Below, one piece after another: positions 1 through 64,000 of a stretch of DNA of 64,000 nucleotides (the first letter of the stretch is position 1; each line of letters begins with the position of its first letter). A program made the position numbers and the translations under genes. The DNA is taken from NCBI GenBank assembly GCA_028554645.1, contig JAQOOI010000022.1:186001-250000 (forward strand), written 5' to 3'. This stretch comes from Omphalotus guepiniiformis (taxonomy: Eukaryota > Basidiomycota > Agaricomycetes > Agaricales > Omphalotaceae). The notes under the pieces were generated by a model, which saw only the letters and a list, made by a program, of their open reading frames with translations, was not told the origin of the DNA and ran no database searches.

Positions 1-290
1 CCACATTTGATCTCTAGTAAATATAATTGAACAGGTATTTGAACTTAGCAATTGAACAGTAGTTGAACCTAGTCATTGAACTGCATTTGAACTGCTGTAT
101 TTGAATTGTAATGATACAATAAATGAAGTAGTTAGATATTTGAACTTAGCAATTGAACTGCATTTGAACTGCAACATATATTGTGAATCAAGAAGTATTT
201 GAACAGCAATTGATCAGCAATTGAATCATAATGATTAATAACCAGGTATATGAAGTGGAAATTGAACTGTAACAATTAACTTCAAATAAT
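1..290. repeat. AT-rich degenerate TTGAAC repeat
   Basis: The sequence is dominated by variants of ATTTGAACT and AATTGAACTG. A 22-base unit combining TATTTGAAC and TTAGCAATTGAAC occurs near 37-58 and again near 137-157. No coding potential is visible. It lies just outside the terminal inverted repeat of the neighbouring DNA transposon, so it may be a subterminal array of another decayed element or a satellite remnant. The left edge is cut by the window. Confidence 0.55.
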
Positions 291-531
291 ATTTTGCACC
301 AAAATGTGGATGAACTGTATAATATATTTGTGACATGTCTGTACTGTTGTCAATGGTTGTGTGCTCAGTGGTTTACGAACCTTGTCAGTTTGATGTGTTT
401 CAGGAGGTCTCAGGTTCGGTCCTGTTGTATCCATTGGATGTATTTTTCTGTAAGATTATATAACGTAGTTCAAATACAGTTCATTATATAATCTGGTTCA
501 ATTTGCGGTTCATATTTCGGCCTTCACAAAA

Positions 532-622
532 TTGATTACAGCCGTTCCGGAAAATAATGAGACTTGACTTCTATGAAGTTGCTGAATAGTGTAACCTGTA
601 ACATGTATCTTTTCCTTTTGGG
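532..622 (+). repeat. Left terminal inverted repeat
   Basis: About 91 bp that reappear inverted at 3852-3941 with a few mismatches, for example CTATGAAG against CACGGAG. Homology stops inside the element after the TTTTGGG run. Confidence 0.85.
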
Positions 623-770
623 TCAGGCCTGTCAATGTCGACGTCGATGATTTTGCACCTCCTCAAAGCTATGATTCCTCCTCTTGTCCTCCTCCTCTCC
701 TTTCTCAATACTCCTCCATATATCTACCTAATAAGCTCTGTTTCCGCTACACGCCAAACATCTACTGAGC

Positions 771-1921
771 ATGGGAAACTGGCGCATTAGCTCTGATCTC
801 AAAGACTGTGCTCTCAGGCTATGGGAATCGGGTTGGAGTTGTGGAGACATTTGCTGGGCCCTGGGTGTGTCTTGAGCTAGCCTCTTTCGATGGAAGGCAA
901 TATTTGAAGAGTTCACATGGTTGTCAAGCCTACACCTGCTATTTGAGGTCGCCCACGCATAATTGCTTAGCTGTTTTGACAGCTGTAAAGGAACTGTATC
1001 AGAAGCATCCGGAAACCTATCTTGACGAGCTGCAATGGTTTCTTGCTATCCATCACGATCTCCCCATCTCAGTATCATCTTTGCAAGACAACCTGACGAA
1101 GATAGGTCTCACCCGCAAACTACTTCACAAGATTGCTTCAGAGCGTGATGAGGAGCTATGTTCAAATTTCAAGAACACTTTGCAAACACAATTTTCGGGA
1201 ACAGGATGCGAATTTGTCACCGTCGATGAACCTAGCAAGAACGAGCATGATGTTGCACGCCGTTATGGAAGGGCTTTGAGAGGCATGCCAGCAGAATTTT
1301 CTGATCCATTTGTTCGTGGAACGCGGTACTCATTAGTCACCGCAATGAGCGTGAATGGCTACATTGCAACTAGAGTGGTAGAGGGTTCATTGGATTCATA
1401 CACTTGTTCTTTGATTTCATTGTCGAAGAAGTGGTGAGTACAGTAGTATCTATATGCTTCCGTCTGCTAAACTATACACCTCGTCATTTTGTGTCTAGGT
1501 CCCGCGAATGAACCCATTCCCAGACGCAAATAGTGTTCTCGTGATGGATAATTGTCGCATTCACCACACTGACACCTTGCAAGATGTCTTGAATGGCTGC
1601 GGTAAGCTGCTAAAACACATTTGTCTTTGTAATTCTGTTTATGATCAGTATTGCTACTAGGTATCATGCTGCTCTATCTCCCTCTGTATTCTCCAGACCT
1701 AAATCCTATTGAGGAATCCTTTTCAACATGTGAGTATTCAGTGAATATAATGAGCATTTATTGATGTATTTTGGGAAGGGAAAGCATATTTACGACGTAA
1801 CAGTTCTATCCTGCGCCAAGCTGATGATCCTCTTTTTGTTTTACTCAACTCTTGTGGTTGTATCAATGCAGACATAGCACGAAACTGGTTTTTACACGCT
1901 GGTTACATTTACGCTATGTAG
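771..1921 (+). pseudogene. DDE (IS630/Tc1-mariner-like) transposase pseudogene
   Basis: The start at 771 encodes an N-terminal helix-turn-helix (MGNWRISSDLKD, then GWSCGDICWALGVS). This is followed by an in-frame TGA, and the reading then passes through all three frames between about 860 and 970 (KPTPAI, TGA, GRPRII), with CGA-to-TGA changes at expected arginines. From 970 the frame is open (CLAVLTAVKELYQKHPETYLDELQ). Exons continue after introns at 1434-1498, 1602-1660 and about 1731-1778. They carry the DDE-type motifs VLVMDNCRIHH and LPLYSPDLNPIEESFS, and the last exon ends NWFLHAGYIYAM. The domain order matches the HTH plus DDE_3 transposases common in Agaricomycetes. The copy is inactive through two frameshifts and at least two stops near the N terminus. 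Confidence 0.85.
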
Positions 1922-1938
1922 TTGAATACAATTGAATA

Positions 1939-3638
1939 CTATTCCGAAGTCCAAATACCTTTCTTTACATCTGCTGAGAAAGTTGCGATGGGCAGCCACG
2001 ACCAAACCCCAAGATAATGTTTTGAACCCGACTGACTCCCACTCTCCTCACTCCAACTTCTCAATAACACGATTACCAGGTGTATACTCCAAGTCAGTGA
2101 GGCGCTGCAAATCCTTATCTGAAAGACCATAATGCTTGCAAAAAGCCTCAAGAGAGATATGAACACGTTTTCCAGGTGAGGGAGGAGCTGAATCAGAAAC
2201 TGAGTTTGGGTTTGACACAGACGACAGAATTGTGCTTGATGTAGTTACAGGCGCCGTGAGAGTAGGGTTACTAAGATGATTCTGATGGACATAGCATTTG
2301 CTGTTGCAGCATGCCAAGAAGCATTGTATTGAGAAGATTATCAGTAGTCGGAGGTGGGAGGTGGTTGAGCAATAAAGAAGCGGATCTGAAGCAGGTATAG
2401 GGATATGCAGAGGTCGAAGCTTGAGCAGGAGCAGAAGCAGGAGCAGGAGGACTTGAAGATGAGTCGATTTTTGTAATCAAAATATACAGAGTTCGGAGGA
2501 TGTTCGAGATCAACACCAGGAGTTTTACGACCCTAAGAGTTTGAGTGAATGAAGCAAGTACATAGACACGAAAGACAAACTTACTATATGCGAGGCCCAC
2601 ACCGAAATTTTCATGTCGTCAAGTTCAAAATGAATATTACTTTTATTGGTGTACACGCGCTTATTTGGCCAAAGAGGGTTATTGCCTATTGGATATTCAT
2701 CCGAAGACTCTGAGCAGCAGGTGCCAGAGCATTGTCAAACGACAGCTATTTTTACAGAGGTGAATATCATGAAGAAGACAGAAAGTTGGAAAGTCATACA
2801 CGCTGCTGACTAACACTTGAGGATGTTTCGACTGCGTCAAAGGCAGAGTAATCAAAGCGCAAATCATCCTGTTCTTCTCCCATATCCCAAGGCTGAAAAA
2901 ATGAAGGTTAGAGCAACCTTCACCAAGAAAGCAAAAGACTTACCGGTGGTTCCTCCGTAGTTTTGTTTGGTGGAGGCATACTGATAATCACAATATATCC
3001 TTGTGACACCTTGCGTCTTTGAACCTCACCTAACATCACCTCGTAGCCCATCTTCTCTGATAGTGGCAAGGGAGATGCATTTTCGGAGTCATGAAGCGCC
3101 ATGTCATCTTTGATACTGGAATCAAAGCCTTTGGGCAGGGAAAGAAGATGAGAAATGTGGTCGAGAAAGGAATCGTAGGAATCAGAGCTAGGAAACGATA
3201 CAGGGCCTTTGGTCACAGGTGGTGGGGTTTTTCGAGAGCCTTGAGCAGTGGGAACAATCACATTGATGAACATAGTTACGAGCACCTTGGCTTCCGGTTT
3301 CCTCATCAGAATCAAGTTCACTGGGTTTGAGTGTTGCTTTGCATTTCTTTCGAGGCGGACCTTGCTCATCGTGTTCTTCTTTTTCACGTAGTTTTGCAGC
3401 TTTTTTCTCAGCTCTCTGTCGTCGTTGTGCCTCCGCAGCTTTTCTCCTCTTCTCCTGTGCTTTTAGCACAACCGGGTCTTTACATCTGAATTGACTGACT
3501 ATATGCATGCATAAGTACAGTTAGAGCGCAATATCCTCTAGAAACATACATTTGGCCAGCATTCTCCTTCACCAACTCCGTGATCATGTCGTCAAACTGC
3601 ATTGGCTGCAGCTGTGCCTTCAAAGTCTGAGTCTCCAT
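1939..3638 (-). pseudogene. Transposon-borne unknown gene (Agaricomycete multicopy family), broken
   Basis: Read on the minus strand from METQTLKAQLQPMQF, this is a multi-exon gene. It has a Lys/Glu/Ala-rich coiled coil (KAQEKRRKAAEAQRRQRAEK), an acidic linker, and a central domain with KTPPPVTKGPVSF. A segment ending VIISMPPPNK follows, spliced by a short intron (near 2893-2941) to PWDMGEEQDDLRFDYSAFD. The C-terminal domain contains ISLEAFCKHYGLSDKDLQRL and ends KKGIWTSE. I recognise this only as a repeated hypothetical family of mushroom-forming fungi; its function is unknown. A 1-bp shift near 3330, a TGA in place of CGA near 2058 and a further shift near 1980 break it. Its position inside the TIRs says it belongs to the transposon. 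Confidence 0.65.
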
Positions 3639-3851
3639 TTGCTAAAGGAGTCCATGTCTAATTCCGCAAGTTCCTCATCCTCCAAGTGTTGAGAAACTAT
3701 TATCTGAATAGTCTATATCCATAGCGTAGTGAGAAAGCGTGTGAGGAGCTACGGAAATGCAAGCATACGTGCGAGGTTGAGGAGAAAGTTGGGGGCAAGG
3801 ATGAGGATTGGGGAACGAAGCACGGACCTCCGGACCCCCCGGACCCCAATT

Positions 3852-3941
3852 CCCAAAAAGGAAAGATACATGTTACAGGTTACACTATTCAGCAACTCCG
3901 TGAAGTCAAGTCTCATTATTTTCCGGAACGGCTGTAATCAA
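3852..3941 (-). repeat. Right terminal inverted repeat
   Basis: Inverted partner of 532-622. It ends at the outer edge with GGCTGTAATCAA, the complement of the left TTGATTACAGCC terminus. Confidence 0.85.
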
Positions 3942-3962
3942 AACTAGTTCTACTTTTGGGTT

Positions 3963-4936
3963 TTGACTCTGACCTGGCACGTTGTAATCTGTTTGAAGAT
4001 GCTCGTAACTTGTCTTCTTTGACGCTTATGTCACGAGTGTCACTGGTTCCTTTCACATTTCCGTACTCCCAACTTAAAGCGGCCGACTTGTTCCATGATG
4101 CCCGGGCCAATATATTGCCCCAATTTGGAAGCTCATTAGAGTCACTCGCTCTAGATTTCTTCCACTACAATCATCGGACGCCGATACCTCTGCACACCTT
4201 GCCTAATCTCTCGGAGCTGAAGTTGAAGCGATGCGCTACTGTCGATTGCTCGGGCATTTTTCGTGCTCTCACCTTGCCGTCGTTGAAAATTCTTCACGTT
4301 AATACATCAGGTAGGACATGCGACGGGACAATAGACGGGCTCAGCTTCCCAGAGTACAACGGGACCTCGAGAGAATGGCCTTTAGCCGAGTTCAGAACCA
4401 TGATTTCACGATCTGCATGCTCTCTGCAGGCTCTTCGCCTCACGGGCTGTTTACAGATACCTCGAAGTCAATTGCATGAACTTTTCAGCTTGATACCTAT
4501 GCTCACTTGCCTAGAAATGCAACTACTAGATGAAGAGACCTCTTCTGAGGTATACACTTTGCTTACAATTCAATCAAGCAAACAGCACATAGGCAATGTC
4601 CTCCTACCCTGCTTGATGGATTTCAAGATGAACAGTGACGAGGATGAGCTTGACGAGGAGATGAACAGTGACGAGGATGAGCTTGACGAGGATGAGCTTG
4701 CACAAGAATTTACTAACATGACCAAGTCAAGACAGCCCCCGTCAATTCCCGGTGTCGCTTTCCTCAGAAAGGCGACCTTCAATCGTTTGTGCGTGACTCA
4801 GGATTTTTCTCTGACAATAATCTTAGTTGTTTGTTATCTGATTAGGTACAGTTCAGTTGCAAGCGATGCAACCTATAATGATAACCCGACTTTGCTCGTC
4901 GGGCGCATGAGCCACCGCTACAATCTGCAGTTTTGA
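3963..4936 (+). pseudogene. F-box-like protein, 5'-truncated duplicate
   Basis: From the segment DLFEDARNLSSLTL onward this is almost identical to the C-terminal half of the intact F-box-like gene on the minus strand at 28738-30426. The F-box and N-terminal half are absent. Homology starts at about 3963, some 20 bp from the transposon end. The frame stays open to a stop at 4936. The copy lacks a few residues (SDQV) found in the intact gene and has an extra duplicated acidic run (DEDELDEE, twice) near 4630-4695. An internal intron at about 4790-4845 is likely, as in the intact copy. With no promoter or F-box it is probably not functional. Confidence 0.8.
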
Positions 4937-5173
4937 ACTATTAGGAGAAAAAGGAAGATGGTTGCTCGAGATATGGTGTTTGGTTTGACCTTTGATGAAG
5001 CGGTTGTGGGTGAAGGTATACTTGTGGAGGGTCTGTTTGTGGGAACGCTGCGACAATCATGGGGAAGTGAAATGAGCGCATACAAGGAGGAAAACTTGAT
5101 TGTAGGAAGCAAGGTCTTGGAGTGTAAAGTATTTAGTAGTGCTCAGTCAGACAATGTAATTATCCAGTATTGA
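3963..5173 (+). repeat. Inverted segmental duplication, copy A
   Basis: About 1.2 kb repeated in inverted orientation at roughly 28485-29670. It covers the F-box 3' half and the downstream sequence through the AGTGCTCAGTCAGACAATG stretch. It lies 280 bp before the 3' end of the iPGM gene, a fragment of which is also next to copy B. Confidence 0.85.
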
Positions 5174-5452
5174 AGACAATTGGGCTTTTGACATCTGCAT
5201 AATGCTTGGAATATGAGCTTCAGAAAGAGGACATCCTTTCCTTGGTTACGCTTTTGCGGTTGCAACTGATGAGGAGTCATTTACACAATCTATATTCTAG
5301 TATCATGAGTACATCTTTCATTTGCTACTGGTATTAAGTTCTGAGGTCAGTTCCGGGGCTACATGTATCATTCGTTTGTCTCTTGTTTGTTTATTGCTTG
5401 CATGAATATTCTTCGCATTTATATCCTCATGGCTTCGAGGCTCGAATCAAGT

Positions 5453-7478
5453 CTAGGCTAGGAGGGATCGTCCGGTCATTTCTACAGCAATGAAATTAAG
5501 ACTCATCAAAAATTTCAAGGAGAGACGAACAAAACATACCTTCCGGCTTGGGCAACCCCAAAAGATCAAGTACCGTAGGCGCAACATCACACAGCGCACC
5601 CGGTTCCTCACCCTCACCTCCATCCTCCTTGAACTGCAACTTCTTCGGATCCCCCGTCATGATAAACGGAACCGGATTAGTCGTATGCGCCGTATGCGGA
5701 GCCCCAGTCTCCTTGTTCCTCATCTGCTCCGCATTCCCATGATCAGCGGTAATAAGCAACACATACCCCGCCTCCTCACAAGCCTTGTACACGACCCCGA
5801 CAGCCTCGTCGGTATGCGTGATAGCCTCTACAGCAGCATCGAAAACACCCGTGTGACCGACCATGTCCGGGGGTGCAAAGTTACACATGACGAATTCGTG
5901 TTTTCCCTCACGAACGACTTCAGCGACTTTCTCAGCGACATCTTTGACGCTCATTTTCGGGTCTTTGTCGTATGTCGGGACTTTGGGTGAAGGTATCATA
6001 TGGCGTTCTTCGTTCGGGAATTGTTTCTCGACACCGCCGTTGAAGAAGAATGTTACGTGTGCGTATTTCTCGGTTTCGGCGATCGAGAGTAGGGTTAGGA
6101 TTGTGAAGCGCTGGAGAGAAGAATGAGAGTAGGCGTACCGGCGATATGAGCTTGTTTAATATCATGGCTGGCTAGCCATTCAGCTAGCACGTTTGTCATG
6201 ACCTGAGGAGGGAAAGCTACAGGGAAGGGGAATTCGGCGTTGTATCGCGACATGGTGGTGATATGCTGTAGTTTCCGTCGTCAGCAATCAGGGATGGGAG
6301 GCCTAGCAATAATGAACAGCGTACGAGATTCTTAGGGACAGTAACCTCCATCGGCTTGTCAGGAAGCCCAAATACAGTAGCGATCTCCCTCATCCTGTCA
6401 GATCGGTAGTTGAAGAAGAACAGGGTATCGTCATCTACAATGAACCCAAGTTAATCCTCGTGAAAAACATTGATGAGAAAAAACACATACCCTTAATCCT
6501 CCCCTCCGCACCATTCACGATAATAGGCTTCAAAAACTCATCAGTAACGTCCTTCTCATAATTAGCCTTGATAGCGTCCACAGCAGCCTTTCCATCAGCG
6601 CTCGAAGCGAGACTCTCGCCTTCACCACCAACAAGACCATCTACCGCAATCTTAACACGTTCCCATCGTTTATCTCGGTCCATAGCATAGTACCTTCCAA
6701 CGATCGTAGCTAATTCGCCGTACTGCTCCTTCTTCATGAAATCTAGCAGATCTTGACAATACCCAGCTGCAGAACGAGGAGCAGTATCACGACCGTCACC
6801 GAAGAAGTGTACGTAGGTGTGCGGGACGCCTTGTTCTTTAGCGGTTTCTAGGAGAGCGTAGAGGTGGTTGATGTGGGAGTGTACACCACCGTCGGAGATC
6901 TGTATGTGTATCAAGAATGTTTTCAACATTTAGTATGCTTGAAATTATCTCGGATATTTGAAAGGAGACGCACCAAACCAAGTAGATGTAATCTACCGTT
7001 CCCCTCCTTAGCTCTTTTTATACTCTCAAGAATAGTTTTGTTCTTATGGAACTCTTTCTTCTTGATCGATACATCGATCCTGACGATATCCTGCCAGACG
7101 ATTCGTCCAGCGCCGATGTTCAAGTGTCTGCAAAAGAATGAGAATACAATATATCAGCTCGACTCGGAGAAGAAAGCGCGACAGTGATCGAAAAACGTGA
7201 ATAACGTACCCAACTTCAGAGTTCCCCATAAGCCCCTCACTAAGTCCAACAGCAGTCCCATGAGCAGCGAGCTGGCGTATACTATGAGTCTTCCCAATCG
7301 TATCCATATTCGTCGTCGTTCCAGCTTCAATCGCATTCCCTTCGAGCCCAGGCTCAGTTGCGATGCCCCATCCATCGTGTACGCTGTATAGTTTAACGGT
7401 CGATTAGTTTTCAGAAAATCAAGGAAAGGCAAGAAGTGTAGATACGATTAAGCATACTTTGTTTTTGACTTCAGGCAT
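5453..7478 (-). CDS. gpmI: 2,3-bisphosphoglycerate-independent phosphoglycerate mutase
   Basis: Cytosolic glycolytic enzyme interconverting 3- and 2-phosphoglycerate through a phosphoserine and two metal ions. On the minus strand it starts MPEVKNKVCLIV. The exons encode HDGWGIATEPGLEGNAIEAG, the nucleophile motif GNSEVGHLNIGAGRIVWQD, ISDGGVHSHINHLY, FGDGRDTAPRSAAGY, DDDTLFFFNYRSDRMRE and the metal-binding ITADHGNAEQM. The last short exon gives EEMTGRSLLA and stops at 5453. The approximate length of 530 residues is normal. About eight short introns are present. One oddity is that the first intron, cut canonically (GTATCT to ACAG, about 7379-7446), leaves the frame off by one before HDGWG. That means an unusual splice or a base error. 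The family also occurs in bacteria, plants and nematodes; many fungi use it as the only mutase. Confidence 0.93.
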
Positions 7479-7943
7479 TCTATGCGAGTAAGATGAATCT
7501 AAGTGTAGTTGGTGGCGAGCCGCAAGATGGTGGTGATGGTGGTATAAGTAGAGGAAACCTGAGAAGGTTACCGGGCGAAGCGGAGCTGATTGCAGAACTA
7601 GGTAACTCGAGACTGCAGAACGATGGCCCAGTACATTGTACAACAAATTCCTAGCCTCTAGTTCTTTCAAAGAATACAATCACTATTATTGCAATACACT
7701 CTAGAATCTACAGTACATTTGGTTCGATACAAATCTGTAATAAAGTGAAAAACTGGTCGAATCACCGTGTGACATTCAACTCCAGGAACATCCTGTTTTC
7801 GGTCCTGAGAAGGCATGAAGGCCTAACTCCTGACTCCTATGCGGCTCCTATGTAGCGAGATAGAAATATACTGAGAGAGAGAGAAAAAGGTCCAAACGAA
7901 GAGACAATAACACGACTAAGAAAGATTGCACCGTGCCAGCGAT
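7479..7943. other. Intergenic, iPGM upstream region
   Basis: Holds the promoter side of the minus-strand iPGM gene and the 3' flank of the next minus-strand gene. A purine-rich GAGAGAGAGA stretch lies near 7871-7886. I see no other gene. Confidence 0.5.
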
Positions 7944-9570
7944 TCAAGAGGACAGAACGTTCGGGGGAATATTTTCCTTTCCAGGGTGCATCTCCAATAC
8001 GGAAGAACCGCTAGAAACCCTTGGCTTGACTGAGGTGTGCGTTTTTTTCTTCGAAATTCCAGCCGCCTCGCCATCAGCCTCGTTGAAAGTTTTGGTCGTA
8101 CTCCTCCCAGGGAGCGCGCTAGTATCTATATTATCTGCTTGCGAAAGGGAGTACCGGAAAGAGCCCACGCCATCGAAATCTGCTTCCTGGTGAATACGTG
8201 CTTCGCTGTAGAGCCCCAGATCTCCGTAGGAATCAAAGCTGAGGAATCGAGAGCAAGATACCGTGTTGACGTTCACAGGCGTCTTGGAGTCTTGAGAGAG
8301 AGCATCGCTCAGGCCAGAAGAGCAAGAAGACGAATCAGAGGTACTCGTGGAGATATCTGTGCTGCATTCCGTGTCGGTTGTAGAAGATATAGTCGTTGAA
8401 GAGGTGGAGGAATGAAGAGCAGGCTCGCGCGGATGTGACACGTCTTCGTCGATGTCATAGGGAATTTTCGAGAGGGAAGTTGGGGGGAAGTGCAAAGGTA
8501 GTGCAGTGAGGGAGGATTGTCCTAAAGAGGGTTCCAAAATAAGCCGAAGTCCATGAGGCGCTGATGTTCCAATCGGAAAGATTTCATCTTCATCGTCCGA
8601 ATAACTCGTTGCAGTCAGCTCGTTCTCCACTTCTTCCAGCTCCCATTGGTCGTCGGTGTTATCACGACCAGGAATGAATTGTTCGATCGGCCTCGCTTCT
8701 TGGTACAACGTGAACGCTTCTGTATCCTTGAGAAACCTAGGGGCCGGATCCTGTGTACGTCGGAGAAAACCAAGTAAATTGAGTACAGGCTTTGAAGGGG
8801 TGGTCCTTGAAACACAGTCCCGTAGAATCCCCTCATCAAAAATCGTGAACGCATCTGAATTGACAGAAAAACCGAAAGCGCCGGTAACAGGTATTGGCCG
8901 CATATCATTTCCATCTCTGTTGTGGAAAACAGCATTCATAATTTGACCGGTCTAACGCGCAATAAAACCATGAGTCACGTCACGAGTATACATAGAAAGC
9001 AGGCAAGGCAAACACACTCACAACGAACGAAGTGCACGCGTATAAAGGGATGTAGACTAGCTTGGCTTTGACGCCATCTAGAAGCTCTTCTATTGACATC
9101 CCCGTCTTTCCTGGATCTCCGAGGTCCGAGTCGCCAAAGACACCTTCAACACTCCAACGCCCAGAGTCCTGACCCGCAGAGTAAGGTATCTCATACATGA
9201 TCACCCCTCCAAGCCCACATTCGTTCATCCTAGCAAAACGCCGTTCTCGTTCTCTTCCACTGGCAGTACAGGCTAGTCCAGAGTCGGATTCATGAATTGT
9301 ATCGCTCGAGATGAGGTTAGGCTTGTCTCTTGGATTGGAGCCGTGTTTGAAGCTGACTTGAACATCGCTGCTAGAGGCTATGAGGTCTTGATATACACAT
9401 CTTGCGACGAAAGAGCGCCAAATGGATCCAGGAGGATATGTGGAGGATCTGGTGAGTTGATGTTCTTGAAAAATTGTTATTTTTGAACCAGTTTTGGTAT
9501 TTGAGTCCGAAGCAGGTGTAAGAAGACGTTGAATGGTCGATGACCAACATGAAGAACTAAAAGAAGACAT
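7944..9570 (-). CDS. Hypothetical disordered protein
   Basis: Two exons on the minus strand joined by a GT-AG intron at about 8952-9022, where TSFV splices to TGQIMNAVFHNRDG. Exon 1 starts MSSFSSSCWSSTIQRLL and contains CGLGGVIMYEIPYSAG and the segment SIEELLDGVKAKLVYIPLYAC, which looks folded. The product is about 520 residues. The second half is Ser/Thr/Asp-rich low complexity (runs of S, T and D near 8300-8420) and ends GKENIPPNVLSS. There is no signal peptide or membrane segment. I do not recognise the family. The long uninterrupted frame and clean splice support a real gene. Confidence 0.7.
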
Positions 9571-10287
9571 GAAGACAGAAATACTAGGGTGTGAAGTCGT
9601 CTAGCTGAGAAGAGCTGAGAGTCACGTATGTGATTACCGTGACCAACTAACTGTCCTGCAAACTAAGCTCCTCACAGTCACTGAATAAGGCTGCCAGCTG
9701 CTGCTAGTAATTGGCGAGTCGCGACCACCGCGTGCATATCCTCTTGACCTGGCATGAAGTTCAGCATGTGGACCCATTGAAGCCGGTCAATATACTTTAG
9801 TATTTACTCCTAACGATCTCCAATGTGCGCCAGCTTGATTTCCGTTCACATGAACTTCAAGTTGAAGTCCAAGCGATTGGGTGCAAGATATGAACGTGGA
9901 CTCTCTAATTCGATCTCACTGGATATTCGAGTGCTAGACTGCCGTGAACTTTGTTAGGCATGCCTTCCATAGGTGTTTGCCCAGGGGCAAAATCGATTGA
10001 CACGCACGCAGGGCTTAAAGGCCTCCGATGTAAGTTCAAGGCTTACTCTCTTGGATAGCGGTTTCAACAAGCTCAAGCCGCTGAACGTTCTCTACCATCT
10101 CTGTGCGCGCTGCGTCCTGCTGCAGAATAGTGATCGCCCCGTGAGTTCTTTGTTCGATTCGTGGTGCTTTTAGAGAACAATGGAGCAGGAGCTTGCCGCG
10201 CAGCTTCCTAATTCAGTGTCTCTACTTTCAACCTCCACCATCATCTTGTCGTTGCCTCGTGTGCCACCGCTAACCGATTCAAACGGC
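9571..10287. other. Intergenic between divergent genes
   Basis: Shared upstream region of the minus-strand hypothetical gene and the plus-strand MLKL-like gene. A plus-strand open frame reaches back to an ATG at 10180 and may be 5' leader of the latter. Nothing else was identified. Confidence 0.45.
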
Positions 10288-11695
10288 ATGGTTCGACTCT
10301 TCTCTCACAAATCTCGTCAAGGCAAAGATGCTGCTTCAAGCAGCAATATCCACGAAAAGGAGTCGTCAAAGAAAGTAGACGAAATTCTTTCAGCGCTCAC
10401 GGGTGCCACTGCCTTGACTTTGGGTGTCCTCAGGGATGCAGCTGCTCTAGCGCCAATACCCTACTTGTCTCAAGCAGCTTCGCTCGCGTTGACTATATTT
10501 GATGCGATTGACGTACGTCTAATTCCTATAGCCGTTTGCATTCGTGGGATCACCTCTTTGTCTTTGTAGGCCTGCAGTAGTAACAAAGAAGACTTCAAAA
10601 GATTAGCGGAGGACTCGTGCAGTCTCGTTTATGCCGTTGCGTCGACATGCGACGAACTAACGAAGGACGGGACAGAGATATCATCTCAACTTCAAATGAA
10701 TCTTCAGCAATTATGCATGTATGTTGACCCCTTGGTTCTATCTCTATCGCCTTTGTTTTCTGATTTCCGCGTCAAGCACACTGGCAGAAGTGAATACATT
10801 CGCGCAAAAGAGAGCAAGACGGCACCTTTTCGTTCGATTTATGGGGTCAAAGAATGATCTAGGAAAAATCCTATCATTTCGCCAACAAATGAGGCAGGGT
10901 TTAGACGTGTTCACGGTAAGACGAGATGATTTGAATTTGACCAAGTTATTAAAATTAACAACACGTCCCCTCGCATAGCTCCAAGCGAATATAACAGTAC
11001 AGCAGATTGTTTCGCGTATTGCAGCGCAGCAAAACGTCGAGCAGGCTCCAGATGGGGAGACTAACTCGTCTCCGAGTCCAGAAAACAAAGCGGATAGTCA
11101 CCCTGAGGCTACTCAGCCTACTAGTTCTCCTACTACCCCTTCATCTCAACCCCCTAGACCTGGGCCTACCCCAGTTTCTCAAGTTGCATTCCCCAACCTC
11201 TTCGCTGGCGCATCTGAAGTCAGCGGAAGCATGAATTTCACCAACGTTTCAGGAAACCAACATAATGTCCACACAGAGGACCACTCGACTTCGAGCAATT
11301 TCAATAACGTGTTTAATACGAGCAATTCTAATTCTAACAACAAGACTTTGAATAGTTTGAATGCCAATGGCTTTGATGCAGGTAGTTTTGATACTGGTAG
11401 TTTTGACGCGAGCAAGTTTGCTGTTAGCGACCACACTGATCGGGCCAGAGGGAGGGGAAAGAAAGGAAGAGGGAGGATACCAGCAAATATGAGTAGCCCG
11501 ATGTTGGAAGGAGCTGACGCTAGGTATGTAGTAGAATCTACTACCCGTGTTTCCGGATTGCTGAAGGTATTACACTTAGTAAATGGTATCCAGGCTCTCA
11601 CGCAGCTGTTGAGTGGTCGCCACCTGACACTACTGGCGTGTCCCAGTGGACAGCTTTGCCAGCAACTGCCCAGATATCCTACGCTTAATGATTAG
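10288..11695 (+). CDS. MLKL/HeLo-like N-terminal domain protein with Asn-rich tail
   Basis: Four exons. I start at 10288 (MVRLFSHKSRQG); an in-frame ATG at 10180 would add 36 residues that look like leader. Residues about 25-175 form a helical domain: DEILSALTGATALTLGVLRD, DAAALAPIPYLSQAASLALT, then EDFKRLAEDSCSLVYAVAS and LRQ-type helices in the later exons. This matches the four-helix MLKL-like domain abundant in Agaricomycetes, related to HeLo membrane-permeating cell-death domains. A Pro/Ser linker follows, then an Asn/Ser/Gly/Phe-rich tract (NFTNVSGNQHNV, NNVFNTSNSNSNNK, and GSFD repeats) and a basic RGRGKKGRGR patch. No NB-ARC or NACHT domain is attached. By family analogy it may be a membrane-active cell-death effector. 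The Asn-rich part could be a self-assembly or amyloid-type segment, which is inference. Confidence 0.7.
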
Positions 11696-12517
11696 GGGGT
11701 AATACATGGATGGCAAGCTCTTATTTATTGAATTATCTTGCTTCTGACTTACACAACTTCGAACTATAGTACTATTTCTTTCTTACAGCATTGACAATCT
11801 CAGGACTATAATTTATATTACCTTTGGCAATTTATCAATATCAATGTACTTTGTCTAAACTTAATAAAAAGTATGATTTCTATGTATGTGTACCTTCGCA
11901 AGATTCATCATGGACTGCTCTGACGTAGTAAATACTCAAACTTGAATTTAGTAAAGGCTAGTAGGATGAGGATGATTGCAGCAGGAAAACAGGACTTTGA
12001 GCAGTCTGTGAATGAATTTGAAATTGACTCCTTGTACCCATAACCTCCGATTAGGTACAGTATGTCAATAGTACCTCCTCTATGCATAACTTTGAGCGAA
12101 AAGCACCTGACCATTCAAAGTATGCCGGTGCACACTGTGACTTACCCTCCGCACGTCTTTACTTACTAGCCTAAGGTGATGCTTATCAACAGATGTCTGC
12201 AGCATGCAAGTACATCAAACTTCCCTTCATCCTGTTTTTCATAAGGCTATACACACCATACCAAATGACTAATACTACCCAATCCCAATACCCTAGGGTA
12301 CGTACGCTACGATCCAATCCGCAATAGTTCATAGTTCATAGTTCATTAATGTCACAATTAGTCATGTACATACTTACTGCGTCCATAGCCATCGCCTTCG
12401 TTAGCGCTCATACGCGTTCATACATATCCCAAAGTAGGACAGCCACCCAGGACAAATGAAATCGCGTCGTCGCGTCGCAGTCATCGCCATGGGAAACACA
12501 CACAACACATCCCTTCC
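11696..12517. other. Intergenic between convergent genes
   Basis: 3' flanks of the MLKL-like gene and the alpha/beta hydrolase gene. AT-rich with AATAAA-like hexamers near 11860. No gene-like signal was seen. Confidence 0.45.
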
Positions 12518-14207
12518 TCACAACCGAGATCTCACGGGGAGGTAAGGACTAATAGTATCCAACGCTTCACAAATAGTCAGTCCTAAATGGTCCGGTTTTT
12601 CCTGTACGACCTGTAGGTACAAAACAAAACACCCATCAGCCATCCGCCATCCCTGAGTCACGTCACAGTGCATGCATTCGGTTCGAAAGATTGTACGACC
12701 ATATGCCCAGCACCATGCACTTTCGAAACAGATGCTACGATCCTTCCTTGCGTCGCGTCGCTCAGTGAATTCTGAATGTAATCAGGCCTACAAATGAATT
12801 AAGATGCGAGAAATTAACTGTTTAGCTGTCAAGGGGGAGTAGACGAAAGGCAGCATACACGCACACCAAATCATTACTAGTTCCCCAGATAACATGCACA
12901 GGCAACGCATGGCACACCCTCGCAAGCTCAGTCGTAGCTTCAAAGTGTCCATCAACATCGGGATACGAGATAGCTTCTTGTTTCTTATCGCACTTGAGCG
13001 TCACCTCACTTGACGAAGAGGATTTTTGTTGGAACCCGTATTCCTGCATATATCCAAAACGATCAGAACGATCAGTTGATTGCGATTGCGATTGCGGATA
13101 GTGGATATTGCCGAAGCCGAGGAGGAGGAAGGGGGGGGAGGGAGAGGGGGAGGCAGTGAGTAAAAGAGTCTGGAACGTATGTATGTACTTACCACTAGAA
13201 TCCTAACGACACGCGGATCCCATAACCGCCACGGAAACCTCTTACTCAACCACTTAAAAGCTTCTTCCTTCCCAGGCCAAGTATCCCTTCGAATCGAAGT
13301 AGCACCAACAGTAAACTCCATCGTAGCGATTCTATCATCAAAATGCGCTTCAAAAAGCTCTCGAGTGACCATCGTTGGTTCGATGAGCACGAGAGAAACA
13401 TATGGGAGAGTTGAGACGGGGATATCTTTCGTCGTTAACATCCTGTGAAGGGGGGGTGGAAACAAAAAAAGTTAAGTTAAGTAAATTTGACAGCGAAAGA
13501 CCCCGTCGGGTAGTCTTTGGGGGGTTTTGGTTTTGACAGACGGGGAAGTGGAGAATAGAATACATAGAAGGTGTCGGATAGGATAGAGTGGTGGAACCCA
13601 AAAAAACGCCACTTACATCGCGCCGGCTCCAGCTGAATGTCCCAGTGGAACAATACGATGACCTTTCATGCGTGCTGAGCGTACGAATGCAGCGATTGCC
13701 GGTGCCCATTCGTATATCGCTATGTACACCCAAAAGGGCGGGGTTTCAGCGAACATCGACTATGAGCCAGAAACCGAAGAACCACTCACAAACGCCCTCT
13801 GGTCTACTCTTCAACTCCTCCTGATTAATAACCGCAGCATCACCATGATTTTGCCAATCAAAAGCCCAAGCTTCTCGAATTTGATGATACTTGTCTTTCT
13901 CCTTCTGAGTGATGAAAATTCTATCAAGTGTCGGTTCCCATTGTTCTTTGTCTATATCACATAGTAGAGATGACAAGTGAAACGATTAATAGATGGTTAG
14001 AACAGCGAGAGCAAGAAGAATCGTACGTGATCCGATACAGTGCGCGAAAAGCAATGTCAACCCATCGGTGTTATCTGCGGAATACCCATATGTGTATCGT
14101 TTCGCGGTCATCTTGAGTCCCATCGAAAGAGGAGGAAAGTACGATTGATCGTTCGACGGAACGACCTTTGGGGCGTCGAAGATATATGTCGAACTCTTGA
14201 GCTTCAT
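12518..14207 (-). CDS. Alpha/beta-hydrolase fold protein
   Basis: Multi-exon minus-strand gene starting MKLKSSTYIFDAPKVVPSND. The exons give LLFAHCIGSHKEQWEP (oxyanion-region HG-like motif), WAFDWQNHGDAAV, the nucleophile elbow PLGHSAGAGA (GxSxG, Ser in GHSAG) and LPYVSLVLIEPTM. A cap region follows with WPGKEEAFKWLSKRFPW. Then come ALPVHVIWGTSNDL (acid strand) and, in a later exon after an intron of about 100 bp, VSKVHGAGHMV with the catalytic His. The protein ends SPYLPVRSRL at 12518. All triad elements are in the usual order. The fold resembles fungal hydrolases related to the Akt-toxin-type abhydrolases. The substrate is unknown and no signal peptide is evident. Exact splice sites at the last intron are ambiguous because GTCGTACA is repeated at both edges. 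Confidence 0.82.
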
Positions 14208-14887
14208 GACTTTGAATCGGAGAGGTCAATCACAGGAGTGAAGTTTCAAGTAGAAGTCGTCGACAAGTTAGGTTGGAGTTGAAGAGGCTCCGAGTCCACC
14301 TGAGGATATTTGAGGGTCGTCGTCAGAAGGTTTCGATGATAGTTTTCAAGAACCAATGAAGTCAAATACATACCCTTGTTTCCAAGCTGTTTAAAAAGAG
14401 AGAAAGAGGATTGCAAATAACGTTAGGTCTCATTCAGATATAATCCAAGACTCTTATATGTGTAACCTGTTACCTCTACAGAACTCCACCATTTGGCCTT
14501 ATCTCGGGTTCTCACCAGGCACGAACGCGGACAGTGACTTGTTTTGTAGTTATCCTTGCTAAAGCCGCCAAAGTAAGTAGAAGGGATTCGGATTGAAACG
14601 GAACTGTATTCTGGCCGCTTCCGGTAGTCGGGTAGTACCACCACCCTATGGTTAGGGGTAAGGCGAATCCAGCAAAATTCAACTTGTCAAATCTCAAATC
14701 ATAAATATGTAAGTACATGTATCGAGTCAAAGCAATATAAGTAATATACGATCTTGAATCAATGAGGCCCGGGGTATAAAAGTTGACGTCGAGCACAGGC
14801 ATCAGAAAGTGCCAGAAAGTGCCTTCAGACTCTCTGAGTCACCGAGAACATTGACAGGAAAGGAGAAGTAGAACTTCGAAGAGGGGT
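14208..14887. other. Intergenic, hydrolase upstream region
   Basis: Upstream of the alpha/beta hydrolase. Several short open frames on both strands look random. No domain was recognised. Confidence 0.45.
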
Positions 14888-15247
14888 TTATTGCTTCTGG
14901 GCCCTTCTTGATGATCCATGGGATGTACATAATGACTCTTCAGGTAGGTAAATTCCTAGACATAAATTCGCCCTTCCCATACAGCAGTCTAGTTCCGCTT
15001 CTGAGCTATTCCTCATCCCCACTGTAATTGAAGAAGTACGCCGCGGAAACTTAAGTTCCTTTGACGACCAAGCCTCCGGACAATGACAACGCACGAAGCA
15101 GCCAGTGTGCCCATGCACCCGCCTGAGTTCTCCAGCTCCAGTTAGCACCGAGTGTAACGAATCATGTCGGGGAGACGCGAGATCCGAGGTATCGAAGAAC
15201 GGAGCAAGTAAAGAAGCTGTATCGTTGAGGGAAAAAGATATATCCAC
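14888..15247 (-). CDS. Doubtful small hypothetical protein
   Basis: A 119-codon open frame beginning MDISFSLNDTASLLAPFFDT. Cys-rich towards the middle (GCFVRCHCPEAW), with no recognised domain, signal peptide or neighbour logic. It lies between a real gene and a pseudogene block and could be chance. Listed only because the frame is longer than the local background. Confidence 0.2.
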   Translation of the reverse strand: MDISFSLNDTASLLAPFFDTSDLASPRHDSLHSVLTGAGELRRVHGHTGCFVRCHCPEAWSSKELKFPRRTSSITVGMRNSSEAELDCCMGRANLCLGIYLPEESLCTSHGSSRRAQKQ

Positions 15248-15465
15248 AAGTACTATCCGACGCTATGTAAGAGCTTCGCGTGATGGACTGAGACCCCGTG
15301 GTTGCTCGAGCAGGGGATCAGAACAACAGAACACTTCATCCATCGAGAGTAGTCGAGAGTCAGCAATAATATAAGACGGTTCCGCAGGAGAGGCTCACTG
15401 ATTCGGCGTAGAGAAAGAACGAGTTGTTTACACGTAAACCAGCTGCTCTCCGTCCCTTAATCAAT

Positions 15466-17215
15466 GATCAGCCCTCCTTCATCTCCTCCGAGTCCGGGGA
15501 GGAGGGTCCTTATCCTTCCTTATTCTTTGTCTTTTCCTCGCAGTTTTGCACGACGTCATCCACACGGAGGAAGGCAGTCGGTCGGGGCAACCTATGAAGC
15601 GGCAGAAGTCAGTCATGATTCACGCGTCATTGAGCAGAGGAGAGGAGAACAATGAGCACGATGCAGAGAAGTGATGGATCCTCTGCTCAAGTCCAGGAAG
15701 AGCGGACCAAGAAGAGCGGACTATGATAATACCCACCCTCAATGGCAGTTTTGAGCGTCGTCTGGGATCTAGAATTGGAACAGAGCCTGAGGCTGCGTAG
15801 AATGGCGAATCCGCGGAGAATAGACCCATGGATCAAGTACCCTCTGTCATTGGGACTGGGGTCACTGGGCGGACTCATACAGCCTATACGTCTTCAAGTT
15901 CATATCAATAATCATCCTCCTTGTCTCCCCAATTCTCCCGCCAGTTCTCGCCTTCGTCATTCGCATGTATTGCCTGATTGGACCGTATCAAAAGTCGAGC
16001 CAGAAAAGAGCGATTCATGCTTACCATATCCACCGCTGCTTAGGAAGAGTGCGAGGGATGACTGGGACACTCCATCGCCTCTGCGACGGCTCCAAATGAC
16101 CACCTTCGACGCCTCTGCGTGCGTCTTGATCTAAACCTCCCGGTGCCAACTTTTCGTTAAAGACAATGTTGCGACGCGTCCGCAAGGTTCCTGTCGAAAA
16201 ACAACCTCTGATTTTGACGGACAACAGTGCATGCACATGGTTTAGGTGCACACTACTCGGCGAGGTGAGGTGAGGTGAGGAAGGTACCTAGGCGAAAGAT
16301 GAACAAAAGTCAACTGGAAAGAAGAAGTTGGAATACGAGCAATGACGTACTCATTCCGTGTTTTCACGCCCCCACAATTCGTGCCCAAGGTAATGATATG
16401 CCCCATTCTCTTTTCGTTAAACACTGAGTGACCGTTTTTTTTTTTTGCCAATCTAAGGTCGTTGTAGTCGTTGTAGTTGTATCAACCACTGGGCGCAGAT
16501 AGATACCCTCTTGATCAAGGATTATCAATCATCTTCAAAATCGCTTTTGGCCCCAGAAACGTTCTGATTACATTGGGGAAAAAAAAGGTCTTCGGGACTA
16601 TGATGTTAGCGGTTGAAATCTATGAACTTTAACAATGAACACCTACTTTGACCAGGGGTAATGTTCAAGGTCTAGACTACCCACTTCTGCAAAATATTGA
16701 CGGCGCGGGATCAAATTTGGGGTAAGGGTGAAGACAACGTTGCGAGCGACGGACATGGCGTCAGCGAGATTCCTGTCAATCTCGTTCAGGATATCCTTGG
16801 AAGGACCACGAAGGACGATAGTGCATGCTTTGGGCGTTTCACTCTCGGTGAGGAAGGTGAAGTATCTGAGAAGAAGATAGAAATCAGCTGGAGAGTTGGA
16901 ATTCCAAGTATGTAGTGGCAACGTACATATTTTCTCGATGTTGAAAAGCCCACAATCCGTACCCACATCAGACTCGCGGAGGTCTTCCAAACGATTGACG
17001 ATAAGTGGCGCCGACCGCTAAAGCAACTCGGTTATTGTCTGATTTTCATACTCGGCGAATCGCAGAGATGTTGTGTTTAACCATGACGTGCTGGGCAAGA
17101 TCTTTGGGGGAAAAAAGAAAGAGGTCAGGCACAGAAAGATACGAAGAGTCAAATACCCTGACTCACCTGAAATATCCTTCTCATAGTGATCGACCCATCG
17201 TCATTATTGTTGCGA
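15466..17215 (-). pseudogene. Scrambled CCT3 (TCP-1 gamma) pseudogene
   Basis: A rearranged partial duplicate of the intact CCT gamma gene at 25236-27446. From low to high coordinate it holds three blocks. The first is the C-terminal region (15466-16180: the EEMKEG-like terminus, then VIPRTL and KLAPGG). The second is displaced 5'-exon material (16446-16700: matches to the LTNDG exon, the VIRTCLGPK exon and the AAK splice region). The third is middle-domain sequence (16700-17215: [47 protein letters not shown]). The 5' exons thus sit inside the 3' half. Frames are broken throughout. It lies head-to-head with AIM9-like copy 1, as intact CCT3 does with AIM9-like fragment 4. Confidence 0.8.
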
Positions 17216-17815
17216 ACGACTGGTTCGAGTCTACTCTGCGACCTGCACGCCGCCTGTGAGGAGCGTATCTGCAGATTATTCAGTTTCACATCTTTTGAGA
17301 AATAGGCATACATACCTATGACGAGTGCTTGTGGGCCCGTCATTTTTCACCTTCTAACTTGAAGTACAGTAGTAGTATATAATATACTCGAAAGAGGCGA
17401 AAATTCAATATTTTGAAGTTCTTGCCATACAGATACAAAGTCCTTCCTTCAGGATCTGCCAGGATCATCTCTTCAATTATTATTCTACATACATGCCTAC
17501 AGTGCAGTGTGTACACCAAATTCTTTCGGGATCCATCTGGAGTATGTGGAGTACTTGACCGCGCAGCACGAATCTAGCAGTCATCTTCAGATTAGAAGAG
17601 ATTGGGAAGACCAGGCTGTATGATCTCGAATGCTCGAGTCTAGAGATTATATCGAAGCAAGGACGCTTTTCAGAAAGTGGGTAATGATTCTATTCCCTGG
17701 GTTTCTCTGTCATATCCTGGGTTCTTGTGAAGCTTTGGACATAAACTTCGTCATCGCGGCCTGGCGCAACCACAAAAAGGGGCCCACAAGTACTAGTGAC
17801 ACACATGAGTCGAAC
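17216..17815. other. Intergenic, start of AIM9-like repeat unit
   Basis: After the CCT3 homology fades near 17215, the stretch from about 17395 (ATTTTGAAGTTCTTGCCATACAG) begins a unit. It recurs upstream of each AIM9-like copy at about 19870, 22710 and 27535. This is probably the shared CCT3/AIM9-like promoter region. Confidence 0.5.
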
Positions 17816-19757
17816 ATGAAAATTCACTTTCATCTCAACCACTTTCGATGCCCTCAATCCAGGATTTACTCTTTTCTCACTCAAAAGTCCCATCACTTCG
17901 TCATACCAACATCTAAATCCCGGCGATATTCTACTTCATTCACAGACTCGGAGACGAGCCACGACGAGTTATTTGCACATACTACCGGCCGTTGGCTGTG
18001 TAATGAAGAAATTAGTACGTCAGCTGTGCTTTTTACGCCGTTGGGTATCTTAAATTGACTTATGACTCGTAGATCGAAGCTTGAGATATAAATCTTTCAA
18101 TGTGGGTGCACTAGAAGACATTGCATGCCGTAGCCTCAATGCTCAGCGTTGCGTCAGTTGAAAAAAACTAGGCGAAGGTATGTATCTTCAATACGTTCTT
18201 ATCCTGCTTCAAGTTTTCGTGACATGGTTTGCCAACTTGAATGCAGGTTCCTACAATAAAGTATTCGTTCTCGAATTCGATGACGGTCGAAAAGCAGCCC
18301 TCAGAATCCCGATGCTTATAGTCCCTAATGTCCAGATGACCACCGCTAGCGAGGTGGCTACAATGGAATACGTGCGCGAAAGATTCGTTGACCGAATTCA
18401 TGTACCAAAGCCTCCCAAAGTTTTTGCTTGGGATGGATCTCCGACTTGTGCCGCTGGTACACCTTATATCCTTCTTGAATACGTCGAAGGCGTCCCTTTG
18501 CTATCGAGGTGGTACAAGATACAAGGAGAAGAAGCTGCCGAGCCTATACGTAGCACGTTAATTATGGAGAGGGCATTGCTTACGGAACCGTTTTCTCGGC
18601 ACGGATCACTCTATTTTGCGACGGATGTCAGCGAAGAGTTGAGATCTTTTCCGTTGTACAGCAGCGAAGAGCACGCGTCCGGTTATGCTCCTCTAGCAGA
18701 AAAGTATAGAATTGGTCCCACCGTTTTTCGGGAATGGTGGAGAGATTGTTACGAGAACGTAGAAGGAAGCCGAGGACCTTGTAAGTTGCGCTGTAATGCT
18801 TTGGTATAAAGTTGCTCTCTCAGTCGGCATGCTTCTAGGGCCTGACATGCAATCCATAATTCGAAGTGCAGTCCAATTACAGTTGCAAGCTATTGAAGAC
18901 GGTGTCGCGTTACAAAATCCCTACATTCGTTCCGCTCCATCTGACATTCCAGAAATTCGACGTCTACTGGGATATTGCATCGCCATTGCCGACTACATCA
19001 TTCCTTCCGACATTAAACATAGTACCCGACCAGCACTCAACCATCCCGATATCTCGCTCACCAATTTCATCGTTGCCCCAGAGGGAAACGCAGAAATCCG
19101 CGGTGTCATAGATTGGCAAAGCGCTTCTGTCTTACCATTTTGCTCTCAAGGAGGACTACCTAGTACCATAGGGTATAACGAGGCAATTATCAAGATACCC
19201 AGTGATCCTGATGAAGATATTCCTTGGCCGGAAGATTTTGATGGTATGTCTCCGAGAAGCAGGAAATTGTTCGCGTGCATCATCGGCTTGCGACTCGGAA
19301 GAGATGGTATAGTAAACTTATATCTATGGCGCATCCAGAGCGAGATATTATGTTGGACTTGCCTCACCTGGTACCCCTTGCGGATTTGGTCAATCTAATC
19401 ATCCGGTCAGTCGCGGACGGTCCACGTGAATTGCGCGAAGTTTTGCTTGATGTAAAGGTTCTCTGGGAAGTAATTGTTTCATTATCCGGTCATGATCAGG
19501 AAGGACCCTGTCCCATCGACTTCTCACCTGACGAAGTAGAAGCGATTCGTCGAGAGAGGAAAGTACGGGGGATTTACGAGAAGAATGAAGAATACCTTTT
19601 CTTGGATGTTGGGTGTACGCCTGATGGGTGGGTTGAGCATGAGATGTATGAGGATGCTAAAGAAAAGATGGGGATACGGAGGCGAGAGTGGAATGATGAG
19701 GAGATGGGAGGACGATTCCCGCTGTATGAAGGGGCATGGTGGTGCAATCTTTCGTGA
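17816..19757 (+). pseudogene. AIM9-like mitochondrial phosphotransferase, copy 1 (broken)
   Basis: Same four-exon layout as copies 2 and 3. Exon 1 encodes a presequence-like N terminus (MKIHFHLNHFRCPQSRIYSF) and HTTGRWLCNEE. Exon 3 carries SYNKVFVLEFDDGRKAALRIP and PYILLEYVEGVPLLSRW. Exon 4 carries NHPDISLTNFIV and IRGVIDWQ, the catalytic-loop and metal-binding motifs of the APH-fold kinases. Two lesions are visible. In exon 2 the conserved Trp codon of RCV(S/G)WKK is TGA. In exon 4 one base is missing near 19252-19256, after FDGMSP, which shifts the rest into another frame (HHRLATRKRWYS). The ending EGAWWCNLS is otherwise conserved. Probably a recent pseudogene. Confidence 0.85.
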
Positions 19758-19971
19758 TCAAGTAGCTCTAGTCTAAGCATATATTTTGACTTCCGAAGTG
19801 CTGGTAGGCTCAAGGGTGAATGTATGCCAGACCTTATTACAGGGGCACTTTGTGAGTGGGCGCTTACAATATGTTGAAGTTCTTGCTACACAGATACAAA
19901 CACGTTTCACGCGCACGCGCACTCAGACTTTGAATTGAATTAAGGCAAACTTGGCCTGAACCTTTCAAAAG

Positions 19972-20146
19972 TGTTAAGCCACTGTGACCTCGGAGTAGGA
20001 AAAGGGACGGACCGGGGATTGAACCCGGGACATAGTCTAACCCGGAGACATGCTCTACCACTGAGCTATCTGTCCATAGGGTTACGGCATGTGTTATAGA
20101 CTAAGTAACGGGGATTTCCACTTAGATCTGTGACAGAGTTACAACA
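19972..20146 (-). repeat. TRIM 3' LTR (element orientation)
   Basis: 175-bp copy identical by eye to 20266-20440 at a constant offset of 294 bp. TG...CA termini with imperfect terminal inverted symmetry: TGTTAAGCCACTGTGAC at one end against TGTTGTAACTCTGTCAC read from the other. Confidence 0.88.
20005..20075 (-). tRNA. tRNA-like Pol III unit inside TRIM LTR (copy 1)
   Basis: A 71-nt cloverleaf can be drawn. The acceptor is GGACAGA against TCCGTCC with one A-C mismatch. The D stem is GCTC/GAGC. In the anticodon stem four pairs GTCT/AGAC hold and the outer pair fails. The T stem is CCGGG/CCCGG with loop TTCAATC. The A box TAGCTCAGTGG (20058-20068) and B box GGTTCAATCCC (20015-20025) fit Pol III consensus. 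A TTTT terminator follows one base after the acceptor stem (20000-20003). The anticodon loop CCGGGTT would read GGG but lacks U33 and a purine at 37, so it is probably not a translating tRNA. Confidence 0.55.
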
Positions 20147-20154
20147 CACCCCCA
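20147..20154 (-). other. TRIM polypurine tract
   Basis: Minus-strand TGGGGGTG abuts the 3' LTR, where the plus-strand-DNA primer is expected. Confidence 0.6.
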
Positions 20155-20254
20155 TAAGTGGATACCCGTGACCACTTTGGTCCATGAATGTCACGCTTTA
20201 TGCTCCTGAATCTCCGCCAACTCGGGTTGAATACCGGTTATGTTGGCACATGTT

Positions 20255-20265
20255 TGCTGCTACCA
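20255..20265 (-). other. TRIM primer binding site
   Basis: Minus-strand TGGTAGCAGCA lies with no gap after the 5' LTR. Its complement ends GCTACCA. That is the 3' end expected of an initiator-Met tRNA, with A73 and U at 72 (an A1-U72 pair is the initiator hallmark). The exact tRNA match needs the genome tRNA set. Confidence 0.6.
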
Positions 20266-20440
20266 TGTTAAGCCACTGTGACCTCGGAGTAGGAAAAGGG
20301 ACGGACCGGGGATTGAACCCGGGACATAGTCTAACCCGGAGACATGCTCTACCACTGAGCTATCTGTCCATAGGGTTACGGCATGTGTTATAGACTAAGT
20401 AACGGGGATTTCCACTTAGATCTGTGACAGAGTTACAACA
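20266..20440 (-). repeat. TRIM 5' LTR (element orientation)
   Basis: Identical partner of 19972-20146. In element orientation transcription would read from 20440 downwards, placing the tRNA-like segment at LTR positions of about 72-142. Confidence 0.88.
20299..20369 (-). tRNA. tRNA-like Pol III unit inside TRIM LTR (copy 2)
   Basis: Identical to the unit at 20005-20075, carried by the other LTR, with the same A box, B box and T4 terminator. The same reservation applies: the anticodon loop lacks U33 and a purine at 37. Confidence 0.55.
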
Positions 20441-20590
20441 AAAAGGTATGGTAATGATATCTTGAATCTCTGAGCTTTTTCCTCCATAACTCCATGGAAA
20501 TCTTCGACGAAACATCAGAGGCTTCCGAGCCGGGCATCACTGCGGTCGGAAGACAAAAAGGGACCCACAATTGACCCACAGGGTTGAAGC

Positions 20591-22491
20591 ATGACTATTT
20601 TCCTTCGTATCAACCGCTTTCAATGCCCCCAGGCTAGGATTCTATGGTCTCAGAAGTCTCTCTTCGTTACGCCGGCCTCTAAAGTAGTAGCGCAATACTC
20701 TACTGCGTCGAAAGAAACAAGCCACGACGAGTTGTTTGCGCACACTACTGGTCGTTGGCTTTGTAACGAAGAAGTTAGTAAGTCAGGTTGTTTTTATGCC
20801 ATTACGCATACTGATGATTCGTAGATCGAAGGTTGAGATACAAGGCTTTTAATGTGGCTGCACTAGAAGACATTGCATGCCGTAGCCTCAATGCTCAACG
20901 TTGCGTTGGTTGGAAAAAGATAGGCGAAGGTATCTTCATTGCGCTAAGTTCTTCTCCTGCTTTTTGTGACATGGCTTTCAGGTTCCTACAATAAAGTATT
21001 CCTCCTCGAATTCGATGACGGCCGTAAAGCCGCTCTCAGAATCCCAATGCCTATCGTCCCGAATGTCCAGATGACCACCGCTAGCGAGGTGGCTACAATG
21101 GAATACGTGCGCGAAAGATTTGCTGACCAAATCCCTGTACCAAAGCCGCCCAAAGTCTTTGCTTGGGATGGATCTCCAACTTGTGCCGCGGGTACACCTT
21201 ACATTCTTCTTGAATACATCGAAGGTGTTTCCTTGCTTTCGAGGTGGTACAAGATACAAGGAGAGGAAGCTGGCGTGCCTTTTCGCAGCATGTTGCGCAT
21301 GGAAAGGTGTTTACTCAAAGAGCCTTTTTCTCAACATGGTTCACTCTATTTTGCCACGGATGTCGGCGAGGAATTGAAATCTCGTCCATTGTACAGCGAC
21401 GAAGAGCACGCGTCCGCTTATGCTGCTCTAGCAGAAAAGTATAGAATCGGTCCTACCGTTTTTCGTGATTGGTGGCGAGATTGTTACGAGAACGTAAAGG
21501 GAAGTCGAGGACCTTGTAAGCTGCTCTATATTAGTTCAGTCTGAACTCGCTCACTTATTTGGCATTGCCTCTAGGGCCTGACATGCAATCCATAATTCGA
21601 AGTGCCGCCCACTTACAACTACAAGCTATTGCAGACGGTGTTGGATTGCAGAATCCTCACGTTCGTTCGACTCCATCTGACATCCCAGAACTTCGACGTC
21701 TACTAGGGTATTGTATCGCCATTGCCGACCATGTCATTCCTTCTGACATTGACCATACCCGGCCAGCGCTGAATCATCCCGATATTTCTCTCAATAATCT
21801 CGTCGTTGCGCCAGAGGGAAACGCAGACATACGTGGTGTCATAGACTGGCAATACGCATCTATCCTCCCATTCTGTTATCAAGCTTGTTTGCCCTACGCA
21901 ATAGACTATGACGAGGCAGTTATCAAGATATCCGATCATTCTAGTGATGATATACCTTGGCCGGAAGATTTTGATAATATGTCTCTCGAGGAACAAGAAT
22001 TTGTTCGCGTGCACCATAGGCTTGCGACTCGCAAGAAGCGGTATGCCAGCGTTATAGCTCTAGCGCACCCAGAAAGATATCTTGCGTGGTGCTTGCCCCA
22101 CATAAGGCCTCTTGCGGACTTGGTCAACATAATCATTCGTTCAGTTGCGGACGGTCCACGCGAATTGCGTGAAACTTTGCTGGATATCAAGGATCTTTGG
22201 GAGGAAATCATCCCACTCTCTGGCCAAGAAGGACACGTACCCTGTCCCATCAAATTTTCACCTGAAGATGTAGAAGCGATTCGTCGAGAGCAGGAGGTGC
22301 AAAACCTTTACGAGCAAAATAAACAAGCACTCTTCAAAGACATTGGTTGCGAGGGTGATGGTTGGGTTGAAAATGACATGTTCGAGGAGGCTAGAAAGAA
22401 GATGGAGACACGGAAGCAAGAGTGGAACGACAAGGAGATGGGTGGTCCCTTCCCGCTGTATGAAGGGGCATGGTATTACAATCTTACATGA
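20591..22491 (+). CDS. AIM9-like mitochondrial phosphotransferase, copy 2
   Basis: Intact four-exon gene: 20591-20777, 20825-20929, 20982-21515 and 21575-22491, together 580 codons plus stop, with all junctions GT-AG and in frame. The N terminus is basic and Arg/Ser-rich up to VVAQYSTASK, suggesting a mitochondrial presequence. FAHTTGRWLCNEE follows, then the nucleotide-binding lobe SYNKVFLLEFDDGRKAALRIP and the hinge PYILLEYIEGVSLLSRW. The catalytic loop is NHPDISLNNLVV and the metal-binding strand IRGVIDWQYA. The C terminus is LYEGAWYYNLT. This is the Altered-inheritance-of-mitochondria-9 type of APH-fold kinase, whose substrate is not established. It is the middle member of a tandem array, with the TRIM element in its upstream spacer. 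Confidence 0.88.
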
Positions 22492-23034
22492 TTGGGTCGA
22501 TAGCGAAATAAATGATTTGACTTGGTCACTGACACAGGTCACTGCTCCGAGTCAATACTTTCATCGTATCGCTGGTTATGCACAATTCGACTCGTGCTTC
22601 GTATATGGAGCCTTTAGCCTCCACAAGTAGCTTTACTACACAGAAGGCACGAGAATTCGGGGTATGCTGTAGTTGTAATGGTAAACTGTTTTGAGTGGGC
22701 GCTTACAAAATATCGAAGTTCTTGCTAAGTACACAGATACAAATACCCCGCACTGCTTCACGTTCAACGTTCAACTTCTGTTCAACATTCAATTTCGACT
22801 GCAATACTACTGATATATGTAACGAGACAATCAAGGCAAAGGCTGGGCAAAGGTCACCTTTCAGAAGGTAATGTAGTGATGTCCTGAATCCTTTAGCTTT
22901 TCTCAGCTCCACGATAACCTCTGACGAATCATCGGACGACGGAGGCCTCGCCGGGCGTCGGAAGGCGAAAAGGGACCCACAAAGGCTGGCTGGCAGTTGA
23001 CCTGGCAGGTTGACCCTAGGTAGACCCAAAGGCA

Positions 23035-24944
23035 ATGACATGCATGAATATTTTCTTTCGCATCAACCACCGCTTTCAGTATCCCCAGGCTAGGATTCTG
23101 TGGTCTCAGAAGTCTCTCTTCGTCACGCCGGCCTCTAAAGTAGTTCAATATTCTACTGCGTCGAAAGAAACCAGTCAGAACGAGTTGTTCGCCCACACTA
23201 CCGGTCGTTGGCTTTGTAACGAAGAAGTTAGTAAGTTAGTTGTGTTTATGCCATTACGCATACTTATGATTCTTAGATCGAAGCTTGAGATACAAGGCTT
23301 TTAATGTGGCTGCACTAGAAGACATTGCATGCCGTAGCCTCAATGCTCAACGTTGCGTCAGTTGGAGAAAGCTAGGCGAAGGTATGTATCTTCAATGCTT
23401 TCTTCCCCTGCTTTCCGTGACGCGGCCATGGCTTGCAGGTTCCTACAATAAAGTATTCGTCCTCGAATTTGATGATGGCCGTAAAGCTGCACTCAGAATT
23501 CCGATGCCTATCGTCCCTAATGTCCAGATGACCACCGCTAGCGAGGTGGCTACAATGGAATACGTGCGAGAAAAATTCGCTGACAACATCTATGTACCAA
23601 AGCTGCCCAAAGTTTTTGCTTGGGATGGATCCCCGAATTGTGCTGCGGGTACACCTTATATTCTTCTTGAATACGTCGAAGGCGTTCCCTTGCTATCGAG
23701 GTGGTATAGCATACATGGACAGGAAGCTAGCGCGCCTATACGCGGCATGTTGCACATGGAAAACCATTTATTTTGGGAACCATTTTCTCAGCACGGATCA
23801 CTCTATTTTGCCACAGATGTCAGCGAGGAGTTGAAATCTCTTCCGCTGTACAGCAGCGAAGAGCATGCGTTTGTTCATGCTGCTCTAGCGGAAAAGTATA
23901 AAATTGGTCCCACCGTTTTCCGTGAATGGTGGCGAGATTGCTACGAGAACGTCAAGGGAAGTCGAGGACCTTGTAAGTCTGTACTGATTTAGTCTGAACT
24001 TGCTCACTCTTTTGGCATTGATTCTAGGGCCTGACATGCAATCCATAATTCGAAGTGCAGTCCAATTACAACTACAGGCCATCGAAGATGGTGTCGCGTT
24101 ACAGAATCCCTTCATTCGTTCCACTGTATCTGACATCCCAGAACTTCGTCGTCTACTGGGATATTGTCTCGCAATTGCCGACTATGTCGTTCCTTCTGAC
24201 ATCGACCATACCCGACCGGCACTGAATCATCCTGATATATCGCTCCGTAATGTCATCGTTGCGCCAGAGGGAAACGCAGACATACGTGGTGTTATAGATT
24301 GGCAATGCGCATCTATCCTTCCACTCTGTACTCAGATAAGCTTGCCTAGTGCGATAGACTATAATGAGGCAGTCATCAAGGCATCCAATCATTCCGGTGA
24401 AGATATACCTTGGCCAGAAGACTTTGATAATATGTCACCCGAGGAGCAAGAAATCGTTCGCGTACACCATCGGCTTGCCACTCGCAAGCAATGGTACGCA
24501 AGCCTTATATCCAGGGCGCACCCAGAGAGATATCTTGCGTGGAGCTTGCCCCACATATTGCCTCTTGCGGACTTGCTCAACGTAATCATTCGGTCAGTTG
24601 CGGACAGTCCACGCGAATTGCGTGAAATTCTGCTCGATATTAAGGATCTTTGGGAGAAAATCATCCCAATATCTGGTCGGGAAGAACACGTACCGTGTCC
24701 CATCGACTTTTCACCTGAAGAAGTAGAAGTGATTCGTCGAGAGAGGAAAGTACGGGAGGCTTACGAGAAGAACAAAGAACACCTTTTTTCAGATATTGGG
24801 TGCTCTCCTGATGGTTGGGTTGAAAATAACATGTATGAGGAGGCTAGAAAGACGATGGAGAGACGGAGGCGAGAGTGGAATGATGAAGCAATGGGAGGAC
24901 CCTTCCCACTTTATGAAGGGGCATGGTGGTACAATCTTTCATGA
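23035..24944 (+). CDS. AIM9-like mitochondrial phosphotransferase, copy 3
   Basis: Intact paralogue of copy 2 with the same four-exon layout. MNIFFRINHRF starts a presequence-like segment and HTTGRWLCNEE ends exon 1. NRSLRYKAFNVAALEDIACR and RCVSWRKLGEG form exon 2. SYNKVFVLEFDDGRKAALRIP through WWRDCYENVKGSRGP is exon 3. PDMQSIIRSAVQLQLQ, NHPDISLRNVIV, IRGVIDWQCA and EGAWWYNLS are in exon 4. No stop or shift is seen. The start may be 23035 or the second Met at 23044. The upstream spacer keeps the repeat-unit signature and the empty TRIM site. It is the last intact copy before the convergent, minus-strand CCT3 gene. Confidence 0.88.
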
Positions 24945-25235
24945 TGAAGTAGAGTCTACATAAAAACAACTTCTTTTGAATATTTTCATACGAGTACTAG
25001 AGAACATGAAGTGGGCGGTGGTCGAGGTGGTATATACATTGGGGTTCTAACGTTCTCGTTCAGCGGTCGATGAGATCCAGCCAAACCGACAATTCTAAAG
25101 CTTTTCCACAGGAGAGATTCCCGGCTCATTCAACGTACGCAGCAAGAGAATTAGTAATGCCACTACTCGTATGGATAATACACGTATATCAATAACCCGT
25201 CGCCCTTGAACAATCTTTTTCAGCAATTTGCTAGA

Positions 25236-27446
25236 TCAGCCCTCCATCATCTCCTCTGGTGGAGGCCCTTGTCCTTGCTCTTTGTCTTTCCTCACAGCTT
25301 GTACAACGTCATCGACACGGAGAAGCATTCGGGCAGCCTGTGAAGCGGTAGAAGTCAGCCATGAGTCACACGGCATTGAGCAGAGGAGAACAAGGAGAAC
25401 GTTGCAGAGAAGTGATGAAACCTGCTCAATTCCAGGAAGAACGGACTGATACTCACCTCAATGGCAGTTTTGGGCGTCTGGATCTAAATTTGAAACACAA
25501 TTGCTTAGAATGGCGAATATGCGGAGAATAAACCATAGGCCAAGTACCTTGACACTGGCGGACTCATACAGCCCATACGTCTTCATATCAACAATCTTTC
25601 CTGTCTCTCCATTAACGCCCCATGAATTCTCGCCATTCGCGTGTTTTGCCTAAGTGAACCGCGTCAACGTCGAATTCGAGAGGAAGAGCGAAATCATGCT
25701 TACCCGAAGCTCAGTAAGAACCCTGATAGCATTTCCACCACTGTTCTGGACGAGCGTGCGCGGAATGACCTCCATGGCCTCTGCGACGGCTCTGAATGGC
25801 CACCCTTCGACGCCGACAACGCTCCGTGCCTTTGCTTGAAGCCCGACACTGATGGCCATCTCTGTGGCACCACCTCCCGGTGCTAGCGTAGGGTTGAAGA
25901 CAACGTTGCGAGCGACAGACATGGCGTCAGCGAGATTCCTGTCAATCTCGTTCAGGATATCCTTAGAAGGACCACGGAGGACGATAGTGCATGCTTTGGG
26001 CGTTTCACACTCGGTGAGGAAGGTGAAGTATCTGAGAAGATGATAGAAAAAAAATCAGCTGGGATGAGAGTTGATATTCGAAGTAGTGGGAACGTATTCG
26101 TCCCCTATTTTCTCGATGTTGAAAAGCCCACAATCCGTACCCACATCAGACTCGCGGAGGTCTTCCACGCGATTGACGATAGTAGCGCCGACCGCTAAAG
26201 CAATTCGATTGTTGTCTGATTTTCGTACTCGGCGAATTGCAGAGATGTTGTGTTTAACCATGACGTGCTGGGCAAGATCTGAAAAAGAAAGGGGTCAGGG
26301 CACAGAAAGATACGAAGAGTTAAATACCCTGACGCACCTGAAATGCCCTTCTCAGTGATGACCAAGTCCGGCTTGAATTCCAAGATCTTCGTAACCATAG
26401 CCTTTACCTGCTCTTCCTCGATATCCTGGGCCCTTTGCCAGTCACCCTCCCTCGAGAACTCCATATTCGTCTGCGACTCTCCCTTCTTGTACTCAAGCGG
26501 GCAATCCAGCAAGACAATCCTCGGATTCGCAATCCTACGCCTCATCGACGGATGTGTGATGTCCTTGTTCAACATAACCCCATTCAAAACACGACTCTGC
26601 TCGATCTCGCCCCCAGGAATTTTCTCCACACGTGCATAGCGCTTGATGTCGACGGTCTTGATATTACCGTCGTCTTGCGCGACAACGCGCACTGCTTGCA
26701 GGGCAAGCTTACACATGAGGTCCGACCAGCGCATAACGAACTTTGTGCCAATGGAAGTTTTGATGAGCGAGAGCATCTCTTCGTCTTTGGTGACGTCTAT
26801 GGGCACCGATATGCGCTTGATGATCTCTAGGGCTTCTTTTAGGGCTTTGTTGTAGGCGGAAATGATGACGACAGGATGTATATCTCTCTCGAGCTGAGAC
26901 AGTGACTGGGCAAGGATTTCACCGGCTGTGAAAGGTACATGAGAGACGCGCCCCTCACAAGAAAGAGAAGATCTACGAACCGAGAATAATTACACTTGTC
27001 GTCCCATCTCCGCATTCCTCATCCTGCGTCCGACTAAGTTCTATCATGTTTTTTGCAGCTGGATGTGCAACGTCAATTTCTCGTAAAATCGCATTTCCAT
27101 CATTTGTCAATCTAAGGTCGTTCATGTCGTATCAGAAATCCACGAAAAACCAGATAGATATTTTCTAGCGCACAGTATGCCTCCCATAGGATCTAGAATC
27201 ATCTTCAACATCGATTTTGGCCCCAGACACGTTCTGATTACATCTGCAACAGTCTTCAATAAAATTAATGATAGAAGTCTATGAGATCCAGTTATAAAAA
27301 CCTACTTTGGCTGCGGTTATGTTTGAGATCTGAGCTTTACGACCAGACTGCCTTTCAGGCGCGGTATCTGCAAAGTATTCAGTTTCTTCTCGGGCCTTTC
27401 AGGACTTTGACATATTCATTACGAAAACTGGTGTTTGTCCCGACAT
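25236..27446 (-). CDS. CCT3: T-complex protein 1 subunit gamma
   Basis: Subunit of the cytosolic CCT/TRiC ring chaperonin that folds actin, tubulin and many WD40 proteins using ATP. On the minus strand it begins [11 protein letters not shown]. The exons give [37 protein letters not shown], the nucleotide-binding [20 protein letters not shown] and [13 protein letters not shown], and the gamma-specific [70 protein letters not shown] and the terminus [12 protein letters not shown] follow. About nine introns. The first intron boundary after VMN is unclear: no canonical junction keeps the frame. Full family length and order. It is head-to-head with the decayed AIM9-like fragment. Confidence 0.93.
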
Positions 27447-27639
27447 CTTGAGCCTCTCAATAATACGAAATGCACTTTTGGAAATTCAGAGGTCAGTGTC
27501 GAGCAGACTGAGGAAGATGAAAGCGCGCGCGTTCGATATTCTGAAGACCTTGACATACAGCTACAAACACATACCGGCCCGGGAACGAAAATGCCTGCAA
27601 CGGTTACCTTCACCCACAGTATTCAATATTCAATATCAA

Positions 27640-28340
27640 TGTCGAGCTGTTCGATGTCCTCAGGCTGGAATTCTCTCTTTAAGATTTCTCTCCATCACTA
27701 AACTAAAAGCTCTCAACTTGTCGAAACTCTGCTGTCTCGACAGAGACTGGCCACGAATTACCACTCCATTGGCCGTTGGCTTCGTAACGAAGACGAAGAA
27801 AATAGTTAAGTCAGCTTTGTTTCTTTATGCGTACTTATGACTTATAGATCAAAGCTTGAGATACAAAGCTTTCGTGTGGCTGCACCTCAAGATGCCGCAC
27901 TCAATGCTCAACGTTGTGTGAGTTGGAAAAAGTAGGCGAAGGTACATTCATTTTGCTCTTCTCCTGCTTTTTGTGACATTGCTTGTAGGTTCCTACAGTA
28001 AAGTAATTCATCCTCAATTTTGAAGATCCCGATGCCGACTCGGAATCCGGATCGTACCTAACGTCCAGACGACCACGGCTAGCGAAGTTCCTACGATCGA
28101 ATCCATGCGCGAAAGATTCGCTGACAAAATCTATGCACCAATGCTGCCGAAAGTTCTTGCTTGGGATGTATCTCCGGACTTGTACCAGCGGTACGTCTTA
28201 CATTTTCCGTGGTCGAAGGTGTACCCTTGTCGAGGTGGTGCCAGATACATGAAGAGGGAGCTGCTGCGTCTTTCGAGGTCAATTTGGTAGTTGAGAGGTC
28301 TTTATGGCCCACAGAAATTACTCCTCTCGGAAGGAATTGC
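27640..28340 (+). pseudogene. AIM9-like phosphotransferase fragment, copy 4
   Basis: Decayed 5' half of the AIM9-like gene, with recognisable but frame-broken pieces. These include a GWNSL-like presequence region (27657 on), RPLAS-type remnants of TTGRWL, an exon-2 relic around AGCTTGAGATACAAAGCTTT (27850), and exon 3 from GTTCCTACAGTAAAGT (27990) to about 28340 (MRERFADKIYAPMLPKVLAWD is legible). It stops abruptly and is followed by an iPGM fragment. It keeps the ancestral divergent arrangement with CCT3. Confidence 0.75.
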
Positions 28341-28370
28341 TACCATCTACCAAAATGCCTATTCAGCGTA

Positions 28371-28482
28371 CCAAGTCTGTCGTTCCGCAGCTGGGTATTG
28401 TCAAGATCTGTTGGATTTCATGAAGAAAGAGCAGCACGGCGAATTAGCTACGATCATAGGACGATACTATGCTAGTATGGAC
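28371..28482 (+). pseudogene. iPGM gene fragment
   Basis: About 110 bp matching the iPGM exon around RSAAGYCQDLLDFMKKEQ and ELATIIGRYY (parent at about 6680-6785, minus strand). Two extra codons interrupt the match near its end. The orientation relative to the adjacent F-box copy is the same as in the parental locus, so it arose with the inverted duplication. The intervening iPGM 3' part was deleted. Confidence 0.85.
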
Positions 28483-28483
28483 C

Positions 28484-29672
28484 GTTTAATACTGGTTAAT
28501 CGTATTGTCTGACTGAGCACTACTAAATACTTTCCTGCCGTCGCAATCGATACACTCCGAGACCTTGCTTCCTCCAATCAAATCTTCCTCCTTGTATGCG
28601 CTCATTTCACTTCCCCATAATTGTCGCAGCGTTCCCATAAACAGACCCTCCACAAGTATACCTTTACCCCGCTTCATCAGAGGTCAAACCAAACACCATA
28701 TCTCGAGCAAACCATCTTCCTTTTTTCTCCTCATAGTTCAAATCCACAGATTGTAGTGGTGGCTCATGCGCCCGACGAGCAAAGTCGGGGTATCACTATC
28801 GGCTTCATCGCTTGCAACTGACCTGTACCTAATCAGATAACAGACAACTAAGATTCTTGTCAGAGAAAAATCCTGAGTCACGCACAAACGATTGAAGGTC
28901 GCCTTTCTGAGGAAAGCGACACCGGGAAATGACGGGGGCTGTCTTGACTTGGTCATGTCAGTAAATTCTTGTGCAAGCTCATCCTCGTGACTGTTCATCT
29001 TGAAATCCATCAAGCAGGGTAGAAGGACATTGCCTATATGCTGTTTGCTTGATTGAATTGTAAGCAGAGTGTATACCTCAGAAGAGGTCTCTTCATCTAG
29101 TAGTTGCATTTCTAGGCAAGTGAGCATAGGTATCAAGCTGAAAAGTTCATGCAATTGACTTCGAGGTATCTGTAAACAGCCCGTGAGGCGAAGAGCCTGC
29201 AGAGAGCATGCAGATCGTGAAATCATGGTTCTGAACTCGGCTAAAGGCCATTCTCTCGAGGTCCCGTTGTACTCTGGGAAGCTGAGCCCGTCTATTGTCC
29301 CGTCGCATGTCCTACCTGATGTATTAACGTGAAGAATTTTCAACGACGGCAAGGTGAGAGCACGAAAAATGCCCGAGCAATCGACAGTAGCGCATCGCTT
29401 CAACTTCAGCTCCGAGAGATTAGGCAAGGTGTGCAGAGGTATCGGCGTCCGATGATTGTAGTGGAAGAAATCTAGAGCGAGTGACTCTAATGAGCTTCCA
29501 AATTGGGGCAATATATTGGCCCGGGCATCATGGAACAAGTCGGCCGCTTTAAGTTGGGAGTACGGAAATGTGAAAGGAACCAGTGACACTCGTGACACTT
29601 GGTCCGAAAGTGTCAAAGAAGACAAGTTACGAGCATCTTCAAACAAATCACAATGTTGCAGGTCAGAGTCAC
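28484..29672 (-). repeat. Inverted segmental duplication, copy B
   Basis: Minus-strand counterpart of 3963-5173, covering the 3' half of the intact F-box gene plus its downstream flank. It joins directly to the iPGM fragment at 28482. Confidence 0.85.
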
Positions 29673-30426
29673 ACCTGATCGAGATCTCCAATTCTGTTAA
29701 ATTGGGGAAATAACCATTGAGGGGACGGGGTTGTCTTCGTAGTATGTCCTGCGCCATGTCCAAGAAGTCGGTTTCGTTATTCAGGGTTGCGGAGTACCAT
29801 CTATCGGCTCCAGAAAGCAGCAGCTCAAGTATCTCCGTGCATTTGGTAAAATCTTTTTGATACTCATATATATGAAGTGAGAGGGGAGCTGGGTGGGACA
29901 TGAGGAGGTAATGAGAAATCAAGCTGGGACACATGGCATTCAAGGGTATACGCCAGCCAGTACCACCCCATAGTCGGGGCATTGACCGGGTGGTATGCCT
30001 CCAACGACGACAGACCTGTGAGATACGCAAGACGATAAGAGGAGTGGCTCGATAAAAATTTACAGGGTCATCGACAGACAGCGTGAAAATCTCGCTCCAG
30101 ATTTCAACAGGTATTCGTCGTACAGGGGCAAACAGCCCTTTTGCCAGGTCATGGCTTCTCTGTAAGGCCTTGCGAGCGTTATGAAGTCGATGAATTTCAT
30201 CTTCAAGGCGAAGAATTTCGTCGTCGAAGCGATGGATTTTCTCCGCCGCTTCGTCGACGTATCGTAAGATTCGGGAGACATCAATGCCATCAGGAATAGT
30301 TTCACTGCGATGTAGCGCCTTGATTGAGGCCTCGTCAAAAACTGTATCGGTCTCGGAATCATGGCGATCGTCGTTGGAAGGAGATTTGCTACAGGTAGGA
30401 TGCTCCAGAAGAGAAGGGCTCTGCAT
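28738..30426 (-). CDS. F-box-like protein
   Basis: A 562-codon frame starting MQSPSLLEHPTCSKSPSNDD. Residues about 55-95 form a coiled coil (EEIHRLHNARKAL-type heptads). Residues about 99-155 are an F-box-like domain (VRRIPVEIWSEIFTLSVDD, ISQVCRRWRHTTRSMPRLW), which would bind Skp1. The rest is leucine-rich, LRR-like sequence (LPNLSELKLKRC, LPSLKILHVNTS, CSLQALRLTGCLQIPRSQL), the presumed substrate-binding part of an SCF ubiquitin ligase. An intron starting GTGCGTGACTC near 28900 and ending ATTAG probably joins FNRL to YRSVASD. F-box/LRR genes of this shape are greatly expanded in Agaricomycetes. The 3' half exists again at 3963-5173. The target is unknown. Confidence 0.8.
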   Translation of the reverse strand: MQSPSLLEHPTCSKSPSNDDRHDSETDTVFDEASIKALHRSETIPDGIDVSRILRYVDEAAEKIHRFDDEILRLEDEIHRLHNARKALQRSHDLAKGLFAPVRRIPVEIWSEIFTLSVDDPVNFYRATPLIVLRISQVCRRWRHTTRSMPRLWGGTGWRIPLNAMCPSLISHYLLMSHPAPLSLHIYEYQKDFTKCTEILELLLSGADRWYSATLNNETDFLDMAQDILRRQPRPLNGYFPNLTELEISIRCDSDLQHCDLFEDARNLSSLTLSDQVSRVSLVPFTFPYSQLKAADLFHDARANILPQFGSSLESLALDFFHYNHRTPIPLHTLPNLSELKLKRCATVDCSGIFRALTLPSLKILHVNTSGRTCDGTIDGLSFPEYNGTSREWPLAEFRTMISRSACSLQALRLTGCLQIPRSQLHELFSLIPMLTCLEMQLLDEETSSEVYTLLTIQSSKQHIGNVLLPCLMDFKMNSHEDELAQEFTDMTKSRQPPSFPGVAFLRKATFNRLCVTQDFSLTRILVVCYLIRYRSVASDEADSDTPTLLVGRMSHHYNLWI

Positions 30427-30884
30427 TGCGAAAGGAATGGGTGACCTTGAAACGGAGATTTGAAGTTACGGTCATTTCAAGGGAATGAGACTCACCCTGG
30501 AATGTCACTACGTCTAGACAATCGCTATCTTCAACTGGCTGAAGTACAACACGATTAGAGGTGACTGAGCGTCTCAAAGCGATTGATTAGATGAAAGCCA
30601 GATGAAAGCTCGAAGTCATGAACGATGAAAAGCGCAGATGACCATTGACAGCACCCAAATTTGAGTCTCACTCACTTATCTAATCTGCAACACAACTCTA
30701 TCTTGTGAAAGGATTGCAAGGGGATTTGCTAGAATTGCTCACATAGGATATTCAAAGAATATATTCTGCATTGCAAAAGCCTGCGATAGAACCAGGTGGA
30801 AGAGAGTCAATATGGTCGAACCGAGAAAAGCCTGAATGAGACGCTCACCGTTAAGGGGGCGGTCACGACGAACAATCTTCTTCA
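30427..30884. other. Intergenic, F-box upstream flank
   Basis: Upstream region of the minus-strand F-box gene. It ends at the copia target site CTTCA (30880-30884). No gene was recognised. Confidence 0.4.
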
Positions 30885-31170
30885 TGTTGAATATTTATAT
30901 ACCCATGGGCACTTTAGTTAGCAATGGACACTCTAGATACACGCATGAGTAGCTACAAACATGGACCAAGTACGATAGCTTTGATTACATCGTCGGCCTG
31001 CGGCCGACGCTCTCTCTTTATTCCGCCGTTTCATGCACAAACTTGTACATACACATGTCCTTGCTTATAGGGTAGATTCGGACCATCGGGCACCTCAGAC
31101 GCTCCTTACGCAGCGCTCTGAGTTTCTCTGTTTATTCTACAGATTCCTCGAAGCGCTTTATATCTCTATA
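30885..31170 (+). repeat. Copia 5' LTR
   Basis: 286 bp starting TGTTGAATATT and ending TCTCTATA, so the 3' end is TA rather than the usual CA. Matches 36304-36589 at a constant offset of 5419 with no difference seen. Confidence 0.95.
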
Positions 31171-31184
31171 GGTTATGGGCCCCG
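31171..31184 (+). other. Copia primer binding site (half-tRNA type)
   Basis: GGTTATGGGCCCCG lies directly after the LTR. It is complementary, with one transition, to the anticodon-arm sequence CGGGGCTCATAACC typical of initiator-Met tRNA. This is the internal half-tRNA priming known for Drosophila copia and yeast Ty5, rather than 3'-CCA priming. Confidence 0.65.
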
Positions 31185-31245
31185 AGCCCCGCTGCTAAAC
31201 CGAAAAAGATTTTATTTGTCTCACTAAAAATTCCCCTGTCCAACT

Positions 31246-34200
31246 ATGTCTTCCGTCTCCGAGGCTGGTGCTGAAGCTGGTGCTGAAGCCGTAGCTCGAA
31301 CTTCGACACCCACTCCTTCCGCAAGGCTCCAACGAATGACTGAAGAAGTCGCCCCACTTCCCTCAGCTTTCATTTCACCTGCCGAGCCATTGACCAACCA
31401 AACACACTTTTCGCATCGAGCCGATTACTTCTCGAAAGTTCCAAATGTCATTCCTGATGGTTCCAACTTCACCATATTTCGAGAGCGCTGGAACATCGCT
31501 GCGTCTGCTGCTGGTATCTCCCACCTGTTCCTGATGAGCTTTGTTCCCCCAACGAGGCCCGAAAACCCAGCCGCAGCCGACTATAGCACGAAACTGTCCA
31601 TACACAATCACTGGACCCAGCTCGAAAGCCAGGCCCGCTCCATGCTCTGTGATCGCCTCGATGATAATCTCATGCGGAAGGTTACTAGGAATGCTAATAC
31701 TGTCCGTGACATTTGGCTGAACCTAGTGCGAGAGGTACAGGTCAAAACTGAGGTTAAAGTTTCCCAAATGAAAGCCAAATGGGAGGCTCGTACCTGTGGA
31801 ACAAACGTGGATCTACGTAAATTCTTGGAAGAAGACGACTTAATTGTTGACAATATCCTTAATGCTGGAGGAGAAGTCAGCAACGTCGAACATCGATCTC
31901 ACATCCTAAAATCCTACCGAAAGAGTACCGAAAGTTCGCCAACACTATGATCGAAGGTGCTGCTCTTGTTGGAGCAGCTGTCGCTACCGAAGATCTAATC
32001 GACGCCATTAAAAGGCATTACGACTTCCTAATCGACGAGGAGAAAGGTCATAGTGGAAAGAGCAAAGAGAAGGATAAGGATGTGGCTCTCACAGCCGAAG
32101 AGCGCAGAGGATCAGGTTCAGGAAGGGATAAGGGAAAGGGAAAGGGCAAAGGCCCTGTGTGCTACGGATGTGGTAAACGTGGCCATATTCGTCGTAATTG
32201 CCCTGATGGCGACTCCAAAAGGGATAAGGAGAAGTCAAGAGAGGGTGATGGCGAAAAGGGGAGGAAAGGGAAGGAGAAAGAGAAGGATGTGGCGAAGTCG
32301 TCGAGAGGAGGCGCAAATGCTGTCGAAGAGGAAGACTTTGCATATCTTGCTATGTCTATTGATTCTGATTCATCCTCTGACTCCAACGATGGAGAAACCG
32401 AAGCATCTAGCATCTTCGAAGATGATGATATCGACTTCTTGGATGGTCTCCCAGACCTTCAGCCCATTACCGACTCCGAATCTGAAAGCGAAAGCGACAA
32501 TGAAGACGAGGCTCCCCCCAGTCAAAGGCATCACCTAGACATCCCTGAAGGTCTCCTCAACTCTCCTGAGGAAATCGACGCTCGTATGGACTCAATAAGA
32601 GCGTACATGTCTACTGTAGACAACAACGAAGCTATAGATCCTTCCATGCCTGATGGGATGGAAGTATTTGATGCAGAAGCTGATCTACTCAACGAGATAG
32701 ATAGCCTTGGTTCGACGCTCAGCGATGCTGAACTGCGCAAGCTATGGCATGCCAACGGGATCATCGCAGCTGGAAAGTGTCTCGTACTGTCCCAATGGAA
32801 GCACGATTTCCATCCCCTCAGAGAAGTGGTTGCTGGGCCTGCCGACTATCGCTATGCGCTCAACGAGAGCAACTGCGGGTACGAGAACTATCTCGAGTCA
32901 TTGCGCAGTGACGAAAATGAAGAGAAATGCGAGGAAAAAGGGGAGTATCAACGACATGGTGCATATGACCTCTATATCGCGTCTGATGAGGTCCTATTCG
33001 CACCCGAAGCTGCCACGCATGTCGCTGATGACAGTGACAGCAACGCTAAGCCATCTATTGTACTCGACTCTGGGTGTTCAAAACATATGACACCCGATAA
33101 GTCTCTATTCGACGAGACACCTCGACCCTGCTCTCCAAGAGCTTTCCGAGCAGCTAACCGTGACGTCCTAACCGCCACGCGTAAGGGCGAAGGATGTATC
33201 ATGTTCAATGACGAGAATCATCGCCTCGACCTGCCCAATGTACTCTATGTACCCGAATTATCCAACACACTCATCTCCGTCGGCTGTCTCGACGACGCTG
33301 GATACCATATCAACTTTGGTGATGGAAAGGCTGTCATTATTGACCCAGCCGGAAAGGTCGTTGGCACGATCTACAAGTCAAATGGCCTATACAAGCTTGT
33401 CAATCCTCCTGAAGGTGGTATACATTCGGTTGAGCGAATTACCTTGGATGAATTCCATCGAAGGATGGGTCATATCTCCCGCACGGCAGCCCGTAAACTT
33501 GTCGAGAATGGCTTTGTAGAAGGGGTTCAGCTCACTGACACTGACAACAACTCCCAATGCGAGACGTGCGTGTTCGCGAAGGCAATTCGCAAGTCTGTAC
33601 CGAAGCAACGACGAGGGGAGCGAGCAACGTCGTTCGGAGGAAACGTCTTCTCAGACGTTTGGGGACCGTCGTCAACAGAGTCGAAGGGTGGCAGGCGATA
33701 TTTCGTCACGTTCACGGACGACTACTCTCGTCTCACCCACATCTACCTCCTGCGTCAGAAAAAGCGAGGTGTATGAGTCCTTCCTGATGTATGAAGCATG
33801 GGTGCTGAATCACCTAAAAGCTGTCATTAAAATCTTTGACAACAGATGGTGGTGGTGAATTCATGGGGGATGAATTCGCTACTCACTTGAAGCTAAAAGG
33901 GACAGTCCATCGTGTTACAGTACATGACACACCCGAGGAGAACGGCATCTCTGAACGTCTCAACCGTACCCTACTCGAGCGCGTCCGTGCCATCCTTCAT
34001 GAGAGTGGTCTACCAAAGTACTTGTGGGCTGAAGCACTGAGACATGCGGTGTGGTTGAAAAACCGAACCTCCACTCGCATATTGGATGGTCGTACACCAT
34101 ATGAAGTCGCCTATAACGCAAAACCCAACCTCGCGAACGTACCCGTCTGGGGCTCGACGGTATATGTTCATTCACCGGGTAACAGCAAACTCTTGCCTCG

Positions 34201-36296
34201 CGCGCGTACTGGCCGTTGGGTTGGTTTCAATGACGATGCTGGAAGTGCCCGTAGTTAGCAAAGGTCATCATCGCATTTACTGGTCCGATACTCGTACCGT
34301 CACGGTCGAACGTTCCGTATGGTTCTCTGAAGCTGAAGCGGCTGCTGGCAGTGAGGGGGAGAGAGAGGTTGTGGAAGACGAAAATTTCAACTCCATCAAC
34401 AATGGACCCACAACACCAAACGACACTGCCGCACCTCGCGTGACCGAAGACGATCCGGCTATAACGCCCTCGATAGTAGCCGACGATCCAGACCCTGTGG
34501 AAGCTCGACCTAAACGCCACGTTAAACCCTCTGCGTACGCGCGTCGTCTTCTGGATGGAGAGGGCACGCAAACAGGCACCGGACGGACGAAAACGGTTCT
34601 GCCTCGCGGCATGAACGTCGAGTCTGCCCTTCAACAGCCCAACGAGGAGAAGGAGGAATTGCCGGACGAAGGATTGGTGATGGAAGCCGCCATGGCTGAG
34701 GCTGAGGGGATCGAGCCGAGGAATCTAGCTGAGGCGAAGAGGTCGAAGGATTGGTTGAAGTGGAAGGGTGCAATAGATGAGGAGCTGAGGAACCTGATGG
34801 AACATGGCACCTGGGACGTAGTCGACAGGCCGGAACACGCCAATGTCGTAGGCAGCAAATGGGTTTTCAAGGTAAAGAAGAACGAGCACGGCGCAGTTGA
34901 CAAGTACAAGGCACGTCTCGTCGCCCAGGGTTTCACGCAACAGTACGGCGTCGATTTCACGGAGACGTATGCCCCTGTAGCTCGTCTATCCTCCATTCGC
35001 GTTGCTCTCGCCCTTGCTGCTCGTTACGACCTCGAGATCCATCAGGTGGATGTAAAGGGAGCATACTTGAATGGAGATCTCATTGAAAATGAGGTTATCT
35101 ACCTTAAGCATCCTCCGGGCTATCCCATGTCTCCACAACCACATCGCACCGTACTCCGGCTCAAACGACCATTGTATGGCTTGAAACAAAGTGGGCGCTA
35201 TTGGTATATCAAGTTCGGCAAGACGTTGAAGGACTTGCTTGAGATGGAGCGCTGCGAAGTAGACCAGTCTGTCTTCTTTCGTCAGCGAGATGGCGAGCTC
35301 ATAGTCATTCTTACTTCTGTTGATGACCTCACCATTATTGCCTCTAGTATCTCCCTCATCAACCTAGTCAAGTCGAAGCTGCGAGAAGCGTTCACGATCA
35401 CGGATTTAGGCGAACTTCATTGGATCCTAGGCATTCAGGTCATGCGAGACCGTAGTCGTCGTATAATTTCCCTCTCGCAGCGAGCGTACATCGAGTCGGT
35501 CGTACGAGACTTTAAACAGGATTCAGCGAAGCCATCGGCTATACCAATGGCCACCCATTCTTTGCTCACCAGTGCCCAATGTCCACAGACTCCAGAGGAA
35601 CATGAAGCAATGAAGGACGTGCCGTACCGTGAGGTAGTTGGCAAGCTGATGTACGCATGCGTAGGGACTAGGCCCGATATAGCGTATGCGGTTCATACGT
35701 TGGCGCGATTTGTGTCAAACCCCGGTCGTATTCACTTTGAAGCGGCGTTGCGAGTGGTCAGGTACCTCAGTGGTACCAAGGATTGGTCTCTCACCTATGG
35801 TGAGAGTAATGAGGATCCTACAGGCTTCGTCGACGCGGACGGCAGCATGAACGATGATCGTCGTGCCATCACTGGCTACGTTTTCATCATAGATGGAGGC
35901 GCTGTTAGCTGGTCTTCTCGTTCCCAAACTCTCGTCTCGCTTTCTACAGCCGAATCAGAATACGTCGCAGCCACAGATGCTTCTAAGGAGGGTATCTGGA
36001 TTCGTTCGCTTGTCTCGCAGACATTTGAACCGACTTTCGTCATTATCGGCACCACGAGTACGAAGCTGAACTCAGATTCCCAGTCTGCCATCGCTATCTC
36101 TCGCGACCACCAATACCATGGCCGTACGAAACATATTGACATTCGTTATCATTTCATTCGCTACGTCATCGAGGAGGGGAAAATCACTCTCATTTATTGT
36201 CCTACGGAGGAAATGGTTGCGGATGCGCTTACGAAGGCGCTACCTAGCGCGAAGGCTAAGCACTTCGCCTCTAAACTCGGACTTGGTCCAGTTTGA
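31246..36296 (+). pseudogene. Copia gag-pol polyprotein (frame-disrupted)
   Basis: Gag starts MSSVSEAGAEAGAEAVARTS and includes LDDNLMRKVTRNANTVRDIW. A CX2CX4HX4C zinc knuckle (CYGCGKRGHIRRNC) lies near 32160. The protease active site is LDSGCSKHM (33064). The integrase has the HHCC module (HRRMGHI ... CETC) and catalytic D, D, E (DVWGP, TDDYSR, DGGGEF). The reverse transcriptase has QVDVKGAYLNGDL, LYGLKQSGRYW and TSVDDLTI. RNase H has VDADGSMNDDRRAITGY and SLSTAESEYVA. Single-base frame changes are at about 31908-31915, 33759-33763 (A run), 33835-33837 (T run) and 34231-34250. The stop at 36296 overlaps the polypurine tract. Confidence 0.92.
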
Positions 36297-36303
36297 GGGG
36301 GAG
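36295..36303 (+). other. Copia polypurine tract
   Basis: GAGGGGGAG immediately before the 3' LTR; primes plus-strand DNA synthesis. Confidence 0.8.
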
Positions 36304-36589
36304 TGTTGAATATTTATATACCCATGGGCACTTTAGTTAGCAATGGACACTCTAGATACACGCATGAGTAGCTACAAACATGGACCAAGTACGATAGCTT
36401 TGATTACATCGTCGGCCTGCGGCCGACGCTCTCTCTTTATTCCGCCGTTTCATGCACAAACTTGTACATACACATGTCCTTGCTTATAGGGTAGATTCGG
36501 ACCATCGGGCACCTCAGACGCTCCTTACGCAGCGCTCTGAGTTTCTCTGTTTATTCTACAGATTCCTCGAAGCGCTTTATATCTCTATA
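36304..36589 (+). repeat. Copia 3' LTR
   Basis: Matches the 5' LTR base for base by eye and is followed by the CTTCA target duplicate. Confidence 0.95.
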
Positions 36590-36594
36590 CTTCA

Positions 36595-37451
36595 ACCCTT
36601 AAACTCAGATACACCAGTGCAGACAACACCGAACACCGTCGCGAAAACGTTGTCTCGAGCGATTGTAGTATGTAAAGAAGAACTTGAAGCTCGAGCTTAA
36701 ACTTCGAAGATTCAAAATGCCGCACCGAGTCATCCCACGCGGCTCACACTTGCTCTCTGTATTACTATCAGTCAACATCTACAAAATCCTTCGTGATTTA
36801 TGGATACATGAGATTGATTCTGTCTCACAAGGATCACAAGAAAACATCGACATTTCTGCAGTAAACAAGCCTGATCATAGGGTACCAACTTCCCTCAGGC
36901 TCGCGAGTCGCGGGGTCTGTCTTCCAAGGCTGACTTAAGACCATTCTACTTCTGGAATTCATTCGAACAATTACAGCAATTACACCGGACGAAACCACTT
37001 GGACTTATGCCCGCCAATAAGCATGTCAATGTATGTCGCCGCCACCGTCGCCATGTCATTGTTACTCTTTTGTCAAAACTGCCAGGTAGGTTTTACCAGT
37101 CCAGCTGCCAGTGTTATTACGACTCGGTGACTGATACATAACATACAGGACATATGAGCTTTGGAGGCGTTGGAGCCTCAGCCAACTGATCAATTTATCA
37201 TCCTTTCGTAGTAAGGCGCTCAACCTCCCTCAGACTCTAACCCAGGAAGTATAAACCACATTTCACTTCCGAAGCCGCACGGGATTCACGTACGACATGA
37301 TGTATCGTCAAATTGCCACAATATCTTTCGTTCCTGGTCCGATCTGAACCCGACTTTAAGGCTGCATAAAAAGCATCGCGCATTTGTTCTGCCTTTCCTT
37401 AAGCCCCGTCTCTCAGTATTCCTTCAAGTTGGTGGTGGACCTTTTTCTGGA
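36595..37451. other. Intergenic between copia and DUF6534 gene
   Basis: No domain was recognised. A 61-codon plus-strand frame from 36753 (SHLLSVLLSVNIYKILRD) is not supported by any motif. The 3' part is presumably the promoter of the next gene. Confidence 0.4.
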
Positions 37452-39918
37452 ATGTCTGATTCCGAGTCTTTTCAAGCCGCAAGTTATGCTGCTTTACTTG
37501 TTGGAGGTTTGTTGGCGTATGGGTACGTTCTACGTTGTTACTCCCGTATTTAACTCGATTAGTGACTTCTTCTTTCAAAGTCTGAGTGGTATAGTGTCAG
37601 TCCAGAGTATCGTGTATTTCAAGCTGTTTCCTCGCGAATATGGAGCTTTGAAGGCTATGGTACGTGTAATTCCGCGTTCTTTTGAGTACATGATTCTCAG
37701 AAATCTACCAGGTCTCTATTGTATGGTATGTTCTCGGGCAATTCATCTAAACTCGATCTTTTCCGAACGAATTTGACAGGCTTCTTGATTTGACACACTC
37801 GGCATTCGTTGGAGTGTCGCTTTGGTACTACTTCATCCAGCACTGGGGAGATAACTCAAGAATCGATGTCATTCCTTGGTGAGTTCGTCGCACTAGGGAC
37901 AGCAATGAAGACTGATTCATCTCGTGGTCATCAGGTCCGTCGCAGTACGTGTCTTCGAAACATGCGATATCCGTGGCCTTCTGCTCACCTACACTTTTGC
38001 CACAGTTCACGGTCATTGTCACAGTAATATCTCTTCGCTCTAGCTTATGTGTACCTGAATTGACTGACATTTTTAAACACACAGGCAATAACAACCTTTA
38101 TCACCCATTGGTGAGGAATGTATCTGACTCCGAAGGGGGAAGCAAAACTGATCCAGCGGTGCCTCTGTCAAGTTACTTTGCCAATAAGATATACAGATGT
38201 AAGCGGTACCGAATTCCAGTCTTCATTTGCATACGCATGGACCTGACCTGACATGTTTCCGCACCGCAGCCAGTCAGAAGAACTTATTTCTCACAGTACC
38301 TATCGTGCGCCACTTTCCCCATGCACTGAAAAACCAGTGTATTAGCCGCTGACGAATCGACTTCTTCTTTTATCCAGCTACTTTTGTCATTTTGTCGACT
38401 TTGTGAGTCCATGCTATTGCACAGCATATGTTTAATCCGGTTGACTTGCTCGACATATCTTACAGTGGCTGCGAGCGGTGAGCTTCATTCTCTGCTGGAC
38501 TCCCAAAGCCCTGTCATCTTACCGTACTGCCCACTATACTACAGTGTCAACCTCTGAAATGTCAGTCAAGCACTGCACTGACCGACCGACTCCTTGTTGA
38601 CATATCGCACCGTTTGATTTCTAGGATGATTCTGCAGCATTATTCTATGTTCACCCATCACTTTCCGAGTGTGAGTAATTCTATTCGAAGTGCTTCGACT
38701 CGATAACCGAAAACAACTCTATATAGTGGATCTTCACCACCGGATTAGCATTATCTTCAGGAACAGATATCCTCGTCACCTGCTGTCTATGCTATCTCCT
38801 AAGAGAAATTCGCAGGCAAATGGGGTCAACGGTGTACGTGTTTCCTTTCAATGGACCTTATCACCCTGCTCAAACTATCCGTGTACTTTGTATTAGAATG
38901 ATACAGCTGGTGGATACGCTCACATTGTATACATTGGAGAATGGGTTACTCACTTGGTAAGTCCGATTCTATCTCCTGAATTTATAATCTAATCTGAATG
39001 TGATGGTTTACAATCAATACAGTCTCGTCACCACGGCATCTCTTATCTTCGTAAGTTGAGCTAATTCATATGTACATTTTCATTCCAGACTCTCCTACTA
39101 ATCACCTCTGGGTATTTCAGTGGCTTGTTATGCCTCACAATTTAGTCTTCCTCGGATTACATTTCATAATCGAGAAACGTAAGTACAATACCTCCCCCCT
39201 GGCCTCCCCACTTCTTGCCCAATGCTCACGCGCTCAATGCATCACCTGTCCCTCAACGAATATTCCAATATAGTATACGCCAACTCCATTCTAGCTTCCC
39301 TAAACACACGTAAAGAACTTCGTGGACTTCAACCACGATACGCCCCCTGGAGTGATCCTTCTCCGAGTCTCCCCGTTCTATCAGGAGAAGACTTTATCCC
39401 TCCACCTCCACGGGATTGCCTGGGTCTTCTAGTGAGTCGCTCTAATCTCGATTCTCCGTGATGTTCGCTAGTGCCGATACCACCTTTCTCTTCTTCTGCT
39501 TCCTCTCTTATTTCTATTTCTTATCCATCCTTCTTCGTCTTCGTTGTGCTGTGAGAAAGAATCCTTTGGACAGGTATACAACGCTGCCTTCGATTTCAAA
39601 GGGTCGTACAGCGGTAAGTTCAACCTATATCCCTCTACATCCCTCTCCCTCCCTTCCTCTCCCTCCCTCCTCCTCCGGCCAGTACTTAGCTGAGTGCTAT
39701 ACCACCCCCCCTCCCCCCTTCTCACTTAGTTGGAAGTGAATATACAGCAAGTAATTGAACGCACCTCCGAAGAGATCCAAACTCTTGCTAGAAGCTACAC
39801 CTATTCATCCCGACGCTCGTCTCTCAGGAGACCTCCGACAATCTTGCAATGGCAACGACGCTCGTATCCGGATTATGAAGACGAGTTTGATATTATCCTT
39901 CCCGGGCCCGGGCCCTAG
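37452..39918 (+). CDS. DUF6534-type seven-helix membrane protein
   Basis: A strongly intron-split gene starting MSDSESFQAASYAALLVGGL. The exons encode SLSGIVSVQSIVYFKLFPRE, VSIVW and LLDLTHSAFVGVSLWYYFIQ (the conserved LD-TxH-F core of the family), WSVAVRVFETC and YFANKIYR. SSQKNLFLTVPI, WIFTTGLALSS, GTDILVTCCLCYLLREIR, LVDTLTLYTLENGLLTCLV, WLVMPHNLVFLGLHFIIEK and LYANSILASLNTRKELRG follow. The tail is VEVNIQQVIERTSEEIQTLA with stop at 39918. The helices and the terminal SLNTRK motif match the Agaricomycete DUF6534 family, membrane proteins of unknown function often called fungal 7TM. The gene model between 38000 and 38680 is uncertain. Confidence 0.72.
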
Positions 39919-40401
39919 TCATGGTTCAAGCCTTTCTTGAATCCGCGGCAGGTTGACCTGTTGATTGGGCACGGTGTATTTGTCTGTCAAATATGTAAAA
40001 GAAAGTCGAGGTTCACTCAGTAGTGTCTCAAGACCAAGTATTTCGTATATCTCAACGCTCTTTTGTTCATCTCATCTCCCTCTGGCATTAAGCTACCGTC
40101 TGTAGTTCCCACTATATCTTTACTCATCTCTTATATATATAGCTTCTATAATAATCAGTTCAAACTGTATTCTCTCTGTACTCAGCCGATGCAACAAGTC
40201 ATTCTTACGTAGCAGCCTGACCTGGTAACCAACCCACTATTGAAGTAGTAGTAGCGCTCATCCTTTGAGAACAAATTTGTTTTCGTAACCAGATTCAAGA
40301 CGTATATAAGTTGTAACAGAGCGCCAGGTATACGCTAACGGTTAAACTGCTCGCTCTACAGGATGTAATACAGACATAGAGTGAACTGCGAAGACCTGCT
40401 C
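39919..40401. other. Intergenic
   Basis: 3' flanks of the DUF6534 gene and of a minus-strand remnant. No further signal. Confidence 0.4.
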
Positions 40402-40960
40402 TTAAAAGAACCAGTCGAAAAGGAACACAGGGAACCTCAGTACAGTAATATGATATCCTTCTTTCTTCATGTGTTCGTACACATCATCAGACTGCCATAG
40501 ATATTGATCCTCATCCTCCTCCTCCTCCTCGACGTACACTTTGCCCTTCGTCGTGGGATAGTTGAAAGATTATCCCGCTAGTTCCGCTTGGGCTTCATCT
40601 TCACCTTCAGCGATTACGAGCCCGAGCCCGAGCCCGAGCCCTCGATACGTTACGGTAGGGTCATCTAGTATACTTTTCAGACGGATTTCCTACACAGAAA
40701 TCATATACTCATACTCACCAGAGATACGAGATAATCTCTCCCGCTTCTGCTTCTTCTCCTTAAACGTGCATTTATTCCTACACTGGGGCGGTCCCTGTAA
40801 ATGGAATGTATAAATAAAAAGAAAGCTTTAAAGAGGCGGCCAGCATACATAGAGACTCGCCTGCCGTGTACTTCAAGACCCACCCACGAACTAGTTGTAC
40901 ATGTTGTTGGAAGTCGCACGTCGACTCCATATATCGAAACCTCTCCTCCGCAACCATCAC
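40402..40960 (-). other. Possible coding remnant, unrecognised
   Basis: On the minus strand a plausible final exon reads SFNYPTTKGKVYVEE, an acidic run, then WQSDDVYEHMKKEGYHITVL, and ends FLFDWFF before a stop at 40402. Just upstream in the same frame is EIRLKSILDDPTVTYRG with a GL repeat from a GAGCCC microsatellite (40617-40641), interrupted by a TAA. Further upstream GPPQCRNKCTFKEKKQKRE follows a splice-like TTTACAG. I do not recognise the family. It may be a real short gene with an unseen intron or a remnant. Confidence 0.3.
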
Positions 40961-41056
40961 CCCCCCTTCCCTTCCTCCCTCTTCCTCCCTCCCTCCCCTT
41001 CCCTCCTACCCACTCACGACCTCACAACCTCACGACCTCACCCTCCTCACCTCCCT

Positions 41057-42622
41057 CTACCCGACAATCTCATACTCATGCTCTTTCTCCACATCCGGAT
41101 CCGCATCCCTAACATCCACATCATCATCATAATCCTCAAACATCTCAATCACAACCGACAAAACCTTCAAACACTCCATCTGAGAATGAAGAACAACAAA
41201 AACAACTTTTTCCATCATCACATCCTCCTCATCCTCTTCCTCCTTCTCCTCCTTCTCCTCCTTCTTCGCCTCAACTCCATCTCCAACTCCTCCGACTTCG
41301 TCGTTCTTGTTCTTGTTCTTATTCTTATTCACCAACGTCATCGGAATTCTCTTCCCTAAAAGCCTATGCGTCTCCCGACACGCTTCACGCATAACAACAT
41401 ATAAAGACCTTTTCACATTGTCCAACTTCGCATTGATCTCTTCCAGTTCAACCACAGCGTTAACCTGCACCGGACCCTGACCCTGAGCAGCGGCGGCGGC
41501 AGTTCGACGCTTGCGCTCATGCTTAGTGAGCGCAGCAAGCCGTACCCTCTCGATGTTGATAGCAGACCAAAACAATGGAAGTTGGAGGTTTGAGCGTTCT
41601 TGTATCATGGTATACACTATCGCAAGTAATTCAGTGTAATAAGCCAATGTATCGGTGTACCCCGAGTCCGAGTCCGAGTTGGCGTCCGACTGTGAGGGAT
41701 CCTCGGACTCGGAGTGTGGGTGCTCAGAGAATGAGAACGAGAGTCTGGGGTATTCTTCGAAATCGAGTTGGAGGAGTTGGAGTTGGCCTTTGAGATTTAT
41801 AGCGAGGGTGTGGAAGTCTTCTAGGGCGGATGCTATTAGGAAGAGAATTGTGAGGGGGAGGGTTGTGAGGACTGCGTTACGTGTGCGTGTGCGTGTGGCG
41901 GGGGGTGCGGGGTGAGGGCGAACGGAAGGGAGGGGAAGAGAGGGGAAGAGAGGGGGAAGAGAGGAAGGGTGGCACGAGTTAGAAACAAAAACCTTCAAAG
42001 TTAAATCTGAATCAAACATACACGTATAAAAAACACCTCTACGTTTCGATCTAGGTGTACCGTCTTTTCTATACCACATCCGTTGGTATACCCTCGATAA
42101 CCCTGACAGCGGTTCTTGACCGGCGGGGTCATAACGAGTTGTTTGAGAGAACTCAGACTTTGACTTTATCGTCTGAGTCGAGTGAAACTCGCTTGATGAT
42201 ATGTAGGTCCTCCTCGTCCTCGTCTTCGTCTTCGTCCCAGTCCCAGTCCATAGAGAACGATACACCGAAAGACTCGAACCTCCGAACGCTCTGATAGGTT
42301 GAAAACCAAGATGGCCCAGCAAGGGCGGGTGGAGACTCGGATAGGTCACTATTCCGATTCCTGCGTTCTGGGAGAGATTTACGAGTCGGAGGACTCGAGA
42401 AGCGCGGAAGATAGATGTTGATAGGTGCTTAGATGTGCTTGTACTGAGCATGAGCATGGGTACGAATGAAATAGAATGATGTATAATGGATAATGTAGGT
42501 TGGGTGGAAGTGGAAGTCGGTCTCTCCGATTCCCCAATGTGATACTGTAGACAGGGAACGAAACCCGAGAGCTCGAATTCGCTCGAAGCTTGCAAGCTCG
42601 AGAATTCAGAAGGCACGGACAC
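41057..42622 (-). CDS. Hypothetical protein with coiled-coil tail
   Basis: An uninterrupted frame of 521 codons on the minus strand from MSVPSEFSSLQASSEFELSG. A hydrophobic stretch LTTLPLTILFLIASALEDF (around residue 250) could be a membrane helix. The second half is helical (ELLAIVYTMIQERSNLQLPL, VELEEINAKLDNVKRSLYVV) with a Lys-Asn run and a Lys/Glu run, then VVFVVLHSQMECLKVLSVVI and an acidic end. The N-terminal 200 residues are Ser/Thr-rich and may include unrecognised intron or leader sequence. I do not recognise the family. Confidence 0.45.
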   Translation of the reverse strand: MSVPSEFSSLQASSEFELSGFVPCLQYHIGESERPTSTSTQPTLSIIHHSISFVPMLMLSTSTSKHLSTSIFRASRVLRLVNLSQNAGIGIVTYPSLHPPLLGHLGFQPIRAFGGSSLSVYRSLWTGTGTKTKTRTRRTYISSSEFHSTQTIKSKSEFSQTTRYDPAGQEPLSGLSRVYQRMWYRKDGTPRSKRRGVFYTCMFDSDLTLKVFVSNSCHPSSLPPLFPSLPLPSVRPHPAPPATRTRTRNAVLTTLPLTILFLIASALEDFHTLAINLKGQLQLLQLDFEEYPRLSFSFSEHPHSESEDPSQSDANSDSDSGYTDTLAYYTELLAIVYTMIQERSNLQLPLFWSAINIERVRLAALTKHERKRRTAAAAAQGQGPVQVNAVVELEEINAKLDNVKRSLYVVMREACRETHRLLGKRIPMTLVNKNKNKNKNDEVGGVGDGVEAKKEEKEEKEEEDEEDVMMEKVVFVVLHSQMECLKVLSVVIEMFEDYDDDVDVRDADPDVEKEHEYEIVG

Positions 42623-43240
42623 GGAAGAAGAGCTGCCTTTATACCCTGCTCTTAGTGAGTTGGACCATAAGATTAGAGCGGTCGCGACGAGTGAACAAAG
42701 AACCCAGGAGAGGGTACATGTACATGTACAACTTCAACAAGATTCGATGCGAAGCACAATCATATACTTGAGGGCAGGGCTAGGCAAGAATGTGACGCTC
42801 GGCCCGGAATTTCCCTGCTGTAACTTTTATCTCGATGCTCAATACTACCCCGTGCAATAAACACCTACCCTCCTTCACTTTCACCCCGTCGTGCCTCAGC
42901 TACTCCGAACGATACTCTACTCTCCATACTCAAAATACAACGATCATCCCTCAATCCCACTAAACCAACAAAAAACAGAGAAACCCATTCCTAAGTATAT
43001 ATAGTCCAAACTAAGTAATTCTAACCGTATCCTATCCTAACCTAATGCAAAATGCAAATACCAATGCAAAACAAACCCTCCTCTCCCATGTCCCTGTGAA
43101 TCCAACCCAACCCAACGTATCGCTGAGCGCTGAGCTTGAGCAGCCCTCCCAGTCGAATATCAACATATACGCAAAGTCGTTAATAGTATATCATCGACCT
43201 TCAGTTCCAGCCTACCCTCCTACTAGTACCTCATCAAGTC
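42623..43240. other. Intergenic
   Basis: Upstream of the 41057-42622 gene and downstream of the TMCO4-like gene. Low-complexity A/C-rich sequence at 42960-43100. No gene was seen. Confidence 0.4.
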
Positions 43241-46200
43241 CTAAGACCAAGGATTACTAACCCCCGCAGACCCAATCACAGAAACCTTCTTCCCGCTCCT
43301 GCCTAGCTCATCCCCAATATCCCCATCACCCTCGCCCCCTCCAAAGCTCATCGATATCCCACCCAGAGGCGCAGGCGTACCTAGAGGCGCAGGCGAAGCA
43401 AAAGGGTTATAAACCAAAGAAGTAGATGAACTCCCAAACGACGTGGTGCGGCCCAACGCGGACGGCTCTGGATCAGCCCAAAAAGACCCATCAGAAGACC
43501 CAAACGCAAGTGATGGCGATGGCGATGGCGATGGCGAAGCCCCAGCTGAAGGTATCCCAGCTGAAGGTGAGGCTAACGCTAACGTAGACGTAGACCCAGA
43601 ACCTTCCGCCGAGGCATTTCGGAAAGCGTAGAACGACGACGAGGATGAAGATGATGATGATGAGTAAGAGGGGGGTTTCTCTGGTGGTGGTGCTGCTCCA
43701 AAGGCCGACGACTCCGAAAGATCATTCAAAGACGAACTCGGATTCGGACTCCCCGCTCTAGGCGTACTCTGCCCTGACGCCACACCCACACCCGCACCCA
43801 TCCCCACACCCACACCCAAACCAACAAACGATTTCGCAGGTAACGAAACAGTCCTATTCGAAGGAGGTGGTACCAGTATCGGCGGCACAGGACCACTCGT
43901 ATTCCTCTCCGGCCCCGGTACCCCAAGTTCATCCGCATCAGCAGAATTAGAATTGCCTTTCCCCAAAACTTCTTTAATAGCCTCAAAATCAAATCCTGCA
44001 TGTTTCGGTATCTGGTTTTTCGCCGTCGCCGTCGCTGCTGGTGTCGATGCCGCTGTGGGTGTCGTCGGTGTCGTTGGTATAGAGCCTGAGGGGGACGACG
44101 AAATCTTGAATTTCGAGTCCGATTCTTCTCTGGGAGGTAAATCATCTCCGGCGTCGGTAGAGGTAGATGAAGAGGTGGGGGATGTGGATTTCTTGGTAGT
44201 GGCCCACGAAGCAGCAGAAGGAGGTCTCGAAACATATTTCTGATTCGTACTCTTCTTCTTCCTCCCAAACCAACCACCCTTTTCTTCTTCTTCTTCATTA
44301 ACAACAACCCTATCGCCTTCAAAATCAGGTTCCTAAAAACAACACACAAAATTCAATCTCCAGTTACACCCACACACTCACATACGAAAAAAGGTACGAA
44401 AAGCCACTCACCACAGGATCATCAAAATAATCCGCAAAAACCGGAAACCCCAACTGATCCAAAATCAACGGCATAAAAGTCCTATAACTCATATGTCCCG
44501 CAATCTTATCCGTAACATCAACATTCTCCAACCCAGGAACACCCCCAATAGGTCTCAACCCAGCAACAGTACCCACACCACCACTAGTAGCTCTAAAAAG
44601 ATAATTCAGCACCCAATCATTCCTCGCAAACCCATTAACATATCTCCCACTAACAACCGTTCGAGTTTCAAGCCACGTTTTTGTTGATACGGATAATGTT
44701 GCTCCGAGGAGGATGACATCTTGGACTATACCGTAGGCTTTGTGTTTGGCTAGTTCGAGTAGGGCGTAGAATATTACTCTGGCGCCTAGGGAGAATCCGA
44801 TTAGGGTTATTGGTCGGACGCCTAGATGTCTTTGGAGAAGTACGTCGGCTAGGACACCACCTGCTGCTCTGGCTCGGTCGAGTGCGTTGTTCCATGGGTT
44901 GTCAATTAGGTATCCGAGTTTCGTTAGGACTAAATAAATAATAATTAATTTAGATTGAGCGTTTTTTTGGGAAATGGTGATAACTCACTAATTGGCCATT
45001 GAAGCGCACTCATCAACGTAGTCATCACCGTCGCTTGTAATACCGTCTGCCCAATCTGCGAAAGAACTTCTCCTGTAAGAATCTTCAAAGCTCCTCCAGT
45101 TTCCCTAATCATTTCCGGTTCCCAAAGTGCACAAAACACGTCCCCAACAATAGGATCCAACACACTAAAAGGTAATCGCGGGTCATCCAATGCACCATTC
45201 AAGAACCCAGAAAAAATTCAATTAATTACTTAGTGAAAGCCGAAAAAACGGTAAACATACCCAGGAACAGTCAAAACACAATTAACCCTCTTATTATTAT
45301 GCAACGGCAACAACTCAAACGTCGAAACCTGTTGAGTCCTCCTAGCCATCCCCCTAACCGCAATCCCACTCCCAGTAAGCACCCCCCCAGTCGTAATAAC
45401 CGCCGCCCCAGCCGTCCCCGCAAGAAACCCCGTCGTCCCCGTAATCCCAATAGTCCCCAACGCAGCACCAATCCCAACACCAATAACAGGCGCCAACAAC
45501 CCAGCCGAAAGTCCAATAACCAACCCACCACCAATAGTAGCCAACCCCATCATAACATATCTCTTCTTCCTCCCAGATCTCTGTCTCCCCTCAATAACAT
45601 CCTGATTCTCCATCCTCTCCACATCTTCTTGAATCTCAAGTGCTTCAGTTACTCGACTTTCGAATTTAACGACGTCGAGCCAGCCTAGACCTAGTTTGAC
45701 GGCGACTGATTCGAGGAGAACGCGGGAACGGGCGTCGTAGACGCTGTCGGCGATTATGATTAGGAAGAGGTCGCAGAGGACTGTCCATCGGATATCTAGA
45801 GTAACGTTTTCGTCTGCGGCGGAGAGGGAGGTGGAAACGCCGGGTATGGAGGAGGTGGATGTACCTTCGAGGACTCGAGCAGTGGTTTGGTATGTTGGTG
45901 CTGGTGATGGTTTGGAGCTTGTGTGTTCGGGGGCGGCTTTGGGGCTGGTAGAAGGAGGAGGAGGGGATGTTTCGAGGATTGGTTGGTCGGATATTGATTC
46001 GGAATCTGATTCTGATTCGGGGTCTGATGATTCTGCTGCTGCTTCTGCTTCTGCTGCAGCGCGTGCAGACCGACGAGCTTCTTCTGGATCATATTCGGGG
46101 TTGGCGACGGTATGAGTGGTCATTAGAGCCGGTACGAGATCCATAGCTTGTACGCCATGTTCCGCAAGACTTTCTATCATCTTTTGCTCTATTACGCCAT

Positions 46201-46814
46201 TTCAGCTTTTCCATAATCCACAAAGAATCATCAAAAACCTCCATACCCTGCGTTTCCAATTCCATATGATAATACAACCTAGCCATAATCTTCATCAACC
46301 ACAACTCCATACTCCCAATCGCATTCTTAAATTCCTTTCGATGTGGCAACTGAAGAGCTCTAAGCATCTCCCTGCACGTAAGCGAACAAAGTCCAACATA
46401 AGCAATCCTCTGAGCCTCCGTAAGCAACCCCTTCGTAGCCTGCATCTGACTGAGCGGAGTCATAGCCTTATCCTCATCAAACAAATACTTTGTCCTCAAA
46501 TGAACATCATCACTATCATCCTCCTCAGTTCCCCTCAACCTCGTATACTCACTCTCATTCTGATCCAACTTCGACCTCCATTCATTCCCATAATCATCAA
46601 TATCGAGTAAATTCCCTGTAGCGTTCGCTGCTTGTGCAACGCCGCTACCGCTACCGCTGGAACCCTTGGTTGAGATCTTGTAATGATATTTCTTTTGGTC
46701 TTCTTCATCGAGACCACCTCGTAGTTCGTCCTCGTGGACGACTGGCATATCTTGCCATCCTTCGTCGTCATCGTCGAAGATATTGCTGGGAGGAGGCAAG
46801 GAGGTTGAGGGCAT
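43241..46814 (-). CDS. TMCO4/DUF726-like membrane alpha/beta-hydrolase
   Basis: The minus strand begins MPSTSLPPPSNIFDDDDEGW. An N-terminal helical domain (LTEAQRIAYVGLCSLTCREM) leads to SLAEHGVQAMDLVPALM, an acidic Ser linker and KLGLGWLDVVKFESRVTEAL. A long Gly/Ala-rich double membrane hairpin follows (MGLATIGGGLVIGLSAGLLA and IGAALGTIGITGTTGFLAGT). The hydrolase part carries the nucleophile motif LIGFSLGARVIFYALLELA and DVILLGATLS, with a disordered Ser/Pro C terminus ending SNPWS. This is the fungal TMCO4/Mil1 type. Two irregularities are present. One extra A around 46198-46203 shifts the frame between IMEKLK and VIEQKMIESLAEHG. The acceptor before FLNGALDD (near 45210) reads CTGG where CTAG is expected. 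The substrate is unknown. Confidence 0.85.
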
Positions 46815-47241
46815 CAGGTGGATGACAGGAGCGAAATCAGTAAGACTCGCGTGCCGCGGAGAGTCAACATGTACGGCTACGGCTCGGCTTTGTTCGGCCG
46901 GCGATTGAACCCGGCATATAAATTTTGAATCTCAGCTTGAACCCTCAGACATGATTTACTTCCAAGACACGCTGGGTGAATGGATTTGTGTTGAAGCAAA
47001 CCAATTGCTAATGACGAGCAATCCTCCCAACGTTTTTATTTTTCCTTGACATCGCTTTCCTTGACAACCCTCAGAGAATGACCCAACGTCCTCGGAAAAT
47101 TGAGCCAAGCCCGGGTATTACGTAAACCCACTTGGAAAAAACAAATCAATTGCTCATCCTCACCCAATCATCACGAAAGAAATAAATAATCATTCCTAAA
47201 AAAACATAAAGAATGAAAATCTCAGCTTCACCTCCAGAACC
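46815..47241. promoter_or_regulatory. Divergent promoter region, TMCO4-like / MET1
   Basis: 427 bp between the two head-to-head start codons. An AT-rich CATATAAATTT at about 46915-46925 could serve as a TATA element for either gene. No experimentally defined motif was recognised. Confidence 0.4.
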
Positions 47242-49402
47242 ATGTCCCCATCACCACCACCAACCATGCCACCAACAATATTAACAACAAAAACACCACC
47301 AACCACGAAAACAAAATACCCAACCCCCCAACCCAACGCCTCCCTAATCCTATCCTTCAACCTCCAAAACAAAACAACTCTAATCATCGGCTCAGGAACT
47401 CTAGCTGCCTCGCGTGCATTTGCGGCTCTTGAAGCGAATTCGGAAGTTGTTGTTTTGTGTAAGGGTGGGAAGGGGGGTGTTTGTGAGGAGTTGGGGTGGA
47501 GGGCGGAGAGTGGGGAGGTTAGGGTTGTTGATGTTGATGGGTTGCTGCCGCCAGTACCACCGGTTTCAAGGAGGAGGAGGACGAAGGGGGAGGAAGAGGA
47601 GGATGTGGATGTGGATGCGGTGGAATACTTCCTTGATACGGCGGCAACTGCAAGTACGAAGGGGGGAAGAATAACGTTCGTTTGTATCACAGATACAATC
47701 CTCTGCGGATCGAACTCTACGTCTAGGAGACGCACACGCGAATCAGCAGAAAAAATCTATAACCTCTGTCGGTCCAGGAATATCCTAGTCAACACAACCG
47801 ATATACCTTCCTTGTGTGATTTTTCGTTCACGGCTACGCATCGTTTCGATTTTGCTCCTGATCCCAATCAACCCAATCCCAGCCTCGGTTCCGATTCCGA
47901 TTCCAGCCCCCGTTCTGGTGGTTCTGGTGGTCCTGGTTCCGGCGTAAAATCCTTATCCTCACTCCAAATCGGCGTAACAACAAACGGGAAGGGATGTAGA
48001 TTAGCCGGTCGAATCAAGCGGGAAATCGTTAGTCGGTTGCCTAAAGAAGTCGGTGGGGCTGTTGAGAGAATCGGTCGGATGAGGGAGTTGGCCAAGGAGG
48101 TCGAGGTCGAGGACAAGGAGGATACCAGCGACCTAGGAGATCTCAACGACGAAGACTCCTACGACAACAGCGGTATCCCCACACCAAACCGTCCAGTCCC
48201 CTCACGAACGAATAGTACAAAAATCGAAAGTACCCTCGAAAAAACAATACGTCGTATGAAATGGGTCGCTCAAATAAGCGAATACTATCCTCTTTCCAAG
48301 ATCTCCAAACTAACAGACTCCGAAATGAAACAAATCCTATCCGGAGAACCCCCTTCCCTTTCCCCTTCCCCTCCTCCTCCTCCCTCCCTAAGCCTCCACG
48401 GCCTCCCCCTCCCCCCTCAAAAACCTCACGGTCGCGGCCGAATCCTCCTCGTAGGTTCCGGCCCAGGCCACCCCTCCCTCCTAACCCTCGCAACCCACAC
48501 CGCCCTAACATCCCTCGCAGACCTCGTCCTATCCGATAAACTAGTCCCAGAATCAATCCTCTCTTTAATCCCCCCGGGCGTCGAAATCCGTATCGCTAAA
48601 AAGTTTCCTGGGAATGCTGAGGGTGCTCAGTGTGAGATGATGGAAGCTGCGCTTGAGGCTGCTAGGAGGGGTCTTACTGTTGTTCGTGTATGTCTCATAC
48701 GGTTTCCCACAATGCAAAGTCGTTACTATTCAACTAACAAACCCGTTGCAGCTGAAACAAGGCGACCCAACAATCTACGGCCGCGCAGGCGAAGAACTCC
48801 TCTTCTTCCGCACCCACGGCTACCCACCCCTAATAATCCCCGGAATCTCCTCCTCAATCTCCGGCCCAACATTCTTCAACATCCCAATAACCCAACGCGG
48901 TGCCTCGGAATCATTCATCGTATGTACGGGTGTAGGTCGGAAAGGCAAGAGTATTCAGTTACCTGGATACGAAAGAGGTCGGACGCTTGTTATTCTTATG
49001 GGTGTGGCGAGGTTATCTCAGGTTGTTGGGGCTTTGGTCGACAATGCCGATGCCGATGCTGACGACGGGGATGGGGACGGGACCGGGGCGCGACGAAGGG
49101 CAGGTCCAGCATACCCACTTCACACGCCCATCGCAATAATCGAACGTGCCTCAATGCCAGATCAAAGAATCATAGAATCAACATTACAAAACATCGTCCA
49201 CGCTCTCGAAAATGCAGGAGACCAAAGACCTCCGGGTATGATAATCGTCGGTTGGTCAATTCTATCTTTATGGGGTGAAGGTGATGTTGGTGTTCTTGAT
49301 GAAGGTGCTGAGTTCAAGGATTTGGAACGTGTGGGGAAGTGGCTTGGGGGTGATAGTTGGAGAGTTAGGGAGGGGTTGGATGAGGGGTGGCAAGGGTTAT
49401 AA
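47242..49402 (+). CDS. MET1: Uroporphyrinogen-III C-methyltransferase fused to Met8-like domain
   Basis: Siroheme pathway, which supplies the cofactor of sulfite reductase. Residues about 35-250 resemble the precorrin-2 dehydrogenase/ferrochelatase Rossmann domain (SLILSFNLQNKTTLIIGSGT, ILVNTTDIPSLCDFSF, LQIGVTTNGKGCRLAGRIKR). From about residue 395 the SAM-dependent uroporphyrinogen methyltransferase begins (RILLVGSGPGHPSLLTLATH, ADLVLSDKLVPESIL). One intron (about 48689-48750) joins GLTVVR to LKQGDPTIYGRAGEELLFFR. PLIIPGISSSISGP, FIVCTGVGRKGK and PIAIIERASMPDQRIIESTL complete the domain. The fusion order is that of fungal Met1 and bacterial CysG. Whether the N-terminal domain is catalytic is uncertain. 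It shares a promoter region with the TMCO4-like gene. Confidence 0.9.
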
Positions 49403-49537
49403 GGTATATATAGATATATAGGTAATGCATATATGTATCGTTATCTAGGGATTTGGAATCGTCAGTCAAAGGTGATTTTGAGTTATGCGAAAGAAAAACT
49501 TACACATAAAAGAAAGAAACAAAGAAAGAAAGAAATC

Positions 49538-50498
49538 CTACGTATGCCCATTAACCAATTTCTCAAACTCCTGTCTAATCACCACAATAAACTCAAAAAT
49601 ATCTCTCGTAACTTCAAGCCTTTCCACCAACACAGGAAGTGTCGGAATCGTCGGTGAAGTTTTCAGCACTACAACCCCCCCATACCACGATCAGCTTGCA
49701 AACCCCACAACCAAAACCAAAACCCCCAAAAAACAAGGAAAACGAACACACCTTTATACCCCCGACTAGAAACATCAAGTATAAAACTAAACTCCCTCTC
49801 AGGTTCCTTCACATCAATCCTCCTAAACCGTACCAACAATTGATCCTTCTCAACACCTTCAATAACACATCCCAATAATTCTTCTAATTCTTCAACTTCT
49901 GGTGATGCACGAGATGCGTGGGTACTTAAGGTTGTGCGTTCTTTGCCTTTTTCTATCAAACCCAAACCCAAACCAAATTCAAGTTAAGTGACCCCGTTAG
50001 ACGACACAGAAGATGAGGTGATGAATGGACACACCTCGTTTAAGACTCGAAGCAATAGCTCTATACTCATCAATCTGAGCTTGAATCCCCGCACTTTTCT
50101 CATTCAGAGAAGCAAGTTGTCTCTTAAACGCCGCAACCGAAAGTTCTGCGTCTTTCCTCTCCTTTTGTTCCTTCTCCAGTTCTCCCATCAATACCCATCA
50201 ACCCTCACGCAAAAAAAACCAACCCACCTCCCATCAACTCAATCTCCCTAACCTTACACCCCCTAATCTCACCCTCAACCAAAACAGCCTTCTCACCAAC
50301 CTTCCTCCTCTCACTCTCACTCCTAACCCTCCTCTCACTAATCAAAGAAATACTGCGATTCTTATACGTATTAACAGCCCGCAGGAAATTTTGAGTGGAT
50401 TCTTCGTATATGGAGATTTTGAGGTCGATTTGGGGAGTTGGTTGGGTAAGGAGGGATTTTAGGTCTAGGAGGGGGATTCGGGGGGTGTATTTTGACAT
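49538..50498 (-). CDS. SPC25: Kinetochore protein Spc25
   Basis: Subunit of the NDC80 complex that links kinetochores to spindle microtubules. The start at 50498 gives MSKYTPRIPLLDLKSLL. The N-terminal half is a long coiled coil across two exons (SERRVRSESERRKVGEKA, KEQKERKDAELSVAAFKRQL, AQIDEYRAIASSLKR). The C-terminal RWD globular domain has ELEELLGCVIEGVEKDQLLV, RFRRIDVKEPEREFSFILDV and, after an intron of about 90 bp, VLKTSPTIPTLPVLVERLEV and TRDIFEFIVVIRQEFEKLV. About 210 residues, normal for the family. It is divergent from SRP14, 172 bp away. Confidence 0.88.
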
Positions 50499-50670
50499 TG
50501 TGCGAGGGGAAGGGGTGGGATGGTGGGATGGGATGGGATGGTGGTTGAGGAACGCGTGGGTCACGCGACCGCGACAACGCGGCTTGTTTATTTGGTTATT
50601 TGTCGATGTGTGCCAAGAGCACCTACCGGCGCATTGTTTTACTCCCTCCCAGTGCCTTCTTTAACGGCCA
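50499..50670. promoter_or_regulatory. Compact divergent promoter SPC25/SRP14
   Basis: Only 172 bp separate the two start codons. There is a GATGG/GATGGGATGG repeat at 50519-50545, and CGCGACCGCGACAACGCGG nearby is GC-rich. All transcription signals for both genes must lie here or inside the coding regions. Confidence 0.5.
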
Positions 50671-51448
50671 ATGCAGCTGGTCGACAACGATACGGTTAGT
50701 TGAATCCTACCCACTCCTCACATCTGAAAGCTATTAACACAACACTTTGAACAAACTTGGCAGTTCCTCAAAGAGCTAGCTGCATTATTCGATTCTTCAA
50801 AAACTAGTAATCAAGGTTCGATATGGCTTACGCATAAGAGATGTACGCAAACGTTTCTTGTGGACTTTTTTCTCCGTTGCTGATGCTGATGCTGACTTCT
50901 GCTTTGTGGTTTTGTTTGCGATTGGCAGTGAGTTACGATAAAGATGATACGACGATGAAGAGTGTAGAGGGTATTGATGATGATGATCCTCGTGAATATC
51001 CTTGTCTCGTTAGAGTATCCGATGGTGGAAAAATAAAGTTTTCAACTACAATAAGCCCCCCTCCTTCCCTCCCATACCCGCACCCACACTCACACCCATC
51101 CCCCCCCCCCCCCCTCCCCCTCCCCAGGTTTCCTCCTCCCAACTCCCAACATTCCACCAAACCTACGCAACCCTCCTCAAATCCTCCCTCTCCCCGCACC
51201 TCCGCAAGCGCGACAAAAAACGCGAAAAACAACGGTCAGAGCAAATCGCTCGGAAGAAGAGGAAGTTGATGTTGTTGAGTGAGAGTGAGGGGGTTTTTGT
51301 TGGTGGTGGTGCTAAGAGGGGGAAGGGGAGGAGGCAGAGGCAGAGGAAGGTTAGGGCTTTTATTAGAGGGAAGGAGATTTTGAAGAGGGGGAAGGAGAGG
51401 GAGGAGGGGAGGGGTGGAGGGAAGGGGGAGGAGGTTCCGAAGGTTTAG
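50671..51448 (+). CDS. SRP14: Signal recognition particle 14 kDa subunit
   Basis: Alu-domain subunit of SRP that slows translation elongation during ER targeting. Exon 1 is MQLVDNDT. Exon 2 is FLKELAALFDSSKTSNQGSI then WLTHKR. Exon 3 is LSYDKDD to CLVRVSDGGKIKFSTT. The last exon is VSSSQLPTFHQTYATLLKSS, then LSPHLRKRDKKREKQRSEQ and a very basic Lys/Arg/Gly tail to a stop at 51448. The fold core matches SRP14; the tail is longer than in the human protein. The third intron ends after a poly-C tract (51100-51126) with a proper CAG. No canonical GT donor in the right phase is visible after FSTT, so the junction needs cDNA. Confidence 0.85.
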
Positions 51449-53818
51449 GTGGAGGTAGGTGAGTGAGAGTTGGGATTGGGTTGGGTTGGGTTGGGTTGGT
51501 TGTATATGTTCCGTTCGTTCGTTCGTTGTTGTCGTTTTGTTGTAACTGTGATCTTCTGTTTTGCGCTTACAGGGTATTATACCTGCTGGACATATAGACC
51601 ATTTCCTGCCTAATCCAATGCGTAACGTCCCATTCAGCAGCGAGCTCAAAACATTCTCCTTATTCACTCTGATTCACGCTCCTCATGCGTTTATGACTCT
51701 TTGGAAAGTTTTGACTGAACGACCGCTCAGGCAAGTCTCAATGTCATGGACGGTGTACAGTAAACGTGTACTAGTGTATCGTGTATCGTGTATCGTCATG
51801 CATTCAAATTTCATGATGGACTCATGGAGATGGAGATGGATATAAAGGCGTACGCGTGTAAGCTTAAGGCGATGCGGGTTGAGTTGACAATGAATGCAAC
51901 CAACCATCCGCGTGGGTTTTTCGATGTAGTCGACGTCCGAGTCAATACTATTACTACGCGGTTTACTGTGGTCCTAGTTATCATGGAGGGTCAAGCTGTT
52001 CAGGCCCACTGGCAATCCGACCAATCCAGTTTGGACTCTGGAGAACTCTCCGACTCGCTCGCTCGCTCGTCTTACACGTAGCGCTCGCCGCTCGGGGCCG
52101 CAGAGGCTCTAACAAACTTGAAATGCAGTTCAAACTCTCGCCTCAAGGCCTCTACAGTTGAACCGGGCTTAACGGATTCGGTCAGAACTTACTGATTCAA
52201 CGAAGTATATACCCTTTAATGATAATCCGCATTTCCGTCTATCATTTCCTCAGCGCTCAGGATTTATTACTCGAGCAGCGAACAGATCGCTACTATGCCT
52301 CAGGCCTCAGGATGGACGTCGGACGTTTGAGGAACGTTTGAAGCTGAAGGTTTTTGTGCGGCCTCATGCACAAGGTCTGTTGGTGTGACTTGCGCATGCG
52401 AGCGGTTCGCGCGAGTCGCGACGCGAATGCGCTGCAGGCCGAAGGATGGGACCATCATGCATGGTATTCAGGTATCTACATATATGAGTATCGTTTGTCG
52501 AGACTTAGGATCAGTGTCGTTCGACAGACTCTGACAGACTCCAAGGGGCACCTCAGGCACTACTTACTGGGAATTCTGATTCATCCCAGTTCATCCCGTC
52601 CATATAATATATGTAGAGCCTGTACGACAAATCACCTTCAGAACATCCAACAATATACAACCAGGTACAACCCTCCCGAGTTACATCGGAATCCGGATCC
52701 GGATCGTTTTCATAACATAACATAACATAGTCGAACTCGACAATGATCTACAGCTGAGAAATCAGAGAATCCTGGACTGCCTGATAGCTATGCTATGCAA
52801 GAATTGAAAATCTATATCTATGTGTAGCTACATACCACAACAATGATAGACTGATAGACTGATAGACTGATAGACTGATACTGTACTACCGTTGGCTGGC
52901 ATTGGTTGCAGTTGCTGGCTCACCTAATACAATACAATGTCAAGGCCCCATTGAATAAAAAAGAAAAGAGACTTTCCGATGGAAACCGCCACCGTTCCGT
53001 TGACCATAGGACGAATCTCGCGATTGGAGGTACTGGAGGGAACCGGCGGGAAAATCAAAATTATAATAAGGGAAAATGGACATTGGTCACGCATATAATG
53101 TAATGTCAATGTGTGTGACCATAATATTTTCCGAAACACGCACCACACTGACACTCAGCGTGCAGTGCCTCCCTCAGCGCTACGCGCTACGCTCGGAGGC
53201 TCATACAGTGACACTATTTCCCTATATCTCCCCTCCAACAAAGGGACTCTTTCAAGAAACAGTCAGTCGTATTCACTATCACTTGAGGCTGCAAACCTAG
53301 GGTTTCCCTCTGGCCAATATTGGAGCTGGGGCTGTAACGGTTCTGACGTCTGACTCGAGATTGATAGTCAATCAACGTTACAACAAACGCGATGGGAGGC
53401 TGTACCCCATACCACATCTACGGTCGCGGCGGAATTCCCCTTAACGCAACGCTCTGTAACTCGTTTTCAATCACCCTCGTGTGCCGGTCGTTCGTTTAAT
53501 CCGAATTCACGCTACGCGCTACGCGCTAAGGCTTACTATGACAACCCCGGATATCAATAATAGGATTCCGTTATCCGAAGTTCCTTAAATATCAGAACAC
53601 ACTCAGTCCCATAGGTTTTCTTCACCCTCGTTAGCTTCAGTGTTGCTTACGACGAAGTAAGTTTTTTTTGTGTCCACCCCTTCCCTTTCCTTTTATTATC
53701 TCAACTAACGTATGGATGGATAATCTTTCGTTTTACTATAGTCTTCTGCTGGTCAAAAGATTCCGCCCAATTCTTGATTTACCTCCCTTAATTTTTTTCA
53801 CGACGCCTAACGACCTTC
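51449..53818. other. Long intergenic region
   Basis: 2.4 kb with no convincing gene. A 77-codon stretch after a splice-like TTACAG (from 51573, GIIPAGHIDHFLPNPMRNVP) is open but matches nothing I know. A TGATAGAC tandem repeat lies at 52844-52880, and a CATAACATAACATAACATAG run ends at 52730. The last 200 bp before 53819 are pyrimidine-rich, consistent with a promoter or leader. Confidence 0.45.
52844..52880. repeat. TGATAGAC microsatellite
   Basis: Four and a half head-to-tail copies of the 8-bp unit TGATAGAC, in intergenic DNA. Confidence 0.9.
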
Positions 53819-55207
53819 ATGTCCACCAAATCCCTGTTGATGAAGACTGGAGTCATCGCCTCACCTCTCAAGACTCCTTCTTCACCACGGGGTATCCTCA
53901 AACGCCCACCTCCTCTACCTTTATCACAAACACCCACCCAAACCACCCAAACCGCCGCCCAGACCCCTACCCAAACACCTACAAAAAATCCCTTCCAATT
54001 CGCCGCCACCGCAACCCTAACCGTCCTCATCTCCCCAACTCTAAATCCAGCTATAAAATCCCCACACGTCCATTTCCCACCCTCAGCAAAATTAACATCA
54101 TTATTCTCAACCCACTCTCCAGGTTCTTACGATCGAGGAGCTATAAACGTATCTCCAAATCCGCTTGAGTTACCTGCTTGGGGAGCTAGAGTTTATTCGC
54201 CTTCTTCCGGGGGTTTTGATGTGAATTCTCCGAGGTTAGGTCTGCGCAGTCCGGATTCGGATTTGGATTCGCTGAAGGATGTTGGGCTGGGTAGTCCCGC
54301 TGCAGCTGCGAGTACCACCGCGGGCGCGGGCGCGGACATGCCGAATTCACCGGGATCTGGATTATGGGGAGTATCACTGTTTGATATGAAACCTCCGACA
54401 ACACGTGCTGGTTTCAGATTTCAAGCGTTAGCTTCACAGCCTTCGATTAGACCTGTTAGTGATTTAGGTAAATCACTTAGGTCGTACCCTCGTTCGCCTT
54501 ACCCTTCCGCGCCTACTTCGCCGCTTGTTAGAGTTGGGGTTGATGGTTTCCATGATAAAGAGAAAGGGACAGGGAATGGGAAAGGAAAAGAGAATGTAGT
54601 GGGAAGACCTTTGAGAGCGAAGACTGTTCATGGGGATAATCCTGCTCGTGTTTCTCGCATGAAGAAAAAGGTATCGCCGCCACCGCCACTTGCTGTGCGT
54701 GAAGGTGACGGTCACGACGACGGGATGACGATGATGAAACAACATGTGTCCTCGCCGTATCCGAGAGAATTTCTTAGTCCTCTCATTGAATCACCTCAAC
54801 GAACGATTACACCCGAGTTCGAGGTATCACTTACTCAAGCGTTTTGGCAGTCTATGTCGATGTCTTTGGACTCCTCCGAAGGGGGCGGGAGCGCGTATGG
54901 GATTGGGATGACTTCACCTGGGTTACCGAATATGCCGGTACCTGTTAGTCCGGTGGTTTTTGGGAACGATGAAGGTGTACTTACGGTTTTGGATGAGCGA
55001 TGTGGGACACCTAGGCTTGGTGATTTTAATGGGAATCGCGGATCGATGGGACAGAGATCGATGTTGATGTCTCCTTCGCCTAGTGATCCATTTTCGGCGT
55101 TCCCTTCGTTTGCGGCGGTGTTATCGCTTGAAGGTGAGGGCCAAGGTAGTTGTGGGGCAGAACACGAGACCATTCGGTATCCCCCTCGTGCTGTGATTTC
55201 GGAGTAG
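53819..55207 (+). CDS. Disordered basidiomycete protein, PHVHFPP family (long paralogue)
   Basis: Single-exon frame of 462 codons starting MSTKSLLMKTGVIASPLKTP. It has GILKRPPPLPLS, a Thr/Gln/Pro repeat (QTPTQTTQTAAQTPTQTPT), then the conserved block KSPHVHFPPSAKL, SYDRGAINVSPNPLELPAWG and ARVYSPSS. The rest is Ser/Pro/Gly-rich with short charged patches and a predicted helical segment EFEVSLTQAFWQSMSMSLDS. It shares its block with the gene at 56199-57128 (TPHVHFPP, YDRAPIVVGPNSCELPERG). No enzyme domain, signal peptide or membrane helix. Function unknown. The VHF core resembles a short docking motif, which is speculation. Confidence 0.75.
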   Translation: MSTKSLLMKTGVIASPLKTPSSPRGILKRPPPLPLSQTPTQTTQTAAQTPTQTPTKNPFQFAATATLTVLISPTLNPAIKSPHVHFPPSAKLTSLFSTHSPGSYDRGAINVSPNPLELPAWGARVYSPSSGGFDVNSPRLGLRSPDSDLDSLKDVGLGSPAAAASTTAGAGADMPNSPGSGLWGVSLFDMKPPTTRAGFRFQALASQPSIRPVSDLGKSLRSYPRSPYPSAPTSPLVRVGVDGFHDKEKGTGNGKGKENVVGRPLRAKTVHGDNPARVSRMKKKVSPPPPLAVREGDGHDDGMTMMKQHVSSPYPREFLSPLIESPQRTITPEFEVSLTQAFWQSMSMSLDSSEGGGSAYGIGMTSPGLPNMPVPVSPVVFGNDEGVLTVLDERCGTPRLGDFNGNRGSMGQRSMLMSPSPSDPFSAFPSFAAVLSLEGEGQGSCGAEHETIRYPPRAVISE

Positions 55208-56198
55208 GGAGGCTTCTTTAGTTTGATCGATTTCTTTGCCTTGCTTTGCGTTGCCTTTGCTTTCGTGACCCCATAACAGAGACTTACTACCGTAGTACTT
55301 ACCATCCTACTTGTTCCGTAGGGTAGTGTTTTGAATTTTGGTGTGTTCCATGATTGACTCGGATCAGGTATATGTTTGAGAACGCGGACTCGTGCGGGTT
55401 GGTGAGCGGGCGGTCGCTGAGTATCCTTTTCGGAAGGCAAGGTGAAAGCCTGAGCCTCTTCGTTCGAAAGTTCAATATTAATCTTGTAAGCTTCGCTTCC
55501 TCAACGTACTTTAGACCCACAGATCACCTGAAGCTCGGTGATACCTTCCGCTTTGACTCGCCGAGCGTCCAACGCCAGCATTAAATTGCATCATATCCAT
55601 AAACCTTACAACCCAAACGCCACCCAGGGCCCAAACATCCGCTCTCCGAGTCGTTTCAGTTGGTTCTACCCCTCCTACGTATTGTATTGTTTTAGAAATT
55701 AGCAAGGCCCCACCTATGTCATACGCTTTAGCGCTTTATCGATTGCGGCCACGTCAAAAAATCAAAAACACACACAAAAAAAAGGCCATGCGTAACCGGA
55801 TCATCGGTCCGCCGCGCTTGTTTTTATACCAACCTTCATGTCGTTTCGTTTTTTCCTTTTCTTGCAACTTTGGACTTTGCGTGTTGCTGCGATATACGAC
55901 ATAGGACATACGACATATGATATTAAGTATGGCTTCTTGATGATTTTAGGACCGGTATAATCCGAAGGGCGTTTTTACTGTGCGTGAGTGGGTCTCCTCG
56001 GGAAATATTTCATATGGTTAACGGTTTTTTGTTCTTTAAAGGAGCTACTAGTTCATTGCATCAAGAGTTGTCCGGCCCTGCCCTGTATCATTGTCTATAT
56101 TCCCCTCGTGAAACCCCCCCTTCCTTAGCTGTCTAGGCTCTAACTGAACTAGAACCTCACTGCGTGCAGAGTGCACAACCCACCGCACACCATCTCTG
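55208..56198. other. Intergenic between paralogues
   Basis: Contains a weak kinase-like relic on the minus strand (separate entry). Otherwise AT-rich flank and the upstream region of the second paralogue. Confidence 0.4.
55511..55705 (-). other. Possible protein-kinase fragment
   Basis: On the minus strand TIQYVGGVEPTETTRRADVW continues into ALGGVWVV. The ADVWALG core resembles kinase subdomain IX (ADVWSLG). No other kinase motif (HRD, DFG, APE) is near and the frame is short, so this is at best a relic and may be chance. Confidence 0.2.
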
Positions 56199-57128
56199 AT
56201 GGCTCCTCGGCCCATCCTGAAACCCTTACCCCTACCACTACCAGAATTCACACGACGTTCATCTCAAACATCCATCGTTAACGCTCTCCCATTCGCAGGA
56301 TGTCGACCGAATTTGTTAACTCCTCATGTACATTTCCCTCCTACACCCATTATTGCTTCGACCCAGACGACACATTCCTCTACGTTATATGATCGAGCGC
56401 CGATTGTTGTTGGACCGAATTCTTGTGAGTTACCGGAGAGGGGGGAGAGGATGTATATGAGTAATTCGCCGAGTTATGTTTTGGGACGGTGTGCCAGTGG
56501 GTCGAGTTCGACGTCGGCGTCAACGCCGGGTGCTGGTGGTGTAGCGCTGGCACCGAAGGGGGGATATTTCCATCCTTTGGCGTTTCAAGCTTGTGAATGG
56601 GAACCTACTACTGGTTTGGATGTGGATGTGGATGTACCGAATGTTAGGGATACACCTTCCTTAATTCCCGATATCTCTTCCCCTTCTTCCCCTTCTTCTT
56701 CATCCGACTCGGACGATTCAGATGGGTATGGGTATGGATCATCGGGACTTTCTTCACCTATGAGTCCGTCTATGCTTGGTCCACACATCGTACCCTTTGC
56801 CCAACGTCACGGTTCGCAGGAAGATACACACCCTCACTCGCACTCACACTCGCACTCGCACTCACATTCACTCCAAGTAAATCACGCCGGAACTGCATTT
56901 TCTTTCTTGACATACCCACCCTCACCGCCGGCCTCATCGAAGCATAGTCATAGTAGTTCGGCACGCAGTAAACAACCGTCGAAGTTGCTTCGAAGGAAGA
57001 GTTTTTATCCACTTCGTGATCACTCCACTCGTACCGCCGGAGAAGAGTGTTCCGGCGGACAGAACCATGACCATGACCACGTTGCGTTTAAGGAGCCACA
57101 ACTTGAAGGCTGTTTAGGTGGATTCTGA
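56199..57128 (+). CDS. Disordered basidiomycete protein, PHVHFPP family (short paralogue)
   Basis: Single-exon, 309 codons, starting MAPRPILKPLPLPLPEFTRR. The conserved block TPHVHFPPTPII, TLYDRAPIVVGPNSCELPER and GERMYMS lies at residues about 43-90 and parallels the gene 2.4 kb upstream. Acidic DSDDSDGYGYGSSG, an HSHSHSHSHSHSHS run (56836-56870) and basic SKQPSKLLRRKSFYPLRD follow. No known domain. The tandem paralogue with the same orientation suggests an old local duplication. Function unknown. Confidence 0.72.
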   Translation: MAPRPILKPLPLPLPEFTRRSSQTSIVNALPFAGCRPNLLTPHVHFPPTPIIASTQTTHSSTLYDRAPIVVGPNSCELPERGERMYMSNSPSYVLGRCASGSSSTSASTPGAGGVALAPKGGYFHPLAFQACEWEPTTGLDVDVDVPNVRDTPSLIPDISSPSSPSSSSDSDDSDGYGYGSSGLSSPMSPSMLGPHIVPFAQRHGSQEDTHPHSHSHSHSHSHSLQVNHAGTAFSFLTYPPSPPASSKHSHSSSARSKQPSKLLRRKSFYPLRDHSTRTAGEECSGGQNHDHDHVAFKEPQLEGCLGGF

Positions 57129-58143
57129 AGATCTGATTCTTGATTTTCGGAATCGGAATCGGATTCCGTCTCGGACACATACGGTGCCGGGTGTGTACTT
57201 ATGTATGATGTATGTACAGTATATTACAAGTGTAACCCAATTATCTCGATAATCAGCCCATTGCGGATAAGTACAAGTGTCGACATGCGTTTTGCATGCG
57301 TCTTTTCCTCCATTTACTTGCATTCGCATATCTTCCTTCATTATCGCCTCATATATTTGCTTTCATTCGCTGCACCATTTTACGTACCCCGCTGATACTG
57401 TATGTCGGGATCCCGCTCCTTGGCTTTAATAGTTTGTAGTGCAATTTTGTGTTCCCTGTACAGTATGTTCATTGTGTAACAGTGACCCGGTTATGAGCGG
57501 ATATGTTGGTCCCCCGGGCCGGGTAAGCCGGGATACTGTAAAGCTTCGAAATCACATGCCTTTTCCGTTTTTCATCGTCACTCGTGCTATGTCGAGCGGA
57601 TGTCGAGCAATTGTACAGCTTTCAAAACACACACATTGCGACCTGGGAAGAGTCTTACCAAGAAGCCAAGTTTTTACGATTCCAAGCTTGGTTCATCATT
57701 TGGATTGATCTCAACTTCAAGCTTGTCTCGCTTCGGAATCTCCAATAACTTGAAGTACGCTATTTCCGTTGCGCAAATCTCTTGCCAATCAGCAGCATAT
57801 GCATGTCAGCAAAAACTACTATAGAGGCTCGTCTGCGACTATGTATACGAGGGGGGGGGGAATCAACGTCAAGGTCAACATGCGCCGTCTTGGGCCGGCG
57901 GCGGGCCGCGAAGAGTTCATTCACTGAATGTACATCATGTTCTCTACACTTTTAAAAACCTTGCGCGCTGCGCTTCATATTCGGATTTTTAGATGTCACC
58001 TGGTTTTGTAATTCGCCGCCCTTTTAATGTTTCAAACCAAACACCACACTGAGAGATCCAGAGCTCCAGCGTTATTCTGCAACTACAAGGCTGCTGCCAG
58101 CGGCTCTAGTCATCACAGCATCAAAGCTCAACCAAAACAAAAG
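57129..58143. other. Intergenic, upstream of GH28 gene
   Basis: No gene-like frame. A poly-G run lies at 57851-57860, and palindromic GGGCCGG/CCGGCGG clusters lie near 57890. An in-frame ATG at 58027 precedes the chosen GH28 start. Confidence 0.4.
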
Positions 58144-61019
58144 ATGTTTCGCAAATATCCTCTTCACCTCCGAGTCGGTATTCTTCTTCAAGTTCTCCTC
58201 CTATGCATTCTCCCCATCCGCACCCAAGCACAATGGACAACATTCACCGTTCCTCACACAGAAGGAAAAGACGATACACCCGCCTTAACAGCTGGATTGA
58301 AGTTGACTGAGAACACTGTGAATGCGACGATATTGTTTGAGAAAGGGGTTACGTATAATATTTTTACACCGGTTGTTTTTCCGGTGTTGGAGAGTGTTGA
58401 GGTGAGGGTTGAGGGGAATTTGACGTATCCTGGGGATGTTGGGAGTGTGAAAGGTATGAGTACTGAGTCTTTATGTGATGTGTGGGTTGTATGGGATATG
58501 CTAAACGCCCGTGCAGCGATCGTGGGGTCTTCGGTGAGCGCTTTCTGTTTTGATTCCGAGTCCGAGTTTAGGGACTGAATTTGTGTTAACCTTTTCTGTG
58601 AATACAGGGTTTCGCTGGTGCATGGTGAGACTCGCCGACTACAACTCGAAGCGCTACTTACCCCGGACCCTTTCATTCATTCATTCATATCCTTCATATC
58701 CTTCATCCGTCCGTCCGTCCGTCCGTTCTATGTAGGTTCTCATTCAAAGGAGGCAACAACGTCACTCTCAGTGGATCCTTGGATCCTGATTGGGGTTGGG
58801 TAGATGCACATGGACAAGCGGTTAGTATCGTGTTCCTTGCTTCTGCTTCTACTTATTTATTCATCATTATTCAATTTGTTGGTTACTTGGTATAATGACC
58901 GTGACTGACATCGAACTTGAACTATGCATATATAGTGGTGGGACGCAGAAGAACAAACTAACCGACCTCACGGATGGGCGTTTAGTAAAATCACGAATGG
59001 TGTTATTAAGAATATGAAGATTTGGAAGGTGTGTTTAGTGTTTCATATATCTCAACGTACTTCATGTATATCTCAATGTCCATGTCATATCCTGGACCTT
59101 GTTTTTTGTGCGCGCTGATGCTACTTCATTGAAACTTACGTTAAGCCAATTGGATGGAATTTTGCTACGAGCGGTTCTAAAAACTTGCATATATTCAATA
59201 ATACGATTATTGCTGTTTCTGATACATCAGTGAGTGTTGTGTTTTCTTAGCCCCCCCCCTCTTCCCCTTCCCCCCCTGGATTCCCCGTCCGTCCGTTCCT
59301 CCGTTCGTTCGTTGATCTATGTCAATTACAGTCATTCCCTTTCAACACGTAGGTGGTCAGAAGTTTTTGACTTCCTCAAATCCTTACTCACTAACCGTCT
59401 TGAAAATTTATGCTTACAGGGATGGTCAGTGAGAATTACCGCCATCTCCTTCACGCCATTTTTCACCTCCGATCCGCGCTAAAATTAATGACAGGTTTCT
59501 CTGCTGGAGGCACCGATATGCTATTCGAGAATAATCATGTTGTGAATGGTGATGATTGTATTACTGTGGGTAATGGAGCGAAGAATATTCATTTCAGGTA
59601 CGGATTTCGAATATACTGTATATTACTAGTTAATATACGAAACCCCGAAACCCAGGGCCAACAGATTTACTAATTGTCGTTCAACTTTTTTGATTCTAGA
59701 GATTCGTATTGTGCGAACGGACATGGGCTTTCGATTGGATCTTTGGGATCTGGAGGTTCTGTTGCGGATGTTGAGAATGTTCTGTGAGCGCGCGCACTTG
59801 GCCTTCAATCAATAGGTCCCAGCTGATTTGGATTGACTTGTTTGTGTGTAGAATCGAGAACGTTGTGATGGTCAGTCGGACTTGCACTTGACAATACACA
59901 TACATACATAAGTGGAACTGACCCCGGCCCTTCATGAATACTTAGAACAACAGTTTATACGCTGCTCGTTTCAAGAGCTGGACAGGCGGTAATGGGTTTG
60001 CGAGAAAGTACGTACCGTGACGCCCGCCCGCCCGCGCCCGGGGTTTCCCTTTCTCTTTCTCCTACAATATTAATTATGACAACAATTTTGTTTTGATGAT
60101 CGGCAGTATTACTTGGAGGAATATCAGTTTCTTTGATGTCCCATTCCCGGTACGTAGGGTTGATCCTACATACATTACCCTTCAAAGCTTCAGGCCCCAG
60201 GGCCCAGGGGCGGATCGCTGACTGACCTCTTTGTTGCGTCTTGTGTTACAGATTTATGTTACGCAGAAGTGAGTGAATAACGCTGTATACGCAATCTATC
60301 TATCTATCAGTGACGGTGTTTCACCAAACTTAATGGTTATGACTTGACAGTTATTGGGATCAAGATGTACGTTTGTCAAACTAATTTCAGTTCAGCGCCG
60401 GGTTCTCTGACATCGTGCTCAACCTTCAACAGGACGGTCCCAGACCGAACTCATCATCCGTGAATAACACGCACGTCGAAGACTTTTTATTCGAGAATTT
60501 CACTGGAGTGATTAAAGAGTATGTCTTGCGCCCCTGGGATCTTGCATTCTTTGAACGACTCACGACTCATGACTCACGAGACGCTCATTATCATTATCAA
60601 CAGTGTCCCCTACGTTGAAGGATCATGTGTCACCGATCCATGTTGGTACGCTGTTACGAACGCTACAGGGAAAGAAGTGATCATATTTGACTTGTACCCC
60701 AACACGAGTGAGTGTCATAATTCATTCTACATAACTACATAACTATCCGAGTCCTGCATCGCTGCATCGCTTTGAGAATCAACAAGTACTGATCGCCCGT
60801 AATGTAACAGCTCAAAACATCGTGGCAAAAGATATCTTTGCAAAGACAGAAACAGGTGCACCAGTTGCGGTTATGTGTGATCCTGACACGGTACGGACGA
60901 GTGGTTTTTTTTGCTGAAATTTACCCATGTGTGACCGTCTGAATGTCTTTTAGATATCGAACGACGTGGGCTTTGAATGTGTCGACGGACCGTTTGTTCC
61001 TACGGAAGCTGGTCTCTAG
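58144..61019 (+). CDS. GH28 pectinase (exo-polygalacturonase-like), secreted
   Basis: Glycoside hydrolase family 28 beta-helix enzyme hydrolysing galacturonan-type pectin. I start at 58144 because MFRKYPLHLRVGILLQVLLL then CILPIRTQAQ is a good signal peptide; an upstream ATG at 58027 is less likely. About 19 exons yield GFAGAWFSFKGGNNVTLSGS and WGWVDAHGQAWWDAEEQTNR. They also give FPFNTDGFSAGGTDM (catalytic NTD), VVNGDDCITVGNGAKNIHFR (catalytic DD), NGHGLSIGSLGSGG (catalytic GHG), RFKSWTGGNG (RxK-like substrate site) and DGPRP. The end is PFVPTEAGL at 61019. The intron density is extreme, with four 17-nt exons, one of 16 nt and one of 5 nt (59420-59424) that supplies part of NTDG. The substrate class is inferred from motifs. 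All active-site motifs are intact if spliced this way. Confidence 0.9.
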
Positions 61020-61445
61020 CGAGATTTTAGCGAAGTTGTCAGACGCGAACTATGTATGTAGTTGTATCAACTGTTACTCCGAAGTGCAGTACCGTATCAT
61101 GCAGTGTAGGTACGACAAAGACAATTCTACTCATTTGAGCACGCGGTCTCCAAATGACAGCGCGGTACAACGTGCACCGCATGCTGTGCACACGAGTCAA
61201 AAGTATTCAAACAATATACCAACGGCAAAGGACACCGACAGTGTTTCATTAAATATAGATGACCATACGGTCGAATGTATTCATAGTAGGGTGCTCATGA
61301 TCATATACAATAGAGTACACGGTGTGGCCGACTGACCGAAAGACATGTACCAACACACATAGGAGAAAGTACAAAACGATAAACGATAATAAACAAGCAG
61401 AAGGTCCGACCAGGTCAAGCCCCAAGCAAAGGCGACTCGATGAAT
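61020..61445. other. Intergenic between convergent genes
   Basis: 3' flanks of the GH28 and histone H3 genes. A GATAAACGATAATAAACAA run near 61378 could hold the H3 polyadenylation region. No gene. Confidence 0.4.
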
Positions 61446-62208
<763 letters not shown>

Positions 62209-63446
62209 TTGAACTTTCTTGAGTTTGAGGAAGGCTTTCTTCGAGGGTTTGCTGGCAGAGGATGATGGAGGTTGGGGAAGAAAGGGCAGTGGAATTTCAG
62301 TTTCCAAACGTACTCGGAGCTCTTTCAATTTTCTCACGCACGTTCCCACTCGAATCTGAGCTCATTTGACTTCGGAACCTTCGTCTTGAATTTCTCTGCG
62401 CTTTCCCTGCGACAATTTCTCCAATTTTTTTCGACAGATTCTCATTTACCAACGTGAGCTTCATGTTTATCCTTTTTACCTGATTTTAGGAGTACTGTAG
62501 AGCGAGGAAGATGCTCAGAAAGAAATAAATGCAGTAGTGGCCCTGTCAAGTTGGAAGTTTCCTTTTTCGGAACTACCTGCGCAGCCACTTTTGTTCTCGA
62601 TCACTTCCCGCTCTTGGCCTGGGTCAACAACATATCTTGAGTCAACTCTTCGATTTTTTTCACTCTCGTCCGAAATATTCCTTCAAAATCTTTTAGTACC
62701 TTACAATTCCCTTATGCCCTCGAGGTTTTTGTGCCTTGATTTTGATATTCAACGCTCTGGCGATAGTGAACGAATAACATTCCGGTCTTTCGCTGCAAGA
62801 CATCAAATGTTCAGGCTCGATTAATTGGAAACAACGTCCTCGGAGTCCTCGAGGCTCAGACCTTGCATCGTATCAGAACTTGCTTCATCAAAGAACATAG
62901 AAGTTGTGGTTTTTTTATATGTCATCGGCCCCAGCCTGTCGACTCATTGCAATCGAAACTTCCATGTCGGTGGGTAGGAGACCCCGTTTGTTCCTCGCTA
63001 CACACACGGGTATTCAGCATACAGCCGTCGCAGAATCTTTCACTCAAACGAGATCGCGTCTGCAGGCAGCTGTAGGCCCGTCCTAAATTTTTTTGGACCG
63101 AATGCCTGATTCGTTCTGCTTCCTAAGGGAAAAGGGCTACTGCGGCACCTTATCTGATATTATCTCTGTCCCCAGTTCCAACGAAGGAACGTAATCTTTT
63201 TCAAGACCGTTATACCCGCTGAATTGGTACGAGATTTCAGAGGACCACACGCCTGCGCTTGGGTCCGAGACTCCTACATCTGACCCTGACCTTCTTCGCC
63301 ACCCTTCTCGAAATGCTTCCAGTGATCTATGGTCCGCTTTCATTTGAGGTACAAGTGAAGAGATTCGACGCCTACAGCACCAAACACCGTCGTTGATATA
63401 ACCACTTGCTCCCTGGAGTAGAAAACCTCTTCCTAAATCGACCGTC
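62209..63446. other. Intergenic, divergent H3 / EthD upstream region
   Basis: 1.2 kb without a supported gene. It contains the promoters of H3 (left) and the EthD-domain gene (right). T-rich runs occur near 62427 and 62655. Confidence 0.45.
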
Positions 63447-63966
63447 ATGTCCTCCCGACCTGTAATACGAACTGATCGCGTGCGCCTTCTCATTGGGGTA
63501 TACAAGAAAGAAGGTGTATCTGATGAAGAATTCCGACGATATTGGCTAGAGACTCACGCTAGGACCCTCCTTTCCATCGCAATCGTGAAGAGAAATATTC
63601 TGAAGTACGAGCAGGTGAGTAGTACCCCCAGTTCCAGAACACGACTCATGCATGTGCTACACTGATTTGTGCAATGATTAGATGTTTCTTAATGATGACA
63701 CAAATCAGCTCGTTCCCGCGCTTAGTCTATCTCGGGGTACCTGGGACGGCATTGCTCTATACGAGGCAAAATCCTTTAAAGATATTTTCGATGTGCGTGA
63801 TTCCTTGCATTTCACAGGCATAGAGTCAGGTGCTTCACATTTTCTTTAGGTCTTCCTAGACCCGGAATTCCTGCGAGTTATTTATCCAAGTGAAAATCAA
63901 ATATTACAGCTCGACACCGCGCGGGCGTTCCCTCTGGAGTTTTCCACAATCATCGACAAAGAATGA
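63447..63966 (+). CDS. EthD-domain protein
   Basis: Three short exons: MSSRPVIRTDRVRLLIGVYK, KEGVSDEEFRRYWLETHART and LLSIAIVKRNILKYEQ; then MFLNDDTNQLVPALSLSRGT and WDGIALYEAKSFKDIFD; then VFLDPEFLRVIYPSENQIL to a stop at 63966. The LIGVYKK-G-S-EEF--YW motif with a following His is that of the EthD/dimeric alpha-beta-barrel family, small fungal proteins often annotated as dehydratases or ether-degradation associated. About 130 residues, a usual size. The exact reaction is unknown. The gene is complete just inside the window edge. Confidence 0.82.
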
Positions 63967-64000
63967 ACTTTGTCGCCTCTGTCGTTTGTTCTTGAACAGA

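Follow-up and report, generated by a model that had tools for sequence, protein, structure and literature searches.

The question raised by this locus is how an element of only 469 bp that carries a tRNA-like gene in each of its LTRs can be transcribed and mobilized, and whether such an element is new to the fungi. The window that was analyzed is a stretch of 64,000 nucleotides from Omphalotus guepiniiformis. The features of the element, together with its target-site duplications and a related site that lacks it, are as follows:

19972..20440, minus strand: whole TRIM element, 469 bp, with at least four full copies in the genome at 99.6-100% identity
20266..20440, minus strand: 5' LTR, 175 bp, TGTTGTAAC...GGCTTAACA (TG...CA), from repeat comparison
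19972..20146, minus strand: 3' LTR, 175 bp, identical with the 5' LTR, from repeat comparison
20147..20265, minus strand: internal domain, 119 bp, the sequence between both LTRs
20254..20265, minus strand: PBS TGGTAGCAGCAA, complementary at 12 of 12 nt to the 3' end of the host initiator tRNA-Met plus CCA
20147..20156, minus strand: polypurine-tract-like sequence TATGGGGGTG, directly 5' of the 3' LTR, from position and composition
20298..20369, minus strand: tRNA-like segment of the 5' LTR, 72 nt, from ARAGORN and Rfam
20004..20075, minus strand: tRNA-like segment of the 3' LTR, 72 nt, from ARAGORN and Rfam
20352..20362 (5' LTR) and 20058-20068 (3' LTR), minus strand: A box TAGCTCAGTGG
20309..20319 (5' LTR) and 20015-20025 (3' LTR), minus strand: B box GGTTCAATCCC
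20292..20298 (5' LTR) and 19998-20004 (3' LTR), minus strand: CTTTTCC, with a T4 run directly behind the tRNA
20385..20393 (5' LTR) and 20091-20099 (3' LTR), minus strand: TATA-like sequence CTATAACAC, of presumed role
19967..19971, no strand: left target-site duplication, AAAAG
20441..20445, no strand: right target-site duplication, AAAAG
22829..23297, plus strand: paralogous empty site, a tandem copy of the flank without the element, from alignment across the insertion point

The two direct repeats of 175 nt (19972-20146 and 20266-20440) were found to be 100% identical, with 294 nt from start to start. A TRIM consists of two LTRs, is shorter than about 1 kb, and is non-coding; with LTRs of 175 bp and an internal part of 119 bp, the element has the size of a TRIM. 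On the minus strand, the LTR at 20266-20440 leads into the PBS, and the purine tract leads into the LTR at 19972-20146. This strand is therefore the sense strand of the element, and the tRNA-like segments, which also lie on it, are in the sense orientation. The TATAA of the putative upstream promoter begins 23 nt upstream of the tRNA start in the LTR. The sequence-only reading had described identical 175-bp LTRs, each with an A box, a B box, and an immediate TTTT, and a tRNA in the sense orientation of the element. The repeat comparison, the sequence of both LTRs, and the placement of the PBS and the purine tract confirm these points. Its 71-nt cloverleaf is upheld by Rfam and ARAGORN as a tRNA-type segment and is corrected in length, as the match covers 72 nt.

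A search of the host assembly (42.5 Mb) returned at least four full copies, including the one in the window, and at least one solo LTR, with 5 of 5 candidates matched. The full copies are 99.6-100% identical to one another, and the two LTRs within each of the four differ at 0, 0, 1, and 0 of 175 positions. Perfect 5-bp target duplications flank all five insertions (AAAAG, CAGAG, CAGAG, GCAAC, and GAGGC, in the orientation of the locus), and the five sites are spread over four contigs. The flanks of the two CAGAG sites share no similarity at an E value of 1e-5, and thus these are two separate insertions. Further full copies and a solo LTR with differing target duplications, for which a search had been proposed, therefore exist in the host genome. 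The tRNA segment is kept in all of the copies found (four full copies and one solo LTR), so that neither an isolated occurrence nor copies devoid of this segment, two of the outcomes named beforehand as speaking against the proposal, was encountered in the host genome. The element is a real and recently active mobile element.

The element is part of a tandem array of three gene units, and the next unit provides the empty site. When the flanks are joined with a single AAAAG and compared with 22829-23297, the alignment is 74% identical over 484 columns, of which 65 are gap columns; its left arm is only 34 nt long, and the target of the paralogue reads AGAAG once. The region contains further duplications, and the two direct repeats, spaced 294 bp apart, could also be read as a degenerate tRNA gene whose surroundings were duplicated locally in tandem, with no transposon involved. 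This reading is hardly credible, and it is refuted by the perfect 5-bp duplications at five sites on four contigs, by the solo LTR, and by the empty site.

The solo LTR differs from the LTR of the element by 12 substitutions and one deleted base, and it is older than the full copies. Five of the 12 substitutions are at CpG positions, and the CpG count has fallen from 7 to 2. Eight of the 12 lie within the tRNA segment, where the A box and the T4 are untouched and the B box carries one substitution (LTR position 131, the tenth of 11 bases) that leaves the GGTTC core intact. As there are only 12 changes in all, the sparing of the boxes has little weight either way. A C to T change at LTR position 34 is common to the solo LTR and both LTRs of one full copy (L004), which indicates either at least two source lineages or the ancestral state. 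One other full copy (L002, 1326-2765) and the solo LTR (L005, 1301-1875) lie inside ankyrin-repeat coding DNA. Two of five insertions are too few for any claim of targeting.

The tRNA-like segment could serve as a promoter, as a tRNA, or as both. Both LTRs match the Rfam family RF00005 with 47.8 bits (E value of 3.9e-07, model positions 1-71), and these two are the only matches in the 64-kb window that reach the gathering score of any Rfam family. Scoring the LTR as a tRNA had been suggested as a check, and the result is well above the RF00005 cut-off of 29; a score no better than random was not obtained. ARAGORN identifies a tRNA-Pro with the anticodon GGG on the minus strand in both LTRs of the window and, among the matches listed, in the LTRs of other full copies as well. 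The full copies have intact A and B boxes. In the tRNA body, 4 of 5 pairs are present in the anticodon stem and 6 of 7 in the acceptor stem, and the anticodon loop, CCGGGTT, places C at position 33 and U at position 37. Position 37 of a tRNA is a purine as a rule. The C33 by itself says little, because the host initiator tRNA also has C33. The cloverleaf lies 1.8 kcal/mol above the best fold and is no better than shuffled sequences (z-score of -0.85). For four host tRNA controls, the cloverleaf is within 0.2 kcal/mol of the best fold in three and 2.6 kcal/mol above it in one, and since this control has a gap larger than that of the element, the fold energy is not decisive for tRNA function.

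A functional tRNA-Pro(GGG) gene, spread by the TRIM and enlarging the host tRNA supply, would agree with the ARAGORN calls and with an Rfam score above the cut-off. Against this, 59 of the 63 genomic tRNA matches that were scored (the best 63 of 1950 candidates) have a higher Rfam score than the element; these 63 are not a census, and many are on contigs with mitochondrial-looking tRNAs. The U37, the anticodon stem that is one pair short, and the acceptor mismatch point in the same direction. No parent tRNA gene was found in the genome, as all nine DNA matches to the 72-nt segment (9/9) are the element's own copies. We consider a working tRNA-Pro very improbable. The segment resembles a promoter more than a tRNA, and the tRNA-like gene in each LTR is most likely the promoter of the element. 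The "complete" tRNA gene of the earlier reading stands in its promoter part, and is less convincing as a working tRNA given the flaws in stem and loop. In the same survey, contig C50 was found to carry AT-rich, mitochondrial-looking tRNAs arranged as mirror-image pairs around approximately 74,680, and contigs C80 and C64 have matches that score equal to those of C50. The mirror pairs perhaps reflect a long inverted duplication, either real or made by the assembly.

The sequence-only reading had suggested that a tRNA-bearing fungal TRIM was without a described equivalent. This is not the case. In 2024 Kojima (PMC10886601) described a class of elements named Helenus from fungi, including the Agaricomycetes, proposed a role for Pol III, and joined Helenus with Cassandra and Ajax as TRIMp3. 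Like the element, fungal Helenus are TRIMs of less than 1 kb with no coding capacity, a tRNA-like segment with A and B boxes in both LTRs, a PBS and a PPT, 5-bp target duplications, and solo LTRs. The Helenus box motifs (TRGCY and YGG for the A box and GGTTC for the B box; PMC10886601) are found in TAGCTCAGTGG and GGTTCAATCCC. The tRNA match in both LTRs, the PBS with 12/12 nt, the PPT by its position, and the 5-bp duplications at 5/5 sites agree as well. Since every Helenus structural feature with a clear test result is present, the element belongs to a known group, and as far as can be told it would be of the Helenus type, set beside the published families by description rather than by sequence. 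The tRNA body of Helenus is mostly judged to be non-functional on account of disagreeing isotype calls by tRNAscan-SE, and that of the element has its flaws in stem and loop, the fold energy not being decisive. Both kinds of primer site are reported for fungal Helenus (PMC10886601): in most the primer site corresponds to the tRNA anticodon loop, whereas in the element, as in some of the families, it corresponds to the 3' end of the initiator tRNA. Copia is inferred as the partner of fungal Helenus, whereas no Copia relative was found for the element among the elements examined here. In a search of open-access journal papers, nothing on Helenus or TRIMp3 was found beyond Kojima 2024 and three papers whose titles are unrelated.

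Two other groups were considered. The plant Cassandra is likewise a TRIM with a small-RNA gene and with a Pol III promoter and terminator in its LTRs (PMC7215508), and its PBS starts with TGGTA (TGGTATCAGAGC), like that of the element. Cassandra is a plant element that carries 5S rRNA, and transcripts from its Pol III promoter are reported (PMC10886601), whereas the element carries a tRNA and resides in a fungus. Membership in Cassandra was rejected because the LTRs hold no 5S rRNA, the tRNA matches being the only ones at gathering score in the window. A tRNA-derived SINE similarly combines a tRNA-derived Pol III promoter with a short non-autonomous retroelement (PMC10886601); this identity is ruled out by the two LTRs and the fixed 5-bp duplications. 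The LTRs, PBS, PPT, and fixed 5-bp duplications together indicate an integrase-type insertion and not target-primed reverse transcription.

It is less clear how a full-length RNA of the element would be made. A tRNA-type Pol III unit ends at the first good run of T residues. If the stop at T4 were perfect, only an RNA of 75-80 nt would be formed, and the Pol III route would give the element no means of copying itself; with a terminator directly behind the promoter of the 5' LTR, either the life cycle includes read-through or the genomic RNA is a Pol II product. The "immediate terminator" proposed earlier is indeed a T run directly behind the tRNA, and it has only four T residues, with that of the 5' LTR needing read-through for a full-length RNA. 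Apart from these two T4, the sense strand of the element has no stretch of three or more consecutive T. This is new here, and a leaky stop at these sites could allow the formation of a full-length RNA. The probability that such stretches are missing between the two T4 was determined to be 0.15 with dinucleotide shuffles and 0.027 with mononucleotide shuffles, and TTT is also missing from 175 of 4394 window slices of 290 nt; the absence of other T runs is thus weak evidence. Wild-type Pol III in extracts of S. pombe continues past 2T-4T, and efficient termination is seen at 5T-8T (PMC4982682). Read-through in vivo is known for many S. cerevisiae tRNA genes and is stronger where the terminator tract is short (PMC4937561). 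Among 19 host tRNA genes (taken as nuclear by contig), 7 have no run of more than four T within the next 40 nt, and T4 is not clearly a weak terminator in this host.

The best explanation as a whole is probably a Helenus-type TRIM that follows the TRIMp3 idea of Kojima (2024) and is presumably transcribed by Pol III. The earlier proposal of a TRIM whose LTRs contain a tRNA-type Pol III promoter holds for the anatomy, and its transcription by Pol III has the standing of an inference. In the 5' LTR, Pol III would start at the tRNA-like segment or shortly upstream of it and pass the weak T4; it would then cross the internal domain and stop in the 3' LTR, at its T4 or further on. In this case the tRNA-like segment forms the R region of the RNA, with a U3 of approximately 70 nt and a U5 of 28 nt. 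Reverse transcription would be primed by the initiator tRNA, reverse transcriptase and integrase would be supplied in trans by an autonomous LTR element, and the tRNA body would act as a promoter and not as a decoding tRNA. A more specific version can be advanced only tentatively and is somewhat unlikely to hold in full: the RNA would be made wholly by Pol III through a leaky T4, which is passed in the 5' LTR and stops enough of the transcripts in the 3' LTR; the tRNA body would serve as R for strand transfer; and the enzymes would be supplied by some element that is not one of the half-tRNA-primed Copia elements seen in this host.

The main competitor, and a serious rival to the Pol III reading, is a TRIM with a Pol II promoter at the TATA-like sequence of U3, in which the tRNA/SINE cassette would be a chance passenger, an insulator, or a chromatin opener. 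The position of the TATAA upstream of the tRNA fits this proposal, as does the expectation that a working T4 would shorten Pol III transcripts, the host having tRNA genes with no longer run behind them. The single substitution in the B box of the solo LTR can be cited in its favor, and TRIMs without a small-RNA gene are taken as Pol II elements, termed TRIMp2 (PMC10886601). On the other side, the boxes are the conserved part of Helenus LTRs according to Kojima (PMC10886601), and the solo LTR retains its A box, T4, and B-box core, an argument of little power with 12 substitutions. A TATA upstream of the tRNA would fit transcription by Pol III as well. We regard transcription by Pol II as unlikely on balance and favor the Pol III route of a Helenus-type element. 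Pol III transcription of Helenus is likewise an inference in PMC10886601, where, in the portion of the text available, the word "terminator" occurs once, for Cassandra, and the terminator is not treated for Helenus.

The primer site offers an approach to the partner that would supply the enzymes. Four host tRNA-Met genes were found by pattern, which we take to be initiator genes from the A1-U72 pair and the general sequence. The first 12 internal nt of the element (TGGTAGCAGCAA) are complementary to the 3' end of this tRNA plus CCA with no mismatches. The Copia element in the window (30885-36589) has identical 286-bp LTRs, a target duplication of CTTCA, and an RVT_2 match, and GGTTATGGGCCCCG behind its LTR is complementary to the anticodon arm of the initiator tRNA, which constitutes a half-tRNA primer site. 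In the list of open reading frames, the coding part of this Copia is spread across three or more frames. A match of 10-17 nt to the anticodon arm was found in eight of nine Copia upstream regions and no match in one; these nine comprise eight chosen from 99 RVT_2 matches plus the window Copia, and some are of one family. The anticodon-arm primer site GGTTATGGGC... was seen in 7 of the 8 fetched Copia regions (L078-L085). The matches suggest that half-tRNA priming may be common among the Copia elements of this host. A 3'-end initiator primer site was absent from all nine of the Copia upstream regions sampled. The difference between the primer site of the element and the half-tRNA site of the sampled Copia elements (8/9) is new here, and the same tRNA is thus used at different places, at its 3' end by the element and at its anticodon arm by the sampled Copia.

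The genome was searched for an autonomous element with the primer site of the TRIM. AACATGGTAGCAGCA occurs at 4 places, all within the four full copies (control 0). CATGGTAGCAGC occurs at 12 places (control 11), of which 4 are the element, and inspection of the other 8 by eye gave no LTR end resembling that of the element. For TGGTAGCAGCAA there are 10 places (control 6), 4 of which are again the element, and no clear LTR was seen by eye at the other 6. The search with TGGTAGCAGC gave 98 places against 112 for the control, and hence no excess. These places were crossed with 90 of 99 RVT_2 matches, the 9 dropped being further pieces within 3 kb of those kept, and with 150 RVT_1 matches (the best 150 of 227 candidates). 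On the same strand, the 10 kb downstream of each TGGTAGCAGC are free of reverse-transcriptase matches, the nearest of the matches listed being at 10.1 kb. The upstream regions of 8 of the 150 RVT_1 matches contain no initiator-tRNA match of 9 nt or more, a weak result since their PBS was not located and their identity as Gypsy was unchecked. Neither the LTR nor the internal part is similar to the autonomous Copia and RVT_1 regions examined (best E value of 0.33). An autonomous LTR partner with a 3'-end initiator primer site was thus not found among the Copia and RVT_1 elements examined, and Copia as the mobilizing partner in the host genome is neither confirmed nor excluded by the sampled elements.

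The observation itself holds and has good support, unlike the claim of novelty, and the remaining interest is in a clean and young case for the questions of Pol III and the partner. With a young and compact element of Helenus type, its initiator tRNA, its copies, and an empty site at hand, the claim of a genomic RNA made by Pol III becomes easier to test. The element also raises the problem of a terminator behind the promoter in the 5' LTR, which we have not seen treated for Helenus in the available portion of PMC10886601. Predicted tRNA counts of fungi may be inflated by such elements, as has been shown for the Pucciniales (PMC10886601).

Several duplications were noted in the neighborhood of the element. 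The three tandem units extend over 17923-24944 with a spacing of approximately 2.5 to 2.8 kb and are 61-95% alike in pieces; a sub-threshold APH (phosphotransferase) match was obtained with one of their reading frames, the only one scanned. The array is flanked by duplicates at 16722-17103 and 25888-26280, which are 94-96% identical and approximately 9.17 kb apart. On opposite strands and approximately 24 kb apart, the reading frames at 3956-4936 and 28738-30426 appear by eye to be nearly the same over a long part, and the longer of the two is F-box-like.
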